Shown here: positions 1-54,499 of the stretch, piece after piece | Numbering within the stretch: the stretch's first letter is position 1 | Layout of the letters: each line of letters opens with the position of its first letter | Origin: Candidatus Atribacteria bacterium ADurb.Bin276 | GTDB lineage: Bacteria > Atribacterota > Atribacteria > Atribacterales > Atribacteraceae | Length of the DNA: 54,499 nt | Reading direction: 5' to 3' | NCBI GenBank assembly: GCA_002069605.1 | Contig: MWBQ01000066.1 | Span: 1 to 54,499 of the forward strand | Position numbers and translations under genes: made by a program | The notes under the pieces: model-generated | The model's input: only the letters and a program-made list of their open reading frames with translations | The model's database searches: none | What the model was told of the DNA's origin: nothing

Positions 1-1
1 A

Positions 2-124
2 ATATTGCGGCAAGCTTTAGAGGCAGAAGGATTTGAAGTGTATGAAGATGAATGGTGGCATTTTGATTATAAAGACAGCAAAAAGTATCCAATAATAAAT
101 ATTTTATTCGAAGATATTAGTTAA
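2..124 (+). CDS. D-Ala-D-Ala dipeptidase (VanX/DdpX family), 3' end only
   Basis: This is the last 40 codons of a gene that begins before the window. The frame contains EWWHFDY followed by a YPIINI-like end. That is the signature of the C-terminus of peptidase family M15D (VanX/DdpX), where the Glu is the catalytic base and the His a zinc ligand. These enzymes hydrolyse D-alanyl-D-alanine, either for cell-wall dipeptide salvage or, in vancomycin-resistance clusters, to remove the drug target. No van regulator or ligase is visible here, so a housekeeping salvage role is more likely, but the upstream context is missing. The family call rests on one strong motif and its position near the stop. 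Confidence 0.75.
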   Translation: MLRQALEAEGFEVYEDEWWHFDYKDSKKYPIINILFEDIS

Positions 125-180
125 CTAACAGTTCAAGATATTTACCTCATTTTATCGATCAAAACGACAAACACAATTGA

Positions 181-219
181 AAATCAAAAAAGGCGTAAAT
201 TTTACGCCTTTTTTGATTT
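181..219. terminator. Bidirectional intrinsic terminator
   Basis: A 19-base inverted repeat is separated by one base. It has a GGCGTA/TACGCC core flanked by A-runs on the left and T-runs on the right, so it can work as a Rho-independent terminator in both directions. It lies between the convergent dipeptidase gene (plus) and the encapsulin gene (minus). Confidence 0.8.
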
Positions 220-310
220 TCTTGATGATGATTATCAGACCCGACCAATCGGTTCTCCGAATGCGTTTTTTATTTATCTAAAAAAAATAACATGATCCTG
301 AAGGAGTAAA

Positions 311-1114
311 TTAATCACCTAAAATTAAACGAACAAAGACCGATGGATCAAGCACTCGGAAAGTAAAAGATTCGGTAAAAAATAAATTAACATACTTATC
401 GTCATGGTTTTCGTATCCAATTGATAAATCGTGTCCAAGAATGAGTTCAAAGTCTCTTCCTCGGGAGGAAACCAAAAGAGCATCTTCTAATATGGGAACC
501 GGGATAATTGTAGCTTTTACGATATTCTCAATTGATTTATTGAGGGGATAGCCGCTTTTAATTCCGGCTAAATCCGCCCAGAGAAGTGGATTGATGAGAA
601 GTGCATAAGGACCTTCTACTGAGGCATCGTTTAATATAGTGGTAGCTTCGATGGCGGTTCCAAGAAATTCTCCTGGATCATGAGAAAAGGGAAGGGGTTC
701 ATATTCTAAGACTGGTAAAATACCATCGATATCTCCTGGTTCAAAACCATGATAAATAGCTTTTTCTTCAAAAAGAGCAGTTTGTTTGGCAGCGTCAATT
801 AAAGGAGTGAAGTCAACATCAACTGCTCCTCGATTAATATTATCTAATTCCCACAGGTCGAGTTGAAATGAGGTTCGAATTTCAACTAAAGGCTGAACCA
901 TATGTATTCCAAATCTGACGTCTCCTTCTCTTTGGTTTTCAGGGACGCTGAGCCTTCCCAATCCAATCCCAGCATAATCCCACCCTTTTGGACCAATAAC
1001 ATCAATAAAATGGCGAGCAGTAAGTTGATTGAGAAAGACTTTTTTTGCTTGACGATCAATTTCCTGCCAGGCTTGATCGGTTATGGGCGCTAAATTTCTT
1101 TTTAAAATGTCCAT
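311..1114 (-). CDS. Encapsulin nanocompartment shell protein (family 1)
   Basis: The 267-residue protein matches the family 1 encapsulin (linocin M18-like) shell protein, an HK97-fold capsid that self-assembles into a closed protein cage. The start MDILKRNLAPIT, the early segment AWQEIDRQAKKVF, the GPxGWDYAGIGLGRL stretch near residue 45 and the C-terminal FVRLI end are typical, and the length is normal. The ATG follows AGGAGG with good spacing. It lies 53 bases downstream of the ferritin-like cargo gene on the same strand, which is the usual cargo-then-shell order, so the two are very likely co-transcribed. The likely role is sequestering and oxidising iron in the cytoplasm. Confidence 0.95.
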   Translation of the reverse strand: MDILKRNLAPITDQAWQEIDRQAKKVFLNQLTARHFIDVIGPKGWDYAGIGLGRLSVPENQREGDVRFGIHMVQPLVEIRTSFQLDLWELDNINRGAVDVDFTPLIDAAKQTALFEEKAIYHGFEPGDIDGILPVLEYEPLPFSHDPGEFLGTAIEATTILNDASVEGPYALLINPLLWADLAGIKSGYPLNKSIENIVKATIIPVPILEDALLVSSRGRDFELILGHDLSIGYENHDDKYVNLFFTESFTFRVLDPSVFVRLILGD

Positions 1115-1167
1115 GGTATCCTCCTTGATAAGTGAAGAAATTATTTCCGGTCCTTTATTCAGAAGAA

Positions 1168-1512
1168 CTACTTCAGGTTACCAATCCCCAAATCACCCTT
1201 TATTTCAGGTTCGGCAGATTTTTCCGATGTTTCAATTTTTCCGATTGGTTCAGTGGCAAACAAATAGGTTTTTAAATTCTCATTCCATCCTTCCATATTT
1301 CGCCGTAACCATTCTAAAATCATGCTGGCATGCTCAATTTCTTCTTCCATATTATGAATGAGAATGGTTTTTATTTCTGATTCAGCAGTTGCGGCAGCTC
1401 TTTGATAATACCAATCAATAGCTTCAATTTCTTCTTTTAAACTATTTAGAGCTCGATGAATGTCTCGATCAGCATTGGAAAGTTCTTCAACCGGTTCAAT
1501 ATAATTGGCCAA
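1168..1512 (-). CDS. Encapsulated ferritin-like protein (EncFtn), encapsulin cargo
   Basis: This small helical protein has the EncFtn pattern: WYxQRAAAxxE, then HNMEEEIEHASMILEWLRRNM, supplying the Glu and His ferroxidase ligands. These proteins form annular decamers that oxidise Fe(II) inside encapsulins. After a Ser/Glu-rich linker the protein ends in GDLGIGNLK, which resembles the known cargo-loading peptides that dock to the inner shell wall. I place the start at TTG 1512 (114 residues) because AAGGAGGT sits 8 bases upstream. An ATG 7 codons earlier would place the ribosome site inside the gene. It is the first gene of the cargo-shell pair. Confidence 0.92.
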   Translation of the reverse strand: MANYIEPVEELSNADRDIHRALNSLKEEIEAIDWYYQRAAATAESEIKTILIHNMEEEIEHASMILEWLRRNMEGWNENLKTYLFATEPIGKIETSEKSAEPEIKGDLGIGNLK

Positions 1513-1520
1513 ATTAGAAC

Positions 1521-1553
1521 ACCTCCTTATCAATCATAAATAATTCTATTATA
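1521..1553 (-). promoter_or_regulatory. Candidate -10 box and RBS of the encapsulin operon
   Basis: On the minus strand a perfect TATAAT lies at 1553-1548, and AGGAGGT at 1527-1521 sits 8 bases before the TTG start of the cargo gene. No convincing -35 hexamer is seen at the right distance. The RBS is strong and decides the TTG start; the promoter call is tentative. Confidence 0.45.
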
Positions 1554-1678
1554 TACTTTTTCATGAGTGAATTGATTGGTATCATAGTAGCTATAACTTT
1601 GCTTCTATTCAAGTTTTGTGCTAAGGGTTTCTTGGGGTAGGATCAGGAATGAATCGAATAAAAAGGAAGGAAATGAAT

Positions 1679-3907
1679 ATGAAAAAAAATGGTTCGATCA
1701 GTTGGTGGATCACCGGAATTATTCTTACCATCGGAGTTTTCGTTGGTGGAAGTCCAGTTTTTCCATTAAATGAATTGCCTCAACAATTTACCATTACCGT
1801 TTCTGAAACGGAAGTTAGACCGGGTCAAGAAGTCTTAGTCAGCTATACTGCTTCTTCCGATTGGAGCACAAATGCTTGGATAGGTTTGATACCTGCTGAT
1901 ATTCCTTTGGGTGACCAAAAAATTGCTGATGATAATGATCTTGATTATCGACATTTAAAAAATACCCGTCAGGGGAAGCTATCCTTTATTATTCCTGATG
2001 TTGAAGGAATTTTTAATTTTCGCTTATATCCCAGCGATGATGATAGCTATTCAGAAGTTGCAGTGAGCGAGTCTATCAAAGTGGTCAGAGAACCAATTAT
2101 TCCTTTGGATGCTAATCAGAATGGATTGAAAACGGAGAATCCTGTTGATGAACTTCCTTCCTTTCCAGATCAGGATGTTAATGAAACCTCTCTTTCCCAA
2201 CTGCCGGGAATTGGTCAAATTACAACCAATATTCCCCTTCTTACCCCGACTCCGATTCCAACTCTTTCAGAAGCATCCTCTTTTCCAATAAATTCTGAGA
2301 AGAAGGATGAACTCCCCTCCCTTTCACCAACCGAATCATCCCTCCCAGAATTATCACTTCCTCCAGTCGATTCCAATCCACCACAAGTCGTATTAACTCG
2401 TCCCCGTACTGGGGCGGTTGAAGTTTCTTTGGATGTTCAAATAGAAATACAGTTTGATGAACCAATTCAATCCGGCCCAACCTTTCAAACCATTACTTTT
2501 ATCGATCAGTTTCAGAAATCAGTTCAATACGAGGTTGAAATTCAGGATACCGTTTTACTACTAAAACCTCGATTGAATTTGGAAGCAAAAACAACCTTTC
2601 AGGTTATATTACCTCAACAATCTTTAATGGATAAACAAGGGAATTTGTTGCCGGATAATATAATTTTTACCTTTACAACTCTGGTTCCACCACCGATGAC
2701 GACGGTGTCTCTCCCTTTTATCGGAGGAAAATCCCAAGAAATTATAAATATACCCGTTTTTTTTAATGGGTCACAAAAAATTGCCTATATAGAAATGCTT
2801 TTAACTTTTGATCCGGATCTTCTTGATTTTTTAAGAATAACTACTGGAGAAATTAATGATAACTGGCTTACCCAAGCGGAAATTGTAGATATTGGCCGAA
2901 TCCGACTGTATATTACCCAAACAAATGACCAAAAATTAATCAAATACCAAGGCTCAATTGCGACCTTGCAATTTCGGGTAGTTAGTCGAGATAAAACTCT
3001 TTCCCAATCAGAACTATTGCTTGATGAATTAAAATTGTTAGATCAAAATCAGACTATGTTTCCTGGAACAGTTTTAAGTGGAATGTTTTCTCTTATTGGA
3101 AGTGAGAGCGACGCCGTTTCGAGTATGGGTGAAACTCCAACTCTGATTCCGATTAGCCCGCCAATTCAGGTTGAATTGGCGGATATGATTGTTGAACCAT
3201 CATCACTGCTTAACGGGAAGATTGGAGAAGAATACCTTTTTAAGGCGACTCTTGAAAATGTTCCAGCCTCGATAAAAAACATCAAATTCCAATGGAATTT
3301 TGGCGATGGATCAAAAATAATGGATAGTTCAGAAGGAGAAATGTCCCATGTTTTTACCCAACCAGGACCATTTGAAATAACGGTGAAAGCCTTCAATCGG
3401 AATAATGGTCAGATGATTGCCATGAAAAAATTGAAAGTTGAAATTATCCAGGACCCGCCAGTCACTCCAACTATAAATACCACCGAATCTCAAGTTAAAA
3501 CTCTTACCCATCGTGAAAAATATCCCAACGGCAAATTGAAAGTTCAATACACCTATTTGGTGCGTCCCGATAGGACTCAGGTAAAAAATGGCTTGGAAAC
3601 CAGCTGGTATGAAAACGGAAAGAAAAAAAGTGAAGGAGAGTATCAGAATGGGAAAAAAGTCGGTGTATGGGTTTCTTGGTATGACAATGGAGTAATCGGT
3701 CAAAAAGGGACCTATCAGGATGATCAAAAAAATGGTGTATGGATTAAAAACTACCGAAATGGCAACAAAGAGTCAGAAGGTCTTTATCAAAATGATTTGA
3801 GAGAAGGTCCTTGGAAAAAATGGTATGAAACTGGAAAGCTGTGGGCAGAATTTGAGTGCAAAAACGATCAAATTGTGCCGGGAAGTTATGTAGAACACCG
3901 GCCATAA
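1679..3907 (+). CDS. Secreted multi-domain protein: Ig-like, cohesin-like, PKD and MORN-like repeats
   Basis: This is a large exported protein of unknown function. From the chosen start it has a hydrophobic signal segment (about residues 5-28) and an N-terminal beta-sandwich that I cannot name (about 35-135). A Pro/Ser/Thr-rich linker follows (about 140-235), then a Big_5-like Ig domain (about 240-335) and a cohesin-like domain (about 340-475). A PKD domain comes next (about 500-590, FQWNFGDGS and HVFTQPGPFEITVKAF). It ends in about four MORN-variant repeats of the form WYxNGxKxxEGxYxNGxKxGxW. ATG 1679 is preferred because AAGGAAGG lies 8 bases upstream; ATGs at 1649 and 1673 are possible. 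It stands alone between divergent and repeat regions. A surface adhesion or scaffold role is an inference from the domains. Confidence 0.75.
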   Translation: MKKNGSISWWITGIILTIGVFVGGSPVFPLNELPQQFTITVSETEVRPGQEVLVSYTASSDWSTNAWIGLIPADIPLGDQKIADDNDLDYRHLKNTRQGKLSFIIPDVEGIFNFRLYPSDDDSYSEVAVSESIKVVREPIIPLDANQNGLKTENPVDELPSFPDQDVNETSLSQLPGIGQITTNIPLLTPTPIPTLSEASSFPINSEKKDELPSLSPTESSLPELSLPPVDSNPPQVVLTRPRTGAVEVSLDVQIEIQFDEPIQSGPTFQTITFIDQFQKSVQYEVEIQDTVLLLKPRLNLEAKTTFQVILPQQSLMDKQGNLLPDNIIFTFTTLVPPPMTTVSLPFIGGKSQEIINIPVFFNGSQKIAYIEMLLTFDPDLLDFLRITTGEINDNWLTQAEIVDIGRIRLYITQTNDQKLIKYQGSIATLQFRVVSRDKTLSQSELLLDELKLLDQNQTMFPGTVLSGMFSLIGSESDAVSSMGETPTLIPISPPIQVELADMIVEPSSLLNGKIGEEYLFKATLENVPASIKNIKFQWNFGDGSKIMDSSEGEMSHVFTQPGPFEITVKAFNRNNGQMIAMKKLKVEIIQDPPVTPTINTTESQVKTLTHREKYPNGKLKVQYTYLVRPDRTQVKNGLETSWYENGKKKSEGEYQNGKKVGVWVSWYDNGVIGQKGTYQDDQKNGVWIKNYRNGNKESEGLYQNDLREGPWKKWYETGKLWAEFECKNDQIVPGSYVEHRP

Positions 3908-3934
3908 GTCATTATTGGTTTTTTTTGGATAGAC

Positions 3935-4085
3935 CCTCATGCTGCCTAGCAGCACCAGATGAGGATGATTACAAAGATTCGACATGCCATGACATGTCGC
4001 TACATTAATTAAAGAATGGGTACAATACATTGTGCCCCTACATTTTTTTTAAATATTTTGTATGGGCTTGATTTATCATGCCCAT
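3935..4085. repeat. Cluster of four hairpin-forming palindromes
   Basis: Within the 219-base gap there are four consecutive inverted repeats. A is 3935-3964 (CCTCAT..ATGAGG around GCTGC CTA GCAGC). B is 3980-3999 (CGACATG..CATGTCG). C is 4018-4037 (GGGTACAA..TTGTGCCC, one G-T pair). D is 4062-4085 (ATGGGC..GCCCAT). B and C are each followed by a shared CTACATT. None has a proper U-tract, so these look like REP-type dispersed palindromes rather than a terminator. The word ACCAGATGAGGATGA near A recurs at 36643-36657. Confidence 0.6.
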
Positions 4086-4126
4086 GAGTTTTCAGGATAG
4101 ATTAGAAGCAACAGAAGGGATTACCA

Positions 4127-6031
4127 ATGATGGGATATTTTTATTTTATATTCTTTTTTTTACTGGGGATTTTTATTGCTTATAAAACATTTTATGAGCT
4201 ACCAAGAGTTCTAAGGATCTGGATTGGTGGTTTGATTGGTCTATTGGGTATGATGTGGCTAGTCATACCCATCGCTTTTTTTACTGGTTTTACATTTTTC
4301 ACCCACTTGGTGGCTTTAATTATAATGGGAGGATTTTCTTTATTGTGGTTTTTTCTTTATCACAAACCAAAGGATCAACCAGTTGTGTCTATTGATTATG
4401 ATACGAGAATATTTTGGTTGGTACTCCCTTTTTCTATTTATTTCATTTATCTTTTTTATACCCATTATTTGCTTCCCGGTCAAGATGGTCTTTATTGTGG
4501 AGGGAATGCCTATGGTGATTTAGCTTTTCATCTTGGCATCATCACCAGCTTTAAAGAACAACAGTTATTTCCACCTCAATATTCGATCTTCCCCGGCATA
4601 CGAATGGGGTATCCTTTTTTAGTTGATTCATTCACTTCCAGTCTGTATCTGCTTGGGATGTCGCTCCGTCATTCTTTATTGCTCTCCAGTATATCCATGG
4701 CTGTCCTTCTCCTGACCAGCTTTGTGGTTTTTGCCCAGGAAGTATTAAAAAAATGGAGTAGCACGGTTATTGCGACTCTGCTTTTTTTTATAAATGGAGG
4801 TCTAGGATTTTTTTATTATTTTCCGAAAAATTTATCACCCATCTTCTCAGAAATTGCCAATTCTCCTACCCACCTTTTTGATCAGAATATTATCTGGTCA
4901 AATGTTATCTGCGACTTGCTGATACCACAAAGAACCACCTTGGGAGGTTGGGCTTTTTTATTGTTGGCTTTATGGAGCCTTTATCGAGCCATAAATACTT
5001 CTCAAAGAAAATATTATTTTATGAGTGGATTGATAGCAGGTTTGTTGCCTATGATACACACCCATTCATTTTTAGCCTTTATAGTTGTCGCATTGATCTG
5101 GTTTATTTTTTTCCTGGTAAAATCCGATGAGAAAAGAAAATATGTTTTAGATTGGATGGTTTTGGTTCTCCCGGCATTTTTATTATCCTTTCCTCAATTG
5201 ATTTATTGGACTTTTCCCCAGTCGGTTTCTGGAGGATACCTTCGGTTGATGCCGGGATGGACGAGTAAAACTGACTTTTGGCCATGGTTTTGGATAAAAA
5301 ATACCGGTTTATTTTTCATTCTTCTTTTGCTGGCACTTTTTTCCCCAAAAAATCGGTTAAAAGCTTTTTATCTTCCGGCTATTGTTCTTTTTATTTTAGC
5401 TGAGTTGGTCATTTTTCAACCCTGGGATTGGGATAATATTAAAATATTATTTGTATGGTATATGTTTAGTGTAATTTTTGTTGCCAGCTATCTCGAACAG
5501 ATCATCCAAAAAATATCAAAAAAATCATGGAGAGCTCTTTTTGTCGGAATAGTTGTTGGTATCTGTATTCTATCAGGTACTTTTAGCTTGATACGGGAAG
5601 CAGTTTCTTCGATTCGGCTTTTTTCTATTGATGATTTAAAAGTAGCTGAATTTGTCCAGCAGCATACACCAGCGGATGCAATATTTCTTACTTCGGATTT
5701 TCATAATAATCCTATTTCTGTATTAGCCGGAAGGAATATTGTTATGGGATATGAGGGTTGGTTATGGTCGCATGGAATTGACTATCAAAAAAGAGCAGCT
5801 GACATAAGGGAACTTTTTTTAATTTCAGAAAATTTTGATCACCTGGTTAAAAAATATCAGATTGATTATATTTTGTTGAGTTCTCAGGAAAGGTCTAAAT
5901 ATGGGGAAAAAATCTTCCAGCTTATACAGAAGTTTCCTCTCGTTTATCAGAGTCAAAATTCAATGATTCTGGGAGTTTCAGAGCGAGTTCGACCGCTTCA
6001 CGACTCAATATTGAATCAAGATTCGAACTGA
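4127..6031 (+). CDS. Polytopic membrane protein, GT-C glycosyltransferase-like
   Basis: The 634-residue protein has about a dozen hydrophobic membrane segments and a soluble C-terminal part of roughly 120 residues. The first large external loop holds CGGNAYGDLAFHLGIITSF, an acidic/His pattern in the place where GT-C lipid-linked glycosyltransferases carry their catalytic acid. The motif ADAIFLTSDFHNNPISVLAGR in the tail resembles C-terminal domains of large bacterial membrane proteins of this kind. A role in transferring sugars from polyprenyl carriers outside the inner membrane is an inference; no sequence signature proves it. It overlaps by 16 bases, tail to tail, with the HD-GYP gene. Confidence 0.55.
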   Translation: MMGYFYFIFFFLLGIFIAYKTFYELPRVLRIWIGGLIGLLGMMWLVIPIAFFTGFTFFTHLVALIIMGGFSLLWFFLYHKPKDQPVVSIDYDTRIFWLVLPFSIYFIYLFYTHYLLPGQDGLYCGGNAYGDLAFHLGIITSFKEQQLFPPQYSIFPGIRMGYPFLVDSFTSSLYLLGMSLRHSLLLSSISMAVLLLTSFVVFAQEVLKKWSSTVIATLLFFINGGLGFFYYFPKNLSPIFSEIANSPTHLFDQNIIWSNVICDLLIPQRTTLGGWAFLLLALWSLYRAINTSQRKYYFMSGLIAGLLPMIHTHSFLAFIVVALIWFIFFLVKSDEKRKYVLDWMVLVLPAFLLSFPQLIYWTFPQSVSGGYLRLMPGWTSKTDFWPWFWIKNTGLFFILLLLALFSPKNRLKAFYLPAIVLFILAELVIFQPWDWDNIKILFVWYMFSVIFVASYLEQIIQKISKKSWRALFVGIVVGICILSGTFSLIREAVSSIRLFSIDDLKVAEFVQQHTPADAIFLTSDFHNNPISVLAGRNIVMGYEGWLWSHGIDYQKRAADIRELFLISENFDHLVKKYQIDYILLSSQERSKYGEKIFQLIQKFPLVYQSQNSMILGVSERVRPLHDSILNQDSN

Positions 6032-7338
6032 AATTCTTTTTTGGTAAAAATGAAAAGGCAGGTATCAACAATCTCCGAATCATAATGGATATTTTTATGA
6101 AGTTGGATTTCACCAAGAGCCTCTTCGATATGAAAGGGCTCTCGATAGGGACGATTGGATACCATGGCTTCGATAGTATCGGCAACGGCTAAAATTTTTG
6201 CTTCAAGTAAAATATCTTTCCCGGTTAATCCTTTTGGATATCCCGATCCATCAATTTTTTCGTGATGTTGCAATATGATTTTATTAACCGGCCAGGGGAA
6301 ATGGATATGGTTCAATATTTGGTATCCAACCTCAGGGTGATTTTTTATCATGTTGAATTCAATATCAGTGAGCTGATGAGGTTTCCAGAGAATTTCTTGT
6401 GGAAGATATATTTTTCCAATGTCATGCAGCAATCCAGCAATGCGTAAACCATTGATTCTCTCTTGAGAGTAACCCATTTCTTCTGCAATAGCGCAGGAGA
6501 GCTGAGCAACTCGCTTTTGATGGCCGGCTATATAGGGGTCCCTAATCTCGACCATGTCTGAAATAGCTCTAACTGTTCCCTCTAAGGTATTTTGGAGGTT
6601 TTCCAATAACTTATTGAATTGAAATTCGGTCCGTTTTTCTTTGGTGATATCAATAGCCATTTGATATTTCACTTTTCGGCCATCAGGCCAAGGAATGGCT
6701 TTATCAATACATCGATACCATTTTTTTTCGTTTTGATTAAAAAAATCCCATATTAAAGTTTCGGAATTCTGATCCTCAAATACGGTGTGATTGGTACAGA
6801 ATATACAAGGAGACTGAAAGCCATGAAGAACACGATGACATTTTTGCCCAATAACTTCTCCCAATTTTTTTTGCAGAGCTTGATTTACAAATAAGAGGGA
6901 ATAGCCATCAGGATCGGAGATATAGAGAGGATGTGGAATCTGATTAAGGATGGTAAGGAGTTCACTCGACTGGCTTTCTTTTTTCAATTCTGAATCTTTT
7001 CTTTTGGTAATATCTTGAATAGTCCCAACATAGAAAAATATTTGATTGAAAGTATTCTTAACCTTCCGAGTATTTATCTCAACCCACTTTGATTTTCGTT
7101 GTTGAGTATAAAATTGAGCTTCAAATCCAGTGAGGGTTTCATTGCTTTCTAATAATGATTGCCAGGCAAGACTCGCTTCCGGAGAAACAAATAATTGGAA
7201 AAAATTGGTATCTTTGGTTTTTAGTTGGAACATTTGATTGAAGTACCGGTTGGTTTCTATTAATTTTCCATCAGGATGAATAGCAAAAAAACCTATAGGT
7301 AATTCATGAAAATAGAGGGAATCACTCTTGATTTCCAT
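6016..7338 (-). CDS. PAS-PAS-HD-GYP signalling protein (probable c-di-GMP phosphodiesterase)
   Basis: The 440-residue protein has two N-terminal PAS sensor domains (about residues 8-115 and 128-235) and a C-terminal HD-GYP domain (about 255-430). The HD motif is LLHDIGK and the GYP motif is HHEKIDGSGYPKGL, both intact, so hydrolysis of cyclic di-GMP is likely. The second PAS contains a CxxC (SPCIFCTN), which suggests redox or metal sensing, although this pattern is also common in non-redox PAS domains. No membrane segment is present, so it should be cytosolic. Its ATG follows AAGGGAGA. It is monocistronic as far as can be seen. Confidence 0.9.
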   Translation of the reverse strand: MEIKSDSLYFHELPIGFFAIHPDGKLIETNRYFNQMFQLKTKDTNFFQLFVSPEASLAWQSLLESNETLTGFEAQFYTQQRKSKWVEINTRKVKNTFNQIFFYVGTIQDITKRKDSELKKESQSSELLTILNQIPHPLYISDPDGYSLLFVNQALQKKLGEVIGQKCHRVLHGFQSPCIFCTNHTVFEDQNSETLIWDFFNQNEKKWYRCIDKAIPWPDGRKVKYQMAIDITKEKRTEFQFNKLLENLQNTLEGTVRAISDMVEIRDPYIAGHQKRVAQLSCAIAEEMGYSQERINGLRIAGLLHDIGKIYLPQEILWKPHQLTDIEFNMIKNHPEVGYQILNHIHFPWPVNKIILQHHEKIDGSGYPKGLTGKDILLEAKILAVADTIEAMVSNRPYREPFHIEEALGEIQLHKNIHYDSEIVDTCLFIFTKKEFQFES

Positions 7339-7704
7339 TTAAGTCCGAATCTCCCTTATGGTTATCTCCCAAGAAGTTAAAGTTATATAATCTTAAAATC
7401 CCCCATTATCTCTTAATAGTCAAGACCTTTATAAATATTTTTTAATTAATGGGCATATTGACTAGGTCCTGTTTTTTTAATTTTATCAAGACAACGAGTA
7501 AAAAAGAATGATCTTGAGCTAATATTTTATTCTCAGCCGAATCTCCTCGGGTTGAGAATAAAGAGGAAAAGTTTAGTTATTTGAAAATTATTTCCCTCAC
7601 TCTAAGAAATTTGATTATGAAGAGAGGTTAATTTTTCTCGTCATTTGATATTTTTTATCGACTAACCCGCTAATATCTCTGAAATTATATAACGAATAGA
7701 AAAA
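7339..7704. other. 366-base intergenic region with one long hairpin
   Basis: No gene is supported here. The only clear structure is an imperfect inverted repeat at 7527-7561: TTATTCTCA pairs with TGAGAATAA and CCGA pairs with TCGG, around a six-base loop with a small internal bulge. Neither side is followed by a U-tract, so it is not a standard terminator. The rest is AT-rich leader of the HD-GYP gene. Confidence 0.5.
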
Positions 7705-8568
7705 TTATTGAATAGAATTTTGGGCATATTCAACCAAAGTCTGAAATGGTGAATTTAGAACAATTGCTGTCCAGGGTTTAGTTTCGATTTCATCTTTCTG
7801 ATGAGGGATATCACTGATTTGGGCAACCGCAATAATTCTTTGTTGGAAGTCATAATAATACCTTTTAATTACATAATACCGAGAACCCGATGGATCGGCA
7901 AGTATTTCTTCTTGAATATTATCAACTCCCCAGATTAACTCATCCTCATTGATAGTAACAGTCCATAAAGTTCCATTTACGTTAAGAGGAATTTGATTCG
8001 GAATGGTATCACCCTGATCATGGATAAATCGGATGACTGTTTCAATAATCCTTTTCATACGGTTAGAATCGTTTTGATTCAGTAAATATTTGGAACGAAA
8101 TAAAATAAATTGCAAATCAGCTATTTGTAAGGTGCGAATATTCTTTTCTTGAATGGAAAATTCGCTTTGAAAACTTCCAGTAAGTCCACTTCCCAAATAT
8201 TTCCATTCTTCGTTAGTGTTCTTTTTAAGAGGGACCATTTCTTTTTCTGGTGATGGAATTGGTGTTTCTATTTCAGCATTCCTTTCGACTGGCTTCAGAG
8301 TTGGTGAAATAGCCGGTGGAAGAATCTGTTGTTCTATAACTTCTGGACTGGGCGTGGGATTTTTATTGATAAGTATTTTTATTTCTCCCAACTGTTGGGA
8401 TACTATGTTTCCTGTCTCTGGATCTTGAAAAACAGAAATTGATGGTGGCACCGCAAAGGGTGTTTCAGGGGGAATTTCACGAGTATACAGCGGGTTGATT
8501 CCCTTACCGGGAAAGGAGAAAATCAAAACCAGAAAAAAAGAAATAGAAAGTTTTGCAAATAATCTCAT
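7705..8568 (-). CDS. Secreted protein of unknown function
   Basis: I do not recognise this 287-residue protein. It starts with a clear signal peptide (MRLFAKLSISFFLVLIFSF, cleavage probably just after residue 22). A Pro/Thr/Glu-rich spacer follows to about residue 115, and then a compact C-terminal domain of about 160 residues rich in beta-type segments (YYVIKRYYYDFQQRIIAVAQIS). There is no lipobox and no second membrane segment, so a periplasmic or outer-surface location is expected. GAGGAAAAAGG precedes the ATG. It is divergent from the UroD-family gene and shares only a long leader with its neighbour. Confidence 0.6.
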   Translation of the reverse strand: MRLFAKLSISFFLVLIFSFPGKGINPLYTREIPPETPFAVPPSISVFQDPETGNIVSQQLGEIKILINKNPTPSPEVIEQQILPPAISPTLKPVERNAEIETPIPSPEKEMVPLKKNTNEEWKYLGSGLTGSFQSEFSIQEKNIRTLQIADLQFILFRSKYLLNQNDSNRMKRIIETVIRFIHDQGDTIPNQIPLNVNGTLWTVTINEDELIWGVDNIQEEILADPSGSRYYVIKRYYYDFQQRIIAVAQISDIPHQKDEIETKPWTAIVLNSPFQTLVEYAQNSIQ

Positions 8569-8711
8569 GCCTTTTTCCTCAATCCATGCCGATTTTTACA
8601 ATATTTTATTACATTTATTGAATAAAGTCTTTTATAGATAAGATGGAATGGTTTTCAATTAAATTCTATTTCAACATTTTGAATGATATAATCTATCGAG
8701 GTGATAATTAC

Positions 8712-9983
8712 ATGACTTCTCGAGAACGTTTAATAGCAGCAATGAATCATCAGCCAGTGGATCGGATACCTTTCGATCTTGGCAGTACGAGCATTACTGG
8801 AATTCATGTCAGTTGTCTTCATTCTTTGAAGGTATCTTTAGGTTTGATATCTCCGCGAGAACCAGTCAAGGTGATCAATCCTTTCCTCATGCTGGGGGAA
8901 GTTGATGAAGCACTTAGAAGACGACTCGATATTGATACCATTGACTTACCAACTTTAGGAAACTCTTTTGGTTTTGAAAATGTTAATTGGAAACCCTGGA
9001 AACTTTTTGATGGAACACCAGTTTTAGTTCCGGAAAAATTTAATACCGTCCCCGATATGAATGGCAACATTCTTCAATACCCAAAAGGTGATAAAAGCTA
9101 TCGACCTTCAGCTTGTATGCCCAACGGAGGTTTTTACCATGATCCTTTGATTCGAAAAAAAGAAGTTATAGAATCGGAGCTCACCGTAGAAAATCAAACG
9201 GAAGAATATACGATTCTTCAGGAAGAAAACCTGCGTTTTTATGAATCAGAAGCTGAACGCCTTTTTCGAGATACTCAATATGGGATAATCTTTCGAGGAG
9301 TGGCAGGGAGCAATTTGAGTGATATTGCTCATATACCTGGATGTGGTCTTCCCGATCCCAAAGGGATACGGGACTTTGAAGAATGGTACATTTCTCTATT
9401 AACCAGAAAAGAGTTTATCAAAGATGTCTTTGCCAGAATGACCGAAATTGCCTTAGAAAACTTAAAATTAGTTTTTCAGGCAGTTGGTAATAAAATTCAA
9501 GTCATTGTTATATCAGCAGCTGATTTTGGATCGCAAAATGGTCTATTTATTTCTCAAGATTTATACCGGGAACTGTTTAAACCTTTTCATCAAAGGGTTA
9601 ATGATTGGGTTCACCAACATACAACCTGGAAAACCTTTATTCATACTTGTGGTTCAATTTATCCTCTTCTTCCAGATCTTCATGAAGCTGGATTTGATAT
9701 TCTTAATCCGGTTCAAATTTCAGCGGCATGTATGGATCCGGTTCAATTAAAAGACCAATTTGGGAAATGGTTTACCTTTTGGGGTGGAGGAGTGAATACC
9801 CAGAAGACTTTACCTTTTGGGTCACCAGATGAAGTAAGGGAAGAGGTGAAATATCTTATCGAAGTATTCGGAAAAAATAGTGGTTTTGTTTGGAATGCCG
9901 TGCATAATATCCAAGCGAAAGTACCAGTCGAAAATTTAAAAGCATTGTTTGAAGCGATTCAAGAATACCGTGTGAGTTATTAG
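8712..9983 (+). CDS. Uroporphyrinogen decarboxylase/MtaA-family protein
   Basis: The 423-residue protein belongs to the UroD/MtaA/CmuA family: N-terminal TSRERLIAAMNHQPVDRIPFD, a central FRGVAGSNLSD segment, and FIHTCGSIYPLLPDL. The HxCG motif is the zinc site of MtaA-type methylcobamide:thiol methyltransferases. True HemE enzymes are shorter and lack this pattern, so haem synthesis is unlikely. A corrinoid-linked methyl transfer or an O-demethylation role is more plausible, but no corrinoid protein gene is adjacent. ATG 8712 is chosen because GAGGTG lies just upstream and the conserved family start matches; an ATG at 8643 gives an unlikely N-terminal extension. Confidence 0.8.
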   Translation: MTSRERLIAAMNHQPVDRIPFDLGSTSITGIHVSCLHSLKVSLGLISPREPVKVINPFLMLGEVDEALRRRLDIDTIDLPTLGNSFGFENVNWKPWKLFDGTPVLVPEKFNTVPDMNGNILQYPKGDKSYRPSACMPNGGFYHDPLIRKKEVIESELTVENQTEEYTILQEENLRFYESEAERLFRDTQYGIIFRGVAGSNLSDIAHIPGCGLPDPKGIRDFEEWYISLLTRKEFIKDVFARMTEIALENLKLVFQAVGNKIQVIVISAADFGSQNGLFISQDLYRELFKPFHQRVNDWVHQHTTWKTFIHTCGSIYPLLPDLHEAGFDILNPVQISAACMDPVQLKDQFGKWFTFWGGGVNTQKTLPFGSPDEVREEVKYLIEVFGKNSGFVWNAVHNIQAKVPVENLKALFEAIQEYRVSY

Positions 9984-10067
9984 ATAGATAGTTTTTTCCA
10001 TTTCAGGAGTGAAATTGATAGTATTTAAAAAAAATTATATGATTTTGGCTTATTGTGCATATTTTCC

Positions 10068-10095
10068 TTGACAAGAATCTCATTCAGGTGATAAT
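10068..10095 (+). promoter_or_regulatory. Sigma-70-type promoter of livK
   Basis: TTGACA at 10068-10073 is followed after 16 bases by GATAAT at 10090-10095, about 30 bases before the TTG start of the binding-protein gene. The -35 box is a consensus match and the placement is ideal. Confidence 0.7.
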
Positions 10096-10127
10096 TTTAT
10101 ACAAAATTAAAGAAGGGGGAAATTGCT

Positions 10128-11252
10128 TTGAAGAGATTAACATGGTTGGGAATATTTTTAGCAATTCTTTTATTAGTATCGGTTCCGGTTTTTGGTCAAG
10201 ATGCGGTTAAAATTGGAGCAAACTTGGAAATGACCGGTTCAGTCGCCGCTTATGGTCAAATGATCAATGAGGGCATTGAACTTATAAGGGATATTGTTGG
10301 AACCGAAGTATTAGGAAAACAAATCGAATATGTCTTGGTTGATAATAAAAGTGATAAGGTAGAAGCGGCTAATGCAGCTACCCGCTTAATCGACAAGGAA
10401 AAAGTTGTTGCGATTATCGGCCCAGCAATAAGTGGAAGTATGTTATCGGCCGGTCCAATTTGTGAAGAAAAAAAGGTGCCCCAGATTTCAGCGACCTCTA
10501 CCAATCCTTTGGTCACTCAGGATAAGAAATATTCTTTCCGGGCAACTTTTATCGATTCTTATCAAGGGTTAGCTGCCGCTCAGTATGCTTATGTGGATTT
10601 AGGTGCAAAATCTGTGGCAATTCTATCCGATATTGCCCAGGACTACTGTGTTGCTCTCGGGAACTTCTTCAAAGATGCCTATGAAAAATTAGGAGGAGAA
10701 GTTTTGACCGTTCAACATTGTAAATCTGGAGACCAGGATTTTTCAGCCCAGTTGACTACTATTATGAATTTGAATCCGGATGTGATTTATCTTCCAAACT
10801 ATTACACCGAAATTGCACTGATTTGCCGTCAAGCTCGTGATTTAGGATATGAAGGGAAAATGTTGGGTGGCGATGGTTCCGATGCTCCGGAATTAGTTGA
10901 TATTGGTGGTGATGCTGTTGAAGGGTTTTATTTCACCGCTCACGGTGATACCGAAAAAGCTTTAACCGAGATCGGCCAAAAATACTTCGATGCCTATCGG
11001 GCAAAATTTAATAAAGAACCCGGTGTTTTTGGAGCTTTAGCAGCTGATTGTTATATAATCATTCTTGATGCCATCAAACGAGCTAACTCATTTGAACCAG
11101 AAAAAGTAGCCGCAGCAATCGAAGACACCAAAGACTTAGAAGTAACTACTGGAAAAATAACCATTGAAAAAGGCGATGCTTTAAAACCGGTTGTAGTGAA
11201 GCAGGTTGAAGGTGGTAAAGCGAAGCTTCTTGGAACCATCGAAGTCAAATAA
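10128..11252 (+). CDS. livK: ABC transporter substrate-binding protein, branched-chain amino acid type
   Basis: The 374-residue periplasmic binding protein has a signal peptide (about residues 1-23, ending in VFGQD) and the type 1 fold of LivJ/LivK. Family stretches include GANLEMTGSVAAYGQ, the mid-protein AIIGPAISGS and DVIYLPNYYTE. It captures the substrate for the LivHMGF importer encoded next. The real ligand may be a branched-chain amino acid, another amino acid, amide or urea; the sequence alone does not decide. It uses a TTG start after AAGGGGGAAA. A consensus promoter lies upstream and a strong terminator downstream, an arrangement that raises binding-protein output above that of the membrane parts. 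Confidence 0.92.
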   Translation: MKRLTWLGIFLAILLLVSVPVFGQDAVKIGANLEMTGSVAAYGQMINEGIELIRDIVGTEVLGKQIEYVLVDNKSDKVEAANAATRLIDKEKVVAIIGPAISGSMLSAGPICEEKKVPQISATSTNPLVTQDKKYSFRATFIDSYQGLAAAQYAYVDLGAKSVAILSDIAQDYCVALGNFFKDAYEKLGGEVLTVQHCKSGDQDFSAQLTTIMNLNPDVIYLPNYYTEIALICRQARDLGYEGKMLGGDGSDAPELVDIGGDAVEGFYFTAHGDTEKALTEIGQKYFDAYRAKFNKEPGVFGALAADCYIIILDAIKRANSFEPEKVAAAIEDTKDLEVTTGKITIEKGDALKPVVVKQVEGGKAKLLGTIEVK

Positions 11253-11262
11253 AAATGGGAAT

Positions 11263-11300
11263 AAAAAGGGACAGGTCTTTCCTGTCCCTTTTTATTTTTT
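11263..11300 (+). terminator. Intrinsic terminator between livK and livH
   Basis: A 13-base perfect stem (AAAAAGGGACAGG / CCTGTCCCTTTTT) with a TCTTT loop is followed by a T-rich tail. Because livHMGF continues downstream, it probably acts as a partial terminator that sets the ratio of binding protein to permease. Confidence 0.85.
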
Positions 11301-11383
11301 AAAACCCTTTTTTTCTTTTTGTCTTTTGAGTAGAATATATCGGTATACTTTGATTCATTTTATTGAATGATGAGGATCTAAAA

Positions 11384-12277
11384 ATGAGTTTTACCCAATT
11401 TTTTCAGCAACTAATGAATGGATTTTCCCTTGGCAGTCTCTACGCCTTATTGGCAATCGGTTATACGCTGGTTTACGGCATCCTCAGTTTAATTAATTTT
11501 GCTCATAGCGATGTTTTTATGCTCGGAACTTACTTTGCTTTTTATATGATTGCCATATTTATGCTTCCCTGGTGGCTTTCAGTTATAATTAGTGTGGTAT
11601 TGTGCGCTATTGTTGGAATGACGATTGAGCGAGTAGCTTATCGTCCCCTTCGGTCAGCACCTCGTATTTCAGCCTTAATTACTGCCGTAGGAGTATCTTA
11701 TTTTTTGGAAAATTTAGGATTAGTGGTTTTAGGAGCCAGACCGAAAGGGTTTCCTCGCCCTGACCTTATGAAAAATGTCTATGTTATTGCCGGTGCAAAA
11801 ATTCAAGGGGTGAGTTTTTGGGTACCAATCATTAGTATCGGTATTTTAATGGTCTTACTTTATATTGTATATAAAACCAAAGTAGGAATGGCCATGCGGG
11901 CTGTAGCTAAAGATATGGAAACCACCCGACTTATGGGTGTGAATGTTGACCAGATCATTCTTTATACCTTCGCTCTCGGATCGGCATTAGCTGCTGCTGG
12001 AGGAGTCATGTGGGCTGCCAAATTTCCCCAGATCAATCCGTTGATGGGTATTTTCCCAGGGTGGAAAGCATTTACCGCTGCGGTGGTTGGTGGAATTGGA
12101 AATGTGGTAGGCGCTATGATCGGAGGATTTATTATCGGTCTTGCCGAAATACTCATAGCAGCTTTTTTCCCGAGCTTGACTGGGTATAAAGATGCCTTTG
12201 TTTTCGGCTTGTTAATTCTATTTTTAATCATTAAGCCAAACGGAATCATGGGCGAAACTCTAAAAGAAAAGGTGTGA
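11384..12277 (+). CDS. livH: Branched-chain amino acid type ABC permease LivH
   Basis: This is a 297-residue inner-membrane protein with about eight hydrophobic segments. The LivH-type opening NGFSLGSLYALLAIGYTLVYG and the loop RAVAKDMETTRLMGVNVDQI, the EAA-like contact to the ATPases, are clear. It forms the translocation channel with LivM. ATG 11384 is preferred because GAGGAT lies 8 bases upstream; a TTG seven codons earlier lacks an RBS. It follows the livK terminator and starts the livHMGF block, with 12 bases before livM. Confidence 0.93.
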   Translation: MSFTQFFQQLMNGFSLGSLYALLAIGYTLVYGILSLINFAHSDVFMLGTYFAFYMIAIFMLPWWLSVIISVVLCAIVGMTIERVAYRPLRSAPRISALITAVGVSYFLENLGLVVLGARPKGFPRPDLMKNVYVIAGAKIQGVSFWVPIISIGILMVLLYIVYKTKVGMAMRAVAKDMETTRLMGVNVDQIILYTFALGSALAAAGGVMWAAKFPQINPLMGIFPGWKAFTAAVVGGIGNVVGAMIGGFIIGLAEILIAAFFPSLTGYKDAFVFGLLILFLIIKPNGIMGETLKEKV

Positions 12278-12289
12278 TTTGGGAAAAAA

Positions 12290-13345
12290 ATGGGGAAAAG
12301 AGATTATATACTAACAGCAATACTCTTTGTCATCTTATTGTTTGGCTTATGGTTAGCCCAAAAATACCTGAATGCCTATATGATAAGAATATTAAATACT
12401 GCTTTTATCTATGTTATTGCTGCTGTTGCTTATAATTTAATCAACGGAATAGCTGGCCAATTTTCCTTGGGTCCGAACGGATTTATGGCTTTAGGTGGGT
12501 ATACCGTTGCCCTGTTAATGTTACCGGTTTATCAAAAAATACAGGTTTATTTTTTAACCCCTTTAATTTGGCCTTTTAGTGTGATAACTTTTCCATCCTA
12601 TCTCTTCATTCTTTCTTTAGTCCTTGGTGGTTTGGTTGCAGCTGGTGGAGCTTTTCTCATCGGTTTTCCCACCCTCCGATTAAGGGGAGATTATTTGGCA
12701 ATTGCTTCCTTTGGCTTCAGTGAGATCATTTTTGTTTTAGCGAATAATTTTATCCCCTTAACCAACGGCGCTTTGGGCATTAAAGGTCTTCCGCAATATA
12801 CCAATTTATGGTGGACGGGTGGATTGGCATTTCTCACAGTTTTTCTGATTCGGAATCTGGTGAATTCCAGTTTTGGGAGAGCTTTAAAAGCAATTCGGGA
12901 GGATGAAATAGCTGCCCAGACCATGGGCATCAATCCTTTTCGAATGAAGCTATTAGCCTTTGCCATAAGCGGTTTTTTTGCTGGTGTGGCTGGGGGTCTT
13001 TTTGTTACTTTAATAAGCACTGTTTCACCGACATTGTTCACTTTTGCAATGACCTTTAATTTGCTAATTATTATTGTATTAGGGGGTTTGGGGAGTATTA
13101 CTGGTTCAGTGGTTACTGCTTTTATTTTTGCCTTTCTTCAAGAAATACTTCGAGAAGTTGAAGCTCCTCATACCATAGGTTCTTTTACCATTCCTGGCAT
13201 CCCTGGAATGCGAATGGTGGTTTTTTCTGCATTGTTGGTTGTTTTGATGATATTTTATCGACGGGGGCTATTTGGAACCAAAGAATTATCGTGGGATCTG
13301 GTTTTTAGATTATTTAAGAAAAAGGAACCACAAGATGAACAATAA
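12290..13345 (+). CDS. livM: Branched-chain amino acid type ABC permease LivM
   Basis: The 351-residue polytopic membrane protein pairs with LivH. Recognisable features are NGIAGQFSLGPNGFMALGGYT near residue 55, FPTLRLRGDYLAIASFGFSEI in the middle and the EAA-type loop RALKAIREDEIAAQTMGINPFRMK. About ten membrane segments are visible. The gene ends 11 bases inside livG, which suggests translational coupling. The RBS (TTGGGAA) is weak, which also fits coupled translation from livH. Confidence 0.93.
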   Translation: MGKRDYILTAILFVILLFGLWLAQKYLNAYMIRILNTAFIYVIAAVAYNLINGIAGQFSLGPNGFMALGGYTVALLMLPVYQKIQVYFLTPLIWPFSVITFPSYLFILSLVLGGLVAAGGAFLIGFPTLRLRGDYLAIASFGFSEIIFVLANNFIPLTNGALGIKGLPQYTNLWWTGGLAFLTVFLIRNLVNSSFGRALKAIREDEIAAQTMGINPFRMKLLAFAISGFFAGVAGGLFVTLISTVSPTLFTFAMTFNLLIIIVLGGLGSITGSVVTAFIFAFLQEILREVEAPHTIGSFTIPGIPGMRMVVFSALLVVLMIFYRRGLFGTKELSWDLVFRLFKKKEPQDEQ

Positions 13346-14114
13346 GATAGATACAATTCTCTCTTTAAATGGTTTAACGATGATTTTTGGTGGATTAATT
13401 GCTGTTAATGATTTTAATTTTCAACTTCAAGACGGAGATTTAGCCGGATTAATTGGTCCCAATGGAGCTGGAAAAACAACAATATTTAATATGATAACTG
13501 GCCAATATGTTCCTACTAAAGGGAAAGTCGTTTTTATAAATCAAGAGCTCAACGAACTTCCTCCCCATACTATCACTTCTCTCGGTATAGCCAGAACTTT
13601 CCAAAATATTCGTTTATTTGGCAACTTATCAGTGCTCGATAATGTTTTGGTATCTTTCCAAAAAGAACTAAAGAAAACCTTTTTCAGTGCCATGTGGGAA
13701 ACCCCTGGATATATTCGTCAGGAAAAAGTCATGAGAGCAGAAGGAGAACAACTGTTAGAAGCAGTTGGTTTGCTTGGAATGGCGGGAGAGGAAGCCAAAA
13801 ATTTGCCCTATGGACAGCAAAGAAGGTTGGAAATAGCCCGAGCCTTGGCCACTCATCCGAAACTTCTTTTATTAGATGAACCAGCAGCAGGAATGAATCC
13901 TCATGAAACCATGGACCTCATGAGTTTTATCCAGAGAATCCGCAAGGAGTTTAATTTAACCATTCTTCTTATCGAACACGATATGAAAGTTGTTATGGGG
14001 ATCTGTGAAAGAGTAGCGGTAATGGATTTTGGAATCAAAATTGCCGAGGGAACACCAAATGAAATTCGTAATAATCCAAAAGTAATTGAAGCCTACTTGG
14101 GAGTGGAAGGATAA
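13335..14114 (+). CDS. livG: Branched-chain amino acid type ABC ATPase LivG
   Basis: The 259-residue ABC ATPase has Walker A GPNGAGKTT, signature LPYGQQRRLEIARAL and Walker B LLLLDEPAAGMNP, with the LivG-specific ARTFQNIRLFG. It powers uptake through LivHM. ATG 13335 follows AAAGGAACC and overlaps livM by 11 bases. An apparent extension of 21 codons into livM is only an out-of-frame read-through and not part of the protein. The gene abuts livF by one shared base (TAATG). Confidence 0.94.
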   Translation: MNNKIDTILSLNGLTMIFGGLIAVNDFNFQLQDGDLAGLIGPNGAGKTTIFNMITGQYVPTKGKVVFINQELNELPPHTITSLGIARTFQNIRLFGNLSVLDNVLVSFQKELKKTFFSAMWETPGYIRQEKVMRAEGEQLLEAVGLLGMAGEEAKNLPYGQQRRLEIARALATHPKLLLLDEPAAGMNPHETMDLMSFIQRIRKEFNLTILLIEHDMKVVMGICERVAVMDFGIKIAEGTPNEIRNNPKVIEAYLGVEG

Positions 14115-14839
14115 TGAACGCTGAGCAACCATTATTAATGATAGATAGCCTCCATGTTTATTACGGCGGGATTCATGCCTTAAAAGGGATATCCTTAGAG
14201 GTTTATAAAAACAAGATTGTTTCTTTAATTGGTGCGAATGGAGCCGGAAAGAGCACAACACTGAGAACCATTTCTGGATTAGTTCGCTCGAAGACAGGAA
14301 CTATCAAATTAAAAAATAGCTTAATTGGCGAGTTACCCACCCACCGAATTGTCGAAATGGGAATTGCAATGGTCCCCGAAGGAAGAAAAATTTTCCCGAA
14401 CCTTACCGTTATGGAGAACCTCATTCTTGGGTGTTATACCAGAAAAGATATGGTTCAAATTAAAAATGATATGGATTGGATTTTTTCCATCTTTCCTCGA
14501 TTGAAAGAAAGAACCTGGCAAAAGGGTGGAACCCTGAGTGGCGGGGAACAGCAGATGTTAGCAGTTGGTCGGGCTCTCATGTCTCGACCTCAATTGCTGA
14601 TGATGGATGAACCGTCATTAGGGCTTGCACCACTCTTAGTGAAAGAAATATTTCATATCATAAAAAAAATTAATCAGGAAGGAACCACCATCTTGCTCAT
14701 TGAACAGAATGCTCGGGCTGCTTTGGAAATATCTGATTTTGCCTATGTTATGGAAACTGGTAAAATTACCATCAGTGGAGAAGGAAAAGGCTTACTATAT
14801 GATGAAAAGGTCAGAAAGGCTTATTTAGGCGAAGATTAG
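14114..14839 (+). CDS. livF: Branched-chain amino acid type ABC ATPase LivF
   Basis: The 241-residue ABC ATPase has Walker A GANGAGKST, signature LSGGEQQMLAVGRAL and Walker B LLMMDEPSLGLAP, with the LivF-typical MVPEGRKIFPNLTV. It is the second nucleotide-binding subunit of the importer. Its start codon shares one base with the livG stop. It is the last gene of the transporter operon; no clear terminator follows. Confidence 0.94.
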   Translation: MNAEQPLLMIDSLHVYYGGIHALKGISLEVYKNKIVSLIGANGAGKSTTLRTISGLVRSKTGTIKLKNSLIGELPTHRIVEMGIAMVPEGRKIFPNLTVMENLILGCYTRKDMVQIKNDMDWIFSIFPRLKERTWQKGGTLSGGEQQMLAVGRALMSRPQLLMMDEPSLGLAPLLVKEIFHIIKKINQEGTTILLIEQNARAALEISDFAYVMETGKITISGEGKGLLYDEKVRKAYLGED

Positions 14840-14926
14840 GGATGGAATCTTATATCATATATCACTTTACTACCTTAATGATTAATTCTAAAGATATCAA
14901 TTTTATGGATAGAGGAGAGAATCAAC

Positions 14927-15130
14927 TTGGCCAGTCGTGATTATTTTGACAAAAGAAAGTTGGTACTTGGCGAGATTTCATTAGATGAACGCATTGATCA
15001 ATGGGTATGGATACTAGATAAAAGAATTATTAAGCGTTTTGTTACTTTAAAGGAACGGGAAACCCTGGTTCAGGGGCTGATTTGTCAGAAATGTGGGGCA
15101 AAATGTAAAGGTTATTGCGATGTATCCTGA
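14927..15130 (+). CDS. Small protein with C-terminal zinc-ribbon half
   Basis: I do not recognise this 67-residue protein. It is charged and ends in ICQKCGAKCKGYCDVS, four cysteines spaced CxxCxxxCxxxC, which suggests a zinc or iron-sulfur knuckle. The TTG start is supported by AGGAGAG 7 or so bases upstream. It lies 87 bases after livF on the same strand and is convergent with larC, so it may be transcribed with the transporter, but nothing in it points to transport. Confidence 0.55.
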   Translation: MASRDYFDKRKLVLGEISLDERIDQWVWILDKRIIKRFVTLKERETLVQGLICQKCGAKCKGYCDVS

Positions 15131-15143
15131 TTGATCAATATTT

Positions 15144-16355
15144 TTAAAAGGCCAGCTTGTTTAGTTCAATTCTTTCTGTTGCCGTCTGGTGAACGGAACG
15201 AATCACGTCAAGAAGTGGGATTTGGAATTTTTGAGCAATGGTTTTACATTCTTCGTATTCCGGGGTTATCCTAAAACCCTTTTGATGTTTGGCTATTTTT
15301 ACCCGAACTTTCCCCCAAACCGTTTCTACGAACCGGTCTTCGCGAGCAAGGAATACCTTTTTAAATTGAAACTCTCGAAATCCCAAAGTAGTCGTTTCTT
15401 GAAAAAGAATATTTTTAACTCTCTCAAATAAGTCGGGTTGGATGATAACCGACAATTTAATAGCCGGACGTTGTTTTTTCATGAAAATTGGAGTAGTAAA
15501 GACATCCAGCGCACCGATTTCAAAAAGTTTATCACTCACATATTCAATGATTTGAGGTGACATATCGTCGAGATTGGTTTCGATTAGAATATTCTCTTCG
15601 GTTCGTTCATTTTCAGACAAACGTCCTAAAAAAAGCCGAAGGGTATTCGGGATTTCAAAATCATGGGATCCTGCTCCATAACCAATTTTTTCTATGACCA
15701 TATGAGGAAGAGTTCCAAATTCGTTGGTTATGCCTGCGATTATAGCCGCCCCAGTTGGTGTGGTAAGTTCGTGTGGAATATGTCCTGATTTTATGGGTAC
15801 ACCTTTTAACAACTCAACTGTAGCAGGAGCTGGAATAGGTAACTTACCATGGGCAGTTTCGATAAAACCAAAGCCGGTAGGAATGGTTGAGGCAAAAACC
15901 TTTTTTATGTGAAAATAATTGAGTCCAATTATTGCGCCGGTAATATCGATTATAGTGTCTAGTCCTCCGACTTCGTGAAGGAAAACCTCTTCAGGTTTTT
16001 GCCCATGAATACTCCCTTCTGCCTGAGCAATCTTCCATAGCAGGGATATACTTTTTTCTTTAATAGAAGAGGAGAGATCGGATTCTTGTAGGATACGAAC
16101 CAACTCTTTAGCTGGTCGATGATGATGGTGGTGGTCTGGGTGATGAGTATGATGATGGTGTTCTTCGGGATCGGTAATTATAACTTGGGTTGCTTGAATA
16201 GCTCTCTTGGTGACTTTTTCAGCTTGAATAAGAAAAGGAATTTTTAATTTGGTGAGTTCTTCTTGAAGCAAGTCAATGGGTAAACCCAAATCTACCAAAC
16301 CACCTAAAAACATATCACCACTAATGCCAGAAAAACAGTCACAATAAAGAATCAT
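15144..16355 (-). CDS. larC: Nickel-pincer cofactor biosynthesis protein LarC
   Basis: The 403-residue protein is full-length LarC, the CTP-dependent enzyme that inserts nickel into pyridinium-3,5-bisthiocarboxylic acid mononucleotide to make the cofactor of lactate racemase and related enzymes. The opening YCDCFSGISGDMFLGGL is diagnostic, and a His-rich stretch at about residues 66-80 is the expected nickel-binding run. LarC1 and LarC2 are in one continuous frame here, unlike the frameshifted Lactobacillus gene. It starts 3 bases after larB. LarE and LarA are not in this window. Confidence 0.93.
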   Translation of the reverse strand: MILYCDCFSGISGDMFLGGLVDLGLPIDLLQEELTKLKIPFLIQAEKVTKRAIQATQVIITDPEEHHHHTHHPDHHHHHRPAKELVRILQESDLSSSIKEKSISLLWKIAQAEGSIHGQKPEEVFLHEVGGLDTIIDITGAIIGLNYFHIKKVFASTIPTGFGFIETAHGKLPIPAPATVELLKGVPIKSGHIPHELTTPTGAAIIAGITNEFGTLPHMVIEKIGYGAGSHDFEIPNTLRLFLGRLSENERTEENILIETNLDDMSPQIIEYVSDKLFEIGALDVFTTPIFMKKQRPAIKLSVIIQPDLFERVKNILFQETTTLGFREFQFKKVFLAREDRFVETVWGKVRVKIAKHQKGFRITPEYEECKTIAQKFQIPLLDVIRSVHQTATERIELNKLAF

Positions 16356-16358
16356 GGT

Positions 16359-17129
16359 TTATTTTTCTCCTTCAGCAAGTTGATTAATAAGATGAGCCAG
16401 GTACCCGGCACCGAATCCATTATCAATATTAACCGTGGCAATACCAGGTGAGCACGAGTTCAACATGGTTAATAAAGCCGAGAGACCTTGAAAGTGAGCT
16501 CCATAGCCAACACTGGTGGGCACTGCAATCACTGGTCGTCCGACCATACCGGAAACGACCCCCGGTAAAGCACCTTCCATGCCGGCTACTGCTACGATAA
16601 CGTTGGATTGCCAAAGTTGATCGAGATGAGAAAAAAGACGGTGAATCCCAGCGATCCCAATGTCATAAATCCGGTTTATATAACTCCCCGCAATTTCGGC
16701 GGTTACGGCAGCTTCCTCGGCTATTGGAAGATCGGCGGTTCCGGCGCTGATTATTGTAACGCACCCTTTTTTTTCGACCGGTTTTCGTTCTAAGACCAAA
16801 AGGTGAGCGGTTGGATGATATAGAATATCCGGTATTTCTTTCTGTACGGCCAAAAAATGATCGGGTTGAGCTCTGGTGGCTAATAAATTTGGATATTGTT
16901 CACTCATTTTCTTCAGGATAGTTAAAATTTGATCTTGGGTTTTTCCCTGACAAAAAACTACCTCAGGGAATCCTTTCCTTAATGCTCTATGATGATCAAT
17001 TTTTACAAAGTCGAGGTCTTCATAGAGAAGCTGACGTAATTGTTTTTCGGCTTCTTGTGGGGTAATTTTTTGGTTCCAGAGATCTTCTAAGGTATGAAAA
17101 AAAACCGAGATAACCATCACCCTCTTCAC
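16359..17129 (-). CDS. larB: Nickel-pincer cofactor biosynthesis protein LarB (P2CMN synthase)
   Basis: LarB carboxylates and hydrolyses nicotinic acid adenine dinucleotide to pyridinium-3,5-biscarboxylic acid mononucleotide, the first step of the nickel-pincer pathway. The family segments YEDLDFVKIDHHRALRKGFPEVVFCQGKT and the PurE-like TAGTADLPIAEEAAVTAE and VGYGAHFQG are all present in 256 residues. The start is uncertain: GTG 17129, or ATG 17117, which has AGAGGG very close upstream. The extended -10 box at 17147-17155 supports a start in this area. It is the first gene of larB-larC. Confidence 0.92.
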   Translation of the reverse strand: MKRVMVISVFFHTLEDLWNQKITPQEAEKQLRQLLYEDLDFVKIDHHRALRKGFPEVVFCQGKTQDQILTILKKMSEQYPNLLATRAQPDHFLAVQKEIPDILYHPTAHLLVLERKPVEKKGCVTIISAGTADLPIAEEAAVTAEIAGSYINRIYDIGIAGIHRLFSHLDQLWQSNVIVAVAGMEGALPGVVSGMVGRPVIAVPTSVGYGAHFQGLSALLTMLNSCSPGIATVNIDNGFGAGYLAHLINQLAEGEK

Positions 17130-17146
17130 GCATCAAATTGTTTTAT

Positions 17147-17155
17147 ATTATATCA
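17147..17155 (-). promoter_or_regulatory. Extended -10 promoter element of larBC
   Basis: On the minus strand the sequence TGATATAAT (TGN plus a perfect -10) lies about 20-35 bases before the larB start candidates. No good -35 is needed for extended -10 promoters and none is seen. Confidence 0.5.
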
Positions 17156-17251
17156 TTCCTGGACACCTTACTTAATAAAAGAAAATTGGAAAAACAGTAG
17201 GATAAATGAGGTAATGCATGTTAGAATACAAGAAAAACGGAGGAGATGTTT

Positions 17252-17890
17252 ATGAAGACTAAATTCATTTTTTTATTAACCATTATTCTTGTTTTTTCTA
17301 TTCATTCTATTGTTTGTTCTCAAGACATGTTTAATAATACTTTGAACTTAGATAGTTTAAAACACCAGAAATATTTAATACGACAAGAAGATAAGGATGG
17401 TATAACCGAAGGATCTCTTACTGTTGATGTTGTACCGCAAGATGAAGAAAAGTACCAGGTGAGCATTGATTTTCTTTTAGGTGAGGATCATTTTACGAAC
17501 TCTTTTATCGCTTCAAAAGATGATAATCAAAATTTATTTAATAATCTTTTTTTCTCCAATCCTATGGCTATGGCAATCGTTATGCCAGTTTTTGCAGTTC
17601 AGTTTATGTTGCTACCGGTTACTTTAATGGGCGGCGAGTTAAAAGAAGGTTTTCTATGGAGTTCAAAAGAAGATGATGAGGAATTAACCATACAAGTTCC
17701 TTCTTCTGAAGAACGTTTTGGTTTAAAAGCTTATTGGGTGGAGATACTGAAGGATAAACAAATAGCAGTTCGAATGCTCTATTCAAAGGAAGCCCCACTT
17801 CCTTTCGTCGTCGAAATTACTGATTCCGATACTCTTGATGAAGGGCTGGAATCATTGTATTTAGAGCTTCAAGAATGGGAAACTAATTAG
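17252..17890 (+). CDS. Secreted protein of unknown function
   Basis: I do not recognise this protein of about 212 residues. It has a signal peptide (MKTKFIFLLTIILVFSIHSIVCS) with a possible lipobox-like end (SIVC), so a lipoprotein is possible, and one internal hydrophobic stretch (PMAMAIVMPVFAVQFMLLPVTLMGG) that may be membrane-inserted or buried. The remainder looks like a beta-rich domain. ATG 17252 is chosen because GGAGGAG lies 6-7 bases upstream; the ATG two codons before it abuts the RBS. It is followed by a terminator lying inside the convergent neighbour. Confidence 0.6.
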   Translation: MKTKFIFLLTIILVFSIHSIVCSQDMFNNTLNLDSLKHQKYLIRQEDKDGITEGSLTVDVVPQDEEKYQVSIDFLLGEDHFTNSFIASKDDNQNLFNNLFFSNPMAMAIVMPVFAVQFMLLPVTLMGGELKEGFLWSSKEDDEELTIQVPSSEERFGLKAYWVEILKDKQIAVRMLYSKEAPLPFVVEITDSDTLDEGLESLYLELQEWETN

Positions 17891-18456
17891 TAGCAAACAC
17901 CGTCACTACAAGCGGATGGAGAAGTGGAGCCATCCGCTTTTTTTCTTTTTGGTTTTGCTTGAGCAAGAGCGTTTTGAATAATTTCTTTTTCTAAAGATTC
18001 AACGGCAATTTTACCTTGCCATTTTTCAATGATTTTCATGTTTTGGTCAACTAAGAAGGCGGTTGGGAATTCCCAAAAACCCCAGGTCGCCTTTAAATTA
18101 TTAAGCCCCATGTATACCTGTAAATCCAAGTTTAGAGATTCAAGAATGCGTTTTACTTCTCGCCAATCGCATCCAACACAGATGGGAATCAGCTGGAATT
18201 GAAGGTTTTTTTGAAGATATTGAGCTGCAAATAGTTCTCGATCACAAGAAAAACATTCCGGGGATAAAAAAAGAACAACAACCATTTGATCATCAACAGA
18301 AAAAGGTATTTCTTGACCGGTCAAATCGTAAAGATTGAAAGGAGGAACATCGCGCCACGCCGCCGCTTGTGACTGGGAAGAATTCATAAAATATGTTCCC
18401 AACAAGACTAATAAAAACCAAAAAATTAGATTTACGGAGGATGGCATTTTTTTCAT
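17887..18456 (-). CDS. Exported thioredoxin-like (TlpA/AhpC-type) protein
   Basis: The 189-residue protein begins with a membrane/signal segment (about residues 9-23). It then has a thioredoxin fold of the TlpA or redoxin type: VVLFLSPECFSCDREL, with the active-site pair C68-F-S-C71, and the cis-Pro region FPTAFLVD. A further CVGC pair follows in the middle, and a Cys-containing tail (ACSDGVCY) is unusual. It likely acts in the periplasm in disulfide exchange or cytochrome/metalloprotein maturation, though no partner is adjacent. It overlaps the convergent gene by four bases and hosts that gene's terminator in its last codons. Confidence 0.75.
   Translation of the reverse strand: MKKMPSSVNLIFWFLLVLLGTYFMNSSQSQAAAWRDVPPFNLYDLTGQEIPFSVDDQMVVVLFLSPECFSCDRELFAAQYLQKNLQFQLIPICVGCDWREVKRILESLNLDLQVYMGLNNLKATWGFWEFPTAFLVDQNMKIIEKWQGKIAVESLEKEIIQNALAQAKPKRKKADGSTSPSACSDGVCY
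17911..17945 (+). terminator. Intrinsic terminator inside the end of the thioredoxin-like gene
   Basis: AGCGGATGG pairs with CCATCCGCT across a ten-base loop and is followed by seven or more T residues in the plus direction. It ends the secreted-protein gene at 17252-17890, yet lies within the coding 3' end of the convergent gene, so it is also constrained as codons. Confidence 0.75.
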
Positions 18457-18731
18457 GGTTTCTATTTTACTTTTTCATGGGAAGATTAGCAACTCCAAGA
18501 GAGAAAATGCTGGTATTGATTAAAAAAGACAAGCATAACACCATCGATAGAATAAAAAAGTAAATTGGTCCAGGTGGGTATTCGATAAAAAGAGAATTAT
18601 AAAAAAAGTGTTTTATAAAATTATTGGTTTGAAAGATTTTTAAAATCACCAATTTTTTATAAAAACCATGAAAAAGTATAAAAAACCATTCATCGAAGGC
18701 GAATTCGTATATAATAGGGTATAAAAAAATA

Positions 18732-19664
18732 GTGGTGAAATATGAAGTGGAAAAAGTAGGTATTATTACAATCTCAAGAGAAACCGAAAGCCTTGGTGAT
18801 GAGATCGCTACTCAATTATCAAAACAATTGAATTACGAATGCATTGATCGTGAACGATTAGCCGTGCTACTACATGAAGCCCATCAAGAAGATTTGGATG
18901 AGAATATTGATCGACAGAAATTCCTCATTTGGGCAAAAAACGTGAAGGAAATCCTTCTTAAACAAGCTAAAAGAGGTCCAATAATTTTTCTTGGCCGAGG
19001 AGGACAAACCATTTTTCAAAACGATTCCAGGGCCTTTCATTTGTTGATCGTTTCTTCACCCGAACTTCGTTTGCAAAGAATTATGGAAAAATATCGACAG
19101 GATGAAGTAACCGCTTCCCATATTTTGGCTGAATTGGATCGGAAAAGAGAAAAATTTCTTCTTGAAGCTTTAGGCGCCGATTGGAAAAATCCTCTTATCT
19201 ATCACTTAGTTTTAAACACAGCTTATTATACGGTAAATCAATCCTGTCAAATTATTCAGGAAGCAATCAAGAATTTAGGTGTTCATCGAACCCCCAAAGA
19301 ACAGCAATTGTTGTTTCCCAGCCTTGATTTTGGCGGGAATCGAGTTGAGTTTGTTCATCCATCTGAAGAAGAGTTTGCACGGATACTCGATTTTTATCGA
19401 ATCAAATGGCTTTATGAGCCCCGTACTTTTCCTTTGGAGTGGGATAGTGAAGGGAATGTTGTCGAAGCTTTTTCACCTGATTTTTACCTACCCGATTTCG
19501 ATCTTTTCATTGAACTCACTACTCAAAAACAAAAATTAGTCAGGAAAAAAAACCGCAAAGTGAAAAGGCTAAAAGACTTATATCCAAAGGTAAAAATTAA
19601 AGTTATTTATTCACGAGACTATACTCATCTTTTACGTAAGTTTGGAGTGGAGGAAGATATATGA
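18732..19664 (+). CDS. Fusion of cytidylate-kinase-like domain and PD-(D/E)XK-like domain
   Basis: The 310-residue protein has two parts. Residues about 8-185 resemble the cytidylate kinase-like family (ITISRETESLGDEIATQLSKQL, IIFLGRGGQTIF). The phosphate-binding loop reads ESLG where the family normally has GSGG, so ATP binding may be impaired. Residues about 205-305 contain EEFARILDFYRIKWLYEPRTFP, then SPDFYLPDFDLFIELTT and a Lys/Arg-rich helix, an arrangement like the PD-(D/E)XK nuclease fold with T in place of the usual K. Function is unknown; proximity to hpt suggests a nucleotide-related job. The start is one of two adjacent GTG codons 16-19 bases after a TATAAT at 18710-18715, giving a very short leader. 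Confidence 0.6.
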   Translation: MVKYEVEKVGIITISRETESLGDEIATQLSKQLNYECIDRERLAVLLHEAHQEDLDENIDRQKFLIWAKNVKEILLKQAKRGPIIFLGRGGQTIFQNDSRAFHLLIVSSPELRLQRIMEKYRQDEVTASHILAELDRKREKFLLEALGADWKNPLIYHLVLNTAYYTVNQSCQIIQEAIKNLGVHRTPKEQQLLFPSLDFGGNRVEFVHPSEEEFARILDFYRIKWLYEPRTFPLEWDSEGNVVEAFSPDFYLPDFDLFIELTTQKQKLVRKKNRKVKRLKDLYPKVKIKVIYSRDYTHLLRKFGVEEDI

Positions 19665-19756
19665 TTGAATCAAAACTGGGCGATGGCTTGATAGTGAGCT
19701 TATTATCGGTGGTATCAGTGTGGAGGAAGATATATGATTGAATCAAAACTGGGCGA
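19647..19756 (+). repeat. 37-base direct repeat spanning the kinase-fusion stop and the hpt start
   Basis: The 37 bases at 19647-19683 are repeated without mismatch at 19720-19756, offset 73 bases, with an unrelated 36-base spacer. The segment includes GTGGAGGAAGATATATG, so it carries both the RBS (GGAGGA) and the ATG. The first copy ends the upstream gene and opens a decoy frame of 26 codons; the second copy gives the true hpt start at 19734. Confidence 0.9.
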
Positions 19757-20306
19757 ATGTGTTTTCACTCGATCGGAAATTGAAAAAAGAGTGCAAGAAA
19801 TCGCAGCTGAAATTAATCAGGATTATTTGGGGAAAAGGCCGTTGATTATTTCTATCCTTCGCGGTGCCATTTTTTTTACTGTTGACTTGGTTCGTTCGTT
19901 AACCATTCCTTTCGATCTCGACTTTATGGCTCTATCGAATTATAAAACTGGATTTAAGAAAGTTGAAATTGAAAAAGATGTCGATGAAGAAGTTGCCGAT
20001 CGAGATGTCATCATCGTAGAAGATATAATCGATACCGGCCTAACCTTAAATTATTTAACCCGGGTTATGGAAAAGCGTTTTCCATCCAGTGTTGTAACTT
20101 GTACTTTTTTAGATTGTCCTGATCGACGGTTCATTGAGGTTCCCATACATTATTCGTGCTTTGAAATCCCGGATATTTATGTCGTCGGGTATGGGCTAGA
20201 CTTTCGTGGAGATTTTCGAAATTTGATGGAGATATATACTATATATGATCCCAGCGGTCGGAGCACACAAATATTAAAGCAGATGGGGAAAGGAGTTCCT
20301 CGATGA
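19734..20306 (+). CDS. hpt: Hypoxanthine phosphoribosyltransferase
   Basis: The 190-residue enzyme transfers the phosphoribosyl group of PRPP to hypoxanthine or guanine in purine salvage. The PRPP-binding motif VIIVEDIIDTGLTL is intact at about residues 94-107, and LIISILRGAIFFTVDLVRSL and YVVGYGLDFRG are typical of bacterial Hpt. The start lies in the second copy of the 37-base repeat with GGAGGA upstream. The stop overlaps the hisC start by four bases (ATGA), so the two are translationally coupled. Confidence 0.93.
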   Translation: MIESKLGECVFTRSEIEKRVQEIAAEINQDYLGKRPLIISILRGAIFFTVDLVRSLTIPFDLDFMALSNYKTGFKKVEIEKDVDEEVADRDVIIVEDIIDTGLTLNYLTRVMEKRFPSSVVTCTFLDCPDRRFIEVPIHYSCFEIPDIYVVGYGLDFRGDFRNLMEIYTIYDPSGRSTQILKQMGKGVPR

Positions 20307-21361
20307 GCTATTTTCGAAAACATTTGGAATTAATAGCCGGCTATCAGCCTGGTGAGCAACCACAAGATGGCCAATATATTAAATTAAATACCAACGAGAA
20401 TCCCTATCCACCCTCTCCGTTGGTTGTTGAGACTTTGATGGAAAATCTAACCAAGCATCGCTTATCCTACTATCCATCACCACTTTGTGATGAACTGAGG
20501 GAGCAAGCTTCAGCAGTATATGGGTATCCTTCCGATTGGATCTTGGTGGGAAACGGGTCAGATGAACTTTTAAGCATAGTTTTTCGGGCATTTCTGGGAA
20601 AAGGAGATTGGGTTTTATATCCATATCCAACCTATACCCTTTATCGAGTTCTTGCCTTGCTGCAAGAAGCCAATTTTGGAGAAATTCCTTTTGAAAAAGA
20701 TTACTCACTTCCTAAGAAAGTTTTAACCGGTCAAGCTCAATTAAAGGTTGTCTGTAATCCCAACTCTCCAACCGGAACTTTTTTATCAACGATGATTATC
20801 GAAAATTTAATCAAAAACTCATCCTGTCCAGTTATAGTTGATGAAGCCTATGTTGATTTTGCCTATGATAATGCTCTTTCACTGTTAAAAAGATTCCCTA
20901 ATTTGATTATTTTACGAACTTTGTCTAAATCTTTTTCATTAGCTGGTATACGGGTAGGATTTTTGATTGCCCAACCTGAAATGATTCAAGGTTTACTGAA
21001 AGTAAAAGATTCTTATAATGTAAACTGGTTTTCTCAAAAAGCTGCTATGGCAGCTCTACGAGACCTACATTATATGAGGAATAATGTGGAGAAAATTAAA
21101 CAAACCCGGAAGGAATTTTCCCAAGCTATGAGCAAACTCGGATACGAAGTACTCCCTTCGGAAGCGAATTTTGTTATGGTTCGCAAACCAGGAGAAAACT
21201 TAGAATCAGAATATCTTTATCTTAAAAAAAACCATATACTCGTCAGATATTTTACTGAATGGCCAGATTCTATGCGAATATCCATTGGGACTGATTCGAA
21301 TATGCAGCTTATAATCCAGATTCTGAAAAATATGACCAAGGATAATAAAAATGACCTTTAA
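20303..21361 (+). CDS. hisC: Histidinol-phosphate aminotransferase
   Basis: The 352-residue class I/II PLP aminotransferase converts imidazole-acetol phosphate to histidinol phosphate. LNTNENPYPPSP, PNSPTGT, VDEAYVDF and the PLP-lysine motif RTLSKSFSLAGIRVGF are all present. It is not in a histidine operon here: neighbours are hpt and a HAD phosphatase. Some HisC homologues act on other aromatic keto acids, so substrate breadth is open. It is coupled to hpt and overlaps the next gene by 11 bases. Confidence 0.88.
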   Translation: MSYFRKHLELIAGYQPGEQPQDGQYIKLNTNENPYPPSPLVVETLMENLTKHRLSYYPSPLCDELREQASAVYGYPSDWILVGNGSDELLSIVFRAFLGKGDWVLYPYPTYTLYRVLALLQEANFGEIPFEKDYSLPKKVLTGQAQLKVVCNPNSPTGTFLSTMIIENLIKNSSCPVIVDEAYVDFAYDNALSLLKRFPNLIILRTLSKSFSLAGIRVGFLIAQPEMIQGLLKVKDSYNVNWFSQKAAMAALRDLHYMRNNVEKIKQTRKEFSQAMSKLGYEVLPSEANFVMVRKPGENLESEYLYLKKNHILVRYFTEWPDSMRISIGTDSNMQLIIQILKNMTKDNKNDL

Positions 21362-22010
21362 ATTAATGATTTGGGATTTGGACAATACTCTTATTGGCAG
21401 TTCAAAGCTCCTTTGGGGCGCTTTTAATATGGTTTTTGAAAAATATGCTGGTACAAAGCTAACCCCGAATGAAATTGTTCAACTTTATGGGCCTCCAGAA
21501 GGTGACGTAATAGAAAGAATCGTTGGAAGGCAAAGGAAGAATCAAGCTTTAGAAGATTTTTATACTTTCTATCGAGAGAATCATGATCTATTAATCAATA
21601 CTTTTTCTCGGGTTTTTGATTTGATAGGCAAGCTTCGGCAAGGGGGAATCAAACAATCACTATTTACTTCGAAGGGGAGAAGAAGCGCGGATATCACTTT
21701 AGAAAGGTTAGGTATCGATAAATTGTTTGACTTCGTCGTCTGTGGTGATGAGATTCTTCGTCCAAAACCCTATCCTGATGGAGTGATAAAGATACTTTCA
21801 TATTTTTCCCTTTCTCCAGAAGAAGTGATCTATTTTGGAGATTCACCTTTAGATATTCAATCGGCTCATCAAGCTGGGGTAAAGGGAGCCCTGGTTTTAT
21901 GGGATTCGATACACCAAGATGCTTTGGGTGGTGAAAAGCCGGATTTTATTTTTTTAGATATACCTTCATTGGAGAAGTGGGTTGAGCAATATTATGCTTG
22001 GATTGAATGA
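21351..22010 (+). CDS. HAD-superfamily phosphatase (phosphoglycolate phosphatase-like)
   Basis: The 219-residue protein has HAD motif I WDLDNTL at the N-terminus, motif II SLFTSKG, the motif III Lys in RPKPYPDG and motif IV YFGDSPLDI, with an alpha-helical cap between I and II. This is the Gph/PGMB-like subgroup, which dephosphorylates small sugar phosphates or phosphoglycolate. The overlap with hisC makes a histidinol-phosphate phosphatase role conceivable, although typical HAD-type enzymes for that step have a different, shorter architecture. The substrate is unassigned. Confidence 0.8.
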   Translation: MTFKLMIWDLDNTLIGSSKLLWGAFNMVFEKYAGTKLTPNEIVQLYGPPEGDVIERIVGRQRKNQALEDFYTFYRENHDLLINTFSRVFDLIGKLRQGGIKQSLFTSKGRRSADITLERLGIDKLFDFVVCGDEILRPKPYPDGVIKILSYFSLSPEEVIYFGDSPLDIQSAHQAGVKGALVLWDSIHQDALGGEKPDFIFLDIPSLEKWVEQYYAWIE

Positions 22011-22104
22011 GTGAAAGGCATCATCGATAGGTTAGTGGTAAAAATCGAAGTGTTATTGATAGAAAAAATATATTCAAAAATGATTGACAATCAGAAAGGT
22101 GGAG

Positions 22105-22239
22105 ATGAAAGTGGTAGTTTGGGTTTGTGAGTCTTGTGGATTTGAAAAAGAAGGTCGTTGTAAGCCGCAAAAATGTTCCAACTGTGGTGGGAAAGGTTCT
22201 TTTATAAAAAAGGAGGGAAACCAAAAGAAGGAGGAATAA
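22105..22239 (+). CDS. 44-residue rubredoxin-like zinc-ribbon protein
   Basis: This short frame encodes VWVCESCGFEKEG followed by QKCSNCGG, two CxxC knuckles about 13 residues apart as in rubredoxin-like or rubrerythrin C-terminal domains, then a charged tail. AAAGGTGGAG immediately precedes the ATG. The 3' end of the gene carries the AAGGAGG ribosome site of nrdJ, whose TTG start lies 3 bases after the stop. This suggests coupling of the two. It may hand electrons or metal to a partner, possibly the reductase next door, but that is speculative. Confidence 0.65.
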   Translation: MKVVVWVCESCGFEKEGRCKPQKCSNCGGKGSFIKKEGNQKKEE

Positions 22240-22241
22240 AG

Positions 22242-24287
22242 TTGGTTAAAGATTCTTTTTCACAGGTAAAAAAAAGAGATGGATCAATAGAACCTTTCAC
22301 CATAAAAAAAATAATCCGAGCCATAGAGCAAGCGCTTCTTGCTACTGGTTTTTATCAACCGGGGAAGGCTGAAGGGTTAGCTCATGAAGTAATAGAAAAC
22401 TTGAGTATCAATCGGGAAAGACCAATACCACTGGTTGAAGAAATTCAGGACGAAGTGGAAAGAGTTTTAATGAGCCACTCTTTACTACAGGTTGCAAAAG
22501 CCTATATCCTTTATCGGGAAAAACGAAGAGAAATTAGAGAAGCCAAGTGGAAATTATTTGGGATTCACGATGATTTAAAGCTGAGCTTCAATGCTATCCA
22601 AGTTCTAAAAGAACGGTATCTGGTTAAAAACGAAGAAGGCGAAGTTCAGGAAACTCCCAAGGCTATGATGAAGCGAGTAGCGAGGGCGGTGGCTGAAGCC
22701 GATCGTTTATATGGACAGGATGTTAGTGAAAGTTACGAAAAATTTTACCATCTGCTCACCTCCCTAGAGTTTTTACCGAATTCACCAACCTTGATGAATG
22801 CAGGAACCCCGCTGGGACAGCTTTCAGCTTGTTTTGTTCTTCCGGTTGAAGATTCAATTGAAGGCATTTTTAATACCCTGAGAGATATGGCTATCATTCA
22901 TAAATCAGGAGGAGGTACTGGTTTTAATTTTTCTCAGCTTCGCCCCAAGGGAGATCGGGTTTCATCAACTGGCGGCAGAGCTTCGGGACCGGTTTCGTTT
23001 ATGCGGATATTTGATACAGCTACCGATGTTGTGAAGCAAGGGGGTCGGAGGCGTGGAGCCAATATGGGAATTCTTCGCTTCAACCATCCGGATGTCCGTG
23101 AGTTTATTAGAGCCAAGAATCAAGCAGGTTTTCTTGAAAACTTTAATCTATCGGTAGCCATTTCTGATGAAGAAATGGAAAGGGTACACCAGGGTGAAAA
23201 AATAGACTTGATTGACCCGCATTTAAGAAAAGCGGTATCAACGATTAACGCTCGAGAGCTATTTGATCTGATTGTTGAAAGTGCTTGGAAATCGGGAGAA
23301 CCAGGTATAGTTTTTTTAGATGAAATCAATCGAAATAACCCCACTCCTTCTTTGGGGTCACTCGAAGCAACCAATCCTTGCGGAGAAGTTCCATTACTCC
23401 CCTATGAGTCTTGTAATTTAGGTTCCATAAATCTTTCCAAAATGAGTGCTGATGGAAAGATTGATTATCAAAAACTGCAAAGAGTTGTTTTTGATGCCGT
23501 CCATTTTTTAGATAATATCATTGATATCAACCGTTATCCCTTACCAATGGTTGAAAAAATAGTAAAAGCCAATCGAAAAATCGGTTTGGGGGTTATGGGA
23601 TTTGCCGATTTGCTATGCAAGCTTGGCATTTCTTACCATTCAGAACAAGCTCTTCAAATCGCTGAGCAGCTCATAACTTTTATTACTTCTGAAGCGAAGA
23701 TGGCTTCGAAAAAATTAGCAGAAAAAAGAGGTGTTTTTCCCAATTACCCAAAGAGCATCCCTGCTACCAAGAATTTACCTCTTCGAAATGCAACTTTGAT
23801 TTCGATTGCTCCTACCGGAACAATTAGTCTGATTGCCGGATGTTCCAGTGGTATAGAACCGTATTTTGCCCTTATTTATCGACGTTATGTTTTAGAAAAT
23901 ACCGAGTTGATTGAAATTAATCCCTTACTGGAAGAAAAGCTAAAGGCCTTAAAAATTGAAGAGAAAATTCGAAAATCAATCTGGGAAAAAGGTTCTCTAA
24001 AAGATATTGATGGAATACCTGAACATCTTCATTCGCTTTTTCTTACTGCTCTTGAAATCCCTCCAACTTTTCAAGTTCAAATCCAGGCAGTATTTCAAAA
24101 ACAAGTTGATAATGCAGTGTCTAAAACCATCAACCTTCCAACCGATGCCACCCTCGAAGATGTTGGTCAGGCCTATTTTTTGGCTCATCAACTCGGTTGC
24201 AAAGGAATAACAGTCTATCGTTATCAAAGTCGAGAAAGTCAAGTTTTATATTTAGGCTCCGGAGCAAAAGAATGTGAAAACTGTTAA
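22242..24287 (+). CDS. nrdJ: Adenosylcobalamin-dependent ribonucleotide reductase, class II
   Basis: The 681-residue single-chain enzyme reduces ribonucleotides to deoxyribonucleotides using B12, without oxygen and without a small subunit. An ATP-cone occupies about residues 5-95 (KKRDGSIEPFTIKKIIRAIEQAL). The barrel has SPTLMNAGTPLGQLSACFVLP, NPCGEVPLLPYESCNLGSINL and TGTISLIAGCSSGIEP. The end CENC supplies the redox-active cysteines. The TTG start at 22242 follows AAGGAGG by 8 bases; a longer frame from 22173 would run through the zinc-ribbon gene in another frame. No intein or split is seen. Confidence 0.94.
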   Translation: MVKDSFSQVKKRDGSIEPFTIKKIIRAIEQALLATGFYQPGKAEGLAHEVIENLSINRERPIPLVEEIQDEVERVLMSHSLLQVAKAYILYREKRREIREAKWKLFGIHDDLKLSFNAIQVLKERYLVKNEEGEVQETPKAMMKRVARAVAEADRLYGQDVSESYEKFYHLLTSLEFLPNSPTLMNAGTPLGQLSACFVLPVEDSIEGIFNTLRDMAIIHKSGGGTGFNFSQLRPKGDRVSSTGGRASGPVSFMRIFDTATDVVKQGGRRRGANMGILRFNHPDVREFIRAKNQAGFLENFNLSVAISDEEMERVHQGEKIDLIDPHLRKAVSTINARELFDLIVESAWKSGEPGIVFLDEINRNNPTPSLGSLEATNPCGEVPLLPYESCNLGSINLSKMSADGKIDYQKLQRVVFDAVHFLDNIIDINRYPLPMVEKIVKANRKIGLGVMGFADLLCKLGISYHSEQALQIAEQLITFITSEAKMASKKLAEKRGVFPNYPKSIPATKNLPLRNATLISIAPTGTISLIAGCSSGIEPYFALIYRRYVLENTELIEINPLLEEKLKALKIEEKIRKSIWEKGSLKDIDGIPEHLHSLFLTALEIPPTFQVQIQAVFQKQVDNAVSKTINLPTDATLEDVGQAYFLAHQLGCKGITVYRYQSRESQVLYLGSGAKECENC

Positions 24288-24309
24288 TTATGAATGGATG
24301 TAAATTTAA

Positions 24310-25125
24310 TTAAGTAGTTTCATCCTTTCGGTTAAAAATGATAATTCCAATCAAAAGGCTTCCCAGAAAGTAAAATCCAACAATAATATAGGAAAAAATT
24401 AAAGAATTCCATTCGATAGTCTGATTCATTAAGTTTTGCCAGGAAAGTAAATGACGAGTTATCAGGAAAGGAGAAATAGGTTTAAAGACTTCAAGGTTTT
24501 GAACAACTGTTGAGGCTGCGGTAAAAATTAAGGTGAAAATTGGGCTGGCCAAAGAATGGCTCATAAAGGAAGAAAGACATAGAGCAATGGAAGCATAGGT
24601 GAGAATATAGAATGAAACGGTCAGGCCAGCTAAGATAAGCCTTAATATTGCTTCTTGGGCACTTAAGGTAAAAAAGCCAGCGCTCATGTTATTTAGTTCA
24701 ACCGGTAGAACCACTGAACCACCTCCAAAAAGAAAGAAGCCCAAGAGACTGGTAATCAATAAAGTGGAAAAAACAATAAAAAGTGAGTAGAGGATAATTA
24801 AACTTAATTTTCCTAAATAAATGCGAACGCGGGGAACTGGTCGGGTTAGAATCATTCGGAGAGTCCCTTTAATCCGTTCACCGGCAATACTTTCACCAGC
24901 AATTAAAACCGCAACTACTGGTCCTACGACTGCTAAAGGATAGAGAGTTAAACCGGGGATGTAGAGACCACTTAATCGAAAACCAAGTTGTTTTAGAGGG
25001 AGAAGAGAAGGATTGTACCAAACGTTAATTCCAATCAGTATTCCCAATCCCCATAAGACGATTAGACCCCCATAAGTTCGATAATTTGCCCTGATTTTTT
25101 GTATTTCAGAACCAAGAATATTCAT
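24310..25125 (-). CDS. ABC-2 type transporter permease
   Basis: The 271-residue membrane protein has six predicted hydrophobic segments and the ABC-2 exporter pattern AGESIAGERIKGTLRMILTRPVPRVRIYLGKL after the second one. It overlaps the ATPase gene upstream by four bases, so the two form an exporter. The substrate is unknown; such pairs export drugs, peptides or lipids, or act in gliding and polysaccharide systems. Confidence 0.85.
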   Translation of the reverse strand: MNILGSEIQKIRANYRTYGGLIVLWGLGILIGINVWYNPSLLPLKQLGFRLSGLYIPGLTLYPLAVVGPVVAVLIAGESIAGERIKGTLRMILTRPVPRVRIYLGKLSLIILYSLFIVFSTLLITSLLGFFLFGGGSVVLPVELNNMSAGFFTLSAQEAILRLILAGLTVSFYILTYASIALCLSSFMSHSLASPIFTLIFTAASTVVQNLEVFKPISPFLITRHLLSWQNLMNQTIEWNSLIFSYIIVGFYFLGSLLIGIIIFNRKDETT

Positions 25126-26036
25126 TGATCATCTCCTTCGATAGTTGCCAGAAAGGCTTCTTCCAAACTGAGTTGGTGACGGAATATTTCATAAATTAAA
25201 ATGTTTCTTTTTGTGAGTTCTTGAATTATTTCAGGTATTTGATTACCTTCAAAATGGACCAGAATATATTTTTCCTGAGTTCGGTAGGGAATATTCTTTT
25301 CTTTTAAAAAACTGAGCAAAGCCTCAACCGGAGTTGCTTGAATGCTGAATAAAGAGTCAAATAAAAAGTCTTTTACATCAACGGTTTTTATTATTTTTCC
25401 CTTATTAATTATGGAAATACGATTACAAATTTTCTGAACTTCACTGAGGAGATGGGAAGAAAAGAATACAGTGAGTCCATGTTCTTGGTTGAGTTGGAGT
25501 ATCAAATTTCGAATACTTTTCACACCCTGAGGATCGAGTCCAGAAGTCGGTTCGTCTAAAATGATGATCTTTGGTCGGGGAAGTAATGCTTGAGCAATTG
25601 ATAATCTTCTCTTCTGACCATTGGAATAGAATCCTACTGGTTTGTTGATAATGGTTTCTATCCCAACCATGGATGAAACCGATTCAATTTCTGAATTGCT
25701 TACCCGAAAGTTGGAAAGCGAAGCAAGTAAGTGTAAATTTTCCCTTCCACTTAAATTATCATAAAATGATGGGATATCGATAACCCCACCCATCACTTGT
25801 TTAGCCTGATTTAAATGGGCTGGACAGAGATAGTTAAAAACTTGAAAAGTACCCCGAGAAGGGCGTACCAAACCGAATAAAATACGTATAGTGGTGGTTT
25901 TCCCAGAGCCGTTATTTCCCAGGAAACCAAAGACATCACCTTGATTGACCTCGAGAATAATATCCTTGAGGACTGTATTTTCACCATAGCTTTTGGTAAT
26001 ATGATTAAACTTAAGAGCTGGATATCCGAATGGAGT
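25122..26036 (-). CDS. ABC exporter ATPase, start codon not identifiable
   Basis: The frame reads LKFNHITKSYGENTVL, Walker A GNNGSGKTT, signature YSNGQKRRLSIAQALL and Walker B IIILDEPTSGLDPQG, followed by a roughly 90-residue C-terminal domain of the type seen in exporters for the adjacent permease. The coordinates given are the full open frame, from just after an in-frame TGA at 26039-26037. Between that stop and Walker A there is no ATG, GTG or TTG in frame; the first is after Walker A, which would delete the nucleotide site. A good RBS (AAAGGAG) at about 26047-26041 lies upstream. A rare start codon, a one-base sequencing error or a real frameshift could explain it. Confidence 0.75.
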   Translation of the reverse strand, partial: TPFGYPALKFNHITKSYGENTVLKDIILEVNQGDVFGFLGNNGSGKTTTIRILFGLVRPSRGTFQVFNYLCPAHLNQAKQVMGGVIDIPSFYDNLSGRENLHLLASLSNFRVSNSEIESVSSMVGIETIINKPVGFYSNGQKRRLSIAQALLPRPKIIILDEPTSGLDPQGVKSIRNLILQLNQEHGLTVFFSSHLLSEVQKICNRISIINKGKIIKTVDVKDFLFDSLFSIQATPVEALLSFLKEKNIPYRTQEKYILVHFEGNQIPEIIQELTKRNILIYEIFRHQLSLEEAFLATIEGDDQ

Positions 26037-26096
26037 TCACTCCTTTCTTATCACAGAGTATTATATTCAAAAAAGGGGTTGAGAAGAAGGGTGTAT

Positions 26097-26903
26097 TTGA
26101 CGTGGGAGAGATATAAAAATTTTATTGTTGACATGGATGGAGTTATTTATCGGGGGAAATATCCTCTTCCAGGAAGTGATGATTTTTTTCGCTTTCTTCG
26201 GGAACGAAAATCAAAAATTGCCTTTTTTTCGAATAACTCCACCATAACCAAAGATCAATATGTCGATAAACTAAAAAAAATGGATATTTATGCAATCAAG
26301 GATGAGATTATTAGCTCCAGCTCGATAACTGCCTACTACGTTGCAAAAGAAAATCCTCAATCCAAAGTGTTTTGTATTGGAGAGGAAGGAATCCGCGATG
26401 AATTAAAGAAAAATGGTATAAAAATTATTGATGATTCCTCCCGTGAGAAGGTTGATCTGGTTATAGTGGGGATGGATCGGCATTTTAATTTTGATAAACT
26501 GACCAAAGCGATGAGGCATGTTTTAAATGGTGCTCAGTTATATGGTACCAATCCTGATTTGACCTATCCAATGGAAGATGGATTAATACCTGGTTGCGGA
26601 GCAATTTTAGCCAGCATTGAAGCCTGTACAGATACCAAAGCCAAAGTATTTGGAAAACCACGACCAGAATCAATCCAATTTCTGTTGGAAATGACCGGTT
26701 TTTCTATTGGAGATACGATTTTAATTGGTGATCGTTTGGATACCGATATCGTTTTAGCTAAGCAACAGAATATTTTTTCAATTTTGGTTTTAACCGGAGT
26801 TCACCAGGGAGAAGATGTAAAGAAAACCGGCATCATTCCTGATATGATTGTTGAAAACCTCATTGAGTTAAAAAAGATTATGTTGATGAAAGGCGAAGCT
26901 TAA
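26097..26903 (+). CDS. NagD-like HAD-IIA phosphatase
   Basis: The 268-residue protein has motif I NFIVDMDGVIYRG, motif II FFSNNST, a C2-type cap, VFGKPRPESI and motif IV ILIGDRLDTDI. This matches the NagD/p-nitrophenyl phosphatase group that dephosphorylates nucleotides or sugar phosphates. Start choice: TTG 26097 has AGAAGG six bases upstream and puts the catalytic region about 10 residues from the N-terminus, as in homologues. Upstream in-frame starts reach into the divergent ATPase gene. It is divergent from the ABC exporter and 35 bases before cimA. Confidence 0.85.
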   Translation: MTWERYKNFIVDMDGVIYRGKYPLPGSDDFFRFLRERKSKIAFFSNNSTITKDQYVDKLKKMDIYAIKDEIISSSSITAYYVAKENPQSKVFCIGEEGIRDELKKNGIKIIDDSSREKVDLVIVGMDRHFNFDKLTKAMRHVLNGAQLYGTNPDLTYPMEDGLIPGCGAILASIEACTDTKAKVFGKPRPESIQFLLEMTGFSIGDTILIGDRLDTDIVLAKQQNIFSILVLTGVHQGEDVKKTGIIPDMIVENLIELKKIMLMKGEA

Positions 26904-26938
26904 GGTGTTGTTTGAAACTGGAATGGGGGTAGGTTGAT

Positions 26939-28519
26939 ATGGCCGAGATTAAAATTTACGATACAACCTTGCGAGATGGTTCTCAAATGGAGGGAATCAA
27001 TTTCTCCGTTCAGGATAAAATCCAAATTGCTTTAAAGCTTGATGAATTAGGTATCCATTATATCGAGGGTGGTTGGCCGGGATCAAATCCTAAAGATATC
27101 GCTTTTTTTGAAAAAGCTCAAAAAATTTCTTTCCGCAATGCGAAAATATGTTCTTTTGGAAGCACCAGAAAGGCAGAGACCAAACCAGATCAAGATAAAA
27201 ACCTTCGGCTTCTCCTTGAAGCCGGTTCGCCGGTTATTACGATATTCGGAAAATCATGGACCCTACACGTAAAGCGAGCTCTACGTACCACATTGGATGA
27301 AAATCTAAAGATGATTGATGATTCCATCAACTTCTTAAAGTCAGCAGGAAAAACGGTTTTTTTTGATGCCGAGCATTTTTTTGATGGGTATAAACAGGAT
27401 CGGGATTACGCATTAAAAACCATAGAAGTCGCCTATAATGCCGGAGCTGATGCAATTATTCTTTGTGATACCAATGGTGGAGCGCTACCCTATGAAATAG
27501 AGACTATTTTTTCACAGGTTATGTCTCAACTCCCGAAATCTTTTGAAATTGGGATGCATGCTCATAACGACGGTGGAGTTGCTGTAGCCAACAGCTTAGT
27601 TGCAATAAGCTGTGGAGCAAACCAAATTCAAGGAACTTTTAATGGGTATGGAGAACGTTGTGGAAACGCCAATCTTTGCAGCATTATTCCCAATATGGTT
27701 TTAAAAATGGGGATTTCTTGTTTATCTGAAGAAAAATTAAAAAATTTGGTAGATGTTTCGCGATTCATTGACGAAACCGCAAATATGCGACCTAACCGTT
27801 ATCAACCCTTCGTCGGTAAGAGTGCCTTTACTCATAAAGGAGGTATTCATGCCAGTGCAATCATGAGGGATCCGTTAACCTATGAACATATCATTCCAGA
27901 CCTAGTGGGTAATCAAAGGCGAATTTTAGTTTCAGAGCAAGCTGGCAAGAGTAATATCCTTTATCGAGCTCATCAGGCTGGGGTTGATTTGCAACCCGAT
28001 GATTCTCGTGTGACTTCCTTAATAGAGAAGATAAAAGAGTCTGAATCTTATGGATATCAGTATGAAGGAGCCGATGCTTCTTTTGAGATGATGCTCCGTG
28101 AAGCCTTAGGTGAAACCATGAATTTTTTCACCTTACAAGGATTTCGGGTAATCGTAGAAAAAAGAGGAGACGAAGGAGTGATTACCGAGGCAACCATTAA
28201 GCTAAATGTTGAAAACCAAATGGTTCATACTGCTGCAGAAGGCGATGGTCCGGTTCATGCCTTGGATAATGCTCTTCGGAAAGCTCTTGAGAATTTATAT
28301 CCTCAGTTAAAAAGAATCCGTTTAAGCGATTACAAGGTTCGGGTCTTAAATGAAAAAGACGGAACTGCGGCTAAAATTCGGGTTTTAATACAGACAACCG
28401 ATGGTAGCCATACTTGGGGAACGGTTGGTGTTTCAACCGACATAATAGAAGCGAGCTGGGAGGCTTTAGAAGATAGTGTAAAATATGGACTATGGCAAAA
28501 AACCAGAGAAGAAAAATAA
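26939..28519 (+). CDS. cimA: (R)-citramalate synthase
   Basis: The 526-residue enzyme condenses pyruvate with acetyl-CoA to citramalate, the first step of the threonine-independent route to 2-oxobutyrate and isoleucine. KIYDTTLRDGSQMEGINFS, WPGSNPKD and the HxH metal motif GMHAHNDGG mark the HMG-CoA-lyase-like barrel. FTHKGGIHASA and a C-terminal LeuA-type allosteric domain (about residues 400-520) complete it. Length and start match CimA rather than LeuA. It overlaps the next gene by 28 bases. Confidence 0.93.
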   Translation: MAEIKIYDTTLRDGSQMEGINFSVQDKIQIALKLDELGIHYIEGGWPGSNPKDIAFFEKAQKISFRNAKICSFGSTRKAETKPDQDKNLRLLLEAGSPVITIFGKSWTLHVKRALRTTLDENLKMIDDSINFLKSAGKTVFFDAEHFFDGYKQDRDYALKTIEVAYNAGADAIILCDTNGGALPYEIETIFSQVMSQLPKSFEIGMHAHNDGGVAVANSLVAISCGANQIQGTFNGYGERCGNANLCSIIPNMVLKMGISCLSEEKLKNLVDVSRFIDETANMRPNRYQPFVGKSAFTHKGGIHASAIMRDPLTYEHIIPDLVGNQRRILVSEQAGKSNILYRAHQAGVDLQPDDSRVTSLIEKIKESESYGYQYEGADASFEMMLREALGETMNFFTLQGFRVIVEKRGDEGVITEATIKLNVENQMVHTAAEGDGPVHALDNALRKALENLYPQLKRIRLSDYKVRVLNEKDGTAAKIRVLIQTTDGSHTWGTVGVSTDIIEASWEALEDSVKYGLWQKTREEK

Positions 28520-29709
28520 AATCTAAAATAATTTATAAAGGATTTACCAAAATTAATGACGTTCATTTTGATTGGAACGTCAAACCGGATAATTTTTTTA
28601 ATGGTTTTCCCGTTCCTCCCTTTGTGAGTTGGACAATTAATACCGATCGGATTAGCAGCTTTAATCGCAATATTCTCCAGCCAAACCAACAGATTGTATG
28701 GATTGGCAAAGATGATATTATTCAATTTTTAGAATGTTTTTATGCTGAATCTGAGTTGATACAAAACCATCAAAGCTATCATTTTTGTTCGTCATCTCGC
28801 CCAGAATATCTTTATAAACTAAGCCATTCTGTCGATCTTTTAAATACAGTATTTGTTGTTTTGGGGCGTACCTTAGACGAACTTGACCTCATTAAATTGG
28901 TTATGATGCTAAACAAGAGGAAAAGAGTGTTTATTGGTCCGGAAGTTGGATTGATGTCAGAATTAGCTCGTTTACTTTTTTTTCCTTTTTATCCGGTCGA
29001 AACTAAAAATTGTCGTTTTTGGCATCATTCTGAGTTGTTGTATTTTCCACTACATTCCATGGGTCTCCCGATCAGAGATATGGTTGAAGGATGCGAAGAA
29101 GGCTTTTCATCTTATAGAGATGATGCAATGTTCACAGCTCAAATAGTTTATCAAATTCAATTAAAAGGGATTCAGAGGCTTTATTTTATTGTCAACTCCT
29201 ATCCGATTTATTCTCTTTTAAAAGCTCTGGAACCCTTATTAGAAGAAAGTTTGAATGGAGAAAATCAGTGCTTTAAAATTAAAATTATTACTCTTGAATC
29301 ATTAAAGAGTAGTTATTTGGAACATATTTTATCCTGTGATGATCGAGATGTGTTTTTTGTTCTGAATCAAAGTAAATCAAGTCAGTGCCTTCAAGTCCCT
29401 ATCAATTTTCCTCAAAAGGTAAAAGAGGATTCTTATTTAGGAAAAGAATTGCAATTTTTAGATAAACAATCCTTTTCCGACTATGATTCGGCAACTATCG
29501 AGGCTCTTCAATATCAAATCAAAAAAAATGAGTCATCCTTTATTCATTTACAATATCCTAAAAATGATTTATACACTTTAGGTTTGTTAGTAGCTTATTT
29601 CTACTATTTTGCTTGTTATAGTTCTTGGTTAAGAGGTTATGATGTTTTAAACGATCCGCCCTTCGCCGAATTCGATCGGTTGATTTGGAAATTTATAAAA
29701 AAAACCTAA
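28492..29709 (+). CDS. Diverged phosphoglucose-isomerase-like (SIS fold) protein
   Basis: I do not recognise this 405-residue protein with confidence. Length and layout resemble bacterial glucose-6-phosphate isomerase. There are two alpha/beta halves (about 70-190 and 200-380), and the C-terminal helix TLGLLVAYFYYFACYSSWLRGYDV is followed by DPPFAEFDRL where Pgi has its FDQPGVE-like signature. The first Pgi signature and the conserved glycine-rich sugar-phosphate loop are not recognisable, so the catalytic site is probably altered or lost. It overlaps cimA by 28 bases in another frame, so it is likely translated from the same message. Other SIS-fold functions, such as binding rather than isomerising sugar phosphates, are possible. 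Confidence 0.4.
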   Translation: MAKNQRRKIKSKIIYKGFTKINDVHFDWNVKPDNFFNGFPVPPFVSWTINTDRISSFNRNILQPNQQIVWIGKDDIIQFLECFYAESELIQNHQSYHFCSSSRPEYLYKLSHSVDLLNTVFVVLGRTLDELDLIKLVMMLNKRKRVFIGPEVGLMSELARLLFFPFYPVETKNCRFWHHSELLYFPLHSMGLPIRDMVEGCEEGFSSYRDDAMFTAQIVYQIQLKGIQRLYFIVNSYPIYSLLKALEPLLEESLNGENQCFKIKIITLESLKSSYLEHILSCDDRDVFFVLNQSKSSQCLQVPINFPQKVKEDSYLGKELQFLDKQSFSDYDSATIEALQYQIKKNESSFIHLQYPKNDLYTLGLLVAYFYYFACYSSWLRGYDVLNDPPFAEFDRLIWKFIKKT

Positions 29710-29764
29710 TGAGTGATCGTAAAAATAAAAAACCAGTTTAATTTCCTTAGGAGAGATCAATTCA

Positions 29765-30499
29765 ATGTACCAAATTATTGGTGATTTACACATTCATTCT
29801 ATAGTAAGCGGACATGCTTTTAGTACTGTTCGGGAAATAGCCCTGGTAGCACAACAAAAAAACTTACAATTTATTGGTTTAGCCGAACATGGGCCAAGTA
29901 TGCCCGGTGGTCCTTCCCCAATATATTTCGAAGCTCGAGGTCATTTTCCTAAAAAAATCGATAATATCGAAGTTTTCTTTGGAGCTGAAATTGATATTTT
30001 GGATGAAAATTCAACTTTAGATTTAGACAGTCAAAGTTTAAAAAAAATTGATTACGGAATTATATCTTTTCATCCTCAAGTATATCGGGGAGAAATACTT
30101 TCTGACTATACATCAATCTTAATTAAAGCTTTGGAAAATCCTTATATCAATATTATCGCTCATCTGGGAAACCCCCGTTATCCAGTGGATTATCCGTTGA
30201 TAGTGAAGAAGGCGATTGACTATAACAAAGTGATTGAAATTAATAATAGTTCCTTTCACATCAGCCGCAAGGGGAGCTTAGAGAACTGTAAAATGATTGC
30301 CCAAGAGATCAAGAAGCAAGGTGGTTATATTATCGTAACCAGCGATGCTCATTATTGTGATGAAGTCGGTGATTATCAGTTGTCCTTAGATTTATTGGAA
30401 AGCATCAATTTCCCCAAGGAGTATATTATCAATGCATCTCCAACTATGTTTCAATCTTTTTTGAATTCATTTCTTAAGATAAGAGGTAGAGAGCGATGA
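29765..30499 (+). CDS. PHP-domain phosphatase/hydrolase (YcdX-like)
   Basis: The 244-residue protein has the PHP metal motifs in order: GDLHIHS near residue 6, LAEHGP, FGAEIDIL, FHPQ, IIAHLGNP and VTSDAHYC. The family is a trinuclear-metal phosphoesterase; E. coli YcdX is the nearest known type and is a phosphatase of uncertain substrate. All ligand His and Asp residues seem present, so it should be active. The stop overlaps folD by four bases (ATGA). Confidence 0.88.
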   Translation: MYQIIGDLHIHSIVSGHAFSTVREIALVAQQKNLQFIGLAEHGPSMPGGPSPIYFEARGHFPKKIDNIEVFFGAEIDILDENSTLDLDSQSLKKIDYGIISFHPQVYRGEILSDYTSILIKALENPYINIIAHLGNPRYPVDYPLIVKKAIDYNKVIEINNSSFHISRKGSLENCKMIAQEIKKQGGYIIVTSDAHYCDEVGDYQLSLDLLESINFPKEYIINASPTMFQSFLNSFLKIRGRER

Positions 30500-31359
30500 A
30501 AACAACTATAATTGATGGGAAAAAGGTTTCACAAGAAATTCGGGAAGAATTAAAACCACGGATTCAAAGTTTAACACAACAAGGCTTGAAACCGGGTTTG
30601 GCGGTTATTTTGGTTGGAGATGACCCCGCCAGCCAAGTATATGTCCGAAACAAAGAAAAAGCCTGTGAAAAACTGGGAATTTATTCCTTGAAACACCAGC
30701 TCCCTTCCACGACTGGTCAAACTGAACTCCTTCATCTCATTGATGAATTAAATAGCAATCCAGCCATCCATGGTATCCTCGTCCAATTGCCACTTCCCAA
30801 ACATCTGGATGAAAAAAGGATTCTTTATCACATTAATCCACTCAAAGATGTTGATGGTTTTCACCCTTATAATTTAGGTCGTCTTATGATTGGTGATCCA
30901 ATCTTTTTACCCTGTACGCCCTGGGGAGTTCAAGAGTTGTTATCTCGATACCAGATTGATATTTCGAGAAAACATGTAGTAATCGTTGGAAGAAGTAATA
31001 TTGTTGGGAAACCGTTAGCTATGATGCTGGTTCAAAAAGCCAAGGCAGCCAACGCCACCGTAACCATTTGCCATACTGGAACTGAAAATCTTGCCCAACA
31101 TACTCGAATGGCTGATATTTTGATTGCGGCTGCCGGTTCCCCTAAAATGATCACGGGAGAATTGATCCGAGAAGGAGCCGTGGTCATTGACGTAGGAATC
31201 AATAAAGTGGAATCCCAATTAGTCGGCGATGTTGATTTTGAGAGTGTTACGGATCGAGCTTCTTTTGTTACACCAGTTCCAGGTGGAGTGGGGCCAATGA
31301 CGATTGCCATGTTGATGGCCAATACGGTTAAATCGGCAGAAAGAACCTTACAAAGATAA
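30496..31359 (+). CDS. folD: Methylenetetrahydrofolate dehydrogenase/cyclohydrolase
   Basis: The 287-residue bifunctional enzyme interconverts 5,10-methylene-, methenyl- and 10-formyl-tetrahydrofolate. VGDDPASQVYVRNKEKACEKLGI contains the catalytic Lys, and VGRSNIVGKPLAMML is the NAD(P) site; KDVDGFHPYNLGRL and TPVPGGVGPMTIAML are standard. Length is normal. It is coupled to the PHP gene and is the last of the block; 144 bases without clear signals follow. Confidence 0.95.
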   Translation: MKTTIIDGKKVSQEIREELKPRIQSLTQQGLKPGLAVILVGDDPASQVYVRNKEKACEKLGIYSLKHQLPSTTGQTELLHLIDELNSNPAIHGILVQLPLPKHLDEKRILYHINPLKDVDGFHPYNLGRLMIGDPIFLPCTPWGVQELLSRYQIDISRKHVVIVGRSNIVGKPLAMMLVQKAKAANATVTICHTGTENLAQHTRMADILIAAAGSPKMITGELIREGAVVIDVGINKVESQLVGDVDFESVTDRASFVTPVPGGVGPMTIAMLMANTVKSAERTLQR

Positions 31360-31503
31360 TTTTATTTTAAAACTTCAATAAGCATTTTAATGATGTTTTT
31401 TATAAAGTTAAACTTTGGGTGTTGATGGATTCAAGTTCAACAAAAAAGCTCTTCAATAATATTTTAATGCCTAAAATACTTTATATGGGAGTGAGTCAAA
31501 AGA

Positions 31504-32001
31504 GTGACAAGAATAACCGTCCTTTCTGATACTCATATTCCTCAAAGAGCAAAAGATATTCCTCAAAGATTATGGGAAGAGATAAAACAAGCTGATTTAG
31601 TCCTACATGCCGGGGATGTGGTTACGCCCTTGGTTCTTGAAAACATAGCTCAATACACGCCCATTCGGGCAGTACGGGGGAATATGGATTCGGTTGAATT
31701 ACAAACCGTTTTACCCGATCAGGATTTGGTTGAAATTGAAGGGGTTAAAATTGGGTTAGCTCATGGCCGAGGTGCCCCCAATCAAGTTAAGTTTTATGTT
31801 CAGTCACTTTTTGAAGGACAAGACTTACAGGTTTTAGTTTTTGGTCATTCCCATCGACCGGAATTAACCAAGGAGAATGGAGTATGGTATTTGAACCCAG
31901 GAAGTCCGACTGATAAAATTTTTACTCCCTATCTTTCCTATGCTCAGATGGAAGTTGATAAAGGATGCATTACTGAAATAAAAATTCTATCATTAACTTG
32001 A
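31504..32001 (+). CDS. Small calcineurin-like phosphodiesterase (YfcE/MJ0936 family)
   Basis: The 165-residue metallophosphoesterase has the full dimetal set: SDTHIP, HAGDVV, RGNMD, AHGRG and FGHSHRPE. Members hydrolyse phosphodiester bonds in nucleotides, and the physiological substrate is unknown. A GTG start is used, with GGAGTGAG upstream. It sits 9 bases before the GH57 gene, so they are probably co-transcribed, but no functional link is evident. Confidence 0.88.
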   Translation: MTRITVLSDTHIPQRAKDIPQRLWEEIKQADLVLHAGDVVTPLVLENIAQYTPIRAVRGNMDSVELQTVLPDQDLVEIEGVKIGLAHGRGAPNQVKFYVQSLFEGQDLQVLVFGHSHRPELTKENGVWYLNPGSPTDKIFTPYLSYAQMEVDKGCITEIKILSLT

Positions 32002-32010
32002 GGTGAATTA

Positions 32011-33600
32011 ATGGCTGAAAAAATTTATTTAAACATCATCTGGCATATGCATCAACCCTATTACTATGATTCTTGCCAAGATATTTTTACCCTTCCTTGG
32101 GTCAGAACACATGCGACCAAAGACTATCTATTTATGGCGAAATTAGCTGATAGGTTTCCGCAAGTACGTATGACTTTTAACTTTACTCCGTCTCTTATAA
32201 AACAAATAAATCTCTATTTACAGGGAAAGACTGATTTAGTATGGAACCACTTTGAAAAAGAAGCTAAAAAACTCAGCAAAAAAGAAAAAGACTTCATTTT
32301 AGAGAATTTCTTCTTAGCCCCTTCACAAACCCAAACCAGCCATTTCCCTTTCTATGAAACCTTGAAAGAGAAAGCCAAACACAATATTCATAATTTCTCA
32401 ACCCAGGATTGGCTCGATCTCCAAATTCTCTACCAGCTTCTTTGGTTTGATCCGATAACCATCAAAGATAATCCCGATTTGAGCGAGCTCATAAAACGAG
32501 GAAAGGAGTATACTGAAAAGGATAAAGCCATCATTAAACAAGTTACTTCAAAAATTATTGCTGAAATAATACCGATGTATAAAAAGTTACACGATAAAGG
32601 ACAGATTGAAATTTCAACATCGCCTTTATACCATCCGATTATTCCATTATTGATCGATAATTGGGTTGCTAGTGAATCATCACCCGGAACCCACCTTCCC
32701 AGGTATCGTTTTCAATATATAGACGATGCTCAGAAGCAAATTCAAAAAGCCAAAGATGTTGCGGAGAGAATTTGGAAGACCGAAATTCGTGGAATTTGGC
32801 CTTCGGAGGGTTCAGTTAGCTCGGCAGCAGTGAGCTGTTTTGCTCAAAATGGTTTTTCCTGGACGGCAACTGGTGAAGAAGTCTTATTTCATACCTTAGG
32901 GTTACCCATTGAGAGAGATCAAAATGGTCTTTTAAATCAAGGTGAAAAACTCTATCAACCTTGGTTTTTCTCCAACGATAAAAACAATATAGCTATTTTT
33001 TTTCGTGACCGCCATCTTTCCGATTTGATTGGTTTTGCCTATCAACATCTTACTTTTGATGATGCAGTTAAGGATATGATTTCCAATTTAGAAAGAATTA
33101 TGAACCGACTCCCTAACGGTTATAATCCAGTTTTATCTATAATTCTTGATGGGGAAAATGCCTGGGAGTATTATAATAATAATGGGTTTGATTTTCTCAA
33201 TAATTTATATGAAGCCTTATCCCAACATTCCAGGATAACCACAACAACTCCCTCGGAATATTTAGCTCATTTTGACCAAAAACCCGCTCTCCATACTTTA
33301 GCACCCGGTTCCTGGATTTATGGTTCCTTAAATACCTGGATTGGACATGAAGAAAAGAATTGGGCTTGGGATCAGCTCTTCTTAGTCAGAAGATTATTGG
33401 CTGAAAAGGAAAAGGAGTTGGATGGGGAACGAAAGCAAGAAATTTTTAATATTTTGTATCAAGCAGAAGGAAGTGATTGGTTTTGGTGGCTAGGTCCAGA
33501 CAATCCCTCGGTACAAAAAGAGGATTTTCGAAAGCAATTTTTATCTCTATTGGAAAAAATTTGTGATTTAATTGGCGAGAAATATCCTGGGGAGGGATAG
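32011..33600 (+). CDS. Glycoside hydrolase family 57 enzyme
   Basis: The 529-residue protein has the GH57 conserved regions. They are IWHMHQPYYYD at the N-terminus, the central GIWPSEGSVSSAA around residues 265-275 with the catalytic Glu candidate, and LDGENAWEYY near residue 380 with the catalytic Asp candidate. The fold is a truncated barrel acting on alpha-1,4 glucans with retention. There is no signal peptide, so it should act inside the cell on glycogen-like polymer. The closest type is alpha-amylase/amylopullulanase-like, but subtype is not decided by sequence alone. The gene is followed after two bases by glgC. Confidence 0.88.
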   Translation: MAEKIYLNIIWHMHQPYYYDSCQDIFTLPWVRTHATKDYLFMAKLADRFPQVRMTFNFTPSLIKQINLYLQGKTDLVWNHFEKEAKKLSKKEKDFILENFFLAPSQTQTSHFPFYETLKEKAKHNIHNFSTQDWLDLQILYQLLWFDPITIKDNPDLSELIKRGKEYTEKDKAIIKQVTSKIIAEIIPMYKKLHDKGQIEISTSPLYHPIIPLLIDNWVASESSPGTHLPRYRFQYIDDAQKQIQKAKDVAERIWKTEIRGIWPSEGSVSSAAVSCFAQNGFSWTATGEEVLFHTLGLPIERDQNGLLNQGEKLYQPWFFSNDKNNIAIFFRDRHLSDLIGFAYQHLTFDDAVKDMISNLERIMNRLPNGYNPVLSIILDGENAWEYYNNNGFDFLNNLYEALSQHSRITTTTPSEYLAHFDQKPALHTLAPGSWIYGSLNTWIGHEEKNWAWDQLFLVRRLLAEKEKELDGERKQEIFNILYQAEGSDWFWWLGPDNPSVQKEDFRKQFLSLLEKICDLIGEKYPGEG

Positions 33601-33602
33601 CA

Positions 33603-34883
33603 GTGTTTAAAAATGAAGTGATAGCGATGATATTAGCTGGTGGAGAGGGGCGTCGGTTAAATATTCTTTCAGCTAAAAGGGCAAAACCAGCTGTTCCTTT
33701 TGGAGGGAAATACCGTATCATCGATTTTTGTTTAAGCAATTGTGTCAATTCGGGCATATATTGTGTGGGCGTTTTAACCCAATATAATCCCCGATCACTT
33801 CATGAGCATATCCGAATCGGGAAAGACTGGGACCTTGATCGACTCAATGGTGGAGTTTTTTTATTACAACCTTTTATCAGTGATGCTGATACCGATTGGT
33901 ATCGAGGGACTGCTGATGCGATATATCAAAGTCTTCGTTTTATTCGAAATCGGGCTCCTGAGTTGGTACTCATTCTTTCTGGTGATCATGTTTATACTAT
34001 GGATTACCGACATATGATTGAATTTCATAAGAAAAAAAAGGCTGATTTGACTTTAGCGGTCATGCAGGTTCCGATTGAGGAAGCTCATCGTTTTGGCATT
34101 ATTACCATTGGCGCAGAAGGGGAAGTCGTCCGGTTTGATGAAAAACCCGAAGTTCCTCAAAGCAATTTAGTAAATATGGGAATTTATGTTTTTAACCGGA
34201 AAGTATTAGAAGAAGAAGTTGAAAAAGAAGCTTTACGTGAAGGGACTTCTTTTGATTTTGGTAGAGATATCATTCCTCGAATGATTCAAGATAAAAGAGT
34301 TTTTACCTATCCCTTTTCGGGGTATTGGAAAGATGTTGGCACTATTGATTCTTACTGGGAAGCCAACATGGAGTTATTGGGAGAAGAGAGTCCTTTAAAA
34401 TTCAAGGAAATAAATTGGCCGGTTTATACTCCGGTTGCTGATCGGCCCCCGGTAAAATTTGGGCGCGATTCTCAGGTTGAAAACTGTATTATTGGGGAAG
34501 GAGCAATTATTAATGGAAAAGTAAGTCAATCAGTCATATTTAATGGGGTATATGTGAGCGAAGGAGCGAGGATTGAAGGATCAATTTTAATGAATGATTG
34601 TTATATTGGAAAAAATTCTCAAATGGAGAGGGTAATTTTAGACAAAGGAGTTATTATCGGTGAAGGATCTCGGATTGGAGGGGGTCAAGTATTGAATGTG
34701 AATAAAAAGTATCCTGAGGTTTTATGGAGCGGAATAACCATTATCGGAAAAAATTCCCGAATTCCATCAGGATGTGAAATAGGGAAAAATTGCATTATTG
34801 GTGCAGATTTGGATGAAAATGATTTCCCATCGTTAATAGTTCTTAGTGGTGAGACCATAGAAAAACCATCGATGGAGGTTTAG
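33603..34883 (+). CDS. glgC: Glucose-1-phosphate adenylyltransferase
   Basis: The 426-residue enzyme makes ADP-glucose for glycogen synthesis. The catalytic motifs are complete: LAGGEGRRL, RAKPAVPFGGKYRIIDF, SGDHVYTMDY, FDEKP and WKDVGTID, followed by a left-handed beta-helix C-terminal domain with repeated INGKVSQSVIF-type turns. It uses GTG after a GGGAGGGA-type RBS inside the GH57 3' end. A second paralogue lies at 42177-43433 with altered residues, so this is likely the catalytic subunit. Confidence 0.93.
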   Translation: MFKNEVIAMILAGGEGRRLNILSAKRAKPAVPFGGKYRIIDFCLSNCVNSGIYCVGVLTQYNPRSLHEHIRIGKDWDLDRLNGGVFLLQPFISDADTDWYRGTADAIYQSLRFIRNRAPELVLILSGDHVYTMDYRHMIEFHKKKKADLTLAVMQVPIEEAHRFGIITIGAEGEVVRFDEKPEVPQSNLVNMGIYVFNRKVLEEEVEKEALREGTSFDFGRDIIPRMIQDKRVFTYPFSGYWKDVGTIDSYWEANMELLGEESPLKFKEINWPVYTPVADRPPVKFGRDSQVENCIIGEGAIINGKVSQSVIFNGVYVSEGARIEGSILMNDCYIGKNSQMERVILDKGVIIGEGSRIGGGQVLNVNKKYPEVLWSGITIIGKNSRIPSGCEIGKNCIIGADLDENDFPSLIVLSGETIEKPSMEV

Positions 34884-34885
34884 TT

Positions 34886-36418
34886 ATGAAAAAATTTTCT
34901 TTTTTACTGATGGTTTTGTTTTTTTTGGTGGTTGGTATTCAACCGGCTTTGGCTCAGATATATGAATTTCAAGTCAATTTAAACGAACAAACCTATCTTG
35001 ACCTGTTACCAGTTTCGCCATTTGTAACCGTACTTCCCGATAAAGGTAACTTTGCAACCTACTTTATCGGCGATCCGATTTCCCTAGTTTATGAAGCACT
35101 TAAAACCGGTTATGTGAGCATATTGGATTATACCGAAGATGAAAGAGTCCGGATTTTAAAAAATAACGAACCAGTTTCACCGGGTACAAAAAAAAGTATT
35201 CAAGGTATTGTTACTGAACCAGAAGGAATGGAAAGATTCCTCATTCTTCTTTCCCCGCGGGTCATACCCGATCGTATCTTGGTTCAAGCCATGAACAATC
35301 CATCCCGAATGAAGGAAGTTGTTGGTGAAAATATTTATCTCAACCGGAGTATCATTCAGGTTGTTGAAAAGAGAAAAGAAGAGTCGGTTGTTATTCGCTT
35401 TCATTCCGTACCGGAATCAATTTTAAGCGGAAGAAACTTGAGAATTCGAATGGTCATGACAGATAAAAACAATAACCCTCTGGTTAATAGAAGGGTTCAG
35501 TGGTATGCCAGCCAGGGGAGCTTGGATTTTTACCAGACCTATACCAATACTGCTGGAGAATCAGAAGTTTGGTTTATGGCTCCATTTGTTTCGGAAGAAA
35601 CTCAAATCCAAATACAAGCTACTTATGAAGGTGACACTGCCTATAGCCCTATGGACGGGACCGTAACCATCATAGTTCAACCAGAAAAGAAATCGAGTAT
35701 TTTAGCTCTATCTCCAAAAGATTTTTTAGTTACGAGCGGTGAGAGCATGAGTTTCCAAGCCCGGTTAACCGATAGTGATGGGAATCCTCTTTCCGGACAA
35801 GCTTTGATATGGTCTTCCAGTGTTGGTCAATGGGAAAAAAGAATGACGTCAACAGTATTTGATGGAACCTCAGCTAATCTTTGGATAGCGCCTTCTTCAG
35901 TGGTAAAAACGCCAGTGGAATTGAAAGTAAACTTTAGAGGAGCAATGTATTATAGTGGATTTGAGGATAACTCAATTGGTTCGGTTGAGGGGGTCGAGAT
36001 TGTATCCGGACGGGGTACCTATTTTATTGATTTTTCAAGCGGAAAACCCGAAACGAACTTCGAGGAAAGTATTTATCGTGGAGAAAATATCTCGGGATTC
36101 ACTCAAAACCCTGCCTCGGTCCTTGCCATGAGGTCGGGCGAATATTTGAATGTAAAATTTCAAGCTCCAGAAGGATGGAGTAATGCAGCTTGCTTTATTT
36201 GGGGAAAATCGAGTGGAAGTGTGATTATTCATGTTCATCTCAACGATAATAAAGTTTTCACAGGAAACATTATTGGCGGTCAGATTTTCCCTTTTGAATT
36301 CCAATCTTTTCAATTAGATCAATTTTTAATTACAGGAGAAAATCAATTGCGAATTGAAGTACAAGCCCCAGATGGAAGTGCCTTCTTTGCCATCCAACGT
36401 TTATTACTGGTTTTTTAG
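34886..36418 (+). CDS. Secreted protein with bacterial Ig-like domains
   Basis: The 510-residue protein has a signal peptide (MKKFSFLLMVLFFLVVGIQPALA, cleavage after ALA) and an N-terminal region of about 150 residues containing FVTVLPDKGNFATYFIGDPISL. Two invasin/Big_1-like Ig domains follow (about 180-270 and 275-365; DKNNNPLVNRRVQWYASQG and DSDGNPLSGQALIWSSSVG). The C-terminal beta-sandwich of about 130 residues resembles carbohydrate-binding folds but has no assigned family. It starts 2 bases after glgC, so they may share a message. A role in surface structure or glycan binding is inferred only. Confidence 0.65.
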   Translation: MKKFSFLLMVLFFLVVGIQPALAQIYEFQVNLNEQTYLDLLPVSPFVTVLPDKGNFATYFIGDPISLVYEALKTGYVSILDYTEDERVRILKNNEPVSPGTKKSIQGIVTEPEGMERFLILLSPRVIPDRILVQAMNNPSRMKEVVGENIYLNRSIIQVVEKRKEESVVIRFHSVPESILSGRNLRIRMVMTDKNNNPLVNRRVQWYASQGSLDFYQTYTNTAGESEVWFMAPFVSEETQIQIQATYEGDTAYSPMDGTVTIIVQPEKKSSILALSPKDFLVTSGESMSFQARLTDSDGNPLSGQALIWSSSVGQWEKRMTSTVFDGTSANLWIAPSSVVKTPVELKVNFRGAMYYSGFEDNSIGSVEGVEIVSGRGTYFIDFSSGKPETNFEESIYRGENISGFTQNPASVLAMRSGEYLNVKFQAPEGWSNAACFIWGKSSGSVIIHVHLNDNKVFTGNIIGGQIFPFEFQSFQLDQFLITGENQLRIEVQAPDGSAFFAIQRLLLVF

Positions 36419-36793
36419 AATTTATGAAGTTGGTATTGAATGAGTATCGATAAAATTTCATCTCCAAAAACGTTGATATTATTTTGTAGTTATAGATGAG
36501 AGTGAAAACCTGGCAATTGGCATGGTTCTTTATTATTTGGGAGTAATAAATTGCACCCCGACAATTTTTTGCTTTTTGTAGAAGTTTGATTTTCAAAACA
36601 GCAAGCGGTTTGTAGAAAAGAATCCCAAGCCACTTGTGTAGTACCAGATGAGGATGAGGGTGAAAGCCCAGAATGAGATTCTGGTTGGTTGCTATAATTG
36701 AGTTAACTATAAAAACGTCATGGATTTTTAGAGTGGAATAATTTAAAAGAATATTTTTAATTACACCGAAAAGTAGGGTAGGTGGGTAATATA
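36419..36793. repeat. 375-base gap with a degenerate repeat pair and a palindrome
   Basis: No gene is supported here. The 16-base word at 36495-36510 recurs at 36653-36668 with two mismatches (GATGAG-GTGAAA-CC core), 158 bases apart. The second copy is followed by a CCAGAAT-GAG-ATTCTGG palindrome at 36668-36684. The 15-base word ACCAGATGAGGATGA at 36643-36657 also occurs at 3953-3967 beside the first hairpin cluster, so this looks like a dispersed repeat family. Confidence 0.55.
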
Positions 36794-37231
36794 ATGCCAT
36801 TCAAAGAGAATTGGTGGGAAGAGTTTGATTCGATGCAGAAAGAAATGCAGCGCTTTATGGAGCATGTTTCTGGAAAGAAACCTCATTTCTTAGGACTTTC
36901 TGAAAAAGCTTGGGAACCTTTATGTGATGTTTTTGAAACCGATGATAATTTTATTGTTGTGGTAGATCTCGCCGGAGTATTGGTCAATGAAGTCGACTTG
37001 ACTATTCAATCACGAAAATTAATACTTAAGGGTGTGAGAAAGGAAGTTCCTTCACCCCCCAAAAGGGATTATCATCAAATGGAAATTCCCTTTGGTCCTT
37101 TTCAACGAGAAATTGATCTTCCTGAAGAGGTTGATGGAGAGACCATCAATGCCCGATATCGGGAAGGGTTCCTCATAGTTGAGTGCAAAAAGAAAAAAGT
37201 TATTACCGAACGGAGGATTCCTCTTGAGTAA
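36794..37231 (+). CDS. Hsp20/alpha-crystallin small heat-shock protein
   Basis: The 145-residue protein has an N-terminal arm (about 1-40) and an alpha-crystallin domain (about 43-135) with LCDVFETDDNFIVVVDLAGV, YREGFLIVECKK and a terminal RRIPLE (I-x-L/V-like) tail. Small heat-shock proteins hold unfolding proteins as an ATP-independent chaperone. ATG 36794 is preferred over GTG 36782 because TAGGTGGG sits 7 bases upstream. No HspR-type operator is visible here, unlike the second hsp20 at 50135. lon follows after 125 bases. Confidence 0.9.
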   Translation: MPFKENWWEEFDSMQKEMQRFMEHVSGKKPHFLGLSEKAWEPLCDVFETDDNFIVVVDLAGVLVNEVDLTIQSRKLILKGVRKEVPSPPKRDYHQMEIPFGPFQREIDLPEEVDGETINARYREGFLIVECKKKKVITERRIPLE

Positions 37232-37356
37232 GTGGGTGCTCTCAAAAATAAAAAATATCGGTTTAAAAAGAGAATTTTCTCAAAAATATAAAGTTCATTA
37301 TAAATATTTCAACCCATTTCTTGATAAGAATATTGTTTATTAGGAAAGGATCCGAC

Positions 37357-39828
37357 ATGGAAGGATATATTGACAACTGGTTTACACTTTCGGAAGAGCC
37401 TCCAGAGATTAAAGCTGACCAAAATGTGATTTCCGAATCCATTGATCAGGAAAAAAAAGGTTTTGATATTCCGGAAAAAATTGCCGTACTTCCTTTAGAT
37501 GAAAATGTATTATTTCCTGAGCTGGTCATGCCTTGGGTAGTTCATGGAGAAAAGTGGGTTAAATTAGTTAACGATGCGGTTTTAGGAAATAAAATGATTG
37601 GAGTTTTAACACTCCGTACCAAAAAAGAAGATGGAGATAACACCGTTTCAGCTCAGGATTTTTATGATATCGGTGTTGTAGGGCGAATATCCCGTTTATT
37701 AAAGCTCCCAGAAGATGCTATTCAAATATTGGTGTTTGGTTTAAATAAGTTTCGCGTTGTTGAATGGATTCAATGGGATCCATACCCTATGGCAAAAATT
37801 GAAATAATAAAAGAAGAAGAAATTAAAACTGATGAAACTGAAGCTTTAGTCCGCAACATATTAACCCTTTTTCAGAAGGTCGTTGAACTTGCTCCATATC
37901 TCCCCAAAGAAATATTTGTTGCTGCGATGAATATTAAACAACCCTCACGACTTGCCCATTTTGTAATTTCGAACCTGAATCTGGATGTAGAAAGCAAGCA
38001 AAATATTTTGTCAACCAACGAACTTATTGAGAAATTAAAAAAAGTAAATTATTATTTAACTCGAGAATTGGATATTCTCCAAATTGGCAGCAAGATTCAG
38101 ACTCAAATTCAATCAGAGATGGCAAAAACTCAACGAGAATATTTCTTAAGAGAGCAGTTGAAAGCAATTCAACGTGAGCTTGGAGAAATGGATGAAAAAA
38201 CCATTGAATTAAATGAATTGAAAGAAAAAATTGAAAAAGCCAAACTTCCGCCAGAAGTTTTGAAAGAAGCCGAGAAAGAACTGGAACGATTATCGAGAAT
38301 TCCACCAGTTTCAGCTGAATATCCAGTCATTCGTAACTATCTTGATTGGATAACCGAACTTCCTTGGAACATAAGAACCGAAGACAGTTTAGATCTTAAA
38401 AAAGCTGAAAAGGTATTAAATGAAGATCACTATGACTTGGAAAAAGTAAAAGAAAGAATTCTTGAATACTTGGCAGTAGGTCATTTGAAAAAAGATTTAA
38501 AAGGACCAATACTTTGTTTTGTTGGTCCCCCAGGAGTTGGAAAAACTTCATTAGGAAAATCGATTGCCCGGGCATTGGGAAGAAAATTCGTACGGATATC
38601 CTTAGGTGGAGTACGAGACGAAGCGGAAATAAGAGGCCATCGCCGAACCTACGTTGGAGCACTTCCGGGTCGGATTATTCAGGGAATCCGAAAAGCAGGA
38701 AGCAATAACCCGGTATTTATGTTAGACGAGGTTGATAAAATCGGTTTAGATTTCAGGGGAGATCCTTCTGCTGCTCTCCTCGAAGTTTTAGATCCTGAGC
38801 AAAATTCAACTTTTGTTGATCATTATTTAGCAGTTCCATTTGACCTATCGAAGGTTATTTTTATCGCAACTGCGAATATTCTGGATACCATTCCTCCAGC
38901 TTTGTTGGATCGAATGGAACTCATCCGAATCCCTGGTTATACTGATCCGGAAAAAATTGCCATTGCTCGCAAATATTTAATACCCAAGCAGAGCAAAGAA
39001 AATGGAATCGAGGATCAAACGGTTACGATAAGTGATGAAATTTTAATTAAAATGATTCGAGAATACACTCGTGAAGCGGGAGTCAGAAATTTAGAAAGAA
39101 CAATCGCCACGGTTTGCAGGAAAATTGCTAAAGACGTTGCTTCAGGGAAAAAAGGACCATTTGTAGTTGACGAAGAAAATCTTAGAAAATATTTAGGTAA
39201 AAGAATTTATTTTGATGAGGTCATGTCGGGAAAGGATCGAGTTGGAGTTGCCACCGGTTTAGCTTGGACTCAAACTGGTGGAGAAATCCTTTTTGTTGAG
39301 TCTTCGGTCCTCTCAGGAAAAGGAAACTTGATATTAACCGGTAATATGGGAGATATTATGCAAGAATCGGCTCGTATTGCACTATCTTGTGTTCGGGAAC
39401 GAGCGAAAAAGTGGAAGATTGATGAGAAGTTTTACGAAAAACATGATATTCATGTTCATGTCCCCGCTGGCGCTATACCAAAAGATGGTCCATCAGCAGG
39501 AATAACCCTGGTTGTTTCAATGGTTTCTTCTCTTTCGCAAATACCAGTAAAGCATTCCATTGCTATGACTGGTGAAATAACCCTTACCGGAAAAGTGCTT
39601 CCTATTGGTGGAGTAAAAGAAAAATCTTTAGCAGCCTATCGATCAGGGATTAAAGAAGTTGTTCTACCTCAAGAAAACGAAAATGATTTAGACGATATAC
39701 CGGCAGATGTGAGAAAAAAAATGAAATATCATTTAGTTAAAACAATTGATGAAGTCCTTAAAATTACCTTAAAAAAATCACCCCGAATGGTTAAAAAGAA
39801 AAAAACTTCTTCTCTTCAAGAAAAATAA
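37357..39828 (+). CDS. lon: ATP-dependent protease Lon (La)
   Basis: The 823-residue protein has a LonN substrate-binding domain (about residues 35-230) and a coiled-coil segment. The AAA+ module has Walker A GPPGVGKTSLG and Walker B VFMLDEVDKI. The Ser-Lys protease domain carries KDGPSAGITL (catalytic Ser) and TGEITLTGKVLPIGGVKEK (catalytic Lys). It degrades damaged and regulatory proteins in the cytosol. ATG 37357 follows AGGAAAGGA; an upstream ATG adds 12 residues without a site. It lies downstream of hsp20, consistent with a proteostasis block. Confidence 0.96.
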   Translation: MEGYIDNWFTLSEEPPEIKADQNVISESIDQEKKGFDIPEKIAVLPLDENVLFPELVMPWVVHGEKWVKLVNDAVLGNKMIGVLTLRTKKEDGDNTVSAQDFYDIGVVGRISRLLKLPEDAIQILVFGLNKFRVVEWIQWDPYPMAKIEIIKEEEIKTDETEALVRNILTLFQKVVELAPYLPKEIFVAAMNIKQPSRLAHFVISNLNLDVESKQNILSTNELIEKLKKVNYYLTRELDILQIGSKIQTQIQSEMAKTQREYFLREQLKAIQRELGEMDEKTIELNELKEKIEKAKLPPEVLKEAEKELERLSRIPPVSAEYPVIRNYLDWITELPWNIRTEDSLDLKKAEKVLNEDHYDLEKVKERILEYLAVGHLKKDLKGPILCFVGPPGVGKTSLGKSIARALGRKFVRISLGGVRDEAEIRGHRRTYVGALPGRIIQGIRKAGSNNPVFMLDEVDKIGLDFRGDPSAALLEVLDPEQNSTFVDHYLAVPFDLSKVIFIATANILDTIPPALLDRMELIRIPGYTDPEKIAIARKYLIPKQSKENGIEDQTVTISDEILIKMIREYTREAGVRNLERTIATVCRKIAKDVASGKKGPFVVDEENLRKYLGKRIYFDEVMSGKDRVGVATGLAWTQTGGEILFVESSVLSGKGNLILTGNMGDIMQESARIALSCVRERAKKWKIDEKFYEKHDIHVHVPAGAIPKDGPSAGITLVVSMVSSLSQIPVKHSIAMTGEITLTGKVLPIGGVKEKSLAAYRSGIKEVVLPQENENDLDDIPADVRKKMKYHLVKTIDEVLKITLKKSPRMVKKKKTSSLQEK

Positions 39829-39906
39829 TGGCTGATTGAATCAGCACAAAAACATTTTTTAGTTCTTATTCAATATAAACAGGTTTGAGAAAGAGGGAAT
39901 ATTAAA

Positions 39907-40965
39907 ATGGAGAAATCTCGAGAAGAATTTTTGAAAAAACTCATTGAAACTCCTAGTCCATCGGGGTTCGAAGAACAGATTCAAAAAATATTTGAGGAAA
40001 GGGTTCAAGGTAAGGTTGACAAATTTTACAAAGATTACCACGGCAATGCCATTGGTGTTATTTATCCTGATGCTTCGTTTCGAGTTATGTTGGCAGGACA
40101 TTGTGATGAAGTCGGCTTGATGGTGGAATTTATTAATGATCAGGGGTACATACATTTTTCCACTATTGGAGGAATCGATTCTCATGTTACCCCTGGAAAA
40201 AGAGTCATTATTCATAGCTCTCAAGGACCAGTTAAGGGAGTAATCGGAAAAAAGCCCATTCATTTGATGGAAGAAAAAGAACGTCAAAAAGTGATTAAAT
40301 TTGAAGAGCAATGGATTGACGTGGGCGCAAAAAATAAGGAAGAACTCACCAAAATTGTACAAATTGGCGATCCAATCACCATGGATGTTGGTTTTGACCA
40401 ATTACTTGGAAGTCGAGTTGTTGGTCGAGGATTCGATGATCGGGTGGGAGCTTTTATTGTTGCCGAGGTTCTTCGAATGGTTCAAAAAGAGAAGTTGCAA
40501 TGTGGTGTATATGGTGTGAGTACGGTACAAGAAGAACTCGGTCTCAGGGGAGCAAGAACCAGCGCTTTCAGAATCGATCCTCATTTAGGAATCGCAATTG
40601 ATGTGACCTTTGCTTCTGACTGTCCTGATATAGATAAGAGAAAGGTTGGAGACGTGTCTTTGGGCAAGGGCCCGGTCATTTCACGAGGTCCGAATATTAA
40701 TCCCCATATTTTTCGAAAATTAGTAGAGGTGGCAACCCAAAAAAACATTCCCTACCAAATACAAGCTGAATCACGTGCTACAGGGACCGACGCCAACAGC
40801 ATTCAAATCAATCGCCAAGGAGTTGCTACCGGTTTGTTAGGCATTCCCAATCGATATATGCATACTCCTTCTGAGGTGATCGATTGTGATGATTTGGATG
40901 CAGCCATTCAATTATTGGCCGGATTCTTAGAAAACATTCATCCCGAGGAAAATTGGATACCTTAA
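39907..40965 (+). CDS. M42-family metalloaminopeptidase (TET/glutamyl aminopeptidase-like)
   Basis: The 352-residue protein matches family M42: ETPSPSGFEEQI at the start, the metal His in LAGHCDEVGLMVEF, the Glu-Glu of VQEELGLRGAR, IAIDVTFASDCPD and MHTPSEVIDCDDL. These enzymes form dodecameric tetrahedral particles and trim peptides from protease output; some were first called endoglucanases. Lying downstream of lon, it may complete peptide breakdown. A GAAAGAGGGAAT site precedes the ATG. Confidence 0.9.
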   Translation: MEKSREEFLKKLIETPSPSGFEEQIQKIFEERVQGKVDKFYKDYHGNAIGVIYPDASFRVMLAGHCDEVGLMVEFINDQGYIHFSTIGGIDSHVTPGKRVIIHSSQGPVKGVIGKKPIHLMEEKERQKVIKFEEQWIDVGAKNKEELTKIVQIGDPITMDVGFDQLLGSRVVGRGFDDRVGAFIVAEVLRMVQKEKLQCGVYGVSTVQEELGLRGARTSAFRIDPHLGIAIDVTFASDCPDIDKRKVGDVSLGKGPVISRGPNINPHIFRKLVEVATQKNIPYQIQAESRATGTDANSIQINRQGVATGLLGIPNRYMHTPSEVIDCDDLDAAIQLLAGFLENIHPEENWIP

Positions 40966-41050
40966 AAATTTTTATATCACCGGATAGTTAATACAGAAAA
41001 AAGGATACAGTCGAAAAGATAAAGAGTTTGAAGAAGTTTGGAGGAAAGTC

Positions 41051-42070
41051 ATGTCGGAACTGAGAAAAGATCCTGTTGTTGACCGGTGGGTCATTATTGC
41101 CAATGAAAGAAGTTTAAAACCCTATGATTTTGGAGTACATGGAGAAATACGAAAACCTGGTCCTTGTGTTTTTTGTGAAGGGATGGAAATGCACACTCCG
41201 AAGGAGGTTTTTTCCGTTCGAGATAAGCATACCGAGATAAATCAACCAGGTTGGAGAGTTCGGGTGGTCCCGAATAAATTTCCCGCTTTGCGGATTGAAG
41301 AACCCTTTGCCCATTGTATAGATGGAATTTGTGAATCTCTCAGTGGTTCAGGAGCACATGAAGTTATTATTGAAACTCCCGATCATTACTTAGAGCTTGG
41401 TGATCTTTCGGTGAAACATATTGCTGAAGTTATGTATGTTTATCGGGAAAGAATGTGCGATTTGGAAAGAGACCATCGTTTTCGTTATTGCATTATCTTT
41501 AAAAATCAAGGAGCTTTAGCGGGGGCTTCGATTCAACATGCTCACTCCCAGCTTATTGCTATTCCAGTGATTCCCAAAAGGGTGAAAGAGGAACTGCTTG
41601 GTGCTGATAAATATTATCAAGAAAAAGGTCATTGCATTTTTTGTGATATTGTTCAATACCACCAAAATAATAATCAAAGGATGATTATCGAAAACGAACA
41701 GTTTTTAGCGTTTGTTCCCTATGCTCCTCGATTTCCTTATGAAATTTGGATATTACCAAAAAAACACTCATCTCATTTTATGAAAATTGAAGACCAAGAA
41801 TTAAATTATTTATCAGAAATATTGAAAAAATTACTGGTATCTATGAAAAAATCGCTGAATGATTCTCCCTATAATTTGATTCTTCATGCTGCTCCTTTTG
41901 AACGAAAAGAAGAAAAATCATACCAGGATAGCTATCATTGGCATATGGAAATGTTGCCTACTATAACCAAGGTAGCTGGATTTGAATGGGGTACTGGGTT
42001 TTATATTAATCCAGTAATTCCCGAAAATGCAGCAGAAATTCTCAGAAAGAATATACCCATTAAGATTTAG
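41051..42070 (+). CDS. galT: Galactose-1-phosphate uridylyltransferase
   Basis: The 339-residue HIT-superfamily enzyme exchanges UMP between UDP-glucose and galactose-1-phosphate. It has the zinc CxxC (CVFCEG), a second CxxC (CIFC), GASIQHAHSQLIAIPVIP with the HxH nucleophile and the C-terminal HWHMEMLP. The variant HAHSQ differs from the HPHGQ of E. coli but is common in anaerobes and hyperthermophiles. No galK or galE is next to it; the neighbour is a GlgC paralogue, so sugar-nucleotide exchange in glucan metabolism is possible. Confidence 0.88.
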   Translation: MSELRKDPVVDRWVIIANERSLKPYDFGVHGEIRKPGPCVFCEGMEMHTPKEVFSVRDKHTEINQPGWRVRVVPNKFPALRIEEPFAHCIDGICESLSGSGAHEVIIETPDHYLELGDLSVKHIAEVMYVYRERMCDLERDHRFRYCIIFKNQGALAGASIQHAHSQLIAIPVIPKRVKEELLGADKYYQEKGHCIFCDIVQYHQNNNQRMIIENEQFLAFVPYAPRFPYEIWILPKKHSSHFMKIEDQELNYLSEILKKLLVSMKKSLNDSPYNLILHAAPFERKEEKSYQDSYHWHMEMLPTITKVAGFEWGTGFYINPVIPENAAEILRKNIPIKI

Positions 42071-42080
42071 TTCTTTTTAA

Positions 42081-42107
42081 TTGAAATTCAGGGTACAGCT
42101 GTATAAT
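42081..42107 (+). promoter_or_regulatory. Candidate promoter of the second glgC
   Basis: A perfect TATAAT lies at 42102-42107, with TTGAAA at 42081-42086. The 15-base spacing is shorter than optimal, so this is tentative. It is about 70 bases before the start codon. Confidence 0.4.
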
Positions 42108-42176
42108 AATAGGAATTCTCAGCAATTGGTCACAGATTCATAATGGTTTGATGGTGATGCATAGGAGGTGAGCCAG

Positions 42177-43433
42177 ATGTCGATTCGATTTGCGCTCATT
42201 TTGGCCGGTGGGAAAGGGAATCACTTGAGTGTTTTATCAATAGAAAGAGCCAAAGCAGCTGTTCCCTTCGGAGGTTTTTATCGATTAATTGATTTTCCCT
42301 TAAGTAACTGTATTAATTCAGGTATCTATGACGTTGGTATTTTGACCCAGTACCAGCCGCGTTCGTTGATAGAGCACATTGGGGTTGGGCGTCCCTGGGA
42401 CATGGACCGAAAAAAGGGTGGAATAGAGCTCCTTCAACCTTATTTAGGAAAAACCGTTGGAGGTTGGTATCGTGGAACTGGAGACGCTGTTTATCAGAAT
42501 TTGAATATTATTAAGAGAAAAAAGTTGGATCATCTTTTAGTGCTTTCCGGTGACCACGCCTATATGATGGATTATAATTCTCTTATGGATTATCACCTGG
42601 ATAATGATGCCGACGTTACCTTAGTAGTGACCCGGGTGAAAACTGAAGATCGGTCACGGTTTGGAATTTTAGAAATCGACGGTAAGAACCAAGTTATTGG
42701 TTTTGAAGAAAAACCATCACAGCCAAAAACCAATATTGCTTTCATGGGAATTTATATTTTTCGTTTAGAATTTTTAAATGAATGTTTACAAAAAAATGTC
42801 CAAGAATCGAAATATGATTTAGTCAACAATGTTATTATTGAAAATTTAAATTCTATTAAAATTCAAGCTTTTTTCTTTGATGGTTGTTGGTTTGATACTG
42901 GAACCATAAAGGCGTATTGGGAAGCAAATATGCATTTATTAGAGCCTCTTCCCTGTTTTAACTTATATGATCCGAATTGGGTAATTTATACCAATCGATC
43001 TCAAAATCCTCCTGCCAAGATTGGAAAGGGGGCTTTGGTCCAATCATCGATAATTGGTGAGGGGACTGTTATCCATGGCGAGGTGATCCATTCAGTTGTT
43101 TTTCCTGGAGCAGTAATTGAAAAAAATGTGAAAATTTACGATTCGATAATATTTAATGATTCAATAATTAAAGCTGGTTCAGTGGTGGAGAGAAGTATAC
43201 TGGATAAAAATGTTATTGTGGGGGAGGATTCGATTATAGGAGCAGGAGATGATTACACTCCCAACCGACTTCGACCGGATATACTGAGTTGGGGTGTTAA
43301 TTTGGTAGGTAAAAATTCTCAAATTCCTCTTCACTCCATAATTCCCCGAAATTGTTTAATTGGTATTAATGTCCCCACCAGTCGTTTTGGAAAAATTACT
43401 GAGCTGAAAAGTGGATCAGTAATTATGGGATAG
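42177..43433 (+). CDS. GlgC-like paralogue with altered active site (possible regulatory subunit)
   Basis: The 418-residue protein shares the whole GlgC layout, nucleotidyltransferase domain plus beta-helix, but key positions differ from the catalytic copy at 33603. LAGGKGNHL replaces the conserved Arg by His, RAKAA replaces RAKPA, GGFYR replaces GGKYR (Lys lost), and WFDTG replaces WKDVG. SGDHAYMMDY and FEEKP are kept. This pattern is like subunit pairs in which one chain is regulatory (GlgD in Bacillus, or the large plant subunit). ATG 42177 follows AGGAGGTGAG. It may form a heteromer with GlgC, but a separate substrate cannot be excluded. Confidence 0.7.
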   Translation: MSIRFALILAGGKGNHLSVLSIERAKAAVPFGGFYRLIDFPLSNCINSGIYDVGILTQYQPRSLIEHIGVGRPWDMDRKKGGIELLQPYLGKTVGGWYRGTGDAVYQNLNIIKRKKLDHLLVLSGDHAYMMDYNSLMDYHLDNDADVTLVVTRVKTEDRSRFGILEIDGKNQVIGFEEKPSQPKTNIAFMGIYIFRLEFLNECLQKNVQESKYDLVNNVIIENLNSIKIQAFFFDGCWFDTGTIKAYWEANMHLLEPLPCFNLYDPNWVIYTNRSQNPPAKIGKGALVQSSIIGEGTVIHGEVIHSVVFPGAVIEKNVKIYDSIIFNDSIIKAGSVVERSILDKNVIVGEDSIIGAGDDYTPNRLRPDILSWGVNLVGKNSQIPLHSIIPRNCLIGINVPTSRFGKITELKSGSVIMG

Positions 43434-43468
43434 CGTGAGAAAAGAAATCTTGGAGGGAGGTTAGTTCT

Positions 43469-43732
43469 TTGATCCTTGGACTCTTGATAATAATTCTCAT
43501 TTTGTATGGGCTCGTATTATTTTGGGTTTTGAATGAGCGTCTGAAAAGCATTTCATTGATGATACATAAAAATAATGAAAATTTAAAAAAAATGGAAGAA
43601 AAATTTTCTTTGTTGTTGAGTTTGACTGAGGAAAGGGGGAGTAAGAAAACATCAGTAGATGTAGAAGATTCTTTTTGTTTTGATGTATTTGAAGATCAAA
43701 AGGATGAATCAGATTCGAAAGGAGATATATGA
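43469..43732 (+). CDS. Small membrane-anchored coiled-coil protein
   Basis: I do not recognise this 87-residue protein. It has one N-terminal membrane segment (LGLLIIILILYGLVLFWVL), a coiled-coil of about 35 residues and an acidic tail. A TTG start is used with GGAGGGAGG 8 bases upstream. Its stop overlaps the start of the foldase gene by four bases (ATGA), so it is probably translated with it and may act in the same envelope process. Confidence 0.6.
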   Translation: MILGLLIIILILYGLVLFWVLNERLKSISLMIHKNNENLKKMEEKFSLLLSLTEERGSKKTSVDVEDSFCFDVFEDQKDESDSKGDI

Positions 43733-44697
43733 TGAAACGAAGATATTCAGTTTTTATAGTAAGTATCATTTTTATGATTGGTATTTTTTTGTTTTCTATC
43801 CAAAGCATAGCTCAAGAAAATTCAAGTGCTGAAGGTGCCGTTGAAGAAGCACAGAATATCGAAACACCAGTTACGAACGAACAAGTCGTCATTGCTGAAG
43901 TCAATGGAGAACCGGTTTATTTAGCTGAGTTAAAAGAAATTTGGGATACCATGCCAGAAAATTATCGAACCCAGTTTCCTGGTGGATTTAAAGATTTATT
44001 AGAACAATGGATACGTCAAGTTCTTTTGGTCCAAGAAGCGAAAAAACTTGGTTTGGCCGATGATCCAGATGTGAAGAAAAAAATTGAAAATGTAACCCAG
44101 CAGATCATGATTCAAGAATTTGTGACTCGAGAAATAATTGAAAAGGCTGTGGTTTCTGATGAAGAGATCGAAAAAGAATATTCATCAAATCCGACCCTTT
44201 ATACCGAAGCAGAACAGGTAAAAGCCAGGCATATCATGGTGAATACGAAGGAAGAAGCCGATGTAGTTCAAAAGGAATTGAAAGAAGGGAAACCTTTTGA
44301 GCAAGTAGCCAAAGAGAAATCTCAGTCTCCTGATGCCCAAACTGGCGGAGAGATGGGTATGATACGCAAAGGCGATCTTGAGCCAGAGATGGAAAAGGTT
44401 TTATTTGATCTGGCTCCTGGCAATGTGAGCGAATCAATCGAAACCGATTATGGTATTCATGTTTTCTTAGTTGAAGATCATTTGCAGCCTCGGTTGAAAG
44501 ACCTTGCTGAAGTAAAAGAAGAAATCCGTACCAAGCTGCTTCCCAAAGTTCAGCAAGAGGCATTTGAAAAAATGATCGAAGCTATGAAAAATAAATCAGA
44601 AATTGCCATTCTTGAAGAAAACCTTCCTAAAGAGGAAATACCCGAAGCTCCGGCAACTGATACCAACCCAGAAACAGTCACCCCTCCAGCTGAATAA
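43729..44697 (+). CDS. PpiC/SurA-type peptidyl-prolyl isomerase, exported
   Basis: The 322-residue protein has a signal peptide or anchor (about residues 6-27), a SurA-like N-terminal helical domain (about 50-140) and one parvulin rotamase domain (about 160-255) with KARHIMVNTKEEADVVQKEL, GEMGMIRKGDLEPEMEKVLFDLAPGNVS and YGIHVFLVED. It probably helps fold secreted proteins in the periplasm. The C-terminus is a Pro/Glu/Thr-rich tail. RBS AAAGGAGAT precedes two adjacent ATG codons (43729, 43732). Confidence 0.88.
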   Translation: MMKRRYSVFIVSIIFMIGIFLFSIQSIAQENSSAEGAVEEAQNIETPVTNEQVVIAEVNGEPVYLAELKEIWDTMPENYRTQFPGGFKDLLEQWIRQVLLVQEAKKLGLADDPDVKKKIENVTQQIMIQEFVTREIIEKAVVSDEEIEKEYSSNPTLYTEAEQVKARHIMVNTKEEADVVQKELKEGKPFEQVAKEKSQSPDAQTGGEMGMIRKGDLEPEMEKVLFDLAPGNVSESIETDYGIHVFLVEDHLQPRLKDLAEVKEEIRTKLLPKVQQEAFEKMIEAMKNKSEIAILEENLPKEEIPEAPATDTNPETVTPPAE

Positions 44698-44706
44698 TAA
44701 GTTAAA

Positions 44707-44753
44707 GGATGGGATTCCTCCAAAGAAGTGCTTTACAACAGCGAATCCCATCC
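44707..44753. other. Long-stem hairpin downstream of the foldase gene
   Basis: GGATGGGATTC (44707-44717) pairs perfectly with GAATCCCATCC (44743-44753). Inside the 25-base loop, AAAG/CTTT gives a second hairpin. The sequence after it is A-rich in the plus direction, so there is no U-tract on that strand; on the minus strand a T-run follows. It may stabilise the 3' end of the foldase message or terminate weakly. Confidence 0.55.
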
Positions 44754-44800
44754 AGTAAAAAAGTAACCATTTTTACAGGCAGCGATAAACCCCTAATAAA

Positions 44801-44829
44801 TTGCAAAAAATCCTGAATTCGGTTATATT
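44801..44829 (+). promoter_or_regulatory. Promoter candidate of ileS
   Basis: TTGCAA (44801-44806) is followed after 17 bases by TATATT (44824-44829), about 85 bases before the ileS start. I see no T-box leader structure or T-box consensus in the region between. Confidence 0.45.
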
Positions 44830-44915
44830 GTTTAAGTATTTCTTGGATAGAGATAAAATAAGAAAGGGTATTTTCGAACTATCTTTCCAGCTCATCATTG
44901 CAGGCAGGTGACAAT

Positions 44916-47900
44916 ATGTTTGAATCATTAGGGAAAGTCTCTGAGTTAGGTTATCGCGAAGAAAAGATACTTGATTTTTGGCGAGAAAAAAAGATATTCC
45001 AGAAAAGTTATCAGCAACGAGAAGGAAACCAACGTTTTATTTTCTATGAAGGGCCGCCAACCACCAATGGATATCCTCATGCCGGCCATATTATTGGCAG
45101 GAGTATGAAAGATTTGATTCCCCGTTATAAAACCATGTGTGGTTATTATGTACCTCGCAAAGCTGGTTGGGATACCCATGGACTTCCTGTCGAATTAGAA
45201 GTAGAAAAAATGCTGGGATTTTCCGGGAAACAAGATATAGAAAATTATGGGATTGATCGTTTTAACCAGAAATGCCGAGAGAGTATCTGGAAATATATAA
45301 AAGAATGGGAAAAGATCACCGAACGCATGGGAATTTGGATGGATATGGACCATCCCTATGTAACTTGCGATAATGATTATATTGAAAGTCTTTGGTGGAT
45401 TCTCAAACAACTCTTTAATCAAAATCTTCTCTATCAAGGATATAAGGTTTTGCCTTATTGTTCACGATGTGGGACTTCTCTTTCCAGTCATGAAGTAGCC
45501 CAGGGTTATCAAGATGTGGTAGATCCGTCAATTTATCTTCTTTTTCAAATCCAGAATCGAGAGAATACCTTTTTCTTAGTTTGGACAACCACCCCCTGGA
45601 CATTGGTAGCGAATGTTGCATTGGCAGTTGGTCAAGACCTCGATTATGTGGAAATTGAAGAAAAAGAGACTGGCAAACATCTCATCCTCAATCGGGAAAG
45701 TTTGCCAGCATTATTTCAACCCGATGCATATACTCTGATTAGAGAAATGAAGGGGAAAGAACTAATTGGCTTGTCCTATAATCCTCTAATGACCTTCTTG
45801 GCTGCGCCAAAAGGATATCAAGTTTATCACGGAGACTTTGTTTCAACTGAAGAAGGAACTGGAATTGTTCACATAGCTCCAGCTTTTGGAGAAGACGATA
45901 TGAGGTTGGCTCAAACCTTTGATCTTCCTGTGCTCCATCCGGTGAAAGCTGATGGAACATATGATGAGAGCGTACCACTCTGGCACGGGCTTTGGGTTAA
46001 AGATGCTGATCCTTTGATCATAAAATATCTCCAATCCACCGGTCAGTTATACCGACAAGAAACCCATCGCCATACCTATCCCTTTTGTTGGCGTTGTGAT
46101 ACGCCACTTTTGTATTATGCTAAGGGAAGCTGGTTTATTCGTTCTACAGCAGTTAAAGAAACTTTATTAGAAAATAATCTCAAAGTTCACTGGCATCCAG
46201 ATCACATCCAAAGTGGCAGGTTTGGAAATTTCTTGGAGAACGTGGTTGATTGGGCTTTAAGCCGAGAACGATATTGGGGTACTCCTCTTAATATTTGGAA
46301 ATGTGAAAGCTGTGGTTATCAAGAAGCTATAGGGTCAAGACAAGAGCTTATTCAGCGTGCCAATCAGCAAATCGATCAAATTGAGCTCCATCGGCCATAT
46401 GTCGATGCCATAACCTTAACCTGTTCTCAGTGTGGGGGAGAGATGAGAAGAACGCTAGAGGTTCTTGATTGCTGGTTTGACTCGGGAGCGATGTTTGTAG
46501 CCCAAAATCACTATCCTTTTGAAAATCAAGAACGTTTTGCCAGCCTTTTTCCAGCTGATTTTATTTGCGAAGCTATCGATCAAACCCGGGGCTGGTTTTA
46601 TAGCCTTCATGTTTTAGCCAGTATCCTTTTCCAAAGCCCAGCTTTTGAAAATTGTTTAGTAACTGAACTGGGACTGGATGAAAAAGGACAGAAAATGAGT
46701 AAGCATATCGGGAATGTGGTTAGTCCTTGGGAGCTGATATCTTCCTATGGTGCTGATGTCCTTCGTTGGTATGTTTTTTCCGTATCTCCACCCTGGGTGC
46801 CAAAACGATTTGGCAAGCAAACACTGGGAGAAGTTTATAGTAAGTTTTTTACGACTTTTTGGAATGTTTTTCATTTCTTTGTTCTTTACGCCAATGCTGA
46901 TGGTTTTGAACCGAAAGTGGAATTCGCTACTGAATTTAAAAACCGCAATGTACTCGACTGCTGGATTATTTCTCGTTTTGAAACCATGATTCAACAAGTT
47001 CGGGAATGGTTAGATGATTATGAAGTATCACGAGCTGCCAAAGTAATTGAAAATTTTGTAATAGAAGATTTAAGTAATTGGTACATTCGCCGCTCTCGAC
47101 GTAGATTCTGGAAATCTGAATGGGATGATGACAAGCGAGCAGCTTATTATACTCTATATGAAATATTGTCTGGATTAGCGAAGGGAGTCGCTCCCTTTAT
47201 ACCTTTCGTTGCGGAAATGGTTTATGATAGCTTAAATAAAAATAATGGTCATCGAAAGGAGAGCGTCCATCTGGAAGATTATCCATCTTCTAATCCCTTA
47301 CGGGTTGATCCCGATTTACTTCTTTTTATGGAAGTTGCTCGAAAAATTACCATATTAGGACGTTCGGTGCGGAATAAGGTGAATATTAAAATTAGACAGC
47401 CATTATCCAAGGCAATTTTAGTGATTCCCAATCAAAATGAACGCGAAGGAACGATGCAATTCGAAGATATCATTCAGGAAGAATTGAATGTTAAAGAAAT
47501 ACAATGGACAGCAAAACTTCCTGAAGGGATTGAACTGGTTTTAAAGCCTCGTTTTTCAGTTTTAGGTCCTAAACATGGTTCTAAGGTGAAGGACGTAGCA
47601 CGGGTTCTATCGCAGGTTGAACGTCAAACTGCTCTTCAACTTTTAGAAGAAGGACATTTATTTATTTTAGTATCAGGAGAAAAGGTGTTGATTGAACGAC
47701 AAGAAGTTGATATTCTATTGAAAGCCAGTGGTTCGGTTTCGGTGGAAAGCATGGAGGGATATGCGGTCGTTCTTGATACTCAATTAAATAATATTCTATT
47801 GAGAGAGGGATATCTTCGAGATTTAGTTCATCAAATTCAGTTATTAAGAAAAGAAGCTGGGTTTGAAGTCGAGGATCGAATCCGAATTGGTGTAAATGAT

Positions 47901-48062
47901 GGGACGAATCAAATAGCCAGAATTCTCATTCAAGAAAATGAACAATTCATTCAAGATGAAACCTTAGCCTATGAAATTTTATACGGAAATTCTCTCCGAA
48001 ATGATTTTTCCCGCGAATTTTCATTTGGAGATTATTCTTTTAATCTGACTTTGGAGAGGTGA
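44916..48062 (+). CDS. ileS: Isoleucyl-tRNA synthetase, eukaryote-like (IleS2) type
   Basis: The 1048-residue class I synthetase charges tRNA-Ile. It has the HIGH-like HAGH in TNGYPHAGHIIGRSMKD, the editing-domain TTPWTLVAN, KMSKH (KMSKS-like) after LDEKGQ and a long C-terminal tRNA-binding part. Length and the N-terminal FYEGPPTTNG style resemble the eukaryotic/IleS2 group rather than the shorter, standard bacterial form; that group is known for low sensitivity to mupirocin. ATG 44916 follows AGGCAGGTGACA; a TTG six codons earlier is possible. The stop is followed 4 bases later by the LysM gene. Confidence 0.94.
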   Translation: MFESLGKVSELGYREEKILDFWREKKIFQKSYQQREGNQRFIFYEGPPTTNGYPHAGHIIGRSMKDLIPRYKTMCGYYVPRKAGWDTHGLPVELEVEKMLGFSGKQDIENYGIDRFNQKCRESIWKYIKEWEKITERMGIWMDMDHPYVTCDNDYIESLWWILKQLFNQNLLYQGYKVLPYCSRCGTSLSSHEVAQGYQDVVDPSIYLLFQIQNRENTFFLVWTTTPWTLVANVALAVGQDLDYVEIEEKETGKHLILNRESLPALFQPDAYTLIREMKGKELIGLSYNPLMTFLAAPKGYQVYHGDFVSTEEGTGIVHIAPAFGEDDMRLAQTFDLPVLHPVKADGTYDESVPLWHGLWVKDADPLIIKYLQSTGQLYRQETHRHTYPFCWRCDTPLLYYAKGSWFIRSTAVKETLLENNLKVHWHPDHIQSGRFGNFLENVVDWALSRERYWGTPLNIWKCESCGYQEAIGSRQELIQRANQQIDQIELHRPYVDAITLTCSQCGGEMRRTLEVLDCWFDSGAMFVAQNHYPFENQERFASLFPADFICEAIDQTRGWFYSLHVLASILFQSPAFENCLVTELGLDEKGQKMSKHIGNVVSPWELISSYGADVLRWYVFSVSPPWVPKRFGKQTLGEVYSKFFTTFWNVFHFFVLYANADGFEPKVEFATEFKNRNVLDCWIISRFETMIQQVREWLDDYEVSRAAKVIENFVIEDLSNWYIRRSRRRFWKSEWDDDKRAAYYTLYEILSGLAKGVAPFIPFVAEMVYDSLNKNNGHRKESVHLEDYPSSNPLRVDPDLLLFMEVARKITILGRSVRNKVNIKIRQPLSKAILVIPNQNEREGTMQFEDIIQEELNVKEIQWTAKLPEGIELVLKPRFSVLGPKHGSKVKDVARVLSQVERQTALQLLEEGHLFILVSGEKVLIERQEVDILLKASGSVSVESMEGYAVVLDTQLNNILLREGYLRDLVHQIQLLRKEAGFEVEDRIRIGVNDGTNQIARILIQENEQFIQDETLAYEILYGNSLRNDFSREFSFGDYSFNLTLER

Positions 48063-48066
48063 AAAA

Positions 48067-49473
48067 ATGTGGAATGAGAAATCAGCACCCACTCTGGTGA
48101 GATCATTTTTTGGTTTCTTTTTACTTTGTTTGTTTCTTACGGCGATTTCTCCAGATGGTTTAGCATCCACATATCACACTATTCAAGCTGGCGATAACTT
48201 ATGGAGTATTTCAAGGTATTATAAAGTCCCATTAGAAAGCTTAATGGCAATGAATGCTTTGAATAAAAATTCAATATTAAAAATAGGACAAAAAATTTTA
48301 ATTGAAAAAAGTCAAGAAGAAAGCAGCAAAGAAATCATTACTTACACAATATGTGCTGGAGATAATATTTGGTCCATTGCTAAAAAATATGGTGTTCCCC
48401 AGGAAAAAATCCTCAAAGACAACAATCTTACTGAATGTTCAATATTAAGAATTGGCCAGAAAATTAAAATCACTGGATCTCAAAACCACCAAGGAACGAT
48501 GCAAACTGCGAAGAATCAACCAACAACCACTACTATTCAATCTTATGAAATCCGAAAAGGTGATTCTCTGTGGACTATCTCCAGGGTTTTTGGAGTTAGT
48601 ATTAAGACCATTATGGCTGAGAATAATCTTTCTGAGAATTCGATTCTCCAAATTGGAATGAAATTGAAAATACCAACCCAACAAAATGAAGCACCTCAGG
48701 TTTTGGTCGCTCAAAATGACAAGAAAAACCAAACCACTGAAAAGGAAGGTTTTTATTATACAATCGCTTCGGGTGATACTCTATGGAATATTTCCCGGAA
48801 ATATGGAGTGAGTGTTAATACTTTATTGAAAGTCAATAATTTGAAAAGTGCAGACCGTTTGCAAATTAATCAAAAAATATGGGTTTCATCCAGTGAAAAA
48901 AGGCCTTCACCGGGAGATACTTCTAATCAATACCAGATCTATCAAGTACAATCAGGTGATAGCCTCTGGTCCATAGCCCGACGTTATCGGGTATCGTTAG
49001 ATCTATTGATGAATGTGAATGGGTTAAACCAGCAAAGCCGCTTAAGAATCGGTCAGCAGATCCGTATTCCGACCTATGTTTCTGATGGTTACGGTGAATC
49101 ACAAAAAGGTTATATCTGGCCGGTTAGGGGACGAGTGAGTTCACCCTTTGGGATGAGGGGGGGACGAATGCATAAGGGTATTGATATCTGTGCTTCAGCC
49201 GGAACGATCATTCGAGCTGCTCAAAGCGGGGTAGTTACTTTTTCCGGTTCAAGTGGAAACTATGGACGAATGGTAATCATTACCCACGCCGATGGGCATC
49301 AGACTGTATATGCTCACAACAGTGTCAACTTAGTAACCAGAGGTCAGAGGGTTAATCAGAGCGATCCGATAGCACGAGTGGGTTCAACGGGCAATGCTAC
49401 TGGTAATCACTGTCACTTTGAGATTCGTCAAAAAGGAACTGCAATTAACCCAATGAGTCAGCTGAGAAAATAA
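48067..49473 (+). CDS. Secreted LysM-M23 peptidoglycan endopeptidase
   Basis: The 468-residue protein has a signal/membrane segment (about residues 14-35) and then five LysM domains (about 38-82, 95-140, 160-205, 230-273 and 297-342), each with the GDNLWSIS-type opening and IGQKI-type end. The M23 domain (about 350-465) carries the zinc motifs HKGID and HCHFE, so it should be an active Gly/D-amino-acid endopeptidase or a divisome-type activator. It acts on peptidoglycan in the periplasm. It is 4 bases after ileS, so co-transcription is likely although function is unrelated. Confidence 0.92.
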   Translation: MWNEKSAPTLVRSFFGFFLLCLFLTAISPDGLASTYHTIQAGDNLWSISRYYKVPLESLMAMNALNKNSILKIGQKILIEKSQEESSKEIITYTICAGDNIWSIAKKYGVPQEKILKDNNLTECSILRIGQKIKITGSQNHQGTMQTAKNQPTTTTIQSYEIRKGDSLWTISRVFGVSIKTIMAENNLSENSILQIGMKLKIPTQQNEAPQVLVAQNDKKNQTTEKEGFYYTIASGDTLWNISRKYGVSVNTLLKVNNLKSADRLQINQKIWVSSSEKRPSPGDTSNQYQIYQVQSGDSLWSIARRYRVSLDLLMNVNGLNQQSRLRIGQQIRIPTYVSDGYGESQKGYIWPVRGRVSSPFGMRGGRMHKGIDICASAGTIIRAAQSGVVTFSGSSGNYGRMVIITHADGHQTVYAHNSVNLVTRGQRVNQSDPIARVGSTGNATGNHCHFEIRQKGTAINPMSQLRK

Positions 49474-49476
49474 TTG

Positions 49477-50028
49477 ATGAATCGAAACCATGCTTTAGCA
49501 ATGCTTAAAAAATATTTAAACAACCAGAATTTATTAAAACATTGTTTAGCCTGTGAAGCAATTATGAAGGACCTGGCACCTCTTTATAATCAAAACCTTG
49601 AAGAGTGGGCTTTGGTTGGACTACTGCACGATATAGATTATGAAATCACTAAAAATTGTCCCGAATCTCATGGTTTAGAAGGGGCTCGGATATTGAGCGA
49701 AGTTGGTTATTCCGATAACATTGTTGCTGCGTTACGTTCCCACAATCCTGCAACTGGCCATGTTCCGAATAGTATTTTAGAAAAGGCATTATTCGCGGTA
49801 GACCCAGTTAGTGGGTTTATTGTTGCCTGTGCTCTGATACATCCCAATCGTTCGCTCAGCGAATTGGATCTTGATTTTCTTATGAATCGCTTCAAAGAAA
49901 AAAGCTTTGCGCGAGGTGCCGACCGTAACCAAATCCAAAGCTGCAACAATCTGCAGTTAAGCTTGAATGAATTTTTATTGATTGCCTTGCAGGCTATGCA
50001 AAAAATATCACCTCAATTGGGTTTATAA
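49477..50028 (+). CDS. HD-domain protein (HDIG family)
   Basis: This protein of about 183 residues has the HD motif GLLHDIDYE, an upstream His in ACEAIMKDLAPLY and ENNIVAALRSH-type downstream residues, typical of small HDIG metal phosphohydrolases. Substrates of such proteins are generally nucleotides; here it is unassigned. The start may be ATG 49477 or the TTG directly before it. The stop of the LysM gene is adjacent, so it ends that operon. Confidence 0.78.
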   Translation: MNRNHALAMLKKYLNNQNLLKHCLACEAIMKDLAPLYNQNLEEWALVGLLHDIDYEITKNCPESHGLEGARILSEVGYSDNIVAALRSHNPATGHVPNSILEKALFAVDPVSGFIVACALIHPNRSLSELDLDFLMNRFKEKSFARGADRNQIQSCNNLQLSLNEFLLIALQAMQKISPQLGL

Positions 50029-50068
50029 GCCATATTTTTCCCTCACTTAAAATTTATACCCTCGTACT

Positions 50069-50098
50069 CTTGACAATCAGTTTATCAAGTTTTATACT
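50069..50098 (+). promoter_or_regulatory. Consensus promoter overlapped by an HspR operator-like (HAIR) site
   Basis: TTGACA (50070-50075), 17 bases, TATACT (50093-50098) is a strong promoter. CTTGA at 50069-50073 and TCAAG at 50085-50089 are 11 bases apart, exactly the geometry of the HAIR element (CTTGAGT-N7-ACTCAAG), with 10 of 14 defined bases matching. The site covers the -35 box, fitting repression by the HspR encoded 1.7 kb downstream. Confidence 0.75.
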
Positions 50099-50134
50099 TT
50101 TAAATGTCAAAGTCAAACAACATCAAAGAAAGGT

Positions 50135-50581
50135 ATGGTGATAATTGTGTACCGTTTTGATTCTTTTCGTGATTTAACTCTTTTACAGGATAGGATAAAT
50201 CGACTATTTGATGACAGTATGGTTCGACATGAAAGACAACCTTCACCGAATGAAGCTTGGGTTCCAATGGTAGACATAACCGAAGATGAGAATGAAATTG
50301 TTCTTTGGGTAGATCTACCAGGAGTAAGTCAAAAAGAGGTTGATATCATAATTAACGGTGATCAACTTACCCTAAAAGGTGAAAAGAAGTTTGACCAAAC
50401 TAACCAGAGAAAATACTTACGAAGAGAAAGACTGGTGGGTCCTTTTTCAAGAACTTTTCAACTTAATTTACCGGTTGAAACCGAAGAAATATCGGCGGCT
50501 TATCGCAATGGGGTCTTAGAAATACATCTTCCCAAGCCGGCGGAATCAAAACCTCGGAAGGTTTCCATCCAGACTGAATAA
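50135..50581 (+). CDS. Hsp20/alpha-crystallin small heat-shock protein
   Basis: The 148-residue protein has the N-terminal FDSFRDLTLLQDRINRLFDD arm and an alpha-crystallin domain (about residues 42-135) with VPMVDITEDENEIVLWVDLPGV, YRNGVLEIHLPK and VSIQTE at the end. It is the first gene of the heat-shock cluster and has a consensus promoter with an HspR-like operator. The start may be ATG 50135 or GTG 50147; the former has AAAGG close upstream. A terminator follows it, so it can be made in excess over the distal genes. Confidence 0.9.
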   Translation: MVIIVYRFDSFRDLTLLQDRINRLFDDSMVRHERQPSPNEAWVPMVDITEDENEIVLWVDLPGVSQKEVDIIINGDQLTLKGEKKFDQTNQRKYLRRERLVGPFSRTFQLNLPVETEEISAAYRNGVLEIHLPKPAESKPRKVSIQTE

Positions 50582-50621
50582 TCCTAATCAATCAGCTGTG
50601 AGGAGATTATGAGAGATAAGA

Positions 50622-50658
50622 AAAGAAGGGATGGTTAAAACCATCCCTTCTTTGTGTT
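50622..50658 (+). terminator. Intrinsic terminator after hsp20
   Basis: AAAGAAGGGATGG pairs with CCATCCCTTCTTT around a TTAAAA loop. The T-run is short (TTTGTGTT), so read-through into dnaJ is likely; this would give a polar expression ratio. Confidence 0.75.
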
Positions 50659-50704
50659 AAGTAGTTTAAAAAAGAGAATTTCCGGTAAAGGGGATGAAAT
50701 TTCA

Positions 50705-51751
50705 ATGGAATTCAAAGACTACTACCAAATATTAGGTTTAAATAGAAATGCCGATGAGAAAGAAATAAAGAAAACCTATCGTCGATTGGCTCGTAAGTAT
50801 CATCCCGACCTCAATCCCGGAAACAAAGAATCCGAAAAACGCTTTAAAGAAATTAACGAAGCCTATGAAGTCCTGGGTGATCCAGAAAAGCGAAAAAGAT
50901 ACGATGAACTGGGATCGGCTTGGAATAGTTATGGGCAAAAAGATACTGAGCAATTTTGGAAAGATTACTATAACAAGTATGGATCGGGTGGAACCTCATA
51001 CCAGCAAACCTATTCTACCAACTTTGAAGGAGGAGATTTTAGCGATTTTTTCCGAACATTTTTTGGTGATTTATTTGGAGGATCCAGTTCTCGAACCCAT
51101 TCGACTCGTTTCCGATCTTCGAGGAAAAATGAATGGATAAACGGATATCCTCAGAAAGGTGAAGCAGAGCCTTCTTCCCATCCCATAGAAATTAATTTTA
51201 TAGAGAGTGTTTTAGGAACGCGAAAGAATTTTCATCTTGAATTCGAAGAACCCTGTCCCCAATGTAGAGGCCAGAATCAAAACTGTACTACCTGTAATGG
51301 TCGAGGATTAGTCAGAAGAAAAAAAACCGTTGATGTAAGTATCCCCTCAGGAATTCAAGACGGAAGTAAATTAAGAGTACCTGGAGTGCTCAATGGGCGT
51401 GATTTATATTTAGTGGTTAAAATCCAACCCCATCCCTTTTTTAGGAGAGAAAAGCACGATATCCATCTTGACCTCCCATTAACTCTTTACGAAGCTCTTT
51501 TGGGAACTGAAATTGAAGTGCCAACCGTTAATGGAAAAGTGAAAATGAAAATCCCTCCTGAAACCCAAAATGGAATGACTTTGCGGCTTCGAGGGCTGGG
51601 GATTAAGGATAGAAAAACTGGATCAGTAGGCGATCAATTGGTCAAAATTCGAGTTGTTTTGCCTACCCGTCTTGATGAAAAAGAAAGGAAATTATTTCAA
51701 GATTTATCGTCAATAAGGAAGGAAAATCCCCGATCTCATCTGTTCACATAA
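50705..51751 (+). CDS. DnaJ/CbpA-type J-domain co-chaperone with a half zinc finger
   Basis: The 348-residue protein has a J-domain (about residues 5-70) with the HPD tripeptide in [10 protein letters not shown], a Gly/Phe-rich linker, and C-terminal substrate-binding beta domains (about 155-340). Instead of the four CxxCxGxG repeats of DnaJ there are only two CxxC motifs (CPQC and CTTC, about residues 185-200), so at most one zinc is expected. It stimulates DnaK and holds unfolded proteins. ATG 50705 is supported by the conserved family start and GTAAAGGGGA upstream. dnaK itself is not in the window. Confidence 0.88.
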
Positions 51752-51787
51752 AGTCGATTAATAGGAATAGAGGAGGATGTATGTAAG

Positions 51788-52138
51788 ATGGTAAAAAATA
51801 ACCAAAAGGATGAATATTTCATAATCAGTGTGGTTGCTCAAATGACCAACCTGCATCCTCAAACTCTCCGGTATTATGAAAAAATGGGAATACTTAGACC
51901 TAATCGAAGTCAAGGAAATATCCGGTTGTATTCCTATCAAGATGTTGAAAGAGTGAGACAGATCAAAGCTTTAACTCAAGATATGGGAGTCAATTTAGCT
52001 GGAGTTGAAATAATCCTGAGATTAACTGAACAAATAGAAGCTATTCAAGGTCAATGGGAAAAAGAAAGAGAGAAAATGAGAAATCGAATCAAGGATTTAG
52101 AGGGAAGAATTTCGAAGGGTGGTGAGATTTTGTTATGA
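51788..52138 (+). CDS. hspR: MerR-family heat-shock repressor HspR
   Basis: The 116-residue protein has the HspR version of the MerR helix-turn-helix: [45 protein letters not shown], followed by a coiled-coil dimer helix. HspR binds HAIR elements and is released on heat shock with DnaK as co-repressor in actinobacteria. Here it sits inside the chaperone operon, so autoregulation through the site at 50069-50089 is expected. AGAGGAGG is 11-12 bases from the ATG. Its stop overlaps the clpC start (ATGA). Confidence 0.93.
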
Positions 52139-54499
52139 ACTTTGAACAGTTTACCGAAAAAGCCAAAGAAGTCATTCATTTAGCTCAAAACATCTTATTA
52201 GAATATCATCACAATCAACTGGATGTAGAGCACATTCTTTTAGCTTTAGTTAAGCAGCCCGAGGGAATAACTGGCCAAATATTAGAACGTTGTCAAGTTT
52301 CTCCGGAAACCATTCAAAATGAATTGGAGACCTCTTTAGAAAAAAGACCCTCGGTTTATTTCCAAGCAAGCACTGAAGCTCAGATTTATATAACACCGCG
52401 AGCAAAATCGGTTTTAGACGGAGCGGTTGAAGAGGCCAAAAGGTTAAAAGATTCCTATGTTGGCGTGGAACATCTTTTAATTGCTGTGGCTAAAGAGGAA
52501 AGTGGTTTAAGCAATAAGATTTTAAAAAATTATAAGGTAGATGTTGAAAAAATATACCGAGCCCTACAAGAAATTCGAGGAAAAAGGAAAGTTGATGATC
52601 CTTATGCGGAGGGACGTTATATGGCCTTAGAAAAATATGGAAGAGATTTAACCCAATATGCTCAAGATGGGAAGCTAGACCCGGTAATCGGACGAGATAA
52701 CGAAGTGAATAGAGTAATTCAAATATTAAGCCGACGGACCAAAAATAATCCAGTTCTTATTGGAGACCCTGGAGTAGGAAAAACAGCTATCGTAGAAGGT
52801 TTGGCACAAAAAATTGTCCAGGGGAATGTGCCAGAAAGTTTAAAAGGAAAACGTGTTATTATTCTTGATATGGGTTCTCTCTTGGCAGGTGCAAAGTTCC
52901 GAGGAGAATTTGAGGAACGTTTGAAAGCTGTTTTAGAGGAAGTTCAAAAGTCGGAAGGGAAAATAATTCTATTTATTGATGAACTGCACACCGTTGTGGG
53001 TGCTGGAGCAGCCGAAGGAGCCATTGATGCTGCGAACATCCTGAAACCTTTGTTAGCTCGAGGAGAGCTGCAAACAATAGGAGCTACTACTCTGGATGAG
53101 TATCGAAAATATATCGAGAAAGATGCAGCTTTGGAGAGGCGTTTTCAACCGGTTTTTGTAGGCGAGCCCAGTATTGAAGAAACCAAAAAAATCCTTCAAG
53201 GACTGAGGGATAAATATGAAGCCTACCATAAAGTGAAAATAGCAGATGATGCCCTTGATGCTGCGGCCGAATTATCGGCAAAATTTATTAACGATCGCTT
53301 CCTTCCTGATAAAGCAATTGATTTAATAGATGAAGCTGCTAGTAAAAAGCGTATTGATATCCAAAGTGTTCCACCAGAAATAAAGGATATGGAGCTTGAG
53401 CTGCAGAAAATGGCTCAAGAAGGGATGGCGGCAGTCCAGGCTCAAGAATACGAAAAAGCTGCTGCTTTGAGAGATCAAGCCGAAGCGCTTCGTCTTCGCT
53501 ATCAAGAAACTCGGGATAAGTGGCTTCAAGAAAAACAAATGAGCGAGGTCGTTTCAGCTTCCGATATCGCTGAGGTGGTTTCTTCCTGGACTGGCATACC
53601 AACTACTCAACTGATGGAAAAGGAAAGAGAAAGGTTGCTTCGTATGGAAGAAGAGCTTCATCGGCGAGTAATTGGACAGGATGAAGCTCTTCATGCGGTT
53701 GCTGAAGCGATTCGACGATCCCGGGCGGGCATAACCGAAGGGAAAAGACCAATCGGCTCTTTTCTCTTTCTTGGACCTACCGGTGTTGGGAAAACTGAAT
53801 TGGCAAAAGCTCTGGCGGAATTTATGTTCGGAAGCGATGATGCTTTGCTACGGATTGATATGTCAGAATATATGGAAAAACATACCGTATCCCGTTTAAT
53901 TGGAGCACCTCCTGGTTATGTAGGATATGAAGAGGGTGGCCAACTGACCGAAATCGTGAGAAGACGCCCTTATCAAGTTATTCTTCTCGATGAAATAGAG
54001 AAAGCTCATCCCGATGTGTTTAATATCTTATTACAAATTTTGGATGACGGACGATTAACTGATGGACAAGGGAGAACGGTTGATTTTCGTAATACAGTTA
54101 TTATTATGACTTCAAATTTAGGCAGCCAGGCATTCCGAAGTCTTTCCATTACTGAGTTAGCAGGATTTGAGAAATCGAAACAAGCAGTTCTTAAGGAAGT
54201 TGAAAGACATTTCAAGCCAGAATTTATTAATCGTATTGATGAAATCATTGTGTTCAAACCCTTAACAGAAGAACAAATTCATCAAATTGTTGACATAATG
54301 ATGTCCTACCTTGAAAAACGGCTTCAGGAACAAGGGTTGAGTATTGTTTTGGATGACCAAGTGAAGGACTTTTTAGCAAAAAATGGATATGATCCTGATT
54401 ATGGTGCTCGTCCGTTACGACGATTAATCCAGAGAAAAATAGAAAGTCCATTAGCCAGTGAATTAATCCGTTGTACTTTCCAACCCGGACAAACCATAC
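52135..54499 (+). CDS. clpC: ClpC-type AAA+ unfoldase, 3' end outside the window
   Basis: 788 codons are visible, lacking perhaps a few tens of residues. The N-terminal Clp repeats (about 1-145), D1 with GDPGVGKTA and D2 with GPTGVGKTE are intact. The D1-D2 linker is short and holds a UVR-like motif ([17 protein letters not shown]), as in ClpC; the long coiled middle domain of ClpB is missing. In D2, LAGFEKSK lies where ClpC has its LGF-type ClpP-binding loop, but shortened. So it probably unfolds substrates for ClpP. It starts inside the hspR stop codon, making it part of the HspR operon. Confidence 0.9.

Follow-up and report, generated by a model that had tools for sequence, protein, structure and literature searches.

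GTAG-tagged palindromes in a dispersed intergenic repeat of Candidatus Atribacteria, spread probably by a TnpA_REP transposase of a type present in a sister species

The hairpin block and its repeat family

The window—by which we mean the entire stretch of 54,499 nucleotides analyzed here—carries on its minus strand an encapsulin iron-store pair, in which a shell gene (311–1114; PF04454, 270.7 bits) adjoins an encapsulated-ferritin-like gene (1168–1533; PF22277, 127.2 bits). Two plus-strand genes, of 752 aa (1649–3907) and 634 aa (4127–6031), come next, and the intergenic gap between them houses four hairpins, which we designate modules A to D:

3923–3971, plus strand: module A, the first part of a profile match at 3923–4093 that reads A+ B+ C+ D+; without a GTAG tag
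3980–4003, minus strand: module B, palindrome at 3980–3999 and tag CTAC at 4000–4003, which on the minus strand is GTAG
4018–4041, minus strand: module C, palindrome at 4018–4037 and tag CTAC at 4038–4041, again GTAG on the minus strand
4060–4083, plus strand: module D, tag GTAT (consensus GTAG) at 4060–4063 and palindrome at 4064–4083, inverted relative to B and C
4089–4101, plus strand: TTTTCAGGATAGA, the beginning of another, shortened module A, identical to the string that opens the consensus module A

The sequence, the folds, and the inverted repeats all confirmed the four hairpins that the initial annotation had placed in this gap. Module A is a long imperfect hairpin, flanked by TTTT..GGATAGAC on one side and by GATGATTA on the other, in which an inner 5-bp stem (GCTGC/GCAGC) lies inside an outer 6-bp stem (CCTCAT/ATGAGG) at 3935–3964, and in which an inverted repeat joins 3924–3940 with 3959–3975. 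As to the palindromes of the window copy, that of B has 10-nt arms that are 90% complementary and differs by one mismatch from GTAGCGACNTGCCNNGGCANGTCG; that of C has 9-nt arms with eight Watson–Crick pairs plus one G-T; and that of D has 9-nt arms with a single T-T mismatch. Set against dinucleotide shuffles, the block folded exceptionally well both as DNA (z = −5.47, 0/200 shuffles as good) and as RNA (z = −4.04, likewise 0/200).

Positions 3923–4093 proved to be one copy of a scattered composite repeat. When a 221-base query around the block was run with BLAST against the genome to which the window belongs (G000; 2.52 Mb in 231 contigs), 40 of the 215 first-look candidates were scored and at least 47 matches resulted, some of them additional fragments of an already matched copy; and the tagged B palindrome was listed at 75 places with 0–2 mismatches (one of them, on C85, entered on both strands), as against 0 for the backwards control. 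The palindromes are thus not unique in the genome, and these copy counts, together with the folding relative to the shuffles, bear out the original proposal of a family of palindromic repeats whose flank is conserved, rather than of chance hairpins. Beyond that genome, 16 of 41 related genomes matched the repeat, with the composite in all six genomes of the genus (G000 to G005, of which G002 is the sister MAG AS27yjCOA_164) and short pieces in ten others. The complete relative, G004, may, we presume, be Atribacter laminatus. An exact scan for the B palindrome plus CTAC in the GTDB species genomes—a scan from which the records of the own genome were possibly left out—returned 37 stretches, which assign the host to the Atribacterota: 36 of them were in the three Candidatus Atribacteria MAGs AS27yjCOA_181, UBA11188, and AS27yjCOA_164, and the remaining one in a Bacteroidia MAG. 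That lone match outside the Atribacterota (RUG12182, L121 1595–1622) is a double-foot form, with the tag on both sides. The family is old, because the most similar copy pairs within G000, G004, and G003 are only 93%, 95%, and 86% identical (medians 80%, 80%, and 73%).

We derived the anatomy of the repeat from two alignments, one of 41 copies and the other of 99 B-C-D units out of three genomes, which latter set comprises solely copies having all three modules. The consensus modules are TTTTCA...TGAAAA for A, CGACATGCCATGGCATGTCG-CTAC for B, GGGCACAATACATTGTGCCC-CTAC for C, and GTAG-GGGCTTGATTTATCATGCCC for D, the D tag sitting on the opposite side and strand from those of B and C, and module A showing no REP tag. 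The tag was exact after B in 82, after C in 58, and before D in 76 of the 99 units. The heptamer CTACATT, which had been noted after both B and C, is correct for the window copy, and a conserved flank does exist; but in the 99 units the conserved part is CTAC, beyond which the consensus of B continues with ATTAATTAA and that of C with AATTTTAT, so that the TT common to both in the window copy is partly due to chance. Of all feet of the 87 strong hairpins in 840 kb, GTAG showed the highest enrichment (20 seen versus 0.28 expected, for which enrichment, the copies being related, we claim no p-value), and all 20 hairpins belong to B, C, or D.

The pairing within these stems is largely kept: 90.7% of the cells in the aligned B-C-D copies were paired, and 35 cells were altered on both sides as against 15.2 in the shuffles, none of 500 of which reached the observed number. 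Two of the five pairing measures, namely the pairs with two-sided changes (109/500) and the further pair types (60/500), were unremarkable, and a longer stem linking the feet of C and D displayed a covariation no higher than in the shuffles. One position of the D stem was unpaired in 82 of 98 copies; the E. coli REPs, according to the accessible text of PMC8266576, likewise carry conserved mismatches, which are required for activity. B, C, and D therefore combine a palindrome of the 20–40 bp or so of GTAG-tagged REPs, capable of forming a stem-loop, with a GTAG at one stem foot and a high-copy, intergenic distribution: besides the 75 places, an ORF of ≥100 aa enclosed B in 0/22 cases in G000 and in 1/35 in G004, which context counts, here and below, are based on simple ORF calling and exclude the elements without a gene on both sides.

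Transposase genes associated with the tagged hairpins

When the genus was searched with the NCBIfam model, further genes and fragments of TnpA_REP transposases (RAYTs) of a shorter type came to light, a type that PF01797 had detected only through weak, partial matches. In G002 we found a 172-aa TnpA_REP-like Y1 ORF with the motifs NHIH, WQ, and YIANNP, flanked by two inverted B palindromes whose tags point toward the gene and which form a perfect inverted repeat of 30 bp, composed of B, CTAC, and six more bases. A sequence identical over 700 bases is that of contig JAAYUP010000300.1 of isolate AS27yjCOA_164 (L112). The 172-aa protein scored 61.2 with NF047646 (REP_Tyr_transpos), below the cut-off of 80, and 29.5 bits with PF01797, above the cut-off of 23; and its sole PDB match was the TnpA_REP 4ER8, at E = 0.064 for the protein alone and at E = 1e-4 over 39 positions for a profile of eight relatives. 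The gene possesses all three of the motifs NH[IFV]H, WQ, and YIxNNP that the table in the accessible part of PMC6006769 gives for subclass 2.4, to which subclass it would most likely belong, as judged from motifs and hairpins rather than from a tree. The association of B with a RAYT was accordingly found in G002 and not in the own genome. The idea that the palindromes are mobilized by a TnpA_REP was in this manner largely supported by a fitting Y1 gene in the sister species; no fitting transposase, however, was found in the own genome, and RAYTs of the shorter type were detected neither in that genome (98% complete, in 231 contigs) nor in G001, the two being carriers of the repeat.

Of the five other genus genomes, only G004 has a counterpart (90% identical) of the 189-aa gene that neighbors this REPtron. 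The matching G004 region, whose flanks are 88% and 89% identical, is 588 bp shorter and contains one B palindrome, without the RAYT gene, its inner ends, or the second palindrome. Either the REPtron arrived beside an existing B, or it left via recombination between the two identical palindromes. Among the RAYT loci examined, none had B-C-D as a unit—the REPtron carrying B alone—and none was seen with D as its own REP.

In the phylum as a whole, 18 of 50 Atribacterota genomes, G000 and G001 not among them, yielded relatives of the 172-aa RAYT, amounting to 24 genes or fragments once 29 search rows had been merged by contig and place. A hairpin with the GTAG tag and a stem of 7 or more lay inside 22 of these 24, or no more than 400 bp away, the two misses (G036:C51 and G043:C94) both being fragments; the background, measured over 400 kb of G004, was 0.07 tagged hairpins per kb. 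The other, longer Y1 loci had a tagged hairpin in 2/14 instances at a margin wider than that of the RAYT count, three of 17 loci having been excluded from this control by position for being too close to a contig end; and a stricter-motif control, which kept 5/17 loci, gave 0/5.

Many of the hairpins at the RAYT loci start with GTAGGGGC and end with GCCC, thereby resembling C and D. One of them, GTAGGGGCACAATGAATTGTGCCC in the RAYT locus G032:C105, is identical to a C-type place on C225 of the window's own genome; for D, the foot GTAGGGGC...GCCC is common to many RAYT hairpins, and the exact D stem is absent there. The GTAGGGGC...GCCC pattern occurred in 19 of the 50 Atribacterota genomes—five of the six of the genus, 14/14 of the family f7, and 0 in the other families—which spread is patchy, so that inheritance alone does not explain it simply. 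Among the literature matches listed for the letters GTAGGGGC, all were unrelated. GTAG hairpins were also observed inside the RAYT genes of other Atribacterota families (L275, L276, L277, L278, L279, and L282), the open frame of L282 passing through the hairpin. REPs in frame within RAYT genes are described for subclass 2.4 in the accessible part of PMC6006769.

Module order, gene context, and the resident transposase

The order of the modules was established in sampled stretches of three genomes, where A to D were searched with profiles from 41 aligned rows, and E to M with single consensus strings. C was preceded by B in 51/52 cases (17/17 in G000, 12/12 in the first 800 kb of G004, and 22/23 in G003) and followed by D in 52/52 (17/17, 12/12 in the same 800 kb, and 23/23, respectively); with neighbors so fixed, B-C-D is therefore one locked unit. 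At least nine further short repeats, the modules E to M, stand before or after A–D in a preferred order (L150–L229 of G004 and L170–L189 of G000), several of which resemble widespread small repeats, e.g., GTCATTGCGAGGAGC...GCAATCTC. The window itself contains modules A and F at 36611–36723. Multi-module chains ran on one strand in 29/30 instances in G000, 63/85 in G004, and 34/36 in G003, the mixed-strand chains of G004 numbering 22/85, and several aligned copies of the composite continued past D into a second module A. The composite shares with BIMEs the alternating REP orientation, B and C facing one way and D the other, as well as the company of other motifs such as A; the tandem iteration of a REP pair was not observed, there being no tandem B-C-D runs among the chains found, and we therefore term the composite BIME-like.

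The window's own site, occupied by A-B-C-D in G000, is nearly empty in G001, has A and B separated by extra pieces in G004, and bears other modules in G003 and G002, while G005 afforded a partial view only. For eight of the 42 distinct B-C-D sites of G000, both flanks found an anchor in the G004 stretches searched, the other 34 having none: B-C-D was present in two of these eight (one of which, on C196, is uncertain owing to overlapping anchors), other modules stood instead in five, and one had no modules; looser anchors added one shared site (L177:11994 with L169:6903). The site L177:13895 is empty in G004; since G003, the closer relative of G004, is occupied there, a loss would be the simpler reading. 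The empty sites are too diverged for the boundaries of a B-C-D insertion or a target-site duplication to be read.

Such a variable module content at one site, differing by species between constant outer pieces, might also reflect a MITE that belongs to some unrelated DNA transposon, or a mosaic formed through homologous recombination at short shared strings such as TTTTCAGGATAGA and GATGAAAA, in which event the likeness to REPs would be secondary. Modules A and E do have the 3' string GATGAGGATGAAAA in common and are interchangeable ahead of B, and A recurs after D, all of which would suit that explanation. We nevertheless consider it unlikely, for the alignment of the copies has TTTTCAGGATAGA in direct rather than inverted orientation at the two sides of the composite, and the explanation accounts neither for a GTAG on three different stems nor for the association with RAYTs. 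Recombination may well, for its part, shape the mosaic additionally.

Alternatively, the hairpins could act at the RNA level, as terminators or as stabilizers of mRNA, being retained for gene regulation and having spread without a transposase. On the plus strand, in the direction of both flanking genes, the window's C reads like a terminator stem with CTACATTTTT behind it, and the window's B like a weaker one on the minus strand (two found versus 0.3 expected); the stem pairs are, as described, kept across the copies; and 10/11 of the G000 elements between co-directional genes are oriented with those genes. In G004, however, nine are oriented with and seven against the genes, and B lies between divergent genes in 4/18 classified cases in G000 and in 8/29 in G004. 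Moreover, the G-T versus A-C mispairs favor no single RNA strand (24:41 for B, 48:23 for C, and 29:33 for D), the T-run after C is missing from the consensus, and Rfam returned only chance-like matches, namely mir-1972, whose 28.6 bits stand against a gathering score of 90, as well as a still weaker one. Because the mispairs favor no RNA strand and the strand preference is absent in G004, the context and the mispair data speak for an element acting at the DNA level, though the window's C is terminator-like; and with the GTAG tag and the RAYT gene between two B palindromes left unexplained as well, we hold a primary role in RNA to be quite improbable.

There remains the transposase gene of the own genome. 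The search for a TnpA_REP (Y1) gene that had been proposed along with the palindromes did reveal one, at L047:1465–2331; but this gene is associated with long inverted repeats of its own and not with GTAG hairpins. The repeat bracketing it, TGGGGTCAGGTCTTGATTCTTGAATT, contains GGGGTCAG; the protein has a C-terminal helix-turn-helix; and no tagged hairpin was found near the gene. These traits recall the TIRYT/TIRtron of PMC3733652 (subclass 2.1 in PMC6006769), whose GGGGWSAS inverted repeats correspond to GGGGTCAG here, and whose C-terminal HTH and end-sequence copies elsewhere L047 also matches; the accessible parts of those two sources do not link that type to GTAG REPs. The end sequence GGGGTCAGGTCTTGATTC (L047 1421–2357) constitutes a repeat family in its own right, with 2 to 38 places in all six genomes of the genus (10 in G000 and 38 in G004; backwards control 0), the G004 places clustering near 2.52–2.57 Mb. 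Although the genome has no other Y1_Tnp match and this one scores above the NCBIfam cut-off for REP_Tyr_transpos (86.6 bits versus 80), we reject this gene as the mobilizer of the palindromes—which role seems most improbable—in view of its own inverted repeat, the core of which is a separate repeat family, of its marks of a TIRYT, and of the nearby tagged hairpins that it lacks.

A BIME-like composite of GTAG-tagged palindromes

We consider it probable that B, C, and D represent REP palindromes with a GTAG tag, joined in a BIME-like composite, and that they were spread, most likely, by TnpA_REP transposases of subclass 2.4. A RAYT of that type would recognize the hairpin along with its GTAG foot in single-stranded DNA and would cut and rejoin the single-stranded hairpin, thereby spreading both REPs and REP pairs; C and D, with their tags face to face, would represent the inverted layout of a REP dimer. 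Enzymes of this class might thus have spread B, C, and D, and B-C-D would formerly have moved as a whole unit. To judge from the sequences compared, the gene pertaining to B appears to survive in the sister species, and the copies in the window's genome appear to be relics without a resident matching enzyme.

The composite would accordingly belong to the known REP/BIME kind as an apparently new variant. With the GTAG-tagged REPs described in the accessible portion of PMC3733652 it shares the short, high-copy, intergenic palindromes with GTAG at one foot, the pairs with facing tags (the TT dimers of that work), and the RAYT genes bracketed by repeats; the hosts given there are Proteobacteria, Cyanobacteria, Chloroflexi, and the PVC group, with the Atribacterota not named in that portion, and here, unlike there, three different stems make up one locked head-tail plus tail-tail unit. 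The BIMEs, as far as the available text of PMC8266576 and PMC2817692 goes, are similar in having REPs in both orientations together with other short intergenic motifs, but are built, often as tandem copies, from a REP and its inverted counterpart belonging to one set, whereas B, C, and D differ from each other and the unit is not tandem in the aligned copies. The likeness to the subclass 2.4 TnpA_REPs of the part of PMC6006769 at hand extends to NH[IFV]H, WQ, and YIxNNP, to REPs flanking the gene or lying in frame, to REPs of long and of double-foot form whose feet carry GC pairs, and to a distribution scattered across phyla; the difference is that the gene was not found in the window's own genome.

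In a non-exhaustive search we came upon no published report of REPtrons or of such palindromes in Atribacterota, and the accessible portions of PMC7736352 and PMC11227167 contain no mention of palindromes, transposase, or intergenic, and use "repeat" twice each with an unrelated meaning. GTAG REPs and their transposases are now placed in that phylum. More tentatively, and with considerable doubt, we might go further and suppose B-C-D to be a transposing unit with a novel layout, in which the REPs of at least two TnpA_REP lineages became fused in a fixed order, and the B-REPtron to enter or leave the genome flush with a resident B. The spread of REPs is described as poorly understood in the accessible text of PMC8266576, and the occupied and empty REPtron sites at the element's own palindrome offer a pair with a defined donor, target, and product for testing. 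Should that supposition be true, the REPs would serve these transposases as ends and targets and would also be the scars they leave, and the mosaics between genes would constitute a record of repeated REP-targeted insertion.

Follow-up and report, generated by a model that had tools for sequence, protein, structure and literature searches.

A HAIR-like dyad and a CtsR-type box share the promoter of an hsp20-dnaJ-hspR-clpC operon in Atribacterota and suggest dual repression by HspR and CtsR

Heat-shock gene cluster

The stretch of DNA analyzed here (the window, 54,499 nt) is contig MWBQ01000066.1 of Candidatus Atribacteria bacterium ADurb.Bin276 (assembly GCA_002069605.1) and belongs to a draft genome of 2.5 Mb that is 98% complete. 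It carries hsp20, dnaJ, hspR and, incomplete at the contig end, a clpC-type gene, in that order, with an RNA hairpin between the first two genes:

50135 to 50581, forward strand: hsp20 (PF00011), with an ATG start at 50135
50622 to 50653, forward strand: strong RNA hairpin between hsp20 and dnaJ (z = -6.8)
50702 to 51751, forward strand: dnaJ (PF00226 and PF01556)
51788 to 52138, forward strand: hspR, MerR-family heat-shock repressor gene (NF047375 above cut-off; alignment)
52135 to 54499, forward strand: clpC-type ATPase gene, truncated by the contig end

An alternative hsp20 start, GTG at 50147, fits the relatives better than the ATG at 50135. The hspR product scores 114 bits against the NCBIfam HspR equivalog (NF047375; cut-off, 105), and its gene starts 1.7 kb downstream of the promoter dyad in the same cluster, as originally predicted. 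Against genome contigs, the HspR query retrieved two close relatives (“Candidatus Atribacteria” metagenome bins), the remainder being distant MerR-type proteins, and a sequence search for a solved HspR structure returned none, with GlnR-type regulators the nearest. The hspR and clpC genes overlap by 4 bases, and the clpC-type product shares 55% identity with ClpC from the separate ctsR operon.

DnaJ proteins usually have four zinc-finger motifs. The DnaJ of this cluster has just two, CPQCRGQN and CTTCNGRG (window positions 51255 to 51320), and no Pfam zinc-finger match. The hsp20-dnaJ hairpin is present in 12 of 12 genomes examined (ADurb.Bin276 and 11 relatives; loci besides the window, L035-L038, L041, L046, L049, L050, L123, L125, and L136), its sequence is wholly different between genera, and most copies have no clear T-run. 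The hairpin possibly serves transcript processing or partial termination and may tune the hsp20:dnaJ ratio through RNA processing or stability. The fold of the 5' leader is not notable (z = +0.8), and an Rfam search of the promoter region gave zero matches.

Core promoter and HAIR-like dyad

Upstream of hsp20, the promoter region contains the following elements:

50069 to 50089, no strand assigned: HAIR-like dyad, CTTGACAA-TCAGT-TTATCAAG, a probable HspR operator present at seven promoters in three lineages
50070 to 50075, forward strand: -35 box TTGACA, aligned across 21 promoters
50093 to 50098, forward strand: -10 box TATACT, with a 17-base spacer to TTGACA
50111 to 50127, forward strand: CtsR-type box AGTCAAA-CAA-CATCAAA, two mismatches to RGTCAAANANRGTCAAA

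The near-consensus pair TTGACA-17-TATACT is the top promoter-like match of the region (11 of 12 positions), and transcription is predicted to start near 50105. The sequence at 50069 to 50089 is CTTGACAATCAGTTTATCAAG, in which CTTGA and TCAAG are separated by 11 bases within a total of 21, and the dyad spans the -35 box and 14 spacer bases; both the half-site spacing and the overlap with the -35 box had been correctly described in the original prediction. The dyad was also considered as an RNA element and rejected, because transcription is predicted to start downstream of it.

The HAIR operator of Streptomyces HspR is CTTGAGT-N7-ACTCAAG (PMC7464140, PMC6102357). The dyad has the 21-base span and the outer cores CTTGA/TCAAG and sits on the promoter of an hspR-bearing operon, and it matches 10 of the 14 arm positions of CTTGAGT/ACTCAAG, deviating at positions 6 and 7, in the variant form CTTGAYAA-N5-TTRTCAAG. 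The site is named HAIR-like, not HAIR, because the full arms are missing despite the HAIR span and outer cores. The original assignment as a HAIR-type operator is partly supported, by the cores, the span and conservation in the genus, in another genus and in another family, but not by arm positions 6 and 7.

Within the window, CTTGA-N11-TCAAG is expected 0.10 times by chance and has its sole copy at 50069; the other hsp20, at 36794, lacks it, in line with the earlier statement. Genome-wide scans, which used patterns and profiles, found four copies in 2.5 Mb, the other three being two intragenic and one intergenic and away from heat-shock genes. Shuffles extrapolate to roughly four to five copies per genome, and the motif is therefore at chance level and not enriched genome-wide. 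The left half of the dyad (CTTGA) also owes part of its sequence to the -35 hexamer. Because the bare motif occurs at chance frequency and its left half is partly the -35 box, the case for the dyad must rest on position and conservation.

Conservation of the dyad and its relation to hspR

The cluster LysM/M23 - HD - hsp20 - dnaJ - hspR - clpC was recovered in 16 relatives, complete or cut by a contig end. The -35 box served to align 21 promoters, namely, those of the 16 relatives, of ADurb.Bin276 itself, of G002 (whose contig stops ahead of hspR) and of hspR-less clusters; G014 was left uncounted, being identical there to G012. The spacer is 17 bases in all 21. Seven promoters have the dyad. 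Five come from a single genus (ADurb.Bin276, G001, G002, G003 and G004), one from a second genus (G008) and one, with one outer base altered, from a different family (G011). All 8 columns of the right arm, TTATCAAG, are invariant across the genus of ADurb.Bin276, G008 and G011, compared with 0 of the 26 remaining spacer and upstream columns (Fisher test, 5.5e-8, with columns treated as independent), and the 14 promoters without the dyad match 0 to 3 of the 8 positions in the same register. Among 25 genomes, the extended dyad CTTGANAA-N5-TTNTCAAG with zero mismatches is found only at this promoter. Position on the promoter and conservation together argue that the dyad is not due to chance.

In G007 and G009, which belong to the family of ADurb.Bin276, and in G012 and G014, from a different family, clpC comes immediately after dnaJ, and these clusters lack the dyad. 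In G006, hspR is also missing between dnaJ and clpC, and the promoter falls outside the contig. Loss of hspR from the otherwise conserved cluster is seen in at least two lineages (G006, G007, G009, G012, and G014; L121-L125), and the G012 and G014 clusters gave no hsp20 match either. As judged from these comparisons, loss of the dyad alongside hspR is the behavior expected of an HspR operator.

Family f2 differs, with 11 genomes that have hspR in the operon yet lack the dyad, and the recognition helix of f2 HspR is similar in alignment. A genome-wide search for CTTGA-N11-TCAAG in ten f2 genomes gave zero matches in G019 and G020; matches in the others varied in sequence, and none was at the hsp20 cluster promoter. 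No mismatch-free copy of the dyad was found elsewhere within the f2 cluster. The f2 upstream sequence TTTGAC-N5-TTGACA was tried as a HAIR site and rejected, since its spacing is wrong and fits a reverse CtsR box, as on the grpE-dnaK promoter of ADurb.Bin276. Because f2 retains hspR without the dyad, hspR in the cluster does not alone imply a dyad operator, and because this hspR-bearing sister family also lacks the dyad, binding of HspR is something that we infer. Counted by independent lineages, hspR and the dyad are both present in three, both absent in two and discordant in one. The resulting link, which rests on few events, is suggestive rather than proof.

CtsR-type box at the predicted start site

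The original prediction overlooked a second promoter element, the CtsR-type box. CtsR has the consensus A/GGTCAAA NAN A/GGTCAAA and binds over the start site or the -35/-10 region (PMC12634643). The sequence just past the -10 box (50105 to 50127) is TGTCAAAGTCAAACAACATCAAA; the CtsR-type box lies 13 bases after the -10 box, covers the predicted transcription start and is overlapped by an extra heptad, TGTCAAA, at 50105 to 50111. Relative to the heptad direct repeat RGTCAAA-NAN-RGTCAAA, this box has two mismatches, and the homologous promoters of G021 (AGTCAAAAAAGGTCAAA) and G009 (GGTCAAATAAAGTCAAA) are perfect. A CtsR-type box is found 10 to 17 bases after the -10 box in 21 of 21 promoters, whether hspR is present or not, with 2 to 3 mismatches in f1 dyad promoters versus 0 to 2 in most promoters without the dyad.

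Scored with a matrix from the boxes of other operons, 50111 to 50127 ranks first of all window positions. The pattern with two or fewer mismatches is not enriched genome-wide (39 matches versus 68 in the control); six of the 39 sit on four heat-shock promoters, those of ctsR, grpE-dnaK (two), an orphan hsp20 (two) and hsp20-dnaJ-hspR-clpC. The element at 50111 appears to be a degenerate CtsR box, a reading backed by its position and its homologues.

CtsR and HrcA in the order

Curated models place both the HspR and the CtsR proteins in their families. The ctsR gene of ADurb.Bin276 (PF05848 and PF17727) lies on contig C30 (G000:C30) in the operon ctsR - mcsA-like - mcsB-like - clpC - radA. Within the order, ctsR is found in 24 of 25 genomes; none was detected in the other phylum members tested. 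A box with three or fewer mismatches lies upstream of ctsR in all 22 genomes examined, and the perfect CtsR boxes of the order (13) are every one upstream of hsp20 genes. The HrcA test, positive in 7 of 14 control genomes, was negative for all 25 genomes of this order.

The grpE-dnaK promoter (contig C71 of ADurb.Bin276; L172, near 1501 to 1562) has a reverse CtsR-type box around the -35 box and a forward box after the -10 box. In this genome CtsR may control dnaK in place of HrcA. No HspR-type dyad was found on grpE-dnaK, groES or other hsp20 genes, and no HspR site was present in 16 groES promoters. The groES promoters of the order (L215-L235; L229 in ADurb.Bin276) carry up to three inverted repeats like TTTTGNCATTNTGNCAAAA, about 60 to 250 bases upstream, in genomes without HrcA.

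The active-site cysteine of the arginine kinase McsB presumably lies in TSCPTNLGTG. In the McsB-like protein encoded in the ctsR operon, the putative active-site cysteine position is occupied by His, Ser, Thr or Asp (L113:4118-5146 on contig C30 of ADurb.Bin276, L114-L116, L119, L120, L126, and L127), and in this order the protein may be an inactive kinase.

Proposed dual repression and alternative explanations

The hsp20-dnaJ-hspR-clpC operon probably has one promoter under two repressors, HspR over the -35 box and spacer and CtsR over the start site, with CtsR the older layer. A single sigma-70-type promoter would drive the operon; HspR made from the same transcript would bind the 21-bp HAIR-like dyad over the -35 box and spacer and block RNA polymerase, and this negative autoregulation would be relieved by heat or unfolded-protein stress. 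CtsR, encoded elsewhere, would add a second block, released upon heating, by binding the heptad direct repeat over the start site. The CtsR layer would be the more widespread in the order and the HspR dyad limited to a subset of lineages, missing where hspR was lost.

What the genomes show directly is a set of conserved sequence elements in fixed positions, together with genes for both regulators. That HspR and CtsR bind and repress, that heat is the signal, and where transcription begins are points that we infer from sequence. Joint control is supported by the position of the dyad, its invariant right arm, the fixed CtsR-type box, the presence of ctsR, the other boxed promoters and the absence of HrcA; against it weigh the f2 genomes with hspR and no dyad, the HAIR fit of 10 of 14, the small number of independent events linking hspR to the dyad, and the two mismatches in the CtsR box, a pattern without genome-wide enrichment. 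The layout would resemble that of HspR+HrcA promoters, in which one repressor sits upstream and the other over the start site (PMC7464140). The broader scenario, towards which we lean somewhat less firmly, is that HspR and CtsR jointly repress one promoter in an order without HrcA, where CtsR seemingly serves dnaK, and that the HspR arm was lost or rewired more than once and CtsR kept. A negative feedback loop is plausible because HspR would be translated from a message under its own repression. The self-limiting heat-shock loop proposed earlier fits the dyad on the promoter of the hspR operon and its absence where hspR was lost, but would be one of two layers and confined to this operon.

It is unlikely that HspR alone acts through the dyad in a simple loop, with the GTCAAA repeats of this genus being what is left of a CtsR site that has decayed and no longer functions. 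The 2 to 3 mismatches of the f1 dyad promoters, compared with 0 to 2 in most others, would agree with decay, but a CtsR-type box holds its place in every dyad promoter and has the best CtsR-type score of the window, and the genome retains ctsR together with boxed target promoters. The CtsR-type box is more widely conserved than the dyad, which makes HspR an unlikely sole repressor. The converse, in which CtsR alone controls the operon and also reads the dyad while HspR acts elsewhere, seems rather less probable still. The dyad halves do resemble single heptads (TGTCAAG, TATCAAG), TCAA being a core common to CtsR heptads; the grpE-dnaK promoter of ADurb.Bin276 has a TGTCAAG heptad, and no dyad is available to f2 HspR. 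CtsR boxes are, however, direct repeats with a 3-base gap (PMC12634643), unlike the 21-base dyad, and the dyad is missing in genomes that have CtsR but lack hspR.

We give little credence to some other regulator that reads the dyad and whose distribution coincides with that of hspR. Binding by HspR is a prediction, and f2 shows that hspR and dyad are separable, but HAIR spacing and outer cores on an hspR operon, and joint loss with hspR, favor HspR. Least credible is a dyad created by chance from a -35 box followed by TCAAG. The -35 hexamer supplies most of CTTGA and the genome-wide motif frequency is that of chance, whereas TTATCAAG is invariant in three lineages and the surrounding spacer is randomized, which already disfavored this explanation.

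Comparison with known systems

HspR, CtsR and HrcA are the standard heat-shock repressors, and HspR operators and CtsR operators are known separately. If dual repression by HspR and CtsR is correct, this conserved promoter would fill the last repressor pair, the order would provide a natural series (dyad and hspR; hspR without the dyad; neither) on the gain or removal of a second repressor in a heat-shock circuit, and the result would be a first heat-shock control map for an almost uncultured phylum (Atribacterota). HspR+HrcA and HrcA+CtsR are each known to share promoters (PMC7464140); the searched literature (HspR with CtsR; Atribacteria with HspR or CtsR), whose coverage excludes most subscription papers, contained no HspR+CtsR promoter.

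Like the Streptomyces HAIR, the dyad is a 21-base inverted repeat with CTTGA/TCAAG outer cores on the promoter of an HspR-encoding operon, but arm positions 6 and 7 differ (CTTGACA/TATCAAG). There is one site per genome here, whereas Streptomyces has three on one promoter, and here grpE-dnaK and groES have no site. In Campylobacter jejuni and Helicobacter pylori, HspR and HrcA act on one chaperone promoter (PMC7464140). The proposed arrangement would likewise place two heat-shock repressors on a promoter, the second over the start site, but the partner would be CtsR rather than HrcA, and the HspR site lies in the core promoter rather than upstream. As in Bacillus subtilis and other Firmicutes (PMC12634643), the CtsR-type box reads as a heptad direct repeat, though with two mismatches here, that has a 3-base gap and overlaps the start site (predicted here), and the ctsR operon contains mcsA-like, mcsB-like and clpC genes and is preceded by a box. 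The Atribacterota differ from these systems in that grpE-dnaK is boxed too and a degenerate box shares its promoter with a HAIR-like site.
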